This document shows, piece by piece, positions 1 to 64,000 of a DNA stretch of 64,000 bases. Made by a program: the position numbers and the translations under genes. Below the pieces are notes generated by a model. That model saw only the letters and a list, made by a program, of their open reading frames with translations. It was not told the origin of the DNA and did not search any database. Where the stretch lies: contig OX104117.1 in NCBI GenBank assembly GCA_944474755.1, forward strand, positions 69,865,522 through 69,929,521, read 5' to 3'. Origin of the DNA: Limnoperna fortunei. Taxonomy: Eukaryota; Mollusca; Bivalvia; Mytilida; Modiolidae. Position 1 is the first letter of the stretch. Each line of letters starts with the position of its first letter.

Positions 1-711
1 TTCTGATTAGCAGTATCATATACACTATCGACTGAGTGGTTGTATACGTTTTCGGTGGTTTGGCATTTGCTTTGTTGGTTAGTCGTGTTGTAATCGCTTT
101 CATTTTGGCCTACAGTGCTTATATATTCGGAATTGTCCTCTGTTAATTGTCCAGAGCTGTTGTTTTCATGTTCCGTGGTTATAGATTTTGCAAGCTCGTA
201 TCCATTCCCAGCATGGGAGCGATCATATCCTGTAACAGTTGGGTCCAGAACAGCGTATGGCTCATTGGTCGGTGTTAAGGATTTTTCGGATCTATTGTAA
301 CCTGTTTCATTTGGATTCAAGACCACATAATCCGCTCTGGAAATTCTGGGTTCACCCGGAGCCATTAAATCCGTGCATACTTCCTCTGGTTCAAGAACCG
401 TGTAATCTGTGTCGTTTTCAATGACATTTAAATGTTTGTCTAAGTCAAAAGTTGAAGTTTTCGTTATACCATCACTGCTTGACGACAAGTGTTTTCTGTC
501 TAAGTCGTCGATGTAGTCATAAGTGGTATCCGGAGTTTTTATAGGCGCGCGTTTTACATCTGTGTACTTGTGACTGTTGTAACGAGTATTTAGTTCACAA
601 TATTCCGTCAATGTTTCAATCTCTGGCAATGCAATTCCTTGGTCACCTATATAACCATTACCATTTTCGTGGTTTTTATCAAGTTCAATAATATCCTTCT
701 TCCGATTTAAT
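1..711 (-). CDS. Receptor gene A, last exon: tyrosine-rich cytoplasmic tail (runs past window edge)
   Basis: The exon opens after a TTACTTGTAG acceptor (base 711) and reads open on the minus strand to the window edge, about 236 codons, with no stop. It is hydrophilic and rich in Asn, Asp, Ser, Thr and Tyr. Tyrosine motifs in order include TEYCEL, TYDYI, TDYTVL, ADYVVL, EPYAVL, GYELA and SEYIS. A unit of the form [D/P]YxVLxPxxTGYxRS occurs twice. The same order of motifs is seen in gene B at 18332-19106, so the two are paralogues. YxxL/I/V and TxYxxL resemble the ITIM, ITSM and ITAM motifs that bind SH2 proteins once phosphorylated; that role is inferred. The frame joins the transmembrane exon in phase 2 (AG+A gives Arg). 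The C-terminus lies outside the window. Confidence 0.82.
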
Positions 712-794
712 CTACAAGTAAACATCAAACTCCATTTTAATCATTTTTCCAGCTATATCACGGCGTTCAATTTTTATTGAAAAAGAAGCCGTAG

Positions 795-921
795 TTCCCG
801 GTAAAAACCTCCGATATTCAATACCTTGTCGCAATTGAGATTGGAGTCAAGCTGCACGCTGCTTCACTGAGGTCTAATTAATAGTAGAATAACTACCTTT
901 ACTACTCGGCCACAAATGCCC
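795..921 (-). repeat. SINE fragment (tRNA-derived family), degenerate
   Basis: This minus-strand piece matches the head and middle of the SINE family seen complete at 45492-45756 and 55627-55891. The tRNA-like part (CCGAGTAGTAAAGG on the minus strand) and the ACTCCAATCTCAATTG block can be recognised. The 3' half is missing. It lies in the last intron of gene A. Confidence 0.6.
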
Positions 922-1226
922 TTTTTATATAATGAGTCTATTTCATGTTCGCAGCTGCAATTTTTAAAATTTTTGTTTATGAGCATTTACTTTATAAAAC
1001 TTCTGCATTTTCATTTATTTCAGTAAATTTGTGTAGTTGATTCTAATACATGTACCTTGATTAAATAAACCAAAAGTCAACTCAACATACACAAGTATAT
1101 GTGTTTATATTTCTACGATAACATATTTTTAATGTCTTGATAATTTCTGCTTTTTTAGCAAACCCCAAGATATATGTTAACTACTTATTGTATACTATAA
1201 GAAAAAGTTTTAAACCTATACACTAC

Positions 1227-1305
1227 CTTTTCCTATGTATAATCAAGACAGTCGCTAAAATGCAAATAATACATATTGTTCCAAGAGATGTTCCGACCGC
1301 TATTC
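1227..1305 (-). CDS. Receptor gene A, transmembrane exon
   Basis: This 79-bp exon lies between a TTTTGCAG acceptor and an AAAAG|GTAGTG donor. It encodes Gly-Ile-Ala-Val-Gly followed by about 20 hydrophobic residues and ends in the basic stop-transfer sequence IIHRKR, a typical single-pass membrane segment. Phases are 1 in and 2 out, exactly as in the gene B exon at 19745-19820, which also starts GIAVG and ends in basic residues. The match in phase, position before the tail exon and sequence makes the call firm. Confidence 0.82.
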
Positions 1306-1883
1306 CTGCAAAATAAATAAAAGAAACGTTAACATTAAACAAAATCATATCAAATATACTGTCCAAAAAAAAAGAAAAATAAACGCACAACCCTTTTGAA
1401 TTTAGGACATGCAAATACTGTATTTTACTAGCTGAAGTGAAATTTGATCATTGATTTCTTATAGGTAAGTTTCAAACTTTAAAGGTCTGATCATTTAATT
1501 TTCATTTGATTTATAATAAGAGATAACCAAGTTTAGCAAAACCTATAGGTAACATGACAAGATAAAAAACTAGCGTTATTTATATAAAATACGCCTTGTA
1601 AAAAGTTTTAACAACGTGCATGTCAGACGCTGTAAATGTTTGGTATTAGGTGACTACGAGATTCCATAAGCAGAAAAACGTAATTAATCTGACATTTATC
1701 TTACTTTTAAGGTTATCTTAGAATAGAAAGTACATACATATATTGTACAAGATGGTCACGTGACTTGTAACAAGCCACATTAAGTTCATTATCACACATC
1801 TAAATCTAAGAATAAAGTGGTTAGTCAAATTTTAGGGCTACATATTTTACTTTATATTTATTTTTATCTATATATTTACATAT
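1306..1883. other. Intron of gene A, no feature seen
   Basis: AT-rich sequence without a supportable exon or repeat. Confidence 0.5.
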
Positions 1884-2091
1884 TCGGGGGTCTCGATCGC
1901 CAAGTGGTTTACTAAAGGTAGTCTACTATTTATTACTTATCTTTCAACCCTGAGATTGCGAGTTCGTTTATCATAGCGGAAAGGGTTTGCTCGACTCCAA
2001 TCTTAATTGCCAAGGGTTGCCAGTTTTCCTACCGAAGGTCGGGGTTTAATGTGTTTACTTAAAATACAAACAAACAAACAAACAAACAAAC
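1884..2091 (+). repeat. SINE copy, internally shortened
   Basis: The plus-strand head (GATCGCCAAGTGG as A-box, then GAGTTCG as a degraded B-box) is followed by the ACTCCAATCTTAATTG block and GTTTTCCTACCGAAGG. The sequence then jumps to an ACAAACAAACAAAC tail, so the 3' core is deleted. Confidence 0.7.
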
Positions 2092-3910
2092 GATTTCTGG
2101 AAATAATATCGGTCAAAAGTTTGGTAAAGGACGCTACGAAGATTTTTTGTAAAGTGGCTACAATGGCGCTCCACAATTGTTGTCATTTAAACGGTACTCA
2201 CTATGGTCAATGGCCACATAACAGAATCAACTGATAGTAAAGCATGAAGCTGGAATACTAAAGTATTAAGTTGGGGAAAAACATAAGTAGCTGTATAGAA
2301 AACTACTGCTTCTAATTAAATATATATTTAAAAAGATGGGTCTTAATATGGAATTGTGAAAGTATGTTTCTGTTATATTATACCTATATCTGTCTTGTTT
2401 CCAGAATTTAGACTTAATTTCTCCGACCCTGGTGGCTGCGTTACTACAAAACATATTTTTATTTTATCTTTTTTTTGTTTGTTCATCATTTGTTTTATAC
2501 TATGCATTCCATAAGTAAATAATTATACATACAGTTTTCAAAATATTTATTTACGAACGCTTTGTACAATATATTTCGTTGTCTTAATTGACAACAAATT
2601 AAGTTATTAGTTTTTATACTCGAAACGCCCATTATTGTGAACAATACTTAATTATTATTATGCACAATTACCAACGCCTTTTTCTTGGATCTTCATTCAG
2701 CGGATTTGTATTATCTAACAAAACGAAATTTATGGAAGGCGAGAGTTTTATGCCGTTCACACGATGCTAACGAGCGTTAGTGTCCTAAATACATTCACGT
2801 GATACAATAGACAGAACATCAGTCCGATATACAATGCTATAATAATGTTTTACTGTATTTTTTAAAACAATATTAAAAATGAAATTAAAGTACATAAAAA
2901 CGTAATTCTACCTTATCAGGGTTCCTGCTTAGGTATGTTAAAACGATTTAAACCTGATCAACACATAGGAATAAATTCAGCTTGCGTACTAGAACATGTT
3001 GAATGTTTAGAAACACTATATCTTGGAAAAAATAGATATGTATATTTTTCAATAGCCCAACCAGACAACTACCAATACTAAATATAGATGACAACATAGT
3101 CCGAGTGAGCGATTACATGCTCCTGGGAGCCTATGGTTTAATTTACGAATTATTTAATAGTTTCCCATTTAAATGTTCATCACAACTAATGATATTTTAA
3201 GTTCATAGCTTAATGGCATTGCCTCGTCCAAAAGCCTTCACAATGTTTTCTACTATACCTTCGTTTTTTTCCGACCGCGCTTAGGCATTTTATTTTATAT
3301 GCAAGAATTTACAACTACATCATAATACATTAGAAAATAATTTATAAGAATGCATTCGTATTGCTTAGCGATTATCAAATTCATCTTCAGTATTAGTGTG
3401 GCAAAATGACTATTACGGTGGCAAATACGCCAAAATCTGTCAAATAAGTAGTCTAAAATGATTTCTAAAATCTCAGCATGAAGTTTATTGATCATGTGTT
3501 AAAGCTTCGAATACTATAAACAATACAACATAGATCAGCATACAATGAACAAAAAAGTCAACATGATAAAAAAACTTAACTGATTTTAAATAGGAGTTTA
3601 TGACATGCAATACTATTTTGATAATAAAAATCCCCCCCCCCCCAATCTTCGTCTCTAAACAAAATCGAGAAAAATATTCTTCGAAACGCTTGTTTTAAAT
3701 TGAACTGGATGTGGTAAAAATGATTGATCATTAGAAGGAATAATGAGAATGTTTTTTTCCGATAGCCTCAAACCTACGCAGATATGTGTATTTCTAGTTG
3801 CCTCAGAATTAAATCGGAAAAATCTTCCTTGTCTGAGTAAGTTTTAAACTCTGCATTAGGAATTGCCCTTTTCTCTTTAGTATTATTGCTTTGTTGTTTT
3901 CTATACTTAC
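2092..3910. other. Intron of gene A, no gene seen
   Basis: AT-rich sequence with only short chance ORFs. There is a poly-C run near 3632-3642 and nothing else that I can support. Confidence 0.5.
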
Positions 3911-3976
3911 TATAAGTTGTATTCTCAGTTCTTCTGTCTGACGCAGACTGTGATATCATGCTAGGCGACTCGTTCT
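3911..3976 (-). CDS. Receptor gene A, extracellular stalk exon
   Basis: This 66-bp exon has acceptor GTAAGCAG and a strong donor TTATA|GTAAGT. Both ends are phase 1, so it inserts 22 codons without disturbing the frame. The peptide is Ser/Thr/Asn-rich (starts NESPSMISQS, ends RRTENTTYS), suited to a glycosylated stalk between the SUEL-like domain and the membrane. Gene B has three short Thr-rich phase 1-1 exons in the equivalent place. No homology beyond composition is claimed. A second AG two bases downstream leaves the exact acceptor slightly uncertain. Confidence 0.6.
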
Positions 3977-4361
3977 CTGCTTACAAAACATTACTAGATC
4001 GTCAATGTCATCAATATATTTTTAAACAATAATGTATAAAAACTACATGGGATGCTGTATAATATAATAATAAAAGATCTATTGACTGATAAATGGAATA
4101 ATTATTGTGTTTAGTGTTTTTGTGTTTTGTTTATAATATGTTTCTGTTTATTTATTTGTTAGCTTTCATGTTTGTTTGTTTAGGGTTTGAATGGGGATTG
4201 TTAATTATTTGTGTCGTGTGTGTTTGTCTAATTCCGGATTCTGTCTTACCTTTTTCTACGAATATCATTATTTATGTTTTGATCTGAAACTTAGTTTTGC
4301 AGAATTCTTATGGTAATAGGAAACACCAACTGTTCTATTTACTGCTTCAAAATATACTTAC

Positions 4362-4631
4362 TATTACATGGTATCACTTGCACAGACAAAGGCCAATTCT
4401 TGTTATCACTGCATGTTAAAGAACATGATACTGTCCTGTCTGTTAAACAACGTGAAATTGTCGTTTCAAGTCCAAGGCAGTTTACACACAGGAGTGGTAC
4501 TTTTTCCAGCTTACACATATTGATTAGCGTCATATTATTACAAACATCTGTAATTGCACTATACAATTGAATGTTTGAATTTAAAACGATTTCTTTGAGA
4601 AAATTGCTATCATTTGTCTTTAAAATTGACT
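4362..4631 (-). CDS. Receptor gene A, divergent SUEL-like domain exon
   Basis: This 270-bp exon has acceptor TTGCATTTAG and donor AATA|GTAAGTATA and is phase 1 at both ends. Gene B's SUEL exon (33579-33848) has the same length and phase. The product has eight Cys and keeps the SUEL skeleton: IQLYSAI aligns with IIILSAV, CLTDRTVSC with CTGRQRC, and LSVQVIPC with LNVSYQC. The YGR and DPC motifs typical of carbohydrate-binding SUEL domains are absent (AITDVC and DNKNWP stand there). I infer a SUEL-derived ectodomain that has lost or changed its ligand. The alignment is by eye, but length, phase and Cys count support it. Confidence 0.72.
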
Positions 4632-4789
4632 CTAAATGCAAAAGATAACTTAGTTATATGACTTTCAAAATAGTAATTTAACTCTTGAAGGCTTATACAC
4701 AAACGATCGATAAGACGGTTAAAAAATACATGTACTTTTATATGTTAAAGTATACGTTGTCGTACATTTACCTTAGCATCTGAATTTCC
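4632..4789. other. Intron of gene A, no feature seen
   Basis: Nothing supportable. Confidence 0.4.
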
Positions 4790-4925
4790 AAGATATATCG
4801 TGTCTGGGAGGGGTATTGGTTTCAATTACCAGTCGAGAGATGATAGTTTGCCGAGACTAGTATTTTTCACCATAATACACCTCTCAGGCATGATTAATCT
4901 GTTAAATTACACCGAATAACACGGT
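4790..4925. repeat. Degenerate hairpin (MITE-like), related to 15685-15815
   Basis: The block contains GTGTCTGGGAGGGGTATT, ACCAGTCGAGAGATGA and, inverted, CGAGACTAGTATTTTTCAC. It ends in TTAAATTACACCGAA, the reverse complement of the left end of the 15.7-kb copy (TTCGGTGTAATTAAAC). Confidence 0.55.
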
Positions 4926-5310
4926 GTGTTAATTTACTTTTTGCTATCCGAACATTTTCTTTTTTCAAAGTAAAAGTTTACATAAGTTATCAGAACTCTG
5001 GAATATTGCTGTAAACTGCCGGAAAGTCCAAAATTCAAAACATGCTGACCGTTTTAAAAGAATCGGTATTAAGTCACGAACGAGAGAAAAGACCAGTAAG
5101 CTGTTGAAGAGTGTCGTGGCTGACGTCACGAAAATGAGAGACAGAGCCCAATAATGTCACAATCTTCTGACATATACCCCAAAAGGTCAAACAAATTTAT
5201 ACTAATTCATAATGGCGACCAAAAGCATTATTTACTTTAGGAATAATCTTAATTATACAGGCACATTAAGAAGTAAGTACTCTGTCAAGAAATTCACTGT
5301 AATAATAGAC

Positions 5311-5462
5311 TCCAATCTTAATTGACAAGGATTGCCAGTTTTCCTACCGCAGGTCGGGGGTTTTCTCCGGGTACTCCGGCTTCCTCCCCCAATAAAAACT
5401 GGACGCCATCATATAGCTGAAAAATTGCTGAAAGTGGCGTTAAACATCATCAAACAAACAAA
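5311..5462 (+). repeat. 5'-truncated SINE with perfect 16-bp target duplication
   Basis: The element begins at TCCAATCTTAATTGACAAGG, lacks the tRNA-like head, and ends GGCGTTAAACATCATC plus CAAACAAACAAA. It is flanked by CACTGTAATAATAGAC at 5295-5310 and 5463-5478, a perfect 16-bp direct repeat. It is therefore a complete insertion of a 5'-truncated copy made by LINE machinery. Confidence 0.9.
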
Positions 5463-5639
5463 CACTGTAATAATAGACCAGAAATATCTTATAATAGGTT
5501 ATATTTTATGTACTCTTTTAGCGGGTATGTACGAAAGCCCAGAAGGCTCATTCGGCATTCGAAATTCGAGATTTGGGATTCGAAACTCGAAATTCGAGAT
5601 TCGAAACTCTAGATTCGAGATTCGAAATTCGAAATTCAA

Positions 5640-5735
5640 TATAGTTATAACCAATCAGATTGCGTGTGACATAATCTTCTACCAATCAGAATAGCTCTTA
5701 TATAAACGTAGCCACGTGCTATTATTTTTAACCGT
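5640..5735 (+). promoter_or_regulatory. Promoter-like module in left TIR: two CCAAT boxes, TATA, E-box
   Basis: On the plus strand are ATAACCAATCAGATTG, then CTACCAATCAG about 30 bp later, CTTATATAAACG about 12 bp further, and CCACGTGC. Order and spacing are kept at 21800-21875 (+) and inverted at 32530-32615. A core-promoter function is inferred from the boxes only. Confidence 0.45.
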
Positions 5736-5892
5736 CCACATATTTGTCAAAGACTGACTGTGTTCAACATGGTTCTGTTAAAAAATTTAACAAAATTTAT
5801 AAGGTGTGTTTTTGTTATTTTATCAAACTAATTCAGTTCACAATTACATCTTGATTTAACAAATTAAGAAACAAGAATGTACATGTAGAACG

Positions 5893-6510
5893 GAATTCAA
5901 CAAAACTTTGTGTGTAGGAAGTACACCATATGTAGTTGTGCATGTTACCAGGAAGTTTTGATCTTCAAATTTTCGTGGGAGTTATGGGGCCCATTGAACT
6001 TAAAATTTGCTGAAAATACTCATTTATCATCTTGTCGGAGCTACTCCTTTGAAACTACTGTATGGAGTTTTACAAAACTTGGTATATAGTAGGTATAACA
6101 TATTTAGTTGTGCATATTACCAGGGCATTTTGGTCCTGAAATTTTATGTGGGGCTATCAGGGGTGGATCCAGAGGGGACCCTCCCGTTTGATGGAAAAAA
6201 TTGGTTGGATATATAGGAAATCCTTGAAGCATGATTAAAGTGGGCCCACTCGGCCAGTCAGTGCCCCCTCCACCCTTTTACGAAATTTCTGTATCCGCCA
6301 CTGGCTTATTTTGGCCCTTTGAACTTAGAAATGTGCTGAAAATACCCATTTATTATCTTGTCAGCAGAAATCCTCTGAAACTACTCAGTACTATACACAT
6401 TTTTATGAAACTTGGTAGGCAACTAGTACACCATATATGTACTTGTGCATATTATCAGGAATTGTTGATTCCTACATTTATATGGTAGTTATGGCTCTTT
6501 GAACTTATAA
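5893..6510 (+). repeat. Diverged tandem repeat, unit about 180 bp
   Basis: Recurring blocks are ACAAAACTTTGTGTGTAGG / ACAAAACTTGGTATATAG / GAAACTTGGTAGGCAAC, TAGTTGTGCATGTTACCAGG and its variants, and GAACTTAGAAATGTGCTG. Two to three units are present, split by the MITE at 6158-6303. Confidence 0.65.
6158..6303. mobile_element. 146-bp MITE nested in the tandem repeat
   Basis: The ends are inverted copies: CAGGGGTGGATCCAGA on the left against CAGTGGCGGATACAGA (reverse complement of the right end). The insertion interrupts a unit of the surrounding tandem repeat. No coding capacity. Confidence 0.55.
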
Positions 6511-6589
6511 ATTTTCATTAATCCTCATTAATCATGGGTTTCGCTTTGACTTCCCTAAAACTAAACCAAGTTTTATGTAGTTGCGATAT

Positions 6590-6700
6590 AACCAAGGAAT
6601 ACTGATTGGTAGAGATTATGTCACAAGCAATCTGATTGGCTAAAACAATTTTGAATTTCGAATTTCGAATCTCAAATTTCGAATTTCAATCTCGAATACA
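6590..6700 (-). repeat. Extra inverted copy of the CCAAT/TTCGA module
   Basis: ACTGATTGGTAGAGATTATG, then CAATCTGATTGGC and GAATTTCGAATTTCG repeat the right-TIR sequence immediately upstream of it. This gives a tandem pair on the right side of the 5532-6834 element. Confidence 0.65.
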
Positions 6701-7226
6701 TAAGAATTATACTGATTGGTAGACGATTATGTCACACGCAATCTGATTGGTTATAACTATATTGAATTTCGAATCTCTAATGTCGAATCTCGAATTTCGA
6801 TTCTCGAATCTCGAATGAGCCTTCTGGGCTTTCGTAGGTATGGGAAATATATAATGAATTATTTGTCTATTAGTGTTGCCTGTAGTCTCATTTGAACTGG
6901 TAAGTTCTTGAGTTATAGTTAAGTTTGGTGCGGTCATTTGATTTACTAATAGCGCCCTTTCATATGTATGTGTAAACATTGCTAATATTGTTAGAATAAA
7001 TAGCTTTTTAAGAAAATGCAAAAATCTGTTAATGTACTTTTTTTATTTAATGTTACGTAGTGCTAGTTGATCAAGTAAACAGTCATATGGTACATTTATT
7101 GATTTTTTAAAAATCTGGTTTTCATCAGACATTACACAAATGCATTCTTATTTTTAACAGGTCATGACTCTGTTTATATCACATGGTTTTATTGACCTGT
7201 ACGTATTGAATATCTAATAACTGTAC

Positions 7227-7400
7227 CTTGTAATTGTCGTTTACACGGTTCTTGTTCTGGTTGCGAATCTTCAGATTTGCAGACTACATTTATTTGGTAG
7301 CAGTTTCGTGATTTAGTAGGCTGTTCCATTAAACAAACTGCTACTACCTGTTGATCTTCTGATGTACCTGTTTCATTTGGATGCAGAACTGTTGTATTTC
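7227..7400 (-). CDS. Receptor gene A, putative extracellular exon of unknown fold
   Basis: The minus strand shows a strong acceptor (TTTACCTTGTCCTTGTAG) and a donor ACAAG|GTACAG around a 174-bp open exon, phase 1 at both ends like the other ectodomain exons. The 58 codons include four Cys (AVCLMEQ, RNCYQ, VVCKSED, EPCKRQ) and the motif VLHPNETG. I do not recognise the fold. The HPNETG stretch and about 20 nt around it match the cytoplasmic-tail repeat (VLNPNETG, near plus 310-335), so part may derive from a duplicated tail segment. It lies between the signal exon and the SUEL-like exon. It could be a pseudo-exon. Confidence 0.5.
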
Positions 7401-8699
7401 CTACAAGGACAAGGTAAATTTGAACATTAATTCAAAAGATAAAACGATTCAAAGAGAACACCTTAACATGTCAAAAAGAATGGACGAAACCTAAAACATC
7501 AGCATATAATAGACTATTAAAAGTAATACATAAACTTCACACTAATTAGGCATTTCAAAGGCAGTGCAAGGTTAATTTAGTTCTGTGGGATCCTATTCAT
7601 CTCTGTAAATACAAACTTTGCCGAGATATCAAGTTTTAAATGCAGGTAGTAACAAAAACCGAACAAGGAAACTGTCAAAAATGACAATCCATAAATCAAA
7701 GTCCAAAAAACTAGCAAACTTTTAAACCAACTACTTAAAATATAGCAACTACAGCAATCCTGACTCGGTACAGGCATTTCAAAAGAAATGGTGGGTAAAA
7801 CCAGGTTTATGGCATGCCGAACGTCCCGCTAAAAAGCACAGCGTACACATGCAATTCAAATGACATTGTCTAACAATTAGTACCAGATACAAAAAAAAAT
7901 AAAGGATAAATTGTCGTGAAAATATACTGATTGTCTTTAAAAGGGAAATTGTTTGTCTCGTTATAGTGTCATAATTAAAGATATACTTGTAATGTTACCA
8001 AAATATATATTTAGTCAAAATATTTTTTTTAATTACCTTACAATCGACAAATTTAATACACATAAAATGTGTTGTCACGAACAAAAGTATCTACGTGTAC
8101 AATTCATATCATAACCAATTTTATGGAGTTTATTAAATAACTTTTTAAAAGAAAATAGAGATTGTGAAAGATATGTAAGACAAACCATCTCGAGTATATC
8201 TGCTGGTATTTAATACATAATACAATTATGAGCTTCTTAATGGTGGACACCCATAATTGTCAACTGGCGTGGATTGATAACCCAAAGCAAACTGGATGTT
8301 CACAGATTAAAGTGGTCAAACTTGTTTTATAAAGCGAAACAACATACACCAACTTTCTAGACCAGACATGCTTTTTAATGGCGTTATTTCTCAGAATTTT
8401 GTGTTTTCAAAATTTCTTTCCTATCCTTTATTGCAAACTTAAATAATACAAACCGTATTCGGTTGTCGATTACATTGTTGCGAGTTGTGAGTATACAATT
8501 GTTGCCTCCATAGAGGTCACAGGGACCTGTACAAATCGATTTCTATGCGTTTTCGAATGATACTGGGTCGATTTTGTTGATGTGGGAGAATGGAATAAAC
8601 ATAGTATTTACCCGCCAATTTTCAAAATGTAAAACTAATATTACTTGACCACTATTTAAACGGGTTTCTAGTTAGTTATGTTCCGAATTGTGGTATTTT
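7401..8699. other. Intron of gene A, no gene seen
   Basis: AT-rich sequence. The minus-strand ORF at 7577-7777 has no splice context or recognisable motif. Confidence 0.5.
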
Positions 8700-8702
8700 C
8701 AT

Positions 8703-8745
8703 TAAAAACTCTTCTTGTTCTTGTTCTTGTTCTTCTTCTTCTTCC
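8703..8745 (-). repeat. GAA/GAACAA microsatellite tail of the CR1-like LINE
   Basis: The plus strand reads CTTCTTGTTCTTGTTCTTG followed by TTCTTCTTC. A short tandem-repeat 3' tail in place of poly(A) is usual for CR1-type LINEs. Confidence 0.8.
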
Positions 8746-8886
8746 AATACGGAGTTGAACTCATTGTTGAGTGTATGTAAACTCCACTCGGTAAAACAGG
8801 AGGCTGTCGAACAATAAAAGGTCCCAAAAATGTTAATACTGTACATATTTACATATTTACAAAGGTAGTTTCTAGTGGTGGTCGGA

Positions 8887-10982
8887 TCAGTGCTGCAGTG
8901 GGCTGGAGCAGGGCCCACTTGATAATCTGGCCCTAAATTCCTCCAGTGTTGATGCTGCAGTTACTGACTCTGGCAGGCTGTTCCACTCTCGAACTGATCG
9001 GGGAAAAAATGAGTTGTGGTACACTTCTTTGTTGGCCCTTGGCTGTCTGTACCTGTGCCCTCCCCTAGTCCTGCTATCCCCTGGGGTATAGTAGAGATCT
9101 GGGTTGATGTCCACCAGATTGTGTCTGATCTTATAACACATAATTACTGTTTGCTGGGCTCGTCTGCCCTGTAATGACTCCCACTTTAGTTGTTCTATGA
9201 GGGAGGTTACGCATCCTGGAGAAGTGTCAGTATATTGGTTAAAGACAAAGCGGGCTGCTCTTCGTTGTACTTGCTCAATATCTCGTATAAGTGTGGATTG
9301 GTAGGGGTTCCAGACTGTTGAGGCGTACTCGATCGATGGTCTGATCAGTGTACAGTATGCCGTTGCTTTGACTGATGGTTTGCAACGGCCAATATTTCTC
9401 CGAAGGAAGCCCAAAGTTCTTTGTGATTTCCTGATGGTGTTGGAAATATGCTTTGTCCATTGAAGGTCTTGACTGATGGTAATACCCAAATATTTTCCAC
9501 TGTCTATTACTTCTAGTTGGTGTCCATGGAGCATATATTTAGTTTCTATTGGCTGTCGTTTGTTGGTTACCCTGTGAACAGTGCACTTCTCCGGGTGGAA
9601 ACTCATCTGCCACTTTTATTCCCAGGCTTCGAGATCTAGAGCAGTCAGGTCTTCTTGTAGCTTGTCGGCATCAACTTTGCTCCTTATCTGTCTGTTCACT
9701 AAACAGTCATCGGCAAATAGTCTTGCATCTGATGTTGTGCAGTCTGGAAGGTCATTTATATAGACTAGGAACAGTAGGGGCCCAAGAACAGTTCCCTGTG
9801 GTACTCCAGATAATACATCTAGGGGGGTAGATGTCATCCCTTATAGTACTACTGTCTGGATTCTGTTGCTCAGGAAGTCCTTAATCCACTCTTATGGAGT
9901 AAGAGGTACTACATAAGAGTGACTTAATTTCATAATGAAGCTTTGGTGTGGCACCTTGTCGAAGGCTTTGAAGAAGACCAGCAGCACAATATATTTTTGT
10001 GTTCCTTTGTCCATGTTCCTTGCTATCTTGTCGATGGTCACCAAGAGTTGAGTCTCACAGGAACGTCTAGATCTGAATCCGTGTTGCTCGTCACATAAGA
10101 TGGTATGTTTATCAAAATGATCCATGATAGTACTGTGGATGACATGTTCCAGTAGTTTACACGCTATAGATGTTAGCGATACTGGACGGTAGTTTGCTAG
10201 CCTTTCTTGTAGATTGGAACAATATTTGCTGACCTCCATTCATTTGGTATTTTCCCCTGGTCCAGTGATTGTTGGTATATCCTAGTAAGGTATGGTGCAA
10301 TGGTTTCAGCTGCACTTTTGAGGATGAAGGCAGGTACCTCATCTGGTCCGATTGCTTTGTATGGTATTAATCCTTTGAGTAGCTTTAAGATACCCTTTTC
10401 GTGGACTGTAATATTTTCCATAGATGAGTGCGGATTGCTTCCTAGATCTGTTAGGATATTCAGGTCTTCTTTTGTGTATACTGACTGGAATTACTGGTTT
10501 AGTATTAAAGCCTTGGTTGCTGTGTCGCTATGTAGGAAACCATCTCTAGACTTGAGTGATACTATCTGAGAGGGATCTTGTTTTCTACTCTTAACATATG
10601 CCCAGAACTTTTTCGGGTTTTTCTGTAGGTGTTCACTGACAACTTCTTCCATAAACTTTGTGTGTGCCCGTCTAGATTCCCTTTGGAGTTCTGCTTTGAT
10701 GGCCTTATATCTTTTCATGTCTTTCTGTTTCCCACTTCTCCTTGCTTTGGTATATGCCTTTTGCTTCTTGTTGGTTAGTCTTCTTTGATCTGAGTTCATC
10801 CATGGGTGAGTATGCGTAGAGCGGGTATGTCTAGTTGGGACGATGTCGCTGATAGCCTTCATAATTACGTCTTTTGCTGCTTCCCATATCTTATCGATGT
10901 TTTCAAAGACTGTTGAGTTAAAAGCTGGAAGTGTTTCACTTAAAAAGGTGTTTATCCCTGTAATGTTTGCCTTCTTCCACAA
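8887..10982 (-). pseudogene. CR1-like LINE, reverse transcriptase region
   Basis: Pieces in at least four frames make up one RT. 10491-10982 is the connector (NPKKFWAYVKSRK), 10197-10421 holds PNEWRSANIVPIYKKG, 9892-10239 holds NYRPVSLTSIACK and FKAFDKVPHQ, 9616-9837 holds SGVPQGTVLGPLLFLVYIND and LFADD, and 8887-9606 holds the thumb and C-terminal part (GKYLGITIS, RPSIEYASTVWNP, REWNSLPESV). In motif A the usual catalytic Asp (LDFSKAFD) is replaced, reading LLVFFKAFD, so the enzyme would be dead even without frameshifts. The final 240 codons are intact. Confidence 0.88.
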
Positions 10983-11029
10983 ATAGATCTTTCTTTTTGT
11001 TGGTTTGGCTCTGGATATGTAGGTGGCTA

Positions 11030-11962
11030 GGTCGACGAGGACAATGTCATGGTCGCTATTTCCAAGTGGTGGTAGGGTTTACATCTGTTAAGTTGGCCTG
11101 GCTGTGAGGTAAATAGTATATCAAGTGTTTTGTCACCTCTCGTTGGTATATCTGCAACCTGTTGAATGTTGAGGGTTGCTGCCATATGTAGGTATAATTC
11201 ACTCAGTTGTCTCTGGTTTTGTGTCCCATTGATGGTTAAAGCCTTCCCAGTTGATGTCTGGCAGGTTGGAATCCCCACCTAGTAAGAATACATCATCTTT
11301 CTTATGCTGACAAATTTTAGTGATTTCACTGGTGGCTTTGTCAGAGTATTCTGGGTCTGTTTTATTTGGTGGGCGATATAAGCATGCTATGGTGGCTTTT
11401 TTCTTTGGAGTAATGGTGATGGTACCTGCGATGAGTTCTGTCTCTACTCCAGTATGTAGATGGTTCAACTTGAGTCTGACTTGGCCGCTATTAATACGCC
11501 TCCATGAGGATCCCCTTTACGGTCTCTTCTTATAACATCGTATCCAAGTTCTGGCGGAAAAATTTCACTTGTGTTAATCTTGTCACATAACCATGTTTCT
11601 GTTCCAAGAATAAGGTCTGGCTGAGATGACTTAATAAGGACCTGTAGATCATTTCTCTTTATACTTTGGAAATTTATTAAGAGAGTTCTCAGACGTTTTC
11701 TAGACTTCGGCTTTCTGTCTAGGTGTCTACTGTTGGATTTAGGGGAAGAACTGGCTATAGGGTTCACGAAGCTTGAATTTATAGATGACGATATACTGGT
11801 GTTTGGTTCTTCCTCACGTGTTGATGCTACTGAGGAAAGGATTGAGTAGGTGTTGCTCTCAGCAGAGTCAATTAAGTCATAAAGTATGGTTGAGTGATTG
11901 TGCGAGTTACACACTACACAGTACCATGATGCTGAAGTGTTTGCTAGGCTGTGTGTATTCAA
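11030..11962 (-). pseudogene. CR1-like LINE, APE-type endonuclease
   Basis: 11465-11962 has the N-terminal strands (RTLLINFQSIKRND, then the metal-binding Glu in GTETWL). 11199-11468 continues with ACLYRPPN and GGDSNLPDIN (the D-x-N motif). A further frame near 11030-11075 gives NSDHDIVLVD, the terminal SDH motif. All catalytic motifs of the exonuclease-endonuclease-phosphatase fold can thus be found, but in three frames. Confidence 0.85.
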
Positions 11963-12332
11963 CTGTATCTATTTCTGTGCAACCTGCGTGATACCAGTTG
12001 TTGCATTCATCACAGGCCAGGGCCTTTTGTCCCCATTTACAAGCCTTGCTACAGATGGCACATGGATATTTGGGTGTTCTTGGGCCTGGGTTTGTTTCGA
12101 TGCCACTGAGTATGAGAAGTAAAGAAATGTGTGATGAAGAGTCTCTTACACTGCTTGGGTGTTTTTCATTAGTGAACCATATTGAAGTTTTAAACCAAAA
12201 GTATAGACTAGTACTTGTTGTGATAGTGTCTCTACTTACGAGGGTGTCCATGGATGTGTATTTGGTTGTTTCTATTTTATTGTTACATGACAGTCTTACC
12301 AGCAAGATCCATATGTACCATAAATATTTCAT
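11907..12332 (-). pseudogene. CR1-like LINE, leader with 2A-like motif and PHD finger
   Basis: The 141-codon ORF contains ILSGIETNPGP, matching the 2A-like ribosome-skipping consensus (D/G-x-E-x-NPGP) known from several APE-type LINEs. A PHD finger follows: CAIC, then C, then CDEC, then WYHAGC. Its last part (WYCVVC) sits in the next frame after a frameshift near 11940. The 2A position, just before the zinc domain, would release the leader from the main polyprotein. Function is inferred from the motif. Confidence 0.82.
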
Positions 12333-12365
12333 TGTTTACATTTGGCGCTGAACCGGAAGTAGTGA

Positions 12366-12609
12366 TAGTGGATGGTCACACAACAGCGTAAATGACATAT
12401 AAACAATTCTTTCAAAGTTTTCAATATTACAAGTGTCCGATCAATCTAAAGTGGTTGAATGGTGTAAATAATATCTGAATTTACAGATAATGATAGCTGA
12501 TGTAAAAAATTGTAGATGGAAAACCAAATATTAGATGAAAATTTTTGTTGTATAGAAAAAGCGTCCTGTTCCAACTCTACATTTATGTTTCCAATGTCAT
12601 TAAATTCCT
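12366..12609. other. Intron of gene A, no feature seen
   Basis: AT-rich sequence upstream of the LINE. Confidence 0.4.
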
Positions 12610-12741
12610 GAATTTTAAGAATTTCAACCAATCTGAAACGAAACGGTAGTGAGTTCCGAAAGGCGTCAACAACGATTATACCGACTTCCGTTCAGGGTTT
12701 TTGTCCGTTTCGTTACAAACTGGTTGAAATTCTTTAAATTT
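12610..12741. repeat. Inverted repeat, arms about 34 bp (MITE-like)
   Basis: AAGAATTTCAACCAATCTG plus AACGAAACGG at the left is mirrored by CCGTTTCGTTACAAACTGG plus TTGAAATTCTT at the right, around a spacer of roughly 60 bp. No coding. Confidence 0.7.
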
Positions 12742-13206
12742 AGGAGTATATTGTAAAGTAGGCGTGTCTAATACTCTATTTTTAACCAGTAACTGTTAAT
12801 AATTCAACCTATTTTAGCCGCTCTAATAGGACGATTGTAGAATAAAATATATTAGACATTTACCAATTACTTGCATTTGACTCTGTTAATTCTATAGGTC
12901 ATGTGTTTTGAGGTGTGCATATCCGGCACAAATTTTTCTTAAAGTAGACACTTAGGACCAAGTTTGGGAATGATTGGGCTAGTGGTTCAATAGTCTTCGT
13001 AACTACGTAAAAATTAAATATATACTAGAGGGCCAATACTCCTGTAGGTAGTCTATAACACGGTTTATTCGACTTCGTAGATCATGCCATGCTGATTTTT
13101 GTTGGAATTTACGATATTGTTGTCTTAGTGCAGTAATTATGTTATTTCATAATATTGAGTCATGAACTGTTTACATTAAGTGTCATTAAAATTTGATTTG
13201 TTCCTT
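12742..13206. other. Intron of gene A, no feature seen
   Basis: AT-rich sequence, nothing supportable. Confidence 0.4.
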
Positions 13207-13463
13207 TGTTTGAATATTGTTTAACGCCACTTTCGCAATTTTTTAGCTTTATCATAACATCCAGTTTTTATTGGTGGCGGAAGCCGGAGAAAACTGAAAA
13301 CTACCCACCTTCGGTAAGAAAACAGGCAATCCTTGTCAATTAAGATTGGCGTTGTGTACAGCCTGCCCGCAGTGAGACTCGAACCCGCAACCTCAGTGTT
13401 GACACACCAGGTTGTATCAATAGTAGACGAACTACCTTAACCACTCGGACACCGAATGTTCCC
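13207..13463 (-). repeat. SINE, near full length
   Basis: The minus strand shows the tRNA-like head (CCGAGTGGTTAAGGTAG, GGGTTCGAGTCTCAC), the ATCTTAATTGACAAGG block and the core AAAAACTGGATG...GGCGTTAAAC, diverged from the 55.6-kb copy. The CAAA tail is short. Confidence 0.88.
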
Positions 13464-15684
13464 CACTCCCCTCAATTGAAATTTGAAAAAAAACATTTTA
13501 TCAAATCAATAATTTTTATCTTGGTTACCAAAACGCCTATTCCGCTCATTAAAAAACAATATTGAACTCCCGTGAAAAATTTATAAATGAAAAAACGTTG
13601 CTCTGCCTGTAATAAAAATATATTGGAAGTGGAACTGTTTTTTCCTAATTGGGGAAGGCGGTTAAAATTTTCAGAATTTAATGGAATTAAACACTATCAA
13701 CATAAATAATTGTTTACATAAACGTGTAAACGAATGAATTTCAAATTGTAAACAAAGACATTTTCTTCCTGATGATAAAATCATTGTTATATGACATAAT
13801 AAACCGACTATAAATGAATAATCTATTATAATAGTAAAGGTTTGACCGAAAACCATTGTAGCTAACGTGTTTTCATTGCTGGATAAAATTGCCCTTTGTA
13901 GATTTCCACCAAGTGTTGTAGACGCTTATTACGCACGCTTAAATCTACACTTTATTTACAGTAGCACTCCATAAGTCCATTTCATTTCACGATTTGTTTG
14001 TACAAACTTGAAGCAATTTGAAAAATTACGTTTCGTGTCACTTTCTTTTATTACCTTTAATAGACGTACCGCAAAGCGAATAGTAATGAGGGGTCAGTAA
14101 TTAAATAATCATTTCACCTTAGCACAAAGGACGATATCTGAACGAGGATAATATTGTTAAGAATCAAATATCTGTTTAATTTCAAACTTGTGTTAAAAAT
14201 ATACTACAACATATGATTACAAAAAGTTTTAAAAAATACACATATGTTCTTTTTATAATTCATCATATAATAATTTAAGATTCAATGGTCCGTTTAAACT
14301 CATGTTAACATTAAGAACCAGAAAATGAGACTTGAAACACTATACCAGATGGAGATTTTTAATAGATTGCGACTGTTTGTTAACCTTGTGTTGTTATTTA
14401 AAGTTATTATAGTATCGAAGTATTAAATTTATTGCTTATTATAGGTATATGTATAAAGTAAACAGAGGAAAAACTAAAAATAGCCAATCGGAACATGTGT
14501 CTCGGACATTTTCTTCATGGGTTATGGGGTATCCGATTGTATGGTACCGAGGCCGTGTCAAATAAAGTATCGCAATGTATGTCCTTACATGCATATAATT
14601 TATGATAATATTTTGGATGATCTTATTACTTGTCTTAGGGCGTTCAATGAAGATAACTTAGCATGATCCTACTAAGGATTATCTTTGGACCAGTGAATGT
14701 GTAGTATTTAAAAAAGAAAGTAATTATTTTAGAGAAAAAAAGATATACAAAATTTAAATGATTTTTGACCACGTTTAAGACTTTATAAGTAATTTCCAAA
14801 TTACGTCATTAGTAAAAGTGTTTCTCTTCTTTTTATTAAAATTGAAATAAAAAATATCTTTTAAAGGAAAAAGTTTGCTCGAGCATACGATAAACAAGTT
14901 TCATTTAAAAATGTATTACTTCAATCCGTTTTTGAAGTGAAGCATTCTCTTTTAAGTAAGATTTCAAACGACATTGTAATCAGACAATAAGTTTTTTAAC
15001 GAGTTATTTACATCACTAACCTTTAATAAATTTAAAGTTGTATATCTTAGTCAGTCACACTCAATAAGACTTATTGATAAGGGATCGGTCAATGCATGTT
15101 ATGAGTAAATCTAAATATACCTTTCGTGATTTCTACGTTATACTACTTAAACTTAACAAGTAATCCTTCTTGTGTCAAACCTCTTGCAGGAATTGAGAAA
15201 GATTATTTTGGTTGTATTGTTTTTTGTTGTTTTGTATAACTGCATTATCTTTTTATTTATTTGGAAAAGGGGGAGGCGGGGTGTTGATAATTTACTTATC
15301 ACGATGATTTTCCGCTTTGCTCTTTAGTAAAGTATTAGGGATTATCTTTCCAATAAGATTTTTATATTAATTACACCTCATATAAAAATGCTGGCTTTTG
15401 ATTGGTCAATAGACAGTGTATTTTTCGCAAATTTCCTCATTTTGCATCGATTTCGTCATCACCGGGGTATTCAGCAAAAAATTACCCTCTGTGCCGTGGT
15501 ATTTGCTTAAAAATAACCCTCGCATATTATTATGCTGGAAATATTCATTCGGAAGTTTCGACTTTTACCTCAAAGTAAACGTAACATGGGTAATCGATTT
15601 TGAAAACCAGAAACGTTCCGATAGTACAGAGTCAACAAACAGCACGCAAGTGGTCTAGTATTCACCGCTCTTTGAAATCATGAT
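13464..15684. other. Intron of gene A, no gene seen
   Basis: About 2.2 kb of AT-rich sequence. ORFs at 13671-13856 and 15416-15658 have no supporting motif. Confidence 0.5.
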
Positions 15685-15815
15685 ATTCGGTGTAATTAAA
15701 CAGATAAATCATGTCTGGAAGGGGTATTTGTGAAAAATACCAGTCTCGAGAATCAAATTTCCCTCGCCTAACGGCTCGGGAAATATTTCATCTCTCGACT
15801 GGTATTTTTCACATT
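15685..15815. repeat. Hairpin element (MITE-like), related to 4790-4925
   Basis: TGAAAAATACCAGTCTCGAG on the left pairs with TCTCGACTGGTATTTTTCA on the right. Inside these, TTTCCCTCG pairs with CGGGAAA. The left flank TTCGGTGTAATTAAACAG matches the inverted right flank of the 4.8-kb copy. Confidence 0.7.
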
Positions 15816-15969
15816 GTTTATAATAGTAAAAGTTTAGAAATTGAGCATGACTTATATATAGAAAGCTGAAACATGTTTTCTCTATTTATTATTTTTGAAT
15901 TTTTTTAATGTTTGTATAGACTCTTTATTCCATGAGTTTATTGTCTAAAATATGTTGTTTCACATAATT

Positions 15970-16130
15970 TTAGGACACGTTTTACTCTTAGGTCATAAGA
16001 CCATCTTAGGACACCTATCTATTTTAAGATAAAAATTAGGAGATTCCTACCTTATGACGAGTTTGTTCACACGAATGTATTGTTAAGATATGTTCTAGGA
16101 CCGTCCTAAGACATATCCTAGTCCTAAGAG
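15970..16130. repeat. Cluster of TAGGAC / GTCCTA inverted motifs
   Basis: Motifs TCTTAGGACAC, TTCTAGGACCGTCCTAAG and CTAGTCCTAAGAGA recur in both directions within 160 bp, a likely decayed inverted-repeat element. Confidence 0.4.
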
Positions 16131-16290
16131 AGTTTCTTTGACAAGGACTTTGATTACAAAACCGCAACAAAAAATAAAAAAAATAAACTCGCAAATACGA
16201 ATTAACAAGACAAAACAAAAAAGACACAAAAGACTAGTTTAGAAATTGACTATTTTCCTTTAAACATAAGATTCCAGAATAATAACTTAC

Positions 16291-16354
16291 CGGTTTCATG
16301 TGCCGTGTTACTGTTAATATAAATAAGAATTAATATAATCTTCGCCAGCTCCAT
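16291..16354 (-). CDS. Receptor gene A, first coding exon: signal peptide
   Basis: The minus-strand ATG at 16354 opens 21 codons: MELAKIILILIYINSNTAHE and Thr. A charged start, a hydrophobic core and small polar residues make a classical signal peptide. The exon ends ACCG|GTAAGT in phase 1. Gene B's first exon (34911-34974) is also 64 coding nt, phase 1, and ends in a similar HA-x-ET, so the two exons are homologous. This start is preferred because no upstream in-frame Met is near and the peptide is complete. Expected to direct the receptor into the secretory pathway. Confidence 0.85.
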
Positions 16355-18322
16355 TTTAGTTATCACACCTCTTCTTTAATGACTATACACGGAAGATTAC
16401 TGTAATAACTAATTTATCACGATGTGCTATTGTGTGTGATTAAAAATAGAATAAGAAATAAATTAACTGGAGCGTTTTATCCATTTAAAACGCATTTCGC
16501 GACAAGTGTTCCCTTTTTTCTTTGTTTACTACGCGAGGTTAAAGCAGCAATTAAACAGTTTTTTTTTAAACAATACATGAGATGAAGTGCTCATTGAATT
16601 ATAAATGATAAACAAGACATAAATTCATGTAACCATACATGATCACGGACGTAAATGACACAAATGATCAGACAAAACATATTCCATATAGGGCCAGGTA
16701 ATTTATCTTTACTTTGAGGTAAGATGTAGCTTAGTCAGTTTCTCTCATGACAAAAAATATAAATAACGATACTTATAAAGTTATCGAATGTTTGATGTGA
16801 CGTCACTTTCTGCAGTTTTTTTAAAAGATGAATTGACTATTTATATAGACTGGTAGGTATCTTTGAAAGAACAATATAGTAATATACCACAAGTAACATT
16901 TAACTTGCAACCTCATCACCAGTAAACTACAAACATGACGAGATTGTAGGATCCTAATCGGGCTGCGTTATTTATCCGAACTTTATGCGTTAACTCTCGG
17001 TGGAAATCAGAAGTCTTCTCTTAATGAGAGACCCCCTCCTTCTTTTAATTTTTGTTACGACACTTTTCCTGTCTTGAAGAAGGCTTAAAATTAACCAATC
17101 AGTCAAATCTAGTTATTTTGTGCTCTTGTTTACAACAGCATTTTTTTCAAACTCAAATTAACGATATTTTTGACTTTTGATTTCGATATTATAAATATGA
17201 AGTATGAAGGAAAGAACTATAAAGATTGATCACCTTCTAAAATTAAATATTTGGAAATGTTTCAAGTTTATCAGAATGATATATATTCTGGTATTAACCA
17301 GTTTAGTTGAGTTGTGAATGAGCTTAGAAGGTATTTACATGTAACACATTAGTTTTAAAGACAGAACAGTAGCAAGAAATTTTTTTTTCATCTTTTCTTC
17401 CAAATCTTTTTCCTTTACAACGTGATTGGCTTTATAATATCTCACAGTCGTCTCCAGATATTTCTCTTGTTTTTTTTCTTAAGAGAAATGTAATATATTT
17501 TAGGAATGTGTTTTCTACAAGACCTCATTACATCTCAACTCTTTGTACCATTAACATGATTAACAGATTCGATCACACTTATTCTCGATTTACTTGCCAA
17601 AAAGCAAGCGAAAGTTTGGTTGGACATTTTAAGGGCCATGATTTCATTGTTTAATGGATAAGATTATGTATTTATTTCCATGCACGTTTTTAAAAACCTC
17701 AGTACCCCCACATGCCATAATTGAACAATATTTTGTTCTCTTCATAAACAATATATAATTCTCGCATATGTTCTTGATCAAGGATGTGGGGATTCCTATT
17801 TCTGAATTAAAATCACAAAAAGCGTCATAATTGAAGTTAAAATGAGAAAGATTTTTTAACGGCACACAGACATTTCTACTTATTCATTTGCAAAGTCTTA
17901 ACATTACAATCACAGTTTAAAGGTTTGCTAAATCATTAGACCAAACAACAGACCATTAAGTTGCATGTCCTTTGGTAGCCAAAATATACAGAAAAAGTTT
18001 TCGGAGGTACATTGCGACAACCACATTTATACATTTATTGACAGGATATCTGAATTTAAATATGGAATCCTGCTCCGGAGTAATAATAGTCTAACCCAAT
18101 ACTAACAATCAAACATAAATCTAGTTAAACTTTCGTTATGTTTAAGTGCTGATTAACCACACAAAGAAAACCAAAGATATGCATTAAGAAGTGGAATATA
18201 GTACAGGAGTGAGTAACCTTATACTCTTATAATGTATAACAATTTAAAACGCGTTGATATTAGCATTTAAACATATCATTCAAACAGAAATATTATAAAG
18301 TTCATATTCTAATGATTTCCAT
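16355..18322. other. Intergenic region between gene B end and gene A start
   Basis: About 2 kb of AT-rich sequence. It should hold the gene A promoter, but I see no clear TATA box. The ORF at 17644-17865 is judged spurious. Confidence 0.45.
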
Positions 18323-18331
18323 GTTTTATTA
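18323..18331 (-). terminator. Polyadenylation signal of gene B
   Basis: On the minus strand AATAAA lies immediately after the stop codon (TAATAATAAAACATG). If used, the 3' UTR would be very short. Confidence 0.45.
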
Positions 18332-19106
18332 TTAATGTTTTTCTGCAATGTCGTAGTCGCCTTCCGTCTTCTGTCCAAAGAAATGATCGTATGCGTTGTC
18401 AGATTGTCCTTCCTTTCTGTCATGCTTTGTAGTGTCGTAAACATTATCAACTGCATGGCTGTATATATTTTCTGATTTTTGGTTCCTTTTTTGCATGTTT
18501 GTCGTACTGTAATCAGTTCCGGTTTGGCCGTATGGCGAAAGATCCGCTACTTGTTTTACGGTGCCTTTATCCATGTCTTCTATTTTACTTGTAGGTTTAG
18601 AAAGCTCATAACCATTTTGTTCATTTAAAGTTTTCGCGGAGCGGTTATAACCAGTAATAGTTGGATCTAATATGAAGTATGATTCATTTGAAGGTGTCGC
18701 TGTTGTTCTGGATTTGTCGACACCATTCTTATTAGGATCAAGAACTAAGTAGTCATGTCCATATATCTGGAGATTTTTAGCAGTCCTCGCATGATCAAAA
18801 TTAGCATTTTCGGGAACTCGTGTCATATAGTTTTTTCCGTTTGGAATTACATTTGCTAGTTCTTTACTATTCGACGATAAAGTGTGTTGTGATGTATCGA
18901 TATAGTCATATGACGTTTCTAAAGTTTCCGGCGGAAATGATTTTGTTTTTAAATCTAGGTATTTATGACTGTTGATTCGTATTTTTAACTCGTGGTAGTC
19001 AGTTGACCTTCCATTGTCTGGCATTGCGATATTTTCATTCCGAAGATAATCAAGGGCATTTTCCGAAATAATGCGTTCGTTGCCAATATTTTTGTTCTGT
19101 TTCGAT
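18332..19106 (-). CDS. Receptor gene B, last exon: tyrosine-rich cytoplasmic tail
   Basis: The acceptor TATTTTAACAG precedes base 19106, and the frame runs 775 nt to TAA at 18332. Tyrosine motifs in order are LDYLRN, TDYHEL, HKYLDL, SYDYI, NYMTR, HDYLVL, SYFIL, TGYNRS, NGYELS, DYSTT, IYSHA, VYDTT, AYDHF and DYDIA. The YxVLDPxxxG unit is repeated as in gene A. It is predicted intracellular and may recruit SH2-domain kinases or phosphatases (inference from YxxL/I/V and TxYxxL motifs). Spliced to the six upstream exons it closes a 1320-nt frame (439 codons plus stop), good evidence that the model is right. Confidence 0.85.
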
Positions 19107-19351
19107 CTGTTAAAATACTAAAATTTAGCTGCATTCCACTCAGTTCTATATATGTACACGTATACGTGCATGGAAATATACATGTATTTTTGTTTTGCCC
19201 GTTAAATAACCCTATCTATATGACTACGAATATCGCCCCGACTCCGTTTATTCTCAGGTTTTGTTTGTGTTGAGAAATGCATTAATTACTTTAGACTGTC
19301 ATATTATCTTTTATATCACAAATTGGTAATATAGCAAGCACTATATTAGGT

Positions 19352-19594
19352 TTTGCTTGTTTGTTGCTTAACAGATTTTTAGCAATATCATGGCATCCAG
19401 TTTTTATTGGTGGAGGAAGCCGGAATACCGGGAGAAAAACCCGGACTGTCGGTAGGAAAATTGTCAATCCTTGTCAATTAAGATTGGAGTCGAGCGCAGC
19501 CTGCCGAAGTGAGACTCAAACCCACAATATCAGTGTTGACAGACCACGTGATTAATAGTATACGAACTACCTGATCCACTCGGCCGCCGAGGCC
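19352..19594 (-). repeat. SINE, full length
   Basis: Minus-strand head CTCGGCGGCCGAGTGGATC, ACTCCAATCTTAATTGAC block, CCGGTATTCCGGCTTCC core and TTAAGCAACAAACAAGC tail. It lies in the last intron of gene B. Confidence 0.88.
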
Positions 19595-19744
19595 CCCATA
19601 AGATTATAAACCCAATATAAGCACATGCACTCATGTTATGATATACGTCGTTGATACTTTCTGATATACTCTTAAAAGATAAAAAGGTAAAGTTCTACTG
19701 CAAAAAACTTAACTATACATGACATTAACAATTTTTTATATTAC

Positions 19745-19820
19745 CTTCTTTGGAGGAATATAATAACACCAGTTAAGCTGAAGGCGAGCAGCACTGTTAA
19801 AATTACACCAACTGCTATAC
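19745..19820 (-). CDS. Receptor gene B, transmembrane exon
   Basis: This 76-bp exon has acceptor AATTTCTAG and donor AGAAG|GTAATA, phase 1 in and 2 out. It encodes GIAVG followed by a hydrophobic stretch (VILTVLLAFSLTGVIIF) and ends LQRR, a basic stop-transfer sequence. It is homologous to 1227-1305 of gene A. Confidence 0.85.
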
Positions 19821-20627
19821 CTAGAAATTATTATTTTTTCGTTATGTATGTATGTATTTATGTATGCATGTGCATGTGTATTTACTTTTTACTTATACAT
19901 TACATTTGTTGAAATATACTTTAAATGTGGTTTATCCCGACTACACATGTAAAATTTAATCTTTAAAAACGGATTTACATGCTATAGAAGCTATGTTCGA
20001 ATTCTTAAAGTTGTTTCAGGAAACGATTTGCTATCATTCAATTTTATAGGAAAATTATATTATCCGCAAATCACCGTTTTGATTATTCTTTATCAATTTT
20101 TTTTCCCAAAAGATAAAAATAAAATAAACTCGGATCATTATTTTCTTTTCTACAATACGCATACACATTGCTATACACTATAACAACAATTTCTGATAAT
20201 TTCATTGGACATAATTTTGTAATTTAATTGTAATAATGTGTTTTACTCTCTTTCTTGTCAATATATTAAATCAATTCAACATTTAACATTTTCGCGCTTA
20301 TCCCCCATCCCCATGTAAACCACGACATTGTAATTTTTCATTGTAATATGAATATTCATATAAAACAAACTTGCGATCAGATAAGTTTAAAAACAAATTA
20401 GTTTAATTATGTTTTTATCAGTTTATGCGTCCTGAACCGCTTTCATACAAGATATTGTAAGTGAGAATTTGTATTTATTATATTTTGAATTATAGAACGA
20501 TGTACACAGGATAAATAGTAGTACATGGTTTACTGCTTCTTATAAATTTAGATATTTTTTTTGGTATTTAAACGTTAAAGCGGAATAAATCTACAAAAAC
20601 AATAATTATTTGTGTGTTGCAACATAC
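19821..20627. other. Intron of gene B, no feature seen
   Basis: AT-rich sequence with a short TATG/TATT microsatellite near 19845-19885. Confidence 0.45.
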
Positions 20628-20684
20628 CTGGGATCGAGATGCTGTCTGATATATTCACGTCATCAGTGGTATTGTAATGGGTAT
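20628..20684 (-). CDS. Receptor gene B, stalk exon 3
   Basis: This 57-bp exon lies between TTATTGTAG and CCCAG|GTATGT and is phase 1 at both ends. It encodes about 19 residues (THYNTTDDVNISDSISIPG), with NTT and NIS sequons. It is a likely glycosylated juxtamembrane stalk. Confidence 0.65.
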
Positions 20685-21305
20685 CTACAATAAGATTTAG
20701 CTGAAATGTTGAGAGCAAATCAAAACAATACATTGGTAGTGTATATATAAGAATGTTTGATATAGACTTAAATTTTTATTCTTCTGTGACTGTCAATCAA
20801 TCTTTCGTTCAATACTTATGTTACTTTCTTATATAGATTGATAACAATGTTCATCCCAGTTAGTAACTTAAATGCGAAAACGTATGACTGTACTGATGGT
20901 TACCGATTAAACAATGTACGCTGTAATGTTACTGCTTCGTGCAAAACTATCGCACATACTTTCAATAATTTTAATTATAATTATAATAAATGTGGAATGT
21001 TGCCCGACTTGGTATGTTAAGGAGTCCAACGTTTTGTTGACGATTGACTCATTTATTATAAACGTATACAGAAAATGTTCTGTTATAGTGAGAACGCCTA
21101 AAAGTTTGCATAAAATGCCAAGCATCTGTGTAATTTATCGCCATACCTTTAAGCAAAACTATGTTCTGTTGCATGAGGTAACATAATGCGTATCAACCAC
21201 ACAATGTATATCTGATTAATACCATATTTTTATCAAACTGTCACATTATAGTAAATAACATGTAGCTAGTTGAGTTCTGATGTCTTGTTTTGTTTTAGTA
21301 GTCGT

Positions 21306-21308
<3 letters not shown>
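20685..21308. other. Intron of gene B, no feature seen
   Basis: Overlapping short ORFs on both strands (20838-21186) show no motif and no splice context. Confidence 0.45.

Positions 21309-21351
<43 letters not shown>
21309..21351. repeat. (AT)n microsatellite
   Basis: About 21 uninterrupted AT dinucleotides. Confidence 0.97.
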
Positions 21352-21355
<4 letters not shown>

Positions 21356-21364
21356 TCTACAGAG

Positions 21365-21754
21365 TCTACCAACCAGCAAGCTTATTAAGTATCGGATCGA
21401 CAAACATGACGATACAGCATAAACAAAAAATAATATACAAGTCTAGAAGATTATGCAACGATACAAATGACGGTGTTTCTTGTCAAAAATTTAGACAAAG
21501 ACTGACCAACGAATGGCCTTAGTCATTGAATGTCAATATAAATAAATGACGTAAACAAGTCATAACATATTGATCTTAAACTTTCTCCTTTCCAACTTAA
21601 CCCAAAATAGTGGATTCCCAAGTCCGCCAGCCGGGGACGTGCCGTGCTGTTACTTGGCTTTGCTCAAATATTCCAACAAGATGTAATCAAAATTACCAAG
21701 GTGACGAATTCATTACGCCAGACGCGCTTGCAAATAAGCTTGCTGGTTGGTAGA
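21365..21754. mobile_element. 390-bp MITE with perfect 22-bp terminal inverted repeats
   Basis: The first 22 bp (starting TCTACCAACCAGCAAGC, 21365-21386) are the exact reverse complement of 21733-21754. No coding capacity. The left end lies 13 bp from the AT microsatellite and the right end abuts the TTCGA element at 21755. No target duplication is evident. Confidence 0.8.
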
Positions 21755-22602
21755 ATTTGAAATTCGAGGTTCGAAATTCGAGATTCGAAATTCTAAATAG
21801 TTATAACCAAGCAAATTGCGTGTGACATAATCGCCTACCAATCAGAGTAGTTCTTATATAGACGTAGACACGTGCAGGACCTTTTACGGTACACCGGGAA
21901 AGCTTATTTATTCACCGGGATTTCGGGATTTATCTTAAGTCCGGTATATCCAAATTATCAATTTTCCTACACCTGAAAGAATGTCCATGTCATAGACCTG
22001 CATATTAGAATATAGGTATATGTCCAAGTTTAATTTTTGTCAATTTAATTATAATAATAATAGTAAAGTACTAGCATAGACCTGTATACATGTTGTATTA
22101 GAATATACAGGTCTATGATAATAGTAATCGACAAGGCACAGAAGTCCGGACAGAAGACTAGTATACATGTATAAATGGATAATAACTTAATCGGGCCCAT
22201 TTGTCTTAGGGTCGAATTGTCTGGAAATCGCCTTTTAAAAGGTTCATTTCGCCCCCCCCCCCCCCCATCATTCATTTCCCCATCTGGATTCAAAAAAATA
22301 GTTTTTGAATGGGTATGCCGAGGTTTTTATTTATTAACTAATCAGGCTAAATACAAAATGCAGCGAAGGATCCAGATGATGGTCTCCGGGCGCACCGCAC
22401 CACCCCTACTGTAAAAGATTAGTGTCATAAAATTGAATTGTCTGCACGGGGAAAGACATAAAACATATTTTGAAGAGGCAAAAAATTGCTTGAATCAAAA
22501 ACGAAAGAAGCGAATTTGTTTATTTTTAGGCATAAATAGTACTATCATTTTCTAATATACAGATATTATATCTCGAACTCGAATGAACCTTCTGGGCTTT
22601 CG
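21755..22602. mobile_element. Second TTCGA/CCAAT inverted-repeat element
   Basis: The left side has GAAATTCGAGGTTCGAAATT and then the CCAAT/TATA module (ACCAATCAGAGTAG, CTTATATAGACG, ACACGTGC). The right side ends CGAATGAACCTTCTGGGC plus TTTCG followed by TA, the inverted terminus of the 5532-6834 element. The outer 20 or so bp of the left end are missing where the 21365-21754 MITE abuts. The interior includes a hairpin at 22076-22116 and a poly-C run near 22250. Confidence 0.6.
22076..22116. repeat. Perfect short hairpin
   Basis: CATAGACCTGTATA pairs with TATACAGGTCTATG around a 13-bp loop. Confidence 0.75.
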
Positions 22603-22643
22603 TAAATTTTCATATAAAGTTCAAATCATGATTCCGAACTCAC

Positions 22644-22685
22644 CTGTTTCAATCTTCGTTGTCGAAGACAGGGTAGTGGTCTTAG
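22644..22685 (-). CDS. Receptor gene B, stalk exon 2
   Basis: This 42-bp exon has acceptor TTTATTTTCAG and donor AACAG|GTGAGT, phase 1-1. It encodes a Thr/Ser-rich peptide (KTTTLSSTTKIETG). It resembles the 23148-23183 exon, including the intron sequence at its acceptor (TTATTTTCAGCT), so the two are probably duplicates. Confidence 0.65.
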
Positions 22686-23147
22686 CTGAAAATAAACATA
22701 AATATGTTTGTAACACTTGCACTTAATAAAGGTTGAAAATATTTAAATACCAGGGACGCCCGTCCTTCTTGATTATTTTTTGCAATAAACTCACTTTCAA
22801 ATTTCGTGCACGAATTTAAATCCAGAGAAATACAGATTCTGAAAAAGATACGAACCTATAATTTTTTTTGCGAAACTCGTTTTTAATTAACATATTCGTC
22901 ATGCCTTTCAAACTCTTGCGTTTTAAATAAGCAAAAAAGAGGATACAGACAGAGAATCATGCCAACTGAATATTACAGTTTAACAAATGAAACATTAATA
23001 TAACACACAAATGCTTTGATTAGTCTGATAATACCCATTTATTTGGCGATTGTTTGGTGGGCATAATTCTCTTATCGGTTCATATAAGGTGAATAATAAA
23101 CTTAAACTGATATTCATATAAAGTACTAAAATTGATTCCTTACTTGC
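22686..23147. other. Intron of gene B, no feature seen
   Basis: AT-rich sequence between the two similar stalk exons. Confidence 0.45.
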
Positions 23148-23183
23148 CTTTATTATTATTCGTTGTCGAGGTGGTCGTCGTAG
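23148..23183 (-). CDS. Receptor gene B, stalk exon 1 (GC-AG donor)
   Basis: The acceptor TTTTATTTTCAG is followed by CT ACG ACG ACC ACC TCG and so on, giving TTTTSTTNNNKG, a mucin-like Thr run. The exon ends AAAG|GCAAGT, the consensus of the minor GC-AG donor class, which keeps phase 1-1 (36 bp). A GT donor 4 bp later (GGCAA|GTAAGG) would break the frame with the next exon, so GC is preferred. Confidence 0.6.
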
Positions 23184-23531
23184 CTGAAAATAAAAATACA
23201 TTCAGGTATGTATATAATACTTGCACTTAGTAAAGGTTGAACATATTTGGTATTTCATTAATTTATTATGTTCCGAATTTAAATTACACACTATTTAAAC
23301 AATAATGGTCTTCGATGTTTTAATATTACTACTGTATCGCTACTGTTCTACCACGGTATCAACCGGTCAATAGTCACCATTCCGCTTTTGGGAAGAAATG
23401 TATTGGTACTTTTGAAAATGTACTGCTTTAAATTGGCGAAATCGTTATTAAACTGAGGTTCTAATGCACAGGTATATTATCGGACTCGCCAAACTTTTGC
23501 TGCTTAAACAACTACTGTCAAATATAAATGT

Positions 23532-23843
23532 TGTGGTGTGCGGTGACACCACGGTAGTGATAATTCACGTACGTGTGCTGTACATATAGAGATGTACATT
23601 AGTTGGTATTCGGTTATACCGTAATGGAATGGATCTAGGAATAAGACACTGCCGTAGTTAGCTCTACATAGAAAGTAACCAGTAGGTGAATGATGATGCG
23701 CAGTTGTAGTCTTGCGGGAGTGTGAAGCAGACGAGAAAAGACGCACAGTTGAGCTGAGAGCTGACAACTATTAATTAAGTAGTATATGTGATTTAGAATT
23801 GTCCCCGTGTCGGCTGCCGATCTAATACTCGAGATTCACAATA
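23532..23843 (+). repeat. 5' LTR
   Basis: Begins TGTGGTGTGCGGTGAC and ends near ATTCACAATA, with the terminal CA apparently mutated to TA. It aligns along its whole length with 30623-30933. Confidence 0.95.
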
Positions 23844-23844
23844 C

Positions 23845-23862
23845 TGGCGCTGCGAGCATTAG
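23845..23862 (+). other. Primer-binding site candidate
   Basis: TGGCGCTGCGAGCATTAG starts one base after the LTR. TGG complements the tRNA CCA end. I cannot assign the tRNA. Confidence 0.6.
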
Positions 23863-24381
23863 TTTTTTTTCGGACCAAAACTATATTTTTCACTTTGAGG
23901 TGAGGCAGTCGACACGTGTTATGCAATTTGAACTGTGGTGGCAGTTCAAATTTTGATGCAAAGAGTATACAGAGTGTTTACTCATTGTTTTATGAGGTAA
24001 ATCACACTGGTTTTTATTACCGAATAGGGGTTTTCGGTGCAGCAAAATTTTTTTTTCGTTCGAGGTGGAACGAAAGGGCTACGTGACCCAGAGTGACGTC
24101 ACGGATATTTGTGTGGTTGTCCCAAATCAAGTACAAGTGACCGGACACTACACTAAACAGGAAACTATTATTGTACATTGTAATTTTTTATGCAGAGTAG
24201 CATTACATTTGATTATCTTTACATGGTTTAAAAGTTTTGTTTATTACCGAAGATATTCTGGCATAAGGACATGCCAGGTAGTAAATATTTTTTAACGTTT
24301 GGGTGACACAGACATTGTTTATTTGTAAATAAATGTATTTGCTTTTCTCGGATCTTGATTTTTTGTCATAGACAGAGTGAA

Positions 24382-24605
24382 CATAAATACCTGACCATCT
24401 ATTGGTACCTTCTGGAGTAGGAAAAGTGATAGCAGACAAAATAATTTCGCTGAGAGAACAGCATGGCAGTTTAAGTCCAGTACATTTAACTAAAATACCG
24501 AGATTGAGAATCACGGAAGAATTAATGAACATGATAAATTTCAAACCTATGAATAAAAGAATAAGAGTGTGCACGGGCATTGTCCGACGACACTGTATAC
24601 CATGA
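24382..24605 (+). pseudogene. LTR element, pre-gag helix-hairpin-helix segment
   Basis: The frame reads PSGVGKVIADKIISLRE, then HGSLSPVHLTKIPRL and MNMINF. GVGKxxAxxIIxxRExxGxL is the pattern of a helix-hairpin-helix DNA-binding unit of the ComEA/competence type. It lies upstream of the capsid-like part of gag and its start is unclear (no ATG at the segment start). A nucleic-acid-binding role is inferred. The open frame ends at 24605 and the next readable segment is shifted. Confidence 0.65.
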
Positions 24606-25097
24606 CGACATTGAGATCTGTAATAAAACAATTGTGCACGACCGATGGTCGCCGTACATTGTAAAGGACCAGTGCAGCGGCACTGCGACGGACAAAATAA
24701 AGCAGAAAGTTCCGTTTCGTACTCCGGTACTGCATAAACCAGACTTTGGGACCACCAGTACTTCAAGACCACTAGTACTGGTACAATTAACAGACGAAGA
24801 CTAGCCGATTCATTTCCCGATTCAGAGACACAACAAAATCGTGATTTATCACGTGAGTGTCAACCAGAGCAAAACAAAGTGAATTGGACAACTGAAACGC
24901 ACGAAAATAAGCGTGACACATTGTCCACGGCTAATTCTGACCATAACAGGTCACAACACAGACAACATAGACACAGGTCACCATCACCGTTGAGGAGACC
25001 CAGCAGTTCAAGCATGCCGATATCAAATCCAGATTGTGGTAATCCACGTTCATACATGAATTAACACAGAACGAGAGCTCTCGAGACACCACAAGAA

Positions 25098-26103
25098 TTG
25101 AGATATGACGGGACAACGAACTGGAAAACATTCTATACAAAGTTCCAACGGTATGCGGACAGGTCAGCATGGTTCAATATGGAGAGAAAGGACCAACTAG
25201 GCTGGTGTTTGAACGGCAAAGACGCAGATTACTACACCAGCATAGTAGACAGGGACCAGGACATAGAGTACTTTGAACTGGTCACTAAACTGGAAAAAAA
25301 GTTTAATTTCCAAGATTTACCGGAGACTTTACGAATACAGTTCATGAGTGCAGAATCAAAAAGTAAAATTAGAAGATTGGGCCGACAAAGTACTATCGCT
25401 CGCTTGTGAAGCGTACAGAAACTTGCCAGATGAGTATACGTACACACAGGCTATATGGAAAAATTGTCAAGGCTCTGTTGACAGAGAGGCTGGTCAACAT
25501 GCAGCTACAGTGAGATCGATTTCAGTGGAAGCGGCTATCGATCACATCAAGTGGTATCTGTATATTCATACTGCGATTTATGGTAAACAGGTTAACATAC
25601 GTGACTCAATGGACGAATTGAATGAGTACGACTTTGATCTCATGGCTCAAGCGATGTCAAAGTCAGACACGAAACAGACCGACGTGTCAAAACAAATTGA
25701 GACATTAATGAAAAAAATGACCGCCATGGAGGAATTCAATAGGAAGGAACTTACTAATATAAGCTACCAGTTGCAGCAAGAACAGTACCAAAAGACACAG
25801 ACTGAGCAGAGTAGACAAGAACCACGGAATGTCCAATATTCGTTCAGGTAAGGGACTGAACGTAATTATGAAAATCGTCCGCAGTGGCGTAGCAAAAATC
25901 GATGGAAAAATCAAGGCAAGAAATATAACCAATCGAACGGACCGCAATCGAACAGACCGCAATGGAATTACAAGCAGCAGGATAGAATACATATCCCTTC
26001 GGAAAAGCTAACTAGTATGGTTTGTTTCTATTGTGAGAAACGAGGACATCTTGTGCGGGATTGTCCCGAGCGCAAGAGACAGAAAAATAAAATTGCGACG
26101 GAG
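25098..26103 (+). pseudogene. LTR element, gag: capsid-like region and CCHC zinc knuckle
   Basis: 25098-25409 has YDGTTNWKTFYTKFQRYA and a WCLNGKDADYY motif, typical of retrotransposon gag capsid. It continues after a frameshift at 25348-25851 (DWADKVLSLACEAYRNLP, ending in a Gln/Glu-rich stretch). After another frame change, near 26018-26065, CFYCEKRGHLVRDC gives a CX2CX4HX4C zinc knuckle. Together these form one gag in three frames. The packaging role is general knowledge of the family. Confidence 0.85.
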
Positions 26104-26120
26104 AGCATTTTTACTCAATC

Positions 26121-27350
26121 TAGGCAAACTTATAGATAAATGCTTGGACACATTAGGTGGAAATAGCTGGTTTTCAAAGCTAGATGCAAACAGCGCCTAT
26201 TACCAAATTAAACTGAAGGAGTCAGACAAGGAGAAAACCGCTTTTATCACTAAGTAAGGACTTTTCCATTTTGTCCGTATGAGCTTTAGCCTATGTAAAA
26301 TGTATGCGAGGATGATGAACCTAGTTTCACGTGGATTTACATAGAATGTAGTTCTAGCATTCCTGGACGACATTTTAGTGTTAGGAAAAACATACGAGGA
26401 CCATTTACAGAATCTTCGATCTGTGTCAGAGCCAGCACGGTTTAAAGTTGAAACCGCGAAAATGCGACCTGTTTAAAAAAGAGATACACTTCTTAGGGAG
26501 AAAAGTGAATAAAGATGGTATGGCAATAGGAGACGAATATATTGATGTAGTTAAAAATTGGCCGGAACCCTCAACAACCACAGAGGTGGAACAGTTTTTA
26601 GGCTTCGCTAATTACCATAGGAACTTTATTAAGAACTTGCAGATATTTCTTACACGTTATATCAGTTAACCGGTAAAAAACTGTGTAAATGGGGACATAC
26701 TGAGCAAGATGCGTTTGATAAATTGAAACTATTACTGACGACGACGCCTTTATTAGCGGTACCGAATAGCAAGGATCCGTTTATATCGGATACGGATGCC
26801 TCGAACTTTGCTATTGGCGCAGAATTAATGGAGCTGAACGCACGGTGGCGTATGGTAGCTGTTCATTGAGTAATGAACAAAAAAAATATTGTACAACACG
26901 GAAGGAACTACTTGCGGTCGTGAAATTTACCAGACAATACAGACATTACTTACTTGGACAAGAATTTACAGTTAGAACCGACCACAGCAGCCTGGCCTGG
27001 CTACTCATCTTTAAGGAGCCACAAGAACTAATCGCTAGATGGTTAAAAGAGCTAAGCCAGTATCACATGACAGTACAACATCGACCGGGTAAGACACACC
27101 TCAATGCAGACGCATTGTCACGCATATCGGAAATGATGTGTACAGAAATGAGGACAGAAGCAGGTAACTTGCTAAAAAACAACCTCCCTTGTGGGGCATG
27201 TCATTATTGTACCCGTGCTCACCAAAATTGGCTTGGATTCCAGGAGCAAGTGGACAATGTTATGCCGTTAGCATCGTTACCGGAAGTTCAAAGCGAAAAT
27301 CAGGCAGAACCGGGCGAACCAGTACAACCACACGTTCAGGGCATACTGTA
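26121..27350 (+). pseudogene. LTR element, pol: reverse transcriptase and RNase H
   Basis: The RT begins abruptly with CLDTLGGNSWFSKLDANSAY, directly after the zinc-knuckle region, so the protease and RT N-terminus are deleted. FLDDILVLGK (the catalytic DD box) follows near 26360, then IHFLGRKVNKDG and VEQFLGFANYHRNF at 26448-26669. RNase H has DTDASNFAIGAEL near 26798-26840, then YCTTRKELLAVVKF, VRTDHSSLAWLL and HLNADALSRI to about 27130. The rest (CGACHYCTRAHQNW) is a Cys/His linker usual in this lineage. Several stops interrupt it. Confidence 0.9.
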
Positions 27351-27835
27351 GTACTACCGGACACCTTGATTACACAAGATACCTTAATTACACCAGATAA
27401 TTCATTACCACCGGACAATTAAGTATAGCCGGACTATTCACTATTACCCCGTAAAGACGGGCAGACACCAAACGTGACAAGTAACGGGACCTTAAATTTA
27501 ACCGAAATACAGGACATGACACAGACACCTCCAAAGACATTACCAGATTTATGTCACAGTTCAATTGAAGAAGTAAGCTCACCACTAGGTATGTCAGTAT
27601 ACGCGACATAATTGACCTCTTCAAATTAATATTCGATAACCGAGTGTGGACTCGAAGCGACTATTTACACACAGTAACAACTCAAAACTTTCCAGTCTCA
27701 AGATTCCAGACTTGGAGTTAAGTTTGTTATGGCTAAGGGATAAAGTGGAGCCATCGGAAGCTACAATTTTCAGATCAAACCCAAAAGCGAAAAAATATTG
27801 GATAAACAAAGAGATGTTTTTTTCTGGACGATAGT

Positions 27836-28195
27836 GGCGTCTTAAGAAACCTGGACAAAAAAGGAAGCAGTCCAAGATTAGTAGTACCAAAGGACCTTGT
27901 GGAACAGGTAATGACTTTAAACCACGATATTCCAGCGGCAGGACATGAAGGTATTCAGCGGACTACCTTGAGAATTAAAGCTAAATACCATTGGTATGGT
28001 ATTACTGGGCAAATCAGGAATTTTGTGCAAATTTGCAGTACAAGTGATGTTAATAAGAAGCCAAACAGGAGGACCAAATGTCCGTTAACCCAGTATTATG
28101 CAGGTGAGCCCATGGAACGAGTGCACCTGGGCTTTGTAGGGCCATTACCGGAAACGAAATATGGAACTGCCCACATACTGGTCATGGTAAGATGA
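27836..28195 (+). pseudogene. LTR element, integrase (zinc domain and start of core only)
   Basis: HDIPAAGHEGIQRT and YHWYGITGQIRNFVQIC are the HHCC domain, but the second Cys of the CxxC pair is lost (CSTS). The core begins GEPMERVHLGFVGPLPETK, where the usual catalytic Asp in this motif (HLDF) is Gly. The remaining core with its other Asp and Glu is not found downstream, so it is deleted. Confidence 0.88.
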
Positions 28196-28399
28196 AATGT
28201 CCGATGTGTTAGAGTTACATGATACTTGTAGTTACATTGATTGGTCAGATTAACAAGTCCCAATGGACTCAGATTAGACCACTGTGCAGGATGACACAGT
28301 TAATACTGAAAAACGTATGTGCGTTAAAGAAACAGTTAGTAAAGGGACACAGTGCTCAGTGTCCAGAAAACGAAACGCAGATAAGACCCCTTATGCGAG

Positions 28400-28696
28400 T
28401 ATGATCAGGAGTCAATTTGTCCGATTCCTACTTGTAAGATACCTACGAAGAAATTAAAGCATCATTGTTGGGAATTTCACTTACCATCTATTTTCAAAGA
28501 TAGGATAATAGAGGAGAATGAAAACGATCCAGATTTTCAGCGTCTACGTGCTTTAGCTTTAGAAACATTAGCACGATGGATAATTGTACCAACAGCAACT
28601 GTCCACGATTTGGCACAGTTCGTGAGAGAACATGAGGACATGTACCCAGATAATTGTATGATAATGGACAGATTTCAGATACAAATGACGAATTGA
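28400..28696 (+). pseudogene. LTR element, unassigned region with zinc-finger-like start
   Basis: One open frame reads CPIPTCKIPTKKLKHHCWEF with HLPSIF after it, a C-x4-C-x8-HH-x5-H arrangement that could bind zinc. It continues FQRLRALALETLARWIIVP, HDLAQFVREHEDMYP and MDRFQ up to a stop at about 28696. It lies where the integrase C-terminus ends and before the TatD-like region. I do not recognise it. It may belong to the same accessory ORF as the TatD part. Confidence 0.5.
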
Positions 28697-29169
28697 ACGA
28701 GAGTAATGGAGTGGGACACTCCAGTAGATGGACGATTTAGTATGTATCCAGTAAACTCACCGGCAGTTCTTATGCAATGGATAATTTTGATTACGTTGCT
28801 AGCAAGATTATCGCCAAGTAGTATAGGCGGGCACACTTCAGAAGAATAGGCAATGATTATGTAAGAGGACAATCAACAGTAAATCGGGTTTTACCCGTTA
28901 ACACATATACTAATATGAACAAGAGATCATATCAATGGAGTCGCCATCCCGTTACTGCAGGAATAAGTTAAAATACCACGGAAACTACCTCAGTACAACC
29001 AGAACGGACACCCGTCGGTGCCGCCGTCGCGGACGCGAGAGTAATTATTAACAGGAAAAAGAATAAACAAGAAAAACAACAGAAGTTACTAAGACAGATA
29101 CCAGGCCAGAGGAGCGCGACGAAAATAATAATGCAAAGACATTAGTTTAGCGAATATCGGTTATTCCTA

Positions 29170-29966
29170 AAGCATTTGAGAGTCATTGTCACTTGGATAG
29201 AGCCAGCATATTGCTTACCAGTTCCTTAGATTTAACCAAGGATAGTTGGTTGTGTAGACAAGTTGTACTTACACCTTCGATTCCAGTAGATATCGTAGAA
29301 GGAGTAATAAACTATTGTCACCCATTCACGTATCCGACGATATTGCCGGAATTACAATAGAAAGTTGCAATCGGTTTTCACCGGCGTGCATCGCGTATTT
29401 CACCCAAGAAAATTTTGAGCAGTTAGGGCAGACCTTGCAGGATGAAAGAGTGGCAGGCCTAGGCGAAATCGGTCTAGTCCGCACCTGTAAAAATACCAAT
29501 TGGATTGCACAGGAAAGAGTATTTGAGAGAATATTAACGTTGACGACGCCAAACAGACCCATAATTCTACATCTAAGGGGAGATAATAATGATGTAACAG
29601 GATATGCAGTATATGAAAGAGCTTTGGAAATATTATCGATGCATTGCGAACCAAAACAATGCATTCACTTCCATTGCTTCCACGGAACAGAGTTCGTAAG
29701 TGGATAAGTAAATTTGTTAACACTTATTTCAGTTTCACATTAAAGGTTAAAGAGTTTAACCACGAACAAATAGAAGCGGTAAAGCTGATACCGGACAATA
29801 GACTTTTGCTGGAGACGGACTCTCCATACACGACAACGTAGGAAGTTGCGAGGCAGATGAGCTTTACTTAGGAGAAGTGGCTTTGATGATAGCAAGGATA
29901 CGAGACCAACCAGTGGCAGAAATTTTGAACTTGACACTAAAAAATGGACAATATTTGTTTGAATGA
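29170..29966 (+). pseudogene. LTR element, TatD-type metal-dependent hydrolase domain
   Basis: The frame near 29170-29345 reads AFESHCHLDR (the HxH metal motif at the start of TatD enzymes) and GVINYCHPFTYP. 29315-29707 has VAGLGEIGL (metal-binding Glu), PIILHLRGD (metal His) and CIHFHCFHGTEF. 29644-29841 has IPDNRLLLETDSPY (metal Asp). A last frame to the TGA at 29964-29966 reads LYLGEVALMIARIRDQP and LKNGQYLFE, the usual TatD C-terminal helices. Motifs come in family order and span about 265 residues, a full TatD length. TatD proteins are TIM-barrel DNA/RNA nucleases. The copy is broken by stops and frame changes. It lies well inside the LTRs, so it is element cargo and not a neighbouring gene. 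Confidence 0.85.
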
Positions 29967-30609
29967 CCAGTTCGCAAAGGCAACCGAGGAGAACCTGTGT
30001 ATCAGGATAGATGTTGATTAATTGAGAACCTGTTGATCAGAATAGAGGTTGATTATTTCAGCATTGGCTGAATAATCGTTTGCATTCAACTTTTTATTCA
30101 CGCAGAGGCTTAATAAACTTTTGTATTTTATTTGGTCCAGTATAGGAGCTGGACAGGAGTTTTATATTTAATTCAGATAGTTGCTGAATTATTTTTGGTA
30201 GTTGACTTTAATTCAAGCAGAGGCTGATTGATTTCAAGATGTGATTATGTATTGTTAGACTTCAAATTCAGATAGAAGCTGAATTAACTTTTGTATTGGA
30301 CTCTCCTGCTGAGGAATTTATTGTTAGAAATGTCTATGATTAGGCCGTGTTCAGAGAAACTATGGAAATTGTATTTTAAGTCAACATGAGATTAAGTGTT
30401 TATTTGGTGATTCAACAATTTGTCTTGGTAATGGCGCATTGTACTGAAGGTAGAAGTTTCTCCGTCACTCAGAGAACCGGAGAACTGTGTATAGATGAAC
30501 TTTACGTTGGTGACAACGCTATTGGTATTACAACCCCGTGGTAGGACCAAACGGGGGGGGGGGGGGGTGGGGTATATGAAATTAAGGAAGTAGGGAACCC
30601 GCTTTTTTC
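29967..30609 (+). other. LTR element, 3' non-coding region with diverged short repeats
   Basis: Motifs like TTCAGATAGAAGCTGAATTA, TTCACGCAGAGGCTTAAT and TTCAAGCAGAGGCTGATT recur about five times between 30010 and 30320. A poly-G run lies near 30553-30567. Confidence 0.6.
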
Positions 30610-30622
30610 AAAGTGGGGGGAG
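30610..30622 (+). other. Polypurine tract
   Basis: AAAGTGGGGGGAG lies directly before the 3' LTR, the usual plus-strand primer site. Confidence 0.75.
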
Positions 30623-30933
30623 TGTGGTGTGCGGTGACACCACGGTAGTGTTTATTCACGGTAGTGTGCTGTACATATAAAGATGTACATTAGTTGGTAT
30701 TCGGTTATACCATAATTGAATGGATCCCGGAATAAGACACTGCCGTAGTTAGCTCTACATAGGAAGTAACCAGTGGGTGAATGATGATGCGCAGTTGTAG
30801 TCTGGCGGGAGTGGGAAGCAGACTAGAGAAGGCGCACAGTTGAACTGAGAGCTGTCAACTTATAATTAGTGAGTATATGCGATTTACAATTGCCCCGTGT
30901 CGGCTGCCGATCTAATACTCGGTAATCACAACA
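30623..30933 (+). repeat. 3' LTR
   Basis: Begins TGTGGTGTGCGGTGAC and ends AATCACAACA, followed by ATGT, which also precedes the 5' LTR. Confidence 0.95.
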
Positions 30934-30937
30934 ATGT

Positions 30938-31753
30938 GTAAACAATTCTATACGTATTATTCTGAGATTAGCTCTTACACATGTCTGACATTTGCAAGTT
31001 ATACAAGTATATAAATGCAGGATGATTGTGTTATAATTGGCTGTACATGTAATCAAGTTATATTAAGATGCAAATCATAATAGATAGAAAACCTGGGTTT
31101 GATAGATCCTGTTAATACGATGTTTCTGTATTTAGTTGGTCGCATGGACATCTCAAACAGTCCTAGTTAACTGACCTCACAGCCACGACCTGTAATCTCG
31201 TTTGTACTTCAGGTTTAGGTCCTTAGGTCCGTCCTTATCCTTATCTTACTATTCTTGGTAATGTGGGATTATTAACTGATTTTATTGGTTACACTTTGTC
31301 TACTTATACAAAGAAAACGAAACGCAAACCTCAAAATTCATTTTTCACTACAAGACATAACTAAACAGTATCACAGTAAGGATATAAACGTAGTTATAAA
31401 TTTCTGTCTGACTTGAAACAGTCATACAAAACAACAAGTGAACTAAAAAATTAATCTAATCCCAACAATCCCTTCGTTGTACCACCGTAAAGAAACGAAT
31501 TACAACAATAAGTACATAATATAAAACCTAGAAAAACGACCATTGTTTCATAAAAAATCTACGCATCACACGTAAATATAATAAAATATGAATATATAAA
31601 AGTAACGAAACATTTGGAATGATTAAAAATTGGAACACATGCATTTAGTAGAGGTCAAGAAATCAGATTTTACACATAAATTTTAACAGACAATAAAACA
31701 AAACACTAGTTGAAGAAAAAAGGCCGTTTGAAATATAAAAATAGAGAATTAAA
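30938..31753. other. Intron of gene B, no feature seen
   Basis: AT-rich sequence, nothing supportable. Confidence 0.45.
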
Positions 31754-31759
31754 GTATGG

Positions 31760-32270
31760 TACGGAAGTTTCTTTAGGACCTACATTTTTTTGAAAATTTA
31801 TTATCAAGAATTTTAGTTCTTAAAAATGAATTCCCGAAACCGCGATCGCGTATTTCAATTCGTTATAACGAGTTCCAGAATCTGTAATAACGAATAAATA
31901 AAAATTCGTTTTATTAATTCCATAATTCGTGAACACGGATTTTAAATTCGTTATAACTCATTGTGGAACGGATTTTAATTTTAAATTTAAATTTAAAGGG
32001 GACCGTAAAAACATCCTTACATTCGGTAGAACGGGATCCACTTCAATTCTAGCTGTGTTAAAACCCGCGATAGAAAGTTATTATCATCAAATAAATTTGA
32101 ATGAAAACTAATTGAAATTCGTTATAATAAACTCTGGAATCCGTTATAATGAACTGAAAATAAATCTGTGATCACGAATTCTGAAATTCAATATAACCAA
32201 TTTAAATCCTTGATCGCGAATTCTAGAATTCGTTATAAATATTTTTGGAGGTCCCAAAGAAGCTTCCGTA
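31760..32270. mobile_element. 511-bp MITE with GTATGG target duplication
   Basis: The left end TACGGAAGTTTCTTTAGGAC and the right end, inverted (TACGGAAGCTTCTTTGGGAC), differ at two of 20 positions. GTATGG flanks both sides (31754-31759 and 32271-32276). The interior repeats AATTCGTTATAA in both directions. No coding. Confidence 0.8.
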
Positions 32271-32529
32271 GTATGGAATTAATTCATATGTATGAATAAC
32301 ATCATCATGACATAATCATGAGTAATTTTTTTTTTTACTACGCAATTGAATGTTTTAGATACAAGCTGAAAGTGACCCAAGAAGAAGGGATTCATTTTCA
32401 GACTTCTCTGAAGTCAAAGAGTGTGGTATTATCAGGGAACGTTAGTTGACAGTAATACTAATCTATTATTGATTCTTACACAAAAACATATACTTATAGG
32501 TACCTTGAACAAAACCAGCGAACTTGATA

Positions 32530-32696
32530 GCACGTGGCTACGTTTATATAAGAACCACTCGGTTTGGTAGACGATTATGTCACACGCAATCTGATTGGTT
32601 ATAACTATATTGAATTTCGAATCTCGAGTTACGAATTTCGAATCTCGAACTTTGAATTTCGATTCCCGAATTTCGAATCAGCCTTCTGGGCTTTCG
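32530..32696 (-). mobile_element. Single-ended copy of the TTCGA/CCAAT element
   Basis: Minus strand from the right: CGAAAGCCCAGAAGGCTGAT, TTCGAA tract, ATAACCAATCAGATTG, TATATAAACG and CCACGTGC. No opposite end is seen within the region. Confidence 0.7.
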
Positions 32697-32744
32697 GACA
32701 TTTATATTCACTCAATTTTATTCAGTTGGTATTTTCAATTTATA

Positions 32745-33005
32745 TGCGAACATTTTTTTATTCATATGCTATAATTGCATGACGGGAAATAGTTTTGACG
32801 TCAGTGGGTCAAAATGTGAAGCGATGTTTGTGATACATAAATCAGCCGGCATCTGTATTCGGCGCAGAATAACTCTGAGTTGTAAGCCGGCATTACACGA
32901 ATTCCAAAGTTATTCTGCTTATTTTGGTCTAAACTTAATCAAAAACATCGTTGCAAATTTGACCCAGTGACGTCAAAATTATTATAGCATATGAATGAAA
33001 AACTT
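32745..33005. repeat. Large imperfect palindrome with nested inner hairpin
   Basis: TTCATATGCTATAAT and TTTTGACGTCAGTGGGTCAA on the left are mirrored by TTGACCCAGTGACGTCAAAA and ATTATAGCATATGAA on the right. Inside, GCAGAATAACTCTG pairs with AGTTATTCTGC, and GCCGGC occurs on both sides. Confidence 0.75.
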
Positions 33006-33330
33006 TTCCGATATAAATGAAAAATTATACCAATTGAATTAAATTTATTGCATATAAATAAAAAATTATACCAATTGAATAAAATTTATTGCACATTAAT
33101 AAAAAAATTAAGGCATATAAATGAAAAATTATACCAATTAAATAAAAATTATTTAATATAAATTGAATATGAATGAAAAATTATACCAATTGAATGGCAA
33201 ATATAGATAGCAATTAAATGGAAAATTTTACCCATGTAAATGAAAATTATTGCCATATTATTACTATCTAAATTTAAAAATTATACCAATGAAAAATTGA
33301 ATATAAATGAAATTATTGAATTTTTGCAAC
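33006..33330. repeat. AT-rich minisatellite
   Basis: The phrase AATGAAAAATTATACCAATT with variants recurs about six times with irregular spacing of 40-70 bp. Confidence 0.7.
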
Positions 33331-33578
33331 CAATATCATGCCGTAGGAAATAAGCCAGAATAGTTCTTTTATTATTTTGAGTTTTTAAGCCAACGCTGCT
33401 TATGTGTGTAAACTTTCTGACAAACTACTTAGCTAAAAGAATTGTAATATTTTAGTACAATTATTGTATATCAGATTGTCTTCTACATGGGTTGGAATAA
33501 TATTTAACTAATAATTTTGTAAAGAAGAACTAGTAAGGTTTATTATTATGTTATTAGTAAGTACATAAAATAAGTTAC

Positions 33579-33848
33579 CAGAACATTGATATGACACGTT
33601 CAGGTATTTGTATGTATTGACGCATGGGTCTCCATAGCTGTTATTTGCATACACCATACATCTTTGACGGCCTGTACAGCTGTTATTGACTAACTCGAAT
33701 GGCGTTTTGGATTCACATTGTGTTGTCTTGATAAATTCTGAGGGACATGTGATGTTATCAGTTCGGCCATATACGGCTGATAATATAATAATCGATGTAT
33801 CGCACTGGATGCTGGAAGCCTTTCCTTCACATACAATCAGTGGTGAAT
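33579..33848 (-). CDS. Receptor gene B, SUEL-type lectin domain exon
   Basis: The 270-bp exon follows acceptor TTACTTTTAAAG, ends TTCTG|GTAACT and is phase 1-1. The product opens SPLIVCEGKASSIQC and has IIILSAVYGRTDNITC, CTGRQRCMVYANNSYGDPC and KYLNVSYQC. Eight Cys, the YGR motif and the DPC motif identify the SUEL / rhamnose-binding lectin (Gal_lectin) domain. Proteins of this family bind galactose- or rhamnose-type sugars, and the two motifs mark sugar-binding competence. Here the single domain is joined to a membrane anchor and a tyrosine-rich tail, so an extracellular glycan sensor is the natural reading. It is preceded by the signal exon at 34911-34974. Confidence 0.93.
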
Positions 33849-34910
33849 CTTTAAAAGTAAACAAATGTATTTCAAGGCGATCAAGTGGCAATGGTCACGA
33901 AACTCAAACACTGCGTTTCCGTATATAACGTTTAGACAGACAACACACGGACCTCCACATACATACAGATAACACAACTGACACTGACCTATACACATTA
34001 CACAAAATATACGGGACTAGGAGCTAACACCGTGGACAAGGATCTACCTACACAGATAAAGTACATTTGATCTTTTGTCTATGTATATTATTGTTTAAGA
34101 CAGCTTCAGTCAATCATGTGAGTAATTTGTAAGAAGAAATATTTAATAGGCAGTCTGCGAAAAAATTAACACAAATTAAGGTGTTTTCAGTGGCTGGTTT
34201 ACTTTTAGTTCTGCCTGTTATGTGCATTACTACTCCCGTGTTTATATATAGAACCAAACCAAATCTGTCACCATTGACGTATGTAGAACAACTTTATATA
34301 ATAGTGCCTTCTAAATATGAAGTATATATTTGTCTTTCATCACTTGCATAAAATTCAATGCAGATCTTTCTCTTATGTTTAATTAATGTATTTTACATTA
34401 CAAAGCTTAAAACTATGGTTCTACTACGTCATCACATTAGTCATCAAAAACACCCTACGTTTATTTCTTACACAATATTAGCTCTTATGTTCAATCAAGT
34501 GTGTATGGTGCAATCAGAATGTAGAGGGATCATCGATAAAACACATGACCCTACGTAATTTTTAATTTAGTATAAAAGCATTATTTTGTTAGTTTTGTTT
34601 GATTATCTACTACAAAGTTCACTGACAACAATTAACCTATCGAAAACACCTTAGTCCAGCATAAATAAAGGAACTATTATTTTTAACATAATCGCAAAAA
34701 AAATAATGTTTTGATTAAACGTTATGAATAGTGATAAACACACACAAAAAAGAAGACGTAAGTTATTTTGGTCTCTATACGGAAGTTTAGTTTACCCCTT
34801 CTTGTGAACTTTTTATGTTAATTTAAATATATTTATACATGTAAATGAATAAATTTAGTATTTTAAATTGAGAAACCGTGCCTGGTTTACAAGAAATTAA
34901 ATTTACGTAC
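33849..34910. other. First intron of gene B, no further exon seen
   Basis: AT-rich. From about 34073 on it belongs to segmental duplication copy A. Confidence 0.45.
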
Positions 34911-34974
34911 TTGTTTCTTGTGCGTGTGTTACATGCAACAAAACTAATGAAACCAATCCGAACATCAGAACCAT
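34911..34974 (-). CDS. Receptor gene B, first coding exon: signal peptide
   Basis: The ATG at 34974 opens MVLMFGLVSLVLLHVTHAQE and Thr, a signal peptide with a probable cleavage after THA. Donor ACAA|GTACGT, phase 1. It has the same length and phase as the gene A signal exon. A decayed copy of this exon lies at 43065-43176. Confidence 0.88.
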
Positions 34975-35039
34975 CCTATGTTAAATCATAAATTATTCCT
35001 TCCTTATAATAAATGTTTACGAAATGACCTACAAATAGG

Positions 35040-35046
35040 TTTTATA
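35040..35046 (-). promoter_or_regulatory. TATA box of gene B
   Basis: TATAAAA on the minus strand, about 66-72 bp upstream of the start codon. The same place in duplication copy B has lost it (TGTGCTATTTCC on the plus strand there). Confidence 0.55.
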
Positions 35047-36299
35047 CTTCCTCAAAGATTAAACATGAAGCCTGCTTATACCTTTTTATCTTTCCCTTAC
35101 AGTAAAATGTATATTATTAAAGTTGTTTCAAAAAGGAAGCAGACCGGATAATACGTGTAAAATTTGTCGTATAATAATACATAATTAAATGGAAATGTAG
35201 TAATACTGTTACGGTGTAAATAGAAATGTTTATAAATAAAATTAATATTTTTTATATTTATATTCGAAGTGCAACTTAAAATACTGGTATAGAAAATTGT
35301 CACAAAAATAATTGTTATGCCACCAGTTGAGCTCGCAATGCACCAGAAGGTGTTATGTTTATTAAACATCCAAACCTGACAAAAAAAAATACTATTGTTA
35401 CTGTTTATATGGATACTTAAAAACGATTACATTTAATTTGACTTACTGTCGAAGATTATGATTCATAGATTAAAACAAAATATGGATTTGTAATAATGAT
35501 TATAATTTATTAAAGGGAAATTTTGTGTTTTATCAATTTCACCTACTTCCTGCACGAAATAATATAAGGGTAATGAAACACAGAGTAATGATTTATTCAA
35601 CGTGATAGTAATACCCATAATGAAATGACGCGTGTCGAATATTTCAGGCCTGCTCTAACCTCCAGCCTTATTGTATGGAAATGAGAGGAAATCTTTTTAT
35701 TACCTTAAGCAAAATTTCAGACTGGGTGTGCACTATCTTACGGCTGAGGAGTCTGGGACCACATAGGATATTTTACTCTATATATATCATTAAGTCATGA
35801 AATCTTATTCAATTTGTCTTAAGTCAGTGTTTTTTGGAAATGGAGCTCGACGTGCTCTCATTGTATTTTCTTCAATGGCGTAGGTCCTTTTACGCACACA
35901 TTTATTTTCTTGCACATTTTTCGATAATTAAACAAATCAGATGTCGTAGATGTTAGGAATATGAACCGTTTGCGGACCATGATTCAATCCTTAGCCGTTT
36001 AGTAAATATATATATATTGACTTTGGATATTGAGTCTGGAAACAACTAATATCGGACTGTCCAAATAAATCCTTAGTTAAGACAAATTTAATATATATTG
36101 ATGCTGATTTCTGTCTTTTTTTCAGTCTAATTACACTGAATTCTATACGACTGACCACTGGTAACTGGAGGTCACATTCAATTTTTAATTAATTTTAATG
36201 GCTATAAAAACGTGATATTTTTTATTAAAATCATTTCGACATCTTTAATGAATATTCACGAATCTTAAGAGCTCTTCGCATCATTTTACCCCCAATTAG

Positions 36300-36506
36300 G
36301 GACCTGCCCTTGATGCATGGAACAAAAAACTTATTGCAGATGATAGAGATCAACTGTGTGACACCATTTTATTTATCGACAAGCTTAAGACAGCAGGTGG
36401 TACACGTTTATATCTTGACCATAACATAGCCGAAAAAGCTGCGAGACACCAAAAAGCTCTTATGGAGAAATCTCTAGATAAACATTACCGTAGGAAAAAA
36501 ATTTAA
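36300..36506 (+). CDS. Coding-like open stretch of unknown nature
   Basis: After ACCCCCAATTAG, usable as an acceptor, 68 codons run to a TAA without bias towards low complexity: DAWNKKLIADDRDQLCD, ILFIDKLKTAGGTRLYLDHN, KALMEKSLDKHYRRKK. It is charged and looks helical, with a basic end. I do not recognise it. It could be the last exon of an unseen plus-strand gene, a retrogene fragment, or chance. It starts where the segmental duplication stops matching. Confidence 0.3.
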   Translation, partial: GPALDAWNKKLIADDRDQLCDTILFIDKLKTAGGTRLYLDHNIAEKAARHQKALMEKSLDKHYRRKKI

Positions 36507-36604
36507 GCTTCAAAAGCAGGCAAGAATGAAACGAAACGCACTACATTTGAATGCACGAACGACGTATGCACGATGAACGTACGATATACGAACACCATAC
36601 TTAA

Positions 36605-37272
36605 GGTTCAGTCACACTACACCGCATAGCGTTAACGGACGCCAAACGCAAAGAAAAATGCGGCTGAAAGTTATCCGGTGATGAAAAGCATTTCCCGCTG
36701 CTGCTGCTCGGTGCTCTCATGATCGCTGTACGGGGTGCATAAAACGTGCAAAACGCACAATGACCGAACGATCAACGCACATATACTGGATGAACGACGT
36801 ACAGTTAACGGACTTCAACGCACTAGTAACGGATTTGTACCGCACAAAACGTACACGCAGCACATGAAGAACTGACAAAACGTTCTTTGAACTTTTAACT
36901 CGTTTAACTAACGTTACATCCGCTGCATGTCCGTTAGTAGTCCGGTCGTAAATCAGGTCCACCGGGCAAGAACGGACTCAAACCGGACAAGTACAGAATA
37001 AGGAACGTACGAGTAACGAACAAAACGCATACCAGCGCATGGTTACCGTACATCTGACGGACAACTTTATCCGGTGCTGTACGTTCCAAATTTTGAACAT
37101 GTTCAAAACTTTCCACCGAACGGAACGAACACCGCTGGACATCGCCGGACAAGAAGCGCAAACGCCGCATGATTAACGGAAAAGAAACGCATGCGAACGG
37201 ACATGGACGGATTGAAAATTTTGTTATGCGTTGGAAGTCCGTTAACGCTATACGGTGTAGTGTGACTGAAGC
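36605..37272. mobile_element. 668-bp MITE with TTAA target sites (piggyBac-like)
   Basis: TTAA flanks both ends (36601-36604 and 37273-37276). The terminal inverted repeats start G[G/C]TTCAGTCACACTAC and continue through ACCG[C/T]ATAGCGTTAACGGAC, about 38 bp with few mismatches. TTAA duplication is the hallmark of piggyBac transposition. There is no transposase. The interior is rich in AACG/CGTT motifs. Confidence 0.82.
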
Positions 37273-37276
37273 TTAA

Positions 37277-38004
37277 CGATTCACGAAAGGATATACGATA
37301 CGAGATACGGTGGAAATGGTGAGACGAAATGATTAAGCTTTTTTTCGTTTTGATAGATCGTTTCGTATGTCGTATGTTATATCTTATCGTGCAAGGTCTC
37401 GTTTATAAAACCATATGTATAATTTTAAATAAGCATATGTGCCAATCATAAACCCTCTAGATCGTAAACAATAGCGTTCCTTGAGCAGGAACTTCCTACA
37501 TATTCATTTAAGCCTCTACATTACTTGAATGCTTCTATCATTTACAAAAATAAAATTGTTGTGGTTTTCTAAAAAGATATTAATATTATTTAACAATTTC
37601 AATTGCCGTCTAAACATTACATTGCCTATTTTGTGAAGAGGGTTAATCGTTTCACCATTAATCTAGTTCCACATCATTTAATGCGTACTTTGTGTTTAAA
37701 TTCAAATATTTATAACGTCATGAAATACAGCTAAAATATTAATGATCTGCGTCAATCAATCAATCAATACAATATTAATAAATTATGCTATAATATTATA
37801 TTTTTATATACTTGAATTGGTAAATAATATAACTGACACTTCTTTGAAATAAAAGTCCGTTAGTTTTAATCGTTTTACAGTACTAAGTATTAAACTACTA
37901 ACTGCAATTGTTGTCACTAATATTTTTTTAAATCATTTTTACAATGTATCTGTTGGTAAGTAAGTGTGCATCGCCGAAAAAAGATACCAATTGTAAAGAA
38001 TATT
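37277..38004. other. Intergenic, no gene seen
   Basis: AT-rich, with a short TCAA repeat near 37755-37768. Confidence 0.45.
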
Positions 38005-38185
38005 TGTTTGTTTGAATGATGTTTAAAGACACTTTCAATAATTTTTCAGCTATATCTAGTTGTTTTGTTTTTATTGTTGGAGTCCCGGAGAAAATCACCG
38101 ACCTTAGGTAGGAACAATGTCAATCCTTGTCAATTAATATTGCAGTCAAGTACAATTATGCAGAACAAGGATTCAGATTCATACA
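38005..38185 (-). repeat. SINE, 3' part, degenerate
   Basis: On the minus strand, the ATATTAATTGACAAGG block, a diverged core and TTTAAACATCATTC with a CAAACAAACAAA tail. Confidence 0.75.
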
Positions 38186-38274
38186 TTATATACTGTATTT
38201 CATACTGTTGTAATTATCAGAAAACTATATATAGCGTGTAAGGTATAAAGTTAATTGTTCTCTATTGTCAAAGT

Positions 38275-38910
38275 ATGGTGGCATATATCTGCCCCTACTT
38301 GTCAAATAACTAAGTCTACATAATTTGTGAAATAGGTCTACTTGTCACTTAATTAAGTCTACTTGTCACATATTAAGGTAAACTTGTCAGATAATAAAGT
38401 TATAATATTTTTAAGAGAAATTAACCGTATTTAGCGCTTATGCCCTTTACATGCCAAACATAAGTTGACATAACTATCTGACAAGTAGACTTGTGTTTCT
38501 GACAAGTTGACTTGTTTATCTGGCATGTGAACTTAATTTATCTGACAATTAGACTTATTTATCTAACAAGTCACCTTGTCAGATAATTATGGCAACATGC
38601 AGATAAATAAGTCTACTTGTCAGATAACGAAGTTCACATGTCAGATAATTATGTCAACTTGTCAGATAATTAAGTCTACTTGTAAGATAATTAAGTCTAC
38701 TAGTCAGATAATTATGTCAACTTGTGTATGGCATGAAAACGGCAAAAAGGCAAAAAACGTCTTTCTTTTCTAAAAATATTAGCGCTTTATTATGTTAAAA
38801 GTTTACATTAATATATGACATGTAGACTAAATTTAGTGACAAGTCGACTTATTTCACAAATTATGTAGACTTAGTTATGTGACAAGTAGGGGCAGATATA
38901 TGCCACCATA
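38275..38910. mobile_element. 636-bp MITE with TCAAAG target duplication and internal repeats
   Basis: The ends are inverted copies starting TATGGTGGCATATATCTGCC and continuing about 60 bp. TCAAAG flanks both sides (38269-38274 and 38911-38916). The interior is built from TCAGATAATTAAGTCTACTT-like units in both orientations, about 20 copies. No coding. Confidence 0.85.
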
Positions 38911-38916
38911 TCAAAG

Positions 38917-39233
38917 CATACTAAACTAAGTTTAAAATCGAACGCTTTAAAATCCGTATTGAGGACGACAGAGACAATCGACGACCCTGTACAAATGCCT
39001 GACAAACTTTTCACCGTACACAGTCAGGTACGAAATAATCCCTCAGCAGATATAACATAGAGAATTGAGTTAGATATAAACATCTCAACTTCTCAACCGT
39101 CCTTGAAAAAAACCCAATCTATTATAATTAAAATGAGAAGAAAATGAAAACATGTCAGGGTTTTATTTTAATTACCTCCGAAACAACACAATACAAGTCA
39201 CATTTCCAAACAATTCCGTCTATACCAGTTGAA
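38917..39233. other. Intergenic, no feature seen
   Basis: Nothing supportable. Confidence 0.45.
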
Positions 39234-39246
39234 GGCGTTTTTTATT

Positions 39247-41416
39247 TTATTTTTTTTTTTTGAACAACTTATCCTTTATTTCATATACACTTGTTACAAT
39301 TTAAGCATCAGCGTCCAAGTTCCACTGATGCCGTTCTGTGAAAATTATATGATAAATATCTAGAGAAATAATGGAAATAATAAATTTTCACTGTTTACAT
39401 GCATTACATAATAACTACAGTTTTACAGATCACATGATATCTCTAACAATTAATATGCTTTCTAATATTATTAATCAAATTGCTAGTATATTTTTTCATG
39501 TAATTATTTAAACTTGATTGCAACTCACAGACGAATAAATCATACACGTCTATTATTTTTGTTTTTTGTTCTGACATATAATAAGCTTTATATATAGAAA
39601 AAGCTAAGATTGATAGAACATAGTTGAAGTCATAATATGTCTCATCAAACAGTTTGTATCCAAACACTAAATAATTCAGAGTTATGTTTATTTCGAATTT
39701 GTTTTGTTTAAAAAAATGTTTAACTTGGTTCCACAATGGTGATAAATATTTACATGTTATAAAAAAATGTTCATAATCTTCTTCCATTTGACAATAGTTA
39801 CATAAATTTGATGCAGTAATTTTCCAAACCTTAAGCAATGTTTTTGTTGGAAGAATAAATTGCAGTAATTTCCATCGAAAAACTTTAAATTTATTTTCCT
39901 GTAAAAAATAGAAAATAAATTTATAAACGTCTGACATATTTGGTTTTTTTTCAAACTGTAAATGTTTAACCCATTTTTTGACACCGACGGGTTCAGTATT
40001 TTTAAAATCGATTAATGATAAATAAAATGATTTATTATTCAGGTAATTTGGGTCGACACATTGAGAATTCCATATCATTTTATTTTTTAAAAAGTTGACA
40101 GTTGTATAAATAGAATTGTTGTCAGTTAACAACGATCTCCAATGTTTTGGAATTGCTTTCTTTAAAGTAGAGAATTCAGAAATCCAATTTGTCTTTATAT
40201 TTAATTTTTGAAAAATGAAAGTACTCGACACCTTGCCTTCATTATCTATAATATCATTTATGAATATTAGCCCGCTGTTTATCCAGTTATGAAAAATAAT
40301 AGTTTTTTGGCCATTTTTAATAAATTTATTTCCCCAAATGATTTGTTTTCTTATATCTTTGAAAGATTTTGGTGTTCCTACTTGTCCTCCTCCTGTTTTA
40401 ATCCAACACGCAATTACATCTCTGTAAAAATCGGGAATTTTATCATGATTTGGAAGGTTTTTAATGGTGTCTATGTTCATGTTAGAAACTAGCCAATCTT
40501 TTCCGAATTTCCGGAAATATTTTGCTGGAATAATTTTCCAATTTGCGAACTTTCCGTTTATAAGTCTTTTTACCCATGATGCTTTAAGTGATTGAAAATA
40601 ACTATCGAAGTCTATCATATTTAACCCCCCCTTTTCGTACTTGTTTGTAATAGTGCTTCTTTTGACTTTATCTTGTTTTCCTTTCCAAATAAATTTAAAA
40701 CAACACGATTCAATTTCTTTTTTATATTTATGTGGGACCGAACTGGAACTTGCTAGAAATGTAAGTTTTGGTAAAATTAATGACTTTATTATCAATATTT
40801 TCCCAATCATTGACAGATTTCTTTTTTCCCAAGAATGAAGCATAATTTTTATTTGCTGAATTTTCCTTTCCCAATTTAGTTTATCACATTCGAGTTTATT
40901 ATGTCCAAAGTACATACCTAAAGTTTTTATAGCACTTTCTTCCCAATTTATCCCTTCTACCTTGTCCTTGCAATGTTTAAGCCTCCCTATCCAAATTCCC
41001 ACTGTTTTGCTTCTATTAAGCTTTAGACCAGATAAAGAACCAAATATTTCAATTTCGTTAAGCGCGGCTGATATTTCTAGTTTTGAACATAAATATAATG
41101 TAGTATCATCTGCTAATTGTGATATTTTAATACTATGAGTTTTTTTGTCTAACTTAATTTGTATCCCTTTGATAAGCTTATTGCTTCTTAGTCTTAATGC
41201 CATAATTTCGACGGCTAAAATAAATAATAGAGCAGATAAAGGACAACCTTGACGAATGCCTCTAGAGTTCTCAAAAAATTCTGATACCCACCCATTATTC
41301 AGAACACATGTTTGAATATTATTATATAGTGTCTGTATAGTGTCTGTACCCATCTAATAAATGATTCGTTGAATTCGAAATGTTTTAGTGTACCAAACAT
41401 AAAGTCCCATTCTATT
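39247..41416 (-). mobile_element. L1-like LINE, 5'-truncated, with perfect 13-bp target duplication
   Basis: GGCGTTTTTTATT occurs at 39234-39246 and 41417-41429. The element between ends (minus strand) in GAAATAAAGGATAAGTTG and an A-rich tail. It contains one long RT ORF. The 5' truncation falls within the RT, as usual for L1 insertions that stop early. Confidence 0.92.
39443..41353 (-). CDS. L1-like reverse transcriptase C-terminal half, long intact ORF
   Basis: A 636-codon ORF. Near its start NSRGIRQGCPLSALLFIL is RT motif B and KISQLADDTTLYL is motif C, with LADD in place of the usual F/YADD. LNRSKTVGIWIG and LGMYFG are motifs D/E. The thumb and long C-terminal region end with a Cys/His cluster, CNYCQMEEDYEHFFITC (CX2CX8HX4C), typical of L1/Tx1-type ORF2. 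Upstream in another frame are HFEFNESFIRWVQTLYNN and earlier residues. An 11-bp tandem copy of ACAGACACTAT at the ORF start shifts the frame. The lack of any other disruption implies a recent insertion. It cannot act alone because the endonuclease and RT N-terminus are missing. Confidence 0.92.
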   Translation of the reverse strand: MGTDTIQTLYNNIQTCVLNNGWVSEFFENSRGIRQGCPLSALLFILAVEIMALRLRSNKLIKGIQIKLDKKTHSIKISQLADDTTLYLCSKLEISAALNEIEIFGSLSGLKLNRSKTVGIWIGRLKHCKDKVEGINWEESAIKTLGMYFGHNKLECDKLNWERKIQQIKIMLHSWEKRNLSMIGKILIIKSLILPKLTFLASSSSVPHKYKKEIESCCFKFIWKGKQDKVKRSTITNKYEKGGLNMIDFDSYFQSLKASWVKRLINGKFANWKIIPAKYFRKFGKDWLVSNMNIDTIKNLPNHDKIPDFYRDVIACWIKTGGGQVGTPKSFKDIRKQIIWGNKFIKNGQKTIIFHNWINSGLIFINDIIDNEGKVSSTFIFQKLNIKTNWISEFSTLKKAIPKHWRSLLTDNNSIYTTVNFLKNKMIWNSQCVDPNYLNNKSFYLSLIDFKNTEPVGVKKWVKHLQFEKKPNMSDVYKFIFYFLQENKFKVFRWKLLQFILPTKTLLKVWKITASNLCNYCQMEEDYEHFFITCKYLSPLWNQVKHFFKQNKFEINITLNYLVFGYKLFDETYYDFNYVLSILAFSIYKAYYMSEQKTKIIDVYDLFVCELQSSLNNYMKKYTSNLINNIRKHINC

Positions 41417-41429
41417 GGCGTTTTTTATT

Positions 41430-42409
41430 ACACGTTTAGCTTAAATTATTTTCACTGAAGTTTAGCATGAGTAAACTTTTGACTATTTGAAAAAAATATC
41501 ATTTCTTGTTTGAACTTTTTCTCTACTCTCATCAGTATTTCATCAAGTTGTTTAATTTTTTCATATAATAAGAACGAGAATCCAGAGGAAGCCAATCCCC
41601 CAAACACACACAAAACTATTTGGCAAGAAAAGAGGGATGAAGTCGTGCACATCCTTCTAGCTATTTCAGTCATAATTAGCAGGTCTATTAACCCCATGTT
41701 AACTATAAAGAGATAGTTAAATTAGTTCTTTATAAATTTGTTTCACGGCACTGTGACTTCATCATAGACTATATCAAGGGCAACTTGACCGGTGTCTATA
41801 ATTAGAGAAAGGCATTGCCAACTCGTCCAGAGCTTCTGAGTGCGTGTATTTTGTTTATTGAGTTCGGGTTACTAACTTTTTGGTTTTGGTTTTGTTTTGC
41901 ATTTTTATCTGATTGTTATTATCTCTTGACTTTCAGCTCTTATTGTTCGGTCGGTTTTCTTGCTATTTTTTAACAAAACACTTAATTTTGATCAACTCAT
42001 TTTTAAGTCTTTATATATATTAGTTTTTGTGCTCTTCTGCTTACACACATATGTATCCGTAAAGATTGCATCTGCGATGCTTGTCATAACTAACACAAAA
42101 TAAATTGTACGAGAATACTGACATTTGATTCATCAGAGGATGAAAGGAATGCATGTTTGTTTTCCTTTGAAGAAACATATTACTCCTCGGGAAACTAAAA
42201 TTTTGTGTGTTGATCTTTATTTTTTTAAATGTAGAATTACACAAATTTAATTGTTTAATTTATGTCTAATATTTGAATTTATCGTTAATATTACCAACAA
42301 CAAAATCATTGAAATCTTCTGTCCAGTTCAAAACCAACTTCAGGTATATTAATGTCTCAACATATTGTTATACAATTTCCATTCACAACAGTACATTCGA
42401 TTTTTTGCA
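41430..42409. other. Intergenic, no gene seen
   Basis: The ORF at 41452-41697 overlaps the flank and has no recognisable motif. Confidence 0.45.
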
Positions 42410-42458
42410 TGTATATTATTGTTTAAGAGAGCTTCAGTCAATCAGGCAAGTAATTTGA

Positions 42459-42860
42459 TTGATTGATTGGATGTTTGCTTTACGTCCAGCGAGCAGTATT
42501 TTAGCTATATTCAGGACGGGAACATGTTAACAAACAATACATCAATAGAAAAATGGGTTGGGTGGGACACAAGGAACAAAATTTTGACTGCCACTGGAAA
42601 GGTACGGAGTAATGGGTAGGGTCGGAGAATTTAGCCTTTTGTAGCGGCTACAATCAGCCTACTCTTTTTCGAAATCTACAGAAGTGATCTTTATTGTGCA
42701 AGGAGCGTGGCACTCTTTAAACACGTTACCCACTACGGTCCGCGGCCAGGCTTTACGTATTATAACCTGACAACCCCCCAACGAGAGGGTCTCCCCTATC
42801 CGCCAACCGGATGAGCAGCTCCGTGGGTCGAGCACTGGGAACCGTCCCAGTATGGTCCCA
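42459..42860 (-). mobile_element. 402-bp retro-insertion with perfect 13-bp target duplication
   Basis: GCAAGTAATTTGA is repeated exactly at 42446-42458 and 42861-42873. Duplication copy A holds the unoccupied site (GAGTAATTTGTAAG, near 34120). On the minus strand the insert ends GTAAAGCAAACATCCAATC and ATCAATCAA, so it looks like a SINE-type element with an ATCA tail. Its sequence differs from the main SINE of this window, and I see no clear A/B boxes. Confidence 0.82.
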
Positions 42861-42999
42861 GCAAGTAATTTGAAGGAAAAAATTTTTTAATAGGCAGTCT
42901 GCGAAAAAGTTAACATTTTTATTAAGGAACTACATATATGCTATATACGAAAATAATCGCATAGAACTTCCTGATTTTGTCAACGTTATGAATAGGTAT

Positions 43000-43000
<1 letters not shown>

Positions 43001-43030
<30 letters not shown>
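43001..43030. repeat. (CA)n microsatellite
   Basis: About 14 CA units. Copy A has only a short CACACACA here. Confidence 0.95.
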
Positions 43031-43034
<4 letters not shown>

Positions 43035-43045
43035 AGAACTTGTTT

Positions 43046-43130
43046 TTACAATTAAATACGTACGTGTTTCTTGAGTATGTATTTCATAATGTACTACATG
43101 CACAAGAAACACGTACGTATTTAATTGTAA
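43046..43130. repeat. Perfect 28-bp inverted repeat with 29-bp spacer
   Basis: 43046-43073 (TTACAATTAAATACGTACGT and on) is the exact reverse complement of 43103-43130. It duplicates, in inverted form, the end of the signal exon and its donor. Confidence 0.95.
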
Positions 43131-43176
43131 AAAATTGCGGCAACAAAATTTAAAACAATTCGAACATCAGAACCAT
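43065..43176 (-). pseudogene. Broken copy of the gene B signal-peptide exon
   Basis: The minus strand from 43176 reads MVLMFEL then Phe and a stop, against MVLMFGLVSLVLL in gene B. Downstream, the inverted duplication at 43046-43130 separates the start from the donor-like ACACGTACGT. The TATA box is also lost. No SUEL exon or later exon follows, so this is a duplicated promoter/exon-1 fragment and not a third receptor. Confidence 0.85.
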
Positions 43177-44773
43177 CCTATGTGAAATAATAAATTCTTC
43201 CTTCGTTATGACAAAAAAGTTTACAAATAGGTGTGCTATTTCCTTATACAGTCAACACGAAGACAATAAATACGTTATCTTTTCTTTACAGCAAAAACAT
43301 ATTGGAGTAGTTTCAAAAAGGAAGCAGACCGGAAAATACGTGTTGATTTTGACATACAATATAACATAATAAATTATAGTAAAGCGAATGTTTAAATTTA
43401 AAAATACTTACTGTGTCACAGTTCAATGGATGTTTATAAATAAAAGTAATATTTTTAAATATTTATATTCATAGTACAATATATAGTATCAGAACAGAAA
43501 ATTGTCACAAAGATAATTAAATGTCACCATTTGGACTCTCAATGTACAAGAGGTTTTTCTATTTAATAAATATAAACATTATGTTATACCTGAACACGAA
43601 GATACTATGATAACTGTTTCTATGGATACTTACAGTAACTACGTTTAGTTACGTTTAACTAGATTTACTTTCGATGATAATGCTACATTGATAACATAAT
43701 TTATGGATTTTCGTAACAATGCCTATGGATTTTTAAAGGTAACTTTTGTGTTTTTATCGATTTGACATACTTCTCGCAGGAAAAATAATATTGTGTAATA
43801 AAACAGCGTAGTGATTTTATTTATAGTGATAGATGTAATACCTATAATTAAATGACGCGTATTGAATATTTCAGGTCTACTCTAACCTACAGCCTTATTT
43901 TTATATGGAAATGATACAATCTGAAAATTGTAACTTTTTATTTCCGTAAGCAAGATTTCAGACTAGGTGTGCACTTTCTTACGGCCGCGGAGTCTTGAAC
44001 CGCTAACGGTACTTTACTCTATATATAACATTAAGTCATAAAATCTGATTCGTTTTTCTTAAGTCATGATTTTTTTCAAATGGAGCTCGACGTGCATCCA
44101 TTGCAACCACTTAAATGGCGTAGCTTCCTTTACGCACAAATGTTTTTCCTTGCACTTTTTTGATAAAAAACAACAAATTAGACATCGTCGATATTAGGAA
44201 TATTTACCGTTTTCGGGGCCATGATTGAAGTCCTAGCTGTTTAGTTAACATGACACCTGAAATTATCGACCTTTTAATTTGAGACTTAGTACATGACATG
44301 ACATGTGACATAGTAGCATTCTTCGCGGGGATGGACAGATGGCAAAGCCTATAAAATATGACAGACATTAATAAATAAAGACATCTACTATTCTGTCTAC
44401 GCAGTTCTCTCTGTATACTTAAAACTATGTCCTTTAGGACAGTTACATCCCAGCTTTCTTTTAGCGCAATGTGTAGGATTAAAACATACCATCGGTCATC
44501 CATGATCCAAGACACACTACTCTTGGCGCCACTGCGTGTTTGTTCATAGAGAAATTTAGGTTAACATAGGGTAATGAGATCATTTGCAGTAGTGAAGTAT
44601 CTATATTTATGGACTTAAAGAAATGTCTACAAATGCAAACAACCAATATCTGGAAGACCAAACAAGTTAATAGATTTAATATATAGCGAAGCTGTTTTCT
44701 GTCTTTTTTCAACCGGATTACACTTAATTCTGTAAGACTGACCACTGCTAACTAGAGGTCACACTTCATTTTT

Positions 44774-44909
44774 CAGTTTTCCTACTGCAGGTCGGGGATT
44801 TTCTCCGGCTACTCCGACTTCCTCACCGAATAAAAACTGAATGCCAGGATATAGCTGAAAATTGCTGAAAGTGGCGTTAAACACCATTCAAACAAACAAA
44901 CAAAAAAAA
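44774..44909 (+). repeat. 5'-truncated SINE with 11-bp target duplication
   Basis: Begins CAGTTTTCCTACTGCAGG and ends GGCGTTAAACACCATTC plus CAAACAAACAAA. ACTTCATTTTT lies on both sides (44763-44773 and 44910-44920). Copy A near 36175 has the site without the SINE. Confidence 0.9.
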
Positions 44910-45045
44910 ACTTCATTTTTAATTCATTTAAAGGGCTATAAACGTGATATCATTTTGACTATTTTTAATTGATATTCGCGAAGCTTGCCGGGGCTTCACT
45001 CCCTTAGACCCACACCAGGGACCTACCCTGGATCCTATAGAGGCC

Positions 45046-45284
45046 TTAAACCTTTCAGTGTCACAGTGAATCTTTTTTTTTAAGTGGTTGCGTGCGAAGC
45101 GACGTTTTTTGTCGTTTGCCGGCTGCATGCCGATATGCTCCATTGATTGAATTGTTGCTAAACGTAAAGCAGTATTTGAGCTTAATTTATATTGAGAACA
45201 TGTTAACAAATTAAAATCGATCATTGATTAGACTAAATTACATATAATTTTAATAAAAACTGTCAATAAAATTATAGAGAGTTG
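45046..45284. other. Intergenic, no gene seen
   Basis: A 98-codon minus ORF (44928-45224) lies across the duplication end and shows no motif. Confidence 0.4.
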
Positions 45285-45445
45285 GATAGGGACGGAGAAT
45301 ATTTTTTATTCTGGTAAGGGAACGCTGCTCTTTGGCAGTAAACTTGCAATCCTTGTCAATTAAGTTTATAGTCGAGCACGTCATGCTCGAACTCACAACC
45401 CCAAGTGTCGACAGATCAGTTATTATTTGTCGATAGCGAACTAAA
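45285..45445 (-). repeat. SINE, strongly diverged
   Basis: The block AACTTAATTGACAAGG and tRNA-like GTTCGAGCATGACG can be recognised. Head and tail are eroded. Confidence 0.55.
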
Positions 45446-45491
45446 AAAAGACCATTCGGTAACCAAGGCTCGATCAATGATTTATTTAAGA

Positions 45492-45756
45492 TGTTTGTTT
45501 GTTTGTTTGATGGTGTTTTACGCCAATTTCAGCAATTTTTCAGCTATATCATGGCGTCCAGTTTTTATTGGGGAGGAAGCCGGAGTACCCGGAGAAAACC
45601 CCCGACCTGCGGTAGGAAAACTGGCAATCCTTGTCAATTAAGATTGGAGTCGAGACACACTGCCTGCAGTGAGAATCGAACCCGCATTCTCAGTGTTGAC
45701 AGACCACGTGATCAATAGTAGACGAACTACCTTGACCATTCGGCCACCGAGGCCCC
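45492..45756 (-). repeat. SINE, full length with 12-bp target duplication
   Basis: Minus-strand head GGGGCCTCGGTGGCCGAATG with A-box, B-box GGGTTCGATTCTC, core, and tail of CAAACAAACAAAC. ATTTATTTAAGA flanks it (45480-45491 and 45757-45768). Confidence 0.95.
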
Positions 45757-45768
45757 ATTTATTTAAGA

Positions 45769-46019
45769 AACATGAAAGATAATTGGAAGCGGGCTCTATG
45801 CAAATTAGAACATGGTCAGACCTTATATTTGTCAATATATGTTATACCGATCCATAGCCATATATAAGGTCTCACTAAGTTTTAATTATCATAGAGCCCG
45901 ACTGCAATAATCACAAACAAACAAAAAACCCACATCTTGTAATATAATTATGTCTATAAAGTTCAAGTTCACGCAATAGAGTTGTTGGACTTCAAAAGCA
46001 TATTAATTGTCTTCCAATA
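45769..46019. other. Intergenic, no feature seen
   Basis: Nothing supportable. Confidence 0.4.
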
Positions 46020-47010
46020 TAGTTTACTATTAGGTAGTCTTCATCTCATCTAGATTAGCGTTGATGCTTTCATAAAAACGCTTACGAGTTTGTTTTTTTA
46101 ATTTGTTAACCTTGTTACGGTGGGCTTTATACTTGTGCTCAGAATACTTGTTTTTCTTACGTAAGTACTGTGTATATTGTGTGAAGACGATCGCGTTTAC
46201 GCATCTCCCTTCTTAACTCAAGAGTCAAACGAGACTTTGTCGCTGCTACGTATGGTAACTTCTTTCGTAGGGATACAATTGCTTTCTGTATTTAAGAATT
46301 TTTCGGATTTTGCACACCCATTATTAACATAGCTTTCTGACTTTATCAACAACTGCCAGTCGAGCTCGCTTATTCGCTCTTCATAAGTAAATATTCGCCC
46401 TTCTTAGACTCCCAGATTGACTTGTTGAAGGTTTTTGCGTTTTTGTAAGCATTGTCGATGAAAACATAAGTTCCGTCATGGTCGCTTATGTCCCTGTCTA
46501 CCGGCAAAGTATCACACTCAATTACACGTACCGAGTCGGTCACGAAAATTGGGTCTAATACAAACGATAAGCCTGTTCAACCGTGTAGGGTTTGAAATAA
46601 AATTTAAGAGCCCGTTAAAAAAAGTATATCTTATCGAATGCGGAAGATCTCTAAGTTTTTATTCAAATCGCCTAGACAAATAATAGTGTTGCTTTTGTCT
46701 AATGCTCTTTGAAGCATCTCTTCAAACATCTGACAAAAGTATACAGGAACCTATTTGTTCAGATCTATAATTGATATTTATCAGTATAGATTGAATTTTT
46801 GTTTTCAACTCAAACCACATACTTTCAATATTTTTATTTACCAAGATCGACCGTCTGGTAATACGTATACCACTCTTGTAGTACATAATAATTACACCTC
46901 CCTTTTCATTTCGATCACGTGGAAAAAAAATACGTGGAATAACATAATAGAATCTTCCAGACCACTGTCCGAAACTACCAAATATATAATTAAATATGAA
47001 TTGCGACACT
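46020..47010 (-). pseudogene. LINE endonuclease fragment
   Basis: 46722-47009 reads RDRNEKGGVIIMYYKSGIRI and IESMWFELKTKIQSILI, an APE-type endonuclease of a Jockey/CR1-like LINE. Further down the minus strand come TIICLGDLNKNLE (D-x-N motif) and, in another frame, DRDISDHDGTYVFI (SDH motif). A basic connector (KYKAHRNKVNKLKKQ) closes the fragment near 46040. No RT follows. Several frameshifts. Confidence 0.8.
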
Positions 47011-47405
47011 GATTTAGCAAATTTCCATGAAGTTCATCACGCGATATCCGCCTCCAAAATATGGACATTACCTAAAACATCTGCAGAACTAAATTGCGCT
47101 TTCTATGTATAAAAAATATTGTTAGACAATACCATGCCAAGCTTTTTGCCTATTTCTTTTTATTTCTTAAAAACTAGCAGCATTGATTACTTAACCGGTA
47201 ATGTGCACTTGAATACAACAGACTTTAACTGCACTGATATACTTTTTTCACTGTTAAACTGTCCATTACATGTATGTATTTATGTCATATAATGTTCTCA
47301 TTAATCTCTGTATAACATGATATACACATATTGATTGATTGATTGATATAATATTTTGTCAAGGTTACATACTGCAAAACTTGCAGCAAATATGTGTTGT
47401 CTAAA
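47011..47405. other. Intergenic, no feature seen
   Basis: AT-rich, with an ATTG tetranucleotide run near 47333-47348. Confidence 0.4.
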
Positions 47406-47540
47406 CTTCGAATTTGAAGCCACAGCTACAAAAGCCACCCTATTAGGATTCCCGCAGTACAATAAGCCATTTGAATTGCATATTGATGCTTCGATGCTGG
47501 GACTTGGTGCTGTGTTTCGAATTTCACAATGGCCCTAAGT
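47406..47540 (+). pseudogene. Ty3/gypsy pol relic (RT/RNase H junction)
   Basis: ATKATLLGFPQYNKPFELHI continues with DASMLGLGAVF, the start of a gypsy-type RNase H. Only about 40 codons remain. Confidence 0.75.
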
Positions 47541-47764
47541 TGTTGTAGAGCAATTAAAACATGCAAAATTCTATTCATGTAATAATATACTATTAATGAC
47601 TTTGATACAGGTCGCTATCAAGATTTATCAGCCAGAGAAAAGGATATATTATACATTTGATATTGATTTGCTGATAATCCTGAAATTCCAGTTTCATCGC
47701 ATTTCAAATATTGAGAAGAGTTTAAAAATAAATTAACAATTTTATTCTTTCATTTTTAACAGTA

Positions 47765-48132
47765 TATATTTTCACCTTTGGAGAAAAGATCGAACAACTA
47801 ATGGTGGCGGTCTTGCTTTGTATTTAAGATCTGATTTTGCCTGTGATCGAAAGAAAGACCTTGAATGTGAGACAATTGAATCAATATCAGTTGAAATTTC
47901 CATAAACGACAAAAAGTGGCTGATATCTGGACTGTACAGACCACAAACTATCACGGACAATGTTTTCTCAAATGATTTCATTAAAACATATGATACAATT
48001 TCTGTAAGATATGACCATATTATGCTTTTAGGTGACTTAAATTATGATTTATTAACAGCAAACTTTTTAAATTATAAGACAAAAGAAAATAAAATTCCAG
48101 ATGTAATTTTTGAATATAATTCTAATCTTTAA
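47765..48132 (+). pseudogene. CR1/Jockey-like LINE, endonuclease remnant
   Basis: RKDRTTNGGGLALYLRSDF, then LISGLYRPQT and HIMLLGDLNYDLL (D-x-N motif). The N-terminal motifs and the final SDH are missing. Confidence 0.8.
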
Positions 48133-48880
48133 CAATGAACAATTAAATGTTGCTTACGCCGTCATAACCGTTCATTCCTTATACATTGAACTATAAATAT
48201 TGATTTTTGATTGTACAGGTATCACATACATTGGCTGTATAAAGATCACCTTATTTTTTATTCCATAATACGGAATGTGCCTCTTGCACGATATGTGAGG
48301 TAAGCTAAGTGTATTTGTGTTTTTATGCTTGGCTTATGCTTGTAATATTTGTTGCTTTACGCTATTAATATGCTTATTATGCTAACCGATATTTAGCTAT
48401 GCTTTAAAGCAATTTGTATTGTCATATATTTATTTTGAATACAACTGTTATAGCGTGTATAACAAGGATATATTCGGTAAACACCAGTTCAAAGTCTTTG
48501 TCTTTAATTGAATCTTCATCTAACAAGAGTAGATATGAACTCGGTGTACTTGAATTTTTATATTGTTACATGTATATATTACATACGATCACCAAGTTTG
48601 CATATGATCGCTTTTATGAGCTTTTACTATTAGCAAGATCTAATTATCGTTCTTGTGTTATATTATGATTATTTGTATTTTACAGGGCATTTATTTATTC
48701 TGTTATATGTGAATAAAATATCGAACCTTGGATATAGTTTGTGTTTTATACCAGTAAAGACACGACTTCTACAGTTACAACTATAATTGACCAACACATC
48801 CCCATGAAAAACGAAAAAACTAACAAAAACAAGCACCATTTATGAACCACCAGCTACGACATGCCATAAACAAAAAATAA

Positions 48881-50734
48881 ATGCTTCACAACAAGTATTT
48901 AAAAACCAAATCAAAGGTAAATTGGGAATATTACAGAATACAACGCAACTATGTTTATAAATTAAAAAGACAATCAATTCGTCACTACTTTATTGAACGC
49001 TGTTTTGGGGGTCCCAAGCAAAAAGATTTCTGGCCTACAATAAAGCCTTTTTTGACAAAGGTAGTTTTTTGAAAATAATATTGTATTATGTAATGAAAAT
49101 CAAATTATAAATAACCAATCTAATGTTGCAAAAATTTAGCTAAAGATATTAGAAACGGGAACTGCCAGCCAGATAATAACCACCCAAGTATAGCAGCAAT
49201 AGCTGAAATTGCAATATAAGAGGTAATTTTAATTTTGAACACATAGATTATGACTTTGTTGAAAAACAAATAAATAAGATAAATGTAAATAAGGCAACTG
49301 GAATAGACGGTATATCTGTAAAAATGTTAAAAATAGGTAAGCCTGCCTTGCTACAACCAATAACAAAACTTGTCAATAAGTCTATTGTAACATCAATATT
49401 TCACGATGCTCTTAAAAAGCTCAGGTTGTGCCACTTCACAAGAAAAAACTGCCAATTAGATTCTGGTAACTATAGACCAGTCAGTATTTTGCCGGCAGTG
49501 TCAAAAATCTTTGAGAGAGCCATCTACCAGTAGCTCATAGATTATTTTGAAAATATCTTTAATCCATTTTTGTCAGCTTTTAGACCTGGCTTTAGCTGTA
49601 ATACAGCATTGTTAAAAGTAATTGAAGATTGGAAAAAAGCTGTTGATGATAATAAATATGTCGCTGCTGTCCTGATGGATCTTTCAAAGGCATTTGACTG
49701 TCTTCCGCACGATTTACTATTGTTAAAATTGAAAGCCTATGGCTTAACTTGAGCTGCTATTAGTTTATTAAATAGTTATTTGTCAAACAGATCTCAATGT
49801 GTTAAAGTTGGTTCAGTTCTTAGCACTTGGCAAAATATTTATAAGGGTGTCCCCCAAGGCTCTATCCTTGGTCTTTTTCTATTTTATATTTTTCTAAATG
49901 ACATATTTTGTTTTGTTAAAGAAAGTACACTGTACAATTATGCGGATGATAATACATTGTCACACTCAGACTCAAACATTGAAGGATTAGTCAAAACTTT
50001 GGAAAATGAAAGTGCTGTTTTAATCGATTGGTTTTCGAATAATCAAATGAAGGCTAATCCGGAAAAATAACAGGCAATTGCCATTGGGAAAAAACTAAAT
50101 CTAGGGGTCTAAAATTCAATTTGGATGGGAATGAAATTTCATGTAAGGATGAAGTTACTCTCCTAGGTGTGACAATCGACTATCAATTAAAGTTTGATAC
50201 ACATATTTCAAATATTTGTAAAAAGGCATCAAGGCAGTCAAACGTATTAAAACGCATTTGAAATTTTTTTATCAAAATTGCGAAGGTATACAATTTATTA
50301 TTCATTAATTATGTCCAATATTAATTACTGTCCGGTTGTTTGGCATTTCTGTGGGGAAAATAATACAAAAAAGATGGCAAAAATACAAGAACGTGCCTTG
50401 CGCTTTATCTATGAACAATACGATTGTAATTATGAGGAACTTATTAAAATCAGGCTTACCTACCCTTAAAATAAGACGTTTACGAACAATTGCATACCTA
50501 CATGATGTAATTACTTTAAAACAATCTCATTATTCTTTTAGAAAGGACAATCTGGTTGAGATACCTCAGGTAAGGACTACAGGATGTGGACTTCACTCAG
50601 TAAGGTATGCTGGAGCCACACTCCGGAATGAGTTGCCAAATGAGATACGTTTACAGACAAACATTAACCAGTTCAAGAGTCTGATTAATAACTGGAATGG
50701 CAACTCTTGCAGATGTGGCTCATGCAAATCTTAA
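48881..50734 (+). pseudogene. CR1/Jockey-like LINE, reverse transcriptase
   Basis: The connector (48881-49072, KQKDFWPTIKPFL) is followed by NYRPVSILPAVSKIFERAI, VLMDLSKAFDCLPHDLLLL (motif A Asp kept), GVPQGSILGLFLFYIFLND (motif B), YNYADDNTLS (motif C), and the C-terminal ISNICKKASRQSNV with GCGLHSVRYAGATLRNELP. In-frame stops occur after SKIFERAIYQ, after KLKAYGLT and after KANPEK, with a frameshift near 50400. Confidence 0.88.
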
Positions 50735-51484
50735 TCCTGTATTTCCTATTTATATTCGGCTTTTTGTGCTTATGTGCTGTACTTCAGAGTTTTTTATGTA
50801 CTGTGCTTCAAATTTTAGGCTTGTGTATGTCCTAGTGCATATAAATATCTTTACATATTGATTTTAATTCCAGATAATTGTGCTTTTTATATTCTAACTC
50901 TGTTCTGGATTTTATGCTTTATTCCTGTTTTCTTTGTAAGTGTTGTGCTTAGTGCTAATGCATGTCTTACCTATTGCTTATGCATGTCTGGTCTTTTAAT
51001 TGTGCTTTATTACATGCAAGCTTAGTTTTATATAGTTTTATATATATCGAGTAGGTTTTATGTGTCTCTTTGTGTGTTAAATGTACTGTGTTCTGTACTT
51101 ACTTACATGCTAACATAGTATGTTTTATGTGTCTAAGTGTGATTAATATGTATTGTTGTATCATGTATGTTGTTATTGTTTGTCGGTTAAAAGCTCTACA
51201 GAGCTTATGTTGCTTGTATTTATAACCCGACTTCAAATAAAGTGTTCTATGTCTATGTTCTATTTCTATGTTCTTATAATTACAGATGAATAAATTCATG
51301 ACCATTAAAATTGAAATTTATTGTCATATTGGAACAGTCATATAAAAACAGACTTGAACTGGTGTCTTCAACCTATGCCAACATTTAAACAAGTGTGGAC
51401 ACAGAAAAACGTCTCGCCTGCATTCCGCATCAGTAACGAAAATAAATTTCGTCATAAGCATTACGTAAATAGCATTAAATATCA

Positions 51485-53480
51485 GCAGTGGCCTGTATAC
51501 AAAATATTGTCACCATACCCTGCATAGTTACAGGGGAACAGCCGTAACCCAAAAACTTTAACGGTCGCTGGACCGTGAAATTGAGGTCAAGGTCAGGTGG
51601 AACCTACCAGACAGTCATGTACTATTCATCAGCAACCTATATACCAAATATTGTCATCCTACCATGCGTAGTTACAGAGGAACTATCGTAACCCAAAAAC
51701 TTTAATGTAGTCGCTGGACCGTGAAATTGAGGTCAAGGTCAGGTGACACCTACCAGACAGTCATGTACTAGTCATCAGCAACCTATACACCAAATATTGT
51801 CATCCTACCATGTGTAGTTACAGAGGAACTGTCGTAACCCAAAAACTTTAACGTAGTCGCTGGACCGTGAAATTGAGGTCAAGGTCAGGTGACACCTACC
51901 AGACAGTCATGTACTAGTCATCAGCAACCTATACATCCTACCATGCATAGTTACAGAGGAACTGTCGTAACCCCAAAACTTTAATGTAGTCGCTGGACCG
52001 TGAAATTGAGGTCAAGGTCAGGTGACACCTACCAGACAGTCATGTACTAGTCATCAGCAACCTATACACCAAATATTGTCATCCTACCATGCATAGTTAC
52101 AGAGGAACTGTCGTAACCCCAAAACTTTAACGTAGTCGCTGGACCGTGAAATTGAGGTCAAGGTCAGGTGACACCTACCAAACAGTCATGTACTAGATTT
52201 AAGCAACCTATACACCAAATATTGTCATCCTACCATGCGTAGTTACAGAGGAACTGTCGTAACCCCAAAACTTTAACGTAGTCGCTGGACCGTAAAATTG
52301 AGGTCAAGGTCAGGTGACACCTACCAGACAGTCATGTACTATTCATCAGCAACCTATATACCAAATATTGTCATCCTACCATGCGTAGTTACAGAGGAAC
52401 TATCGTAACCCAAAAACTTTAACGTAGTCGCTGGACCGTGAAATTGAGGTCAAGGTCAGGTGACACCTACCAGACAGTCATGTACTAGTCATCAGCAACC
52501 TATACACCAAATATTGTCATCCTACCATGTGTAGTTACAGAGGAACTGTCGTAACCCAAAAACTTTAACGTAGTCGCTGGACCGTGAAATTGAGGTCAAG
52601 GTCAGGTGACACCTACCAGACAGTCATGTACTAGTCATCAGCAACCTATACATCCTACCATGCATAGTTACAGAGGAACTGTCGTAACCCCAAAACTTTA
52701 ACGTAGTCGCTGGACCGTAAAATTGAGGTCAAGGTCAGGTGACACCTACCAGACAGTCATGTACTAGTCATCAGCAACCTATACACCAAATATTGTCATC
52801 CTACCATGCATAGTTACAGAGGAACTGTCGTAACCCCAAAACTTTAACGTAGTCGCTGGACCGTGAAATTGAGGTCAAGGTCAGGTGACACCTACCAAAC
52901 AGTCATGTACTAGATTTAAGCAACCTATACACCAAATATTGTCATCCTACCATGCGTAGTTACAGAGGAACTGTCGTAACCCCAAAACTTTAACGTAGTC
53001 GCTGGACCGTAAAATTGAGGTCAAGGTCAGGTGACACCTACCAGACAGTCATGTACTATTCATCAGCAACCTATACACCAAATATTGTCATCCTACCATG
53101 CATAGTTACAGAGGAACTGTCGTAACCCAAAAACTTTAACGTAGTCGCTGGACCGTGAAATTGAGGTCAAGGTCAGGTGACACCTACCAGACAGTCATGT
53201 ACTAGTCATCAGCAACCTATACACCAAATATTGTCATCCTACCATGCGTAGTTACAGAGGAACTGTCGTAACCCAAAAACTTTAACGTAGTCGCTGGACC
53301 GTGAAATTGAGGTCAAGGTCAGGTGACACCTACCAGACAGTCATGTACTAGTCATCAGCAACCTATACACCAAATATTGTCATCCTACTATGAGTAGTTA
53401 CAGAGGAACTGTCGTAACCCAAAATCTTTAACGTAGTCACTGGACCGTGAAATTGAGGTCAAGGTCAGGTGACAGGTGAC
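51485..53480. repeat. 146-bp tandem repeat array with 717-bp higher-order period
   Basis: The marker GACCGT recurs at 51571, 51717, 51863, 51996, 52142, 52288, 52434, 52580, 52713, 52859, 53005, 53151, 53297 and 53443. Spacing is 146 bp except two of 133 bp (units missing CACCAAATATTGTC). The two 133-bp units, and also the TAGATTTAAGC variant at 52194 and 52911, are 717 bp apart, so a five-unit block (4 x 146 + 133) was itself duplicated. Each unit has GAGGTCAAGGTCAGGTGACA. The first and last units are diverged. Confidence 0.96.
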
Positions 53481-53578
53481 TGACTGGCAAGTACTCATCA
53501 TAAGCTACCTCTGGACCAAATTTGATGGACCTAGGGCTTGGGCTTACAAAGATATGAAGCAAGATGTCAAGTGTTTAC

Positions 53579-53587
53579 GCCGCCGCC

Positions 53588-53618
<31 letters not shown>

Positions 53619-53619
53619 G
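53579..53619 (+). repeat. CCG/CCA microsatellite
   Basis: About 13 trinucleotide units with two interruptions, about 100 bp after the end of the 146-bp array. Confidence 0.95.
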
Positions 53620-53633
53620 ATTCCCATACATAT

Positions 53634-53669
53634 GTCTCGCCTCCAGCGACTTTCGTCGCACAGCGAGAC
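53634..53669. repeat. Nested hairpin
   Basis: GTCTCGC pairs with GCGAGAC. Inside, GCGAC pairs with GTCGC around TTTC. Position after the array and microsatellite suggests an element end. Confidence 0.7.
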
Positions 53670-53884
53670 AAAAATTTCTATTCAAGGAATGCAAACTTGT
53701 AGAATACAATAGATGTTTTTATAGTAATTAAACTATAAATTATAGGTAAATAACACGCAAAATTAGTGTATGAACACTTTTCACCAGAAATTTGTATTAA
53801 TACTGCTGATGTACGCGTACTTATGGAAAGCCGTAGTGAACCCCCGGAGTTACTAATTATTTTACATTGAATTTGCATTACATC

Positions 53885-54362
53885 AAAATAATCTCCGGAT
53901 TGTACAAATTCCGGAGATTATTAAAAAAACTTCGGCCGAAGTTTGTTATATTATCTTCGGCTTACAAAATAATTCCGAAGATTATTTTTCCATAACAATT
54001 ATAATCTCCGGCAAATAATCTTCGGCATGAAAATATCCGGATATGTTAAAACAAAATCTTCGCCGAAGTTTCTAATATTATCTTCGGCTTCCAAAATAAT
54101 TCCGACGATTATTTTTCAATAGAAATTAAAAATGTGTGGAAAATAATCTCCGGCATAAAAATCACCGGAGATATTGTTAGTGATTTTTCAAAACTACTAC
54201 AGATATTTTCGCCGGAGGAAATATTTCTTCGTGTACCATTTCAAAGGGTTGAACATTACAATCTTCGGAGTAGGTCAAGCCGGCCGAAGATAATATGAAG
54301 ATCAAAATCTCCGGGAACATCGTAATCTGCGGATGAACTTCATAATCTCCGGAGTAGGTCAA
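53885..54362. repeat. Cluster of CCGGAG and CTTCGG palindromes
   Basis: AATAATCTCCGGA pairs with TTCCGGAGATTATT. AACTTCGGCCGAAGTT is a perfect palindrome. AATCTTCGG/CCGAAGATT, CACCGGAGATATTG and others follow. A block of about 127 bp starting at the CTTCGGCCGAAG motif is repeated (53928 and 54055), with about 80% identity by eye. Confidence 0.85.
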
Positions 54363-54384
54363 GGGACCACAAGGGGTGTTTCTA

Positions 54385-54440
54385 CTAACCAATGAAATAA
54401 TTTGTTTCAGTTACTAACCAATGAAATAATTCGTTTCAGT
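54385..54440 (+). repeat. Short tandem duplication
   Basis: TACTAACCAATGAAATAATT plus [T/C]GTTTCAGT occurs twice in a row. Confidence 0.85.
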
Positions 54441-54672
54441 TACATCTTGTCGGTTCTCTAGTGTGTAATATTCACGTGGTAATATTGATACATCTTCATC
54501 TTGCCTCTTTTCTCGAGTGTAGGCTAATATTGACGAATTAGTCTATAAAGTAATTAAATAATATAGTATTTGTTTATTTTTAATATTTAAATACGCTATT
54601 TGTTGTTCATTTGCATAAAAATTTTGCGCTCAATTTGGTATGTGTTGACTCTACTTTCATTTTTTTCTCCAG

Positions 54673-54750
54673 ATCATACAACAGCTCAAGTGTTGAAGAC
54701 TGAAGAGGTGTACTAGAACTTGCTTGTTTGCAGTGCTCAGTTTAATACAA
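54673..54750 (+). other. Candidate 5' UTR exon, copy 1
   Basis: TTTTTTCTCCAG acceptor and ACAA|GTAGGT donor around 78 bp without a long ORF. It could be an upstream exon of the zinc-ribbon gene at 56871. Confidence 0.4.
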
Positions 54751-55491
54751 GTAGGTGAATATTTTATGTTTATTTTTATAATACTTTATTTTCTTATCAA
54801 ACACATAACAAACAATAAATTGACGACTTTCTAATTTAGAAAACGCCACCAAGTGTCCACTTCCTAAAACACTGCATCTACCATGTCTACTGCCGGTCAG
54901 AGAGTAGTTCTCGCCATAAAAAAAGACAAAAGCAATTCCCGCCATTTTTGTGACTGTGTCGTTATTTTTCCATGTAATTCAATGGAAACGGCTTCATTTA
55001 ATAGATTTCACTGTCTTCCATCCAAAACAAATTACGCTGGTCACTTCTAAAAAAGCCAATTTTCACACAGTCAAATATCGGGTGGCAAGAATTACTTGCA
55101 GGCGAGAACTACTCCGTGACCAGTACAGCCACGGGTGACGGCACATGTAACCTCAGTTTGTCCTGTTGAAAACTTTAAAATAAACAATTGTCGTTGCTAA
55201 ATTTCACGCTTTAGGGTAATGACAGCTGTCAATATTGAGTGAGGATGTTATTAAAACCCCTGCTGTTATCCCCCTTTACCTGATGTTAATCTGAGGTAGT
55301 TCCATTAATAAAACCTCTCATTTCATGTTTATTTTCAACATTTTTAGCTCACCTGACCCTAGCTGTTTTATTGCTTGATTATATTTGGGTTTTTTTAAAT
55401 ATTTAAATACGCTATTTATTGTACATTTGCATAAAATTTTGCATTCAATTTGGTATGTGTTGACTCTACTTTCAATTTTTTTTTGCTCCAG

Positions 55492-55573
55492 ATGAGATCA
55501 TACAACAAGTGTTGAAGACTGAAGAGTTAGGTGTACTAGAACTTGCTTGTTTGCAGTGCTCAGTTTGAGACAA
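55492..55573 (+). other. Candidate 5' UTR exon, copy 2 (donor lost)
   Basis: The acceptor is kept (TTTGCTCCAG), but the donor reads GAAGGT where the others have GT. A SINE was inserted 54 bp downstream. Confidence 0.4.
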
Positions 55574-55626
55574 GAAGGTGTATATTCTTTGTGTTTATTT
55601 TTATACTTTATTTTTATATTAAACAC

Positions 55627-55891
55627 TGGGCCTCGGTGGCCGAGTGGTCAAGGTAGTTCATTTACTATTGATCACGTGGTCTGTCAACACTGAGATTGCG
55701 GGTTCGATTCTCACTGCAGGCAGGGTGTACTCGACTCCAATCTTAATTGACAAGGATTGCCAGTTTTCCTACCGCAGGTTGGGGGTTCTCTCCGGGTACT
55801 CCGGCTTCCTCCCCCCAAAAAAACTGGACTCCATGACATAGCTGAAATATTGCTGTAAGTGGCGTTAAAACACCATTCAAACAAAACAAAC
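55627..55891 (+). repeat. SINE, full length, with target duplication
   Basis: The plus strand has head GGGCCTCGGTGGCCGAGTGG (A-box TGGCCGAGTGG), B-box GGTTCGATTCT, core GGATTGCCAGTTTTCCTACC and on, GGCGTTAAAACACCATTC and tail CAAACAAAACAAAC. It is flanked by ATATTAAACAC and ATATCAAACAC. It is the least diverged copy and serves as reference for the family. Confidence 0.95.
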
Positions 55892-55995
55892 ATATCAAAC
55901 ACATAACAAACAATAAATTGACGACTTTCCTTTTAAAAAATGCCACCAAGTGTCCACTTCCGATACAAACTCTACTTTCAATTTTTTTTCTCCAG

Positions 55996-56074
55996 ATCAT
56001 ACATCTCAAGTGTTGAAGACTGAAGAGCGAGGTGTACTAGAACTTGCTTGTTTGCAGTACTCAGCTTAAGACAA
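55996..56074 (+). other. Candidate 5' UTR exon, copy 3
   Basis: TTTTCTCCAG acceptor and ACAA|GTATGT donor, 79 bp. It has the best donor of the three and lies nearest to the coding exon. Confidence 0.42.
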
Positions 56075-56290
56075 GTATGTGAATATTTTATCTGTTTATT
56101 CTTATAATACTTTATTTTCTGATCAAACACATAACAAACATTAAATGACGACTATCTTATTTAAAACACGCCACTAAGTGTCCACTTCAGATACTAAAAC
56201 ACTTCATCTACCATGTCTACAGCCACATGTAGCCGCAGTTTGTCCTGTTGAAAACTTTAAAATAAGCAATTGTCATTGATAAATTGCATT

Positions 56291-56870
56291 TGGAATAACA
56301 TTAGAAACTTTTGACATTCCTAATTTTCTTTAAAGCTTTAAAAAGCATAGAGCAATAAGAATTTCGAGCTATATTCAAAAAACAGGTATAAATTTGAGGT
56401 TTTCTCCTTGTTGATGCTGTATCAAATTACTCCTAATCTGCCATATTTTGTGCAATGTTTACTTGCAAAATGTTGTTTAGTTTAAAGACTAATTTTTAAA
56501 AAGACCAAAATGTAGCCCACTAGCAAAATAAAAAGCACTGCAAAAACATGGTAAATGTAGAGGAAATTAATATACTTTTTTCAGTACTAATTGGTGTTTT
56601 GTGTAGAGTGGGGCATTTCAGTAGGATCAGCTTAAAGTAACTTTTTAATAATATTGTTCACAAGAATGTTAAAAAGTTACTTAAGCCATGACAAATTACT
56701 ACAGTTACTTGTATGTATGTATGTATAAATCTGTGCATGTACCACTATCTAATGTGTCATAAATCATTAAGTAATTACAAAGTAATAAAACATGTACTCT
56801 ATTTGTACATATACATGTATGTTAGAAAGTAGACAAAAAATCATTGACAGCTATTTTTTTAATATTGCAG
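56291..56870. other. Presumed intron before the zinc-ribbon exon
   Basis: AT-rich, with a short GTAT run near 56710. Confidence 0.4.
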
Positions 56871-56940
56871 ATGTTTTGTACGGAGTGTGGTGGCTCTCTG
56901 CCAGCTGAAGCAAAATTTTGTTGTTTTTGTGGAAAACCAG
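56871..56940 (+). CDS. First coding exon of a zinc-ribbon protein
   Basis: The exon starts exactly at ATG after a TTTTTAATATTGCAG acceptor and ends AACCAG|GTATTT, 23 codons plus one base. The product MFCTECGGSLPAEAKFCCFC, then GKPG, has two CX2C pairs 12 residues apart, the zinc-ribbon found at the N-terminus of many eukaryotic proteins (DZANK and related). It is conserved-looking and has perfect splice sites. The rest of the gene must lie downstream, probably outside the window or in exons I could not recognise. A possible short continuation after CTCACTGCAG at 57177 ends after about 9 codons and could be an alternative 3' exon. Confidence 0.72.
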
Positions 56941-59900
56941 GTATTTTCATGAATTAATTTAATTTTTACTTTGTATTAGTTTGCTGTGCTTTTATGAGTA
57001 TGCTTTTATCATAGTGCTTTGCATCCATTGTCGCCTTATAATTTGAATTTGTTTTTTTAACCACTAGGCCAATTGAAAATGAACTTGGTCATAATTTCAA
57101 TTATATGTAATGGATATTAACAAGTTGAATGTTTTTACTCATAGTACATGTACATTAAAAATGGCTCTCACTGCAGGAGAAAATGTTCAAATGCCAAACT
57201 GCTGAGATGATTGAGGCCATTAAACTATGTTTTAATGTTTATTGGATTGTCATCTACACAAGTTAATATTTTTATTGCAAGTTAAAAATTAAAAAGAGAC
57301 ATTAGTGCAGTATTTAGTTTAACATGTAACCCTATGGGAGAATGTGTTGGGTATTATGTGATGCCCTTTGTTTGTCCCTCTGTCTGAGCCCCAGTGGTAT
57401 CCTACAAATACAACCTTTGGTTCATTAAATAAAATAATTGTTATAAGAATAAATACGCTTCTTACCTTACACTTTGTAAAAATTGAAATGGTTGTTTATT
57501 GATATCGACAGGCTTAAAAAATTATATTGTTTGGTTCTAAGGGTGAAAATATGTTGTGCAACATGGCAGGTGTCATTTAATGTCCCATTAATAAGATGCC
57601 TTATTTATTTCATTTATTAATTAGGTGAGGATACATAATTTAGTCCAGAATCTGTTTATATAATTAGCAATATTATCAAAAGGATTGTTTCAATGCACAG
57701 TGATAAATCTTCATAAAAATTTGCTGGGGGGGGGGCACCTAAGATAACCAGTGGGTCCAAGGCAGCACTGATAGCCACCCAGGGGGGTTGGGAATAGTAA
57801 AGCTCCTCAGAAGAGTTTTGGGCTTTTGACATTGTAATTTGACCGCAAACTTTTGACTTTCAATGTTTGACAATACCTCAAAATTTTTTTTAAAAAGTAC
57901 CAGCTTAAATTTGCAGGAGAGAACAAATTGTACAGGTCCAAAACATTTATATTTAAATCATCCTTTATTAGACAGACAAATATCTTTATAAATTATCAGC
58001 AGCTTATATTTATCAAGACAATATAAAATAATATATTTTTTAAAGAACTTTGTGTTTTTATAAAATGGTTATGGTATTTCAGTAACATCCGTTATACTTT
58101 ACTTCTAAGTTCTATATAATTTGTGACTGCTTGTAATTAGATGTATCCATTAACTGGTGTGCAATCTGTTTTGAAAAAAAATGAATTAAATACAGTACAC
58201 ATGAATACCTGTGACACTTTATAAAGTCCAGATCAAGTAATGAAATGTAAGAACAGGTTCAGGGTTGTAACTGGTCAGTTGGGCCAATGGATCTGACTTA
58301 AGTACCAGTGCTACAGTATATTGTATCCATTGTGGACCATTTGACCAGTGCTGACAAGGGTGGAAAAATGTGTTAGTCCGACGCCCAGGGCAGTGCAATT
58401 GTATCTACATGCACATTTGCCTTTAATTTTGTAATATTAGCATAACAACATCGAGAGATTACTTCCTGGTTTAGTCTATTTATGATATCGGAAATAAATA
58501 AATGAATATTCTTATTAGATTCCGAATCATTTTGACGTTTGAACTTAAGCGGTTATTGGGTTTCGATTCAAGATAACCGACGCAGTAAAGATATAAATTG
58601 AGTTATGCATTGAACTACGAATCGCCTTTATTGTCATACAAATTCCCCGTTTCAATAGACCAGAAATGTTTGATGGAAATTTTTTGGGGGAAGTACTGAC
58701 GGACAATTATTACTACGTGAATGAAATCATGAACCTATAAATTAACACTAGTCCCAGATGAAACGAGTTTGAAATTATTCATTTATACATGTGTGCCTCC
58801 TTTTATTTACGTGTTTTTGATATTAACAGATTTACCATGCATACAGTTAACCTAAAATTGATAATGTACATACAACTACATGTACTTTGCTGTACATGTA
58901 CATGTATTCCAGAAAGTTTATTGATATTATGTATTGAAACCCACTGCCTAAGATATAGAAATGAAGTTTTTCTGCGAGCACCAAAGCAGTTATACAATAA
59001 ATGTAAACAAATTGAATATTAGAAATTTTTTAATAAAATGTTTATAGTTTAAAATTTACTGAATAAGCAAAGTATACTTTACAATTAGAGCCAAAACCCT
59101 CTATCTATGTGTGTACTACGACGGACGCCCAAGAACAATAATACATTTAATTTAATATCAACATGAATATAAAATGATTGTTAATTTGTATTTAGAAATT
59201 AATTAAAATTTCGTCTCTTCTTCTTTTTTATCCTCCATAAAAGCCCGCTAAAATCCAGCGTGTTAATATGCATTTAATTTGCGCTGTACTTCAAATAAAA
59301 AATATTTAACATTTTTGTACAAGTTGTTTGATATAAAATTTTACAAACTGCAGCCCATCTCTATAGTTCTTTATACTTAAATTGCACTATGAAATAATTT
59401 TATAAACAAACAGACGGTAAAATCTAATAATAATAGTACACAATTTGAAAGGTGAATAACCACCCTGTTCCGAGCCCCTGTCCAATTTACTACCCTGTTC
59501 CGAACCCCCGTCTAATTGGTTTTTAACCAATCAAGAAGCAGAATTACGAGAGGTGAAGTGTCATGAGGTCAAAGGGGAAAAAGTGAATATAATACCGACT
59601 GCGTCGGAAAAAAGGTAAACTCTGATCGCAATTAAGTACTAGTGTGCCGACACGTATTGCAGGACAGAATCATGCATCATACCTATTCATTTTGATGCTT
59701 AAAAGAAGGTTATACAGCAGTATTTTAATCAATATTTAGTGTATATTCTTTCCTCTGGCCTCTAAGTAATTATTTAGAATGGGTAGGCATCATATGTTTT
59801 CTACTTTTCAGTGACTTGGCATGTAAAAAGAACTGAAAAGATGCCAATGAGTCTTTATGCATAGAAATTTTATGGCAGTTTTAAGAAAACAAGTCATATT

Positions 59901-61740
59901 TCTACCTTGTGCTATTCATAGTTTAATTATAGTTTAAGCTATAGAAAAAAACCTCTGCTTCTCAAACTGAATTCAAATGCGGTATATTTCTACTTAATAT
60001 TAAGGTACATACTTATTACAGCTAAGAAAAGAATTTTTAGTTTGTTTTTTTTCTAAAGAAAAAAATGTTGATTTTTATATTTTTATAGCTTGCTGTTATA
60101 GCAATAGAATTGACTGTTTTCACCCCCCCCCCCCACACACACACACACTCAAAACGAACTCTCAACTGATAAAATGTTGCTTATATCAGATGTATTTCTG
60201 CTTTAATATTTGGTAACTATTTCACATAAAAAGATGATAAATTGACTGTTGTGCCAAAGCTGAAGAGCAGAAGAAAAAAAAATAACTTAACTGTCATCAT
60301 CAGTTAATAATGGCTAAAACAAGGATTCATCACATTTTTGGAAACAGCATTTTAATTTTTATAGCAATATATTTAAACTGCATGCCACTTTTATTTACAC
60401 AATCATTAAAGAGCATACAAAAATATAGTGCCAATCTGGAATTGTTTGCTTTGCTTAAAGGGGTCATTATCCTATTTGAGGAATGAATTTCAAGTGCATT
60501 TAAAAAAAATAGTCCCAAATTTCTATTTTTTTTCTGCTTTTGCCTATAACTGCTATTGCTTAAGAGTTGGATATTTGAGAGGTATGGCATTACTGTAGAA
60601 CAAAAAATTCTTAGAATAATTGTTTTCCAGTCAATGTATTTACAGTGGCAGCACTTGTTAAATTATGTAGAAGTGTGTAATGTGGTACAATGTGACCACA
60701 ACATTGAAATGAAAGTAGAAAAACCATTCTTAAACTTTAAGATAAAATTCCCACACAAAGTTCATGGACACTTATACTTTTTTCTCCATTTTTATGAAAT
60801 TTAGTATTATATGTGTAATGCCCCATATATAAAAAATAACAAAGGTGACAAAAAAAGGCCAACTGATGGTCAGACGAAAACAACAATCGGGCCGCATGAA
60901 ATTTATTTGCTAGTCATTTGGTCAAAATATATATAGATTGCTGGTCCAATTCAATGGCAATTTTAACATATGGGTCCAGCAGACCTGCATATTTCATGAA
61001 GACTATAAATGTGACGTATCACATTTTTTTTTAATTACAAAAAAAAATTGTGAATGGCATCCTTCATCCCTTTAAAATATATATATAACAAACAATACTA
61101 ATCTATCAATAATTGAAATTAAATTTTTACTTGTTCCTTCACCTTGCCCGCCCCTTCCCTTACTTTTGTCAGCTTTTCCTTAACAGGCTGTCAGGTACAA
61201 AGTACATCTATATATATTATATAGACTATATATATACAAACGTCCAAGTATTGGGACAACAATATAATATATCTATCCAGCTGATTTCTGAAGGATCAGA
61301 AATACAGGGTTAATATAGAATATTTATATATATATATGTCTACAAATTAAGCCCAACACTGTTAGAATTAGATTTTTATACTTTCAAATTTTATGCTCAG
61401 TCTTTTGTAATATTTTAGTAACTGCAGCAGACACAATATTGCTACCTTTCTTAACAAAGAGTGTCAAAATCAGCTAAATAATAAAAATAGCAACATGCAT
61501 GTACAGTTTTACCCACAGATATTGAATTCTTTTTTAACAACAAAACAAAACAATTTTGAACATTTCTTGTTCTTAAAATACATAAAATAAATATTACAAA
61601 AAATACTGTAGAAATTGTATTCATTTAAATACACCGCTAGTTTCCTGGAAATCCTTACAAGGACCCTATATCTACCTGTTAACCTTTTTCAGGGAAAAAC
61701 AAAGCCCTTATTGGTATTTTTAAAATAACTTTCACACAAT
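56941..61740. other. Presumed intron of the zinc-ribbon gene, no exon recognised
   Basis: About 4.8 kb of AT-rich sequence with homopolymers (poly-G 57726-57735, poly-C 60123-60133 followed by a CA run), a TA-rich patch near 61200-61340, and a duplicated 30-bp phrase at 59459-59520. ORFs such as 58789-59022 and 60556-60804 lack support. Confidence 0.45.
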
Positions 61741-61741
61741 A

Positions 61742-61830
61742 TAACAAAATTCAAATTCAAATTCTTTATTGACACAAAATCTAAAATAAATGAATTATTA
61801 CTAACATAAACAAAAACATAAAGAGATCAA
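61742..61830 (-). repeat. Possible LINE 3' end
   Basis: The minus strand reads GTGTCAATAAAGAATTTGAA with a second TTTGAAT unit, a polyadenylation signal followed by a short-repeat tail as in CR1-like LINEs. No coding part is attached. Confidence 0.35.
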
Positions 61831-61888
61831 CATACAATAACAATGTTTTCCCACATTATAACATGTGCATTACATGTATTAGTTTGAG

Positions 61889-61951
61889 AATCCTCTGCTA
61901 TCCAACACTTTTTTTGCATGGAAAAAAACATTGGACAGCAGAGGATTATCA
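61889..61951. repeat. Hairpin
   Basis: AATCCTCTGCTATCCAA pairs with TTGGACAGCAGAGGATT with one mismatch, around a T-run/A-run loop. Confidence 0.75.
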
Positions 61952-62379
61952 GCCTACACATGTTTATTTGACTGAAAAATGTGCTGGGTATATAGGCTAC
62001 TGGGAGGGTTACCTATGCTTAACCAAAATATTAAAGCTATCTGCAAATGACAGGGAGGTTTTTAGGTTATTATAAGGAAAACCTGACTACAAGTATAAGT
62101 GGAGGTTTTGGAAGAGAGAAGGTGGACTGAACATAGGAAGCTCCTACCTGTATGATAAAGAGGCAGCCACCTTCTTTTTTACCTTAAGTTCATTATAATT
62201 GACACATTTCCAGTTTTACATGATTTTTCTCCCTTTATACTTCCGGTTAAAAAAAAATATTGATATCATCACTCAAAGACTATTATATCGAAATAAAGAT
62301 TTTGCATATTTTTTGTATTGTTTGTCCATGCCAATTAAATTATAATCTATGTAACCTCATTAGTAGGAAAATAGCAAAG

Positions 62380-63440
62380 AAAACTGACAGAACAACTTTA
62401 GAGCCAAAAGCCAAGGGACAGTTACAAATATGATTTTTAATAAAGCAGGAAGAAAATTATCAAAAGATATTTTTAAGCTAGGAGTGGACGTGATTGAATA
62501 TTGTGACGAATATAAATATTTGGGAATCATTTTTAAACCATCTGGAGTCTTTACAAATGGCATTAACCATCTATGTAAAAAGGCAACAAAAGCTATGTTC
62601 TGTATTAGAAAACTCTTATCATCAGACCATTCTAATATTGTCCCTAATTTAAAACTGTTTGATGCTTGCATTACTTACTTTATTGTAGTGAGATATGGTC
62701 ATTAAATGATGTCAATAATAAACATGAACTAGAATCTAAATATCTATCAATGCCAATAGTTAAAACTCAAATTAAATTAGCGAAATCACTTCTAGGAGTA
62801 AATAGAGCTGCATTGAATTTGGCTGTACTTGCAGAACTTGGAATGTACCCAATATCTATTTTAGCATTGAAATCAGTTGCTGAATATTGGTTACATATTA
62901 TTAAATCAGAAAATTTACTAGTACATGATGCCTACAAATCTAATCTTAATCTTCAAGATAACTTTGCCTCAAAGGGTTAAGATATTACCGGGTATCAAAA
63001 AAACTTAATTTTGATCATGTTTGGGATAACCAATGTACTTTTTCACAACCCAAATTGCTTGTAACTTTTACAAACAAGTTAAAAGAAAATTATTTAAAAT
63101 ATTGGAAGAACACTATTTTTGAAAAATGAAAGAAAACTATGAAATTGATACATATTTGAAATTAGATATAGACAGAGATATAGTTAAAACATTTACAAAA
63201 ATTTAAATAAGCAATAGTAAACTTGCAATAGAAGTTGGGCGACACACTAAAACCCCACTAGCAAAGGGAATGTCCATTATGTAAATTAGGAGTAGAAGAT
63301 GAGTTTCATTTTTTAATTAGTTGTTCTTCACTCAATAATATTAGAGAAAAACTTTCTACAGATATTTGTGATATTTTTCCCGCCTTTGTTAATTTTGACT
63401 CAGATGTTAAATTTAACTTTTTATTCAATTATTACTATTA
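62380..63440 (+). pseudogene. LINE reverse transcriptase C-terminal fragment
   Basis: 62430-62705 reads MIFNKAGRKLSKD, YCDEYKYLGIIF and KKATKAMFCIRKLL, then in the next frame YCSEIWSLNDVNNKHELESK and GVNRAALNLAVLAELG (62666-62980). After a damaged stretch, 63264-63440 gives ECPLCKLGVEDEFHF and LISC, a C-terminal CCHC cluster. This is the thumb and C-terminal part of an APE-type LINE. The catalytic RT core is absent, so the copy is 5'-truncated. Confidence 0.82.
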
Positions 63441-64000
63441 AACTGAAGACGGCAGGCAACTGCCGAAACTAGTCGAACAAAATAAACATAGACTGTTGCA
63501 TCCTATGAAGTGTTGTTGTCAATTCTTTAATAGTTTTACTTGTGACAACCCTGCATACTTACAGGTATCCACTTCTAAGGAGCGTCAACTAAAAATCAAC
63601 TTACACAGTCTTGGTTCACCTCTTCCTCTTTATTTTTATTCAATTGTAAAGACTATGATATTGTAAGTTATTGTCATAGGTGTTAATCAAATGTATAATT
63701 AGAGATTTGAGTTACCTAATAATTGTGATTAGTGTATTGTAGTTGTCTAACTCACATCATTATTTATTAATATTAATGTGAAGTATTCACGCATTTATTC
63801 TGTGCTACCTCCTCCAATAATGCTGTGCCACCTCCTCCAATATATAATCAATATATTATATAATATATACTTAATTCCCTACTTGCGGTAAACAAGATTT
63901 ATCTCCCATTTGCAGAGTTATCTGTTCTTTAGAGCAGGTACTTTATAGTACCTACTGTGGGTACAAAGTAGTTTTTATACAATATTTTTTTATTCACATA
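63441..64000. other. 3' end of the LINE fragment and flanking sequence
   Basis: A GACGGCAGGCAACTGCCG hairpin lies at 63449-63466, followed by CAAAATAAACATAGACTG. Beyond that is AT-rich sequence without a gene. Confidence 0.5.

What the first reader, a model, noticed from the sequence alone, without database searches (positions are those of the whole stretch)
29170..29966. TatD-type nuclease domain carried inside a Ty3/gypsy-like retrotransposon
Between integrase and the 3' LTR, three reading frames together give every TatD landmark in order: SHCHLD, GEIGL, the HLR histidine, HCFHG, ETDSPY and the C-terminal GEVALMIA/NGQYLF helices. TatD enzymes are metal-dependent DNA/RNA hydrolases and are not part of the standard gag-pol set. 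All inferred metal ligands are kept despite frame breaks, which suggests the domain was under selection in the active ancestor. A retroelement with its own nuclease could process cDNA ends or remove host-damaged intermediates; that function is inference.
Basis: partly seen in the sequence, partly recalled or inferred. Interest (0 to 1): 0.88.

Follow-up and report, generated by a model that had tools for sequence, protein, structure and literature searches.

The report
Retrotransposon family carrying a TatD nuclease
This is the worn-out relic of a jumping gene whose better-kept relatives in the same genome, and in mussels, carry a third gene for an enzyme of a DNA/RNA-cutting family (TatD), which suggests that this nuclease is a working part of a whole group of recently active retrotransposons.

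Summary
Window 23532-30933 is a decayed Ty3/gypsy-type element (LTRs 91% identical), and 29160-29966 encodes a TatD domain in four frame segments (Pfam E 1.6e-12 and 3.3e-7 on two of the pieces). It is no one-off capture. The window's own genome (G000) gives 151 TatD matches (lower bound, fragments counted apart). Of the 30 best loci, 28 lie near Ty3/gypsy pol or an element LTR, and 20 have open frames of 482-708 aa. TatD is the C-terminal part of a third ORF (zinc finger, linker, TatD) after pol. Seven of 10 loci with longer flanks have LTR pairs; four pairs are 100% identical. The window's LTR brackets 11 clear copies of its own family. TatD shows purifying selection in the three groups with most synonymous changes (dN/dS about 0.1-0.2), not clearly in three others. 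An open 672-aa relative is filed as 'tatD' in Mytilus coruscus. Acceptor-like sites before ORF3 suggest a spliced, env-like mRNA. Function (processing nucleic acid during reverse transcription or integration, or counter-defence) is inference. Ten paper searches listed nothing that describes this.

The parts
23528..23531 (.). Putative target-site duplication ATGT (5' side)
   Evidence: matches ATGT at 30934-30937
23532..23844 (+). 5' LTR, begins TGTGG
   Evidence: direct repeat with the 3' LTR, 91%
23845..23858 (+). Likely primer-binding site TGGCGCTGCGAGCA, also found in the L013 element
24387..26139 (+). gag remnants in several frames, ending in a CCHC knuckle; weak helix-hairpin-helix match at the start
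   Evidence: zf-CCHC E 7.9e-6, HHH_3 E 0.0023 below its cut-off; Retrotrans_gag E 0.029 below its cut-off
26126..27330 (+). pol remnant: RT (first part missing) and RNase H
   Evidence: RT_RNaseH E 5.4e-23; RVT_1 pieces at 8.7e-7 and 0.0069, both below the cut-off; tblastn with pol of related elements
27700..28195 (+). pol remnant: integrase zinc domain and the start of the integrase; core lost
   Evidence: Integrase_H2C2 E 5e-13; integrase-to-TatD distance 1575 here against 2634-3513 in 20 other copies of the family
28203..28331 (+). ORF3, N-terminal part kept after the deletion (DVLELHD...YIDWSD)
   Evidence: tblastn of P0003, P0005, P0006
28403..28819 (+). ORF3 zinc-finger region (CPIPTCKIPTKKLKHHCWEFH) and following region, one in-frame stop
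   Evidence: 53-57% identity to four Mytilus coruscus proteins; no Pfam match, so 'zinc finger' rests on the C/H spacing
28825..29145 (+). ORF3 basic linker, shifted frame
   Evidence: tblastn of P0003 and P0007
29160..29966 (+). ORF3 TatD nuclease domain in four frame segments
   Evidence: PF01026 E 1.6e-12 and 3.3e-7; collinear with P0003 and P0001
30610..30622 (+). Polypurine tract AAAGTGGGGGGAG
30623..30933 (+). 3' LTR; the same LTR was scored at 40 places of the genome, 35 of them (this one included) beside a TatD place of this family
30934..30937 (.). Putative target-site duplication ATGT (3' side)

Best explanation
SHOWN: the window holds a decayed copy of an LTR retrotransposon family of Ty3/gypsy domain order. 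In better-kept relatives the order is LTR - gag - pol (protease, RT, RNase H, integrase, in some families a C-terminal PHD finger) - ORF3 - LTR, and ORF3 encodes zinc-finger-like motifs, a linker and a TatD nuclease domain. Several diverged families of such elements live in this genome, some copies with identical LTRs, and in the groups with most synonymous changes the TatD coding sequence is under purifying selection. The window copy lost protease/early RT and the stretch from the integrase core to the start of ORF3. INFERRED: ORF3 is made from a spliced mRNA, as env is in errantiviruses. INFERRED (about 0.35): the protein binds element nucleic acid through its zinc finger, and TatD acts as a 3' exonuclease or nuclease on DNA, RNA or RNA:DNA hybrid ends during reverse transcription or integration. 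The confidence below is for the SHOWN part.
For: TatD pieces E 1.6e-12 and 3.3e-7. Relatives P0003-P0007 in Mytilus; P0003 is collinear with window 28203-29835. 151 TatD matches in the genome; 20 of 30 fetched loci in open frames of 482-708 aa; 28 of 30 near pol or an element LTR (25 by pol in the locus; L018 by LTR; L029 and L026 by pol in longer stretches, in L026 3.9 kb away). Gag, pol and TatD ORFs in one element by Pfam. LTR pairs in 7 of 10 loci with longer flanks: L007, L013, L016, L020 at 100%; L019 99.1%; L029 98.8-99.5%; L006 94%. Window family: 21 of 29 TatD places have their family's integrase upstream, 12 of 29 an LTR on both sides (11 clear), 35 of 40 LTR places lie beside TatD. 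dN/dS: window family, nine copies, 0.0090/0.0848; L016 group 0.0047/0.0484, L013 group 0.0205/0.1168. Splice-acceptor-like site before ORF3 in 6 of 8 families against 58 of 612 control ATGs.
Against: dN/dS is not clearly below 1 in three groups (0.0062/0.0125, 0.0177/0.0243, 0.0145/0.0226). L025 has an open zinc finger-TatD ORF between two LINE copies without pol or LTR in the stretches held. TatD of L007, L016 and L004 are no more alike (29-34%) than they are to the other set (26-34%), although their pols are (54-58% against 43-51%). Pol families whose integrase piece is closer to the window (56-61%) than those of other TatD-bearing families (49-54%) have no listed TatD place nearby on contigs C1 and C3 (0 of 11 by eye; the TatD lists are capped), so TatD was lost, or gained more than once. 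The splice rule was set after seeing the sequences; L003 and L004 fail it. No activity, transcript or protein data; fold predictions were useless.
Confidence: 0.85

Rival explanations
1. Counter-defence: ORF3 is a secondary weapon that degrades host small RNAs, sensor-activating cDNA or R-loops, so that the element escapes silencing or sensing; it is not needed for copying itself.
For: TatD nucleases occur in bacterial defence: P0003 matches the QatD model at 8e-13, but with 48 bits against a cut-off of 230. [quoted passage not shown] Accessory ORFs after pol are often of this kind (general knowledge).
Against: No direct evidence for it. Co-residence with pol in several families fits a core part as well as an accessory one.
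Confidence: 0.3
2. Passenger: a host TatD gene was captured and is copied along without use to the element.
For: The window copy is broken; dN/dS is inconclusive in three groups.
Against: Purifying selection in the window family, the L016 and the L013 groups. Simulated without constraint to 47% protein identity, a TatD frame stayed free of stops in 0.25% of 400 lineages (substitutions only). Ligand motifs kept in families about 30% identical.
Confidence: 0.05
3. One-off insertion of a host TATDN gene or pseudogene into this element copy, or nesting of two unrelated repeats.
Against: The same LTR, integrase and TatD lie in the same order and similar spacing in many copies on different chromosomes; relatives in Mytilus.
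Confidence: 0.01
4. Several separate captures: different Ty3/gypsy lineages took up TatD genes independently, rather than one old capture inherited with pol.
For: Families with closer integrase lack a listed TatD (eye check, contigs C1 and C3); the zinc-finger motifs differ between families (one or two, different spacing); TatD identities do not separate L007, L016 and L004 as a set.
Against: In the trees L007, L016 and L004 group together by TatD (89/80, not starred) and by pol (88/90), and L013, L026 and L029 by pol (91/83), but the TatD tree leaves the latter unresolved. Too few host genes were sampled to decide.
Confidence: 0.25

Closest known systems
Ty3/gypsy (Metaviridae) retrotransposons with a third ORF after pol, such as errantiviruses with env
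   Same: LTRs, PBS, PPT, gag and PR-RT-RH-IN order; a third ORF between integrase and 3' LTR, here with a splice-acceptor-like site before its start in many families (env comparison from general knowledge)
   Different: The third ORF is a zinc finger-TatD protein, not an envelope protein; some families add a PHD finger at the pol C-terminus
TatD/TATDN family of metal-dependent nucleases (PF01026; YcfH, TatD; animal TATDN1-3)
   Same: Full-length domain with the HxH, GE, H and D ligand motifs (roles recalled); best PDB match of P0003 is YcfH, 1yix, E 3.4e-9
   Different: Carried by a mobile element, behind a zinc-finger-like motif and linker, in many copies; 26-34% identical between the two sets of families
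QatD, TatD nuclease of the Qat anti-phage system
   Same: A TatD nuclease in a conflict setting; second-best NCBIfam model for P0003 (8e-13)
   Different: Score far below the curated cut-off (48 against 230 bits); other Qat genes were not looked for
PHD-finger-bearing LINEs
   Same: PHD finger in an animal retroelement; one lies in the window at about 8.9-12.3 kb on the minus strand
   Different: Non-LTR element; TatD was not searched for in it

Membership tests
Ty3/gypsy LTR retrotransposon | Pair of LTRs with target-site duplication | tested here: met
   Window 91% LTRs, ATGT/ATGT; L007, L013, L016, L020 with 100% LTRs and 4-nt duplications
Ty3/gypsy LTR retrotransposon | Order protease, RT, RNase H, integrase in pol (integrase last) | tested here: met
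   L013 and L016 pol ORFs by Pfam; partial in the window copy
Ty3/gypsy LTR retrotransposon | gag with zinc knuckle, PBS and polypurine tract | tested here: met
   Retrotrans_gag and zf-CCHC in L013 gag; in L007 gag zf-CCHC is just below its cut-off; zf-CCHC in the window; PBS- and PPT-like sites
Ty3/gypsy LTR retrotransposon | RT placed inside the Ty3/gypsy clade by a tree with reference elements | not tested
   No reference RT set was used; only the window and its relatives were compared
TatD nuclease (PF01026) | Significant profile match over the whole domain | tested here: met
   L007, L013, L016 and L029 ORF3 from profile position 1-2 to 252-253 of 253, E 4.7e-36 to 2.7e-41; in the window by pieces
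TatD nuclease (PF01026) | Metal ligands HxH, E, H, H, D | tested here: met
   HxHxD in 27 of 30 loci (the matches of L002, L014, L018 start after it); GE, HxF and TDxP-like motifs in 30 of 30; the pattern for the third histidine was too narrow, missing L002, L011, L026, L028 and hitting another place in L029
TatD nuclease (PF01026) | Metal-dependent nuclease activity | not testable with these tools
   needs a bench assay
TATDN2 orthologue | Closer to TATDN2 than to TATDN1 or TATDN3 in a tree | tested here: inconclusive
   One exon (L055) of a split, presumably host, TatD gene is 31-48% identical to element TatDs, another (L056) fits L002 best; which TATDN it is was not tested
Env-like spliced third ORF | Splice acceptor before ORF3 used in mRNA | tested here: inconclusive
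   Acceptor-like site in 6 of 8 families against 58 of 612 control ATGs; with a stricter cut 4 of 8 against 27 of 612; rule set after looking; no RNA data

The most novel reading that the evidence does not exclude
A whole group of recently active Ty3/gypsy retrotransposons, in this genome and in Mytilus, has made a TatD nuclease a required part of its life cycle: a zinc finger-TatD protein, made from an env-like spliced mRNA, trims or clears DNA/RNA ends or hybrids during reverse transcription or integration. Many annotated 'TATDN2/tatD' genes in molluscs would then be retrotransposon genes.
Probability: 0.4. Interest if true: 0.9.

Novelty: new variant of a known kind. Interest (0 to 1): 0.8.

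Why it matters
A nuclease of the TatD type is not part of the standard gag-pol set of LTR retrotransposons (general knowledge). If functional, it points to a step in reverse transcription, integration or host evasion that the known enzymes do not cover, and it can be studied because many open, recently moved copies exist. It also warns that 'tatD', 'TATDN2' and 'CXXC1' genes in mollusc annotations may be retroelement ORFs, which would distort counts of gene-family expansion.

Tried and rejected
AlphaFold models of two pieces had mean pLDDT 40.0 and 34.6 and were not used. PHROGs gave only one weak match for P0001 (E 0.47); Rfam nothing at its thresholds. The 3' UTR fold is only weakly stable against shuffles, z -1.42. 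Paper searches: ten. The two papers holding both 'TatD' and 'LTR retrotransposon' were opened at the term and concern a TATDN2 retrocopy and a fish gene neighbourhood. Only open-licence papers are held, so absence is weak. A domain-only-here or host-insertion origin was rejected.

Full report
Observation. Separate frame pieces match Pfam TatD_DNase at 1.6e-12 and 3.3e-7; the first and last pieces do not match alone. The element around it has LTRs at 23532-23844 and 30623-30933 (24 differences in 309 columns, K2P 0.082), 4-nt flanks ATGT, a likely PBS and a polypurine tract, and CCHC, RT, RNase H and integrase zinc pieces. The TatD part is spread over frames 3, 2, 1 and 3 with one in-frame stop. 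With 0.041 substitutions per site since insertion (half the LTR distance), a simulation gives 1.3 stops on average in a frame of this size, so the one stop seen fits an ORF that was open when the copy landed (indels not simulated).

First relatives. A protein search with the middle piece found only P0001, 76% identical, from an unnamed contig; a second, with an alignment, found only P0001 again. P0001 aligns over two of the window's frames. Searching with one frame read through (X at stops) found five proteins: P0003-P0006 of Mytilus coruscus and P0007 of M. trossulus. P0003, 672 aa, has TatD at 1e-29; P0004 and P0007 have part of it, P0005 and P0006 none. These are database gene models; their DNA was not seen. 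P0003 aligns with the window in order from 28203 to 29835. P0005 begins with part of a PHD finger.

The window's own genome. The TatD profile gives 151 matches, a lower bound in which exons and fragments count apart. The 30 best were fetched: 20 have open frames of 482-708 aa through the match; 25 have the C-terminal part of a Ty3/gypsy pol upstream within the fetched locus (pols of six of the loci served as queries, so L004, L007, L013 and L016 match themselves); L018 has the L007-type LTR downstream; L029 and L026 have pol in longer stretches, in L026 3.9 kb before ORF3. The exceptions are L002, a divergent TatD with no pol in its 1.5-kb flanks, and L025, an open zinc finger-TatD ORF between two LINE copies.

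Whole elements. Ten loci were looked at with longer flanks. Seven have LTR pairs: L007 (172 bp, 100%, duplication ATAC), L016 (243 bp, 100%, GTGT), L020 (243 bp, 100%, GTTG), L013 (233 bp, 100%, TTAA), L019 (231 bp, 99.1%, GTAT if the LTR ends as in L013), L029 (98.8-99.5%) and L006 (94%). L004 has only an 86-bp repeat; L025 and L026 have no LTR pair in the stretches held. Pfam shows gag, then pol with protease, RT, RNase H and integrase, then the TatD ORF; a PHD finger ends pol in L013 and L026 and was not matched in the pol frames of L016, L029 or L007. L013 shares the window's PBS. Identical LTRs mean recent movement.

The window's own family. The middle TatD piece has 29 places at 77% identity or more over at least 60 residues (C3:46345593, 32 residues, left out). 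Of these, 21 have the same family's integrase upstream on the same strand, at 2.6-3.5 kb in 20 copies and 1.6 kb in the window, which marks a deletion of about 1.3 kb. The window LTR was scored at 40 of 86 candidate places: 35 lie beside a TatD place; 12 of 29 TatD places have LTRs on both sides (one of these, on C5, borrows a neighbour's LTR), 12 on one side and 5 on neither. Of the 11 clear pairs ten span 8.6-10.0 kb and one 7.5 kb.

Selection. In TatD, nine of the 29 places (two of the nine with a stop) give mean dS 0.0848 and dN 0.0090 over 36 pairs. The L016 group gives 0.0484 and 0.0047, the L013 group 0.1168 and 0.0205, L026/L028 0.0235 and 0.0016 (5 changes only). The L007 group (0.0125, 0.0062), the L005/L014/L015/L017 group (0.0243, 0.0177) and L004/L012 (0.0226, 0.0145) are not clearly below 1. 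In the ten cross-family pairs tried dS is saturated and dN 0.33-0.72. The window piece against ten copies gives dS 0.27-0.46 and dN 0.08-0.09. No pol control was computed. Without constraint a TatD frame at 47% identity stayed free of stops in 0.25% of 400 simulated lineages.

History. TatD of L013, L026 and L029 are 46-60% identical to each other; those of L007, L016 and L004 are 29-34% to each other and 26-34% to the first set. Pol shows two sets, 59-65% and 54-58% within, 43-51% between; the correlation over the 15 pairs is 0.74. In the TatD tree L007, L016 and L004 group (89/80, not starred) with L003 and L030, the first set is unresolved, and long branches are flagged. This leans towards an old capture carried along with pol, but weakly. 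Against it, integrase pieces 56-61% identical to the window's, closer than those of other TatD-bearing families (49-54%), have no listed TatD place nearby on C1 and C3 (0 of 11 by eye, capped lists), so losses or several captures are likely too; I raised the odds of several captures from 0.2 to 0.25 on rechecking. For a host origin: one exon of a split TatD gene (L055) matches element TatDs at 31-48% over 60-71 aa, while L002 matches them at about 27% in its best matches; another exon of that gene (L056) fits L002 best.

How it may work. ORF3 lies after pol, not in a constant frame with it, often just after a pyrimidine tract and AG: 6 of 8 families meet a rule that 58 of 612 other ATGs meet, 4 of 8 a stricter one met by 27 of 612. 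The rule was made after looking at 17 loci; L015, L025 and L030, whose first ATG lies inside the ORF, were left out. I infer a spliced mRNA, as for env. The zinc-finger motif and basic linker suggest nucleic-acid binding. The best NCBIfam model is the YchF/TatD DNA exonuclease subfamily, below its cut-off; [quoted passage not shown] the primary paper is not held). I judge action on reverse-transcription or integration intermediates most likely (about 0.35), counter-defence next (0.3).

Known or not. Ten searches of the held library listed no paper on TatD in a retroelement; two that hold both terms were opened at the passage and are unrelated. The giant squid genome paper lists a TATDN2 gene beside a pogo-transposon-like gene among non-Hox genes of the Hox cluster (PMC6962438, passages seen), and an oyster paper lists a Tatdn2 gene (PMC10778899, passage seen); whether these are elements was not tested. 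I rate it a new variant of a known kind.

Noticed in passing
window 29995-30290: The element's 3' untranslated region has a row of about six to eight short imperfect repeats, several of which can form a small hairpin with differing but pairing stems and a loop like ATAGNNG (by eye). The whole stretch folds only slightly better than shuffles (z -1.42).
   Followed up: partly
window 8900-12335, minus strand: Non-LTR retrotransposon (RT, PHD finger E 1.2e-6) whose first frame has GIETNPGP, like a 2A self-separating peptide (motif recalled), just before the PHD finger.
   Followed up: partly
L046:1521-3398, L044:6959-9175, window 24387-24605: Gag of the L016 element begins with a helix-hairpin-helix motif (HHH_3 E 1.3e-11); below the cut-off in the window (0.0023) and L029 (0.02). 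Unusual for gag as far as I know.
   Followed up: partly
L025, L040, L041: Open zinc finger-TatD ORF of 532 aa, of the window's zinc-finger type, between two direct LINE copies (5.5 kb, 91%) with no LTR or pol in the stretches held.
   Followed up: partly
G000 C5:15.57-15.81 Mb and C15:10.97-11.42 Mb: Four equal-scoring TatD pieces of the window family on C5 and seven equal-scoring integrase pieces on C15 at irregular spacing: probably duplicated blocks holding element fragments.
   Followed up: no
G000 contigs C1 and C3: Ty3/gypsy families with integrase 56-61% identical to the window's have no listed TatD place nearby (0 of 11 by eye); what they carry after pol was not looked at.
   Followed up: no
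P0003-P0006 (Mytilus coruscus): Database proteins named 'tatD' and 'CXXC1' look like retroelement ORF3 products, so such gene names in mollusc annotations may be misleading.
   Followed up: partly
window 30380-30544: A 54-aa frame in the 3' untranslated region begins with a signal-peptide-like stretch (by eye); no PHROGs match.
   Followed up: no
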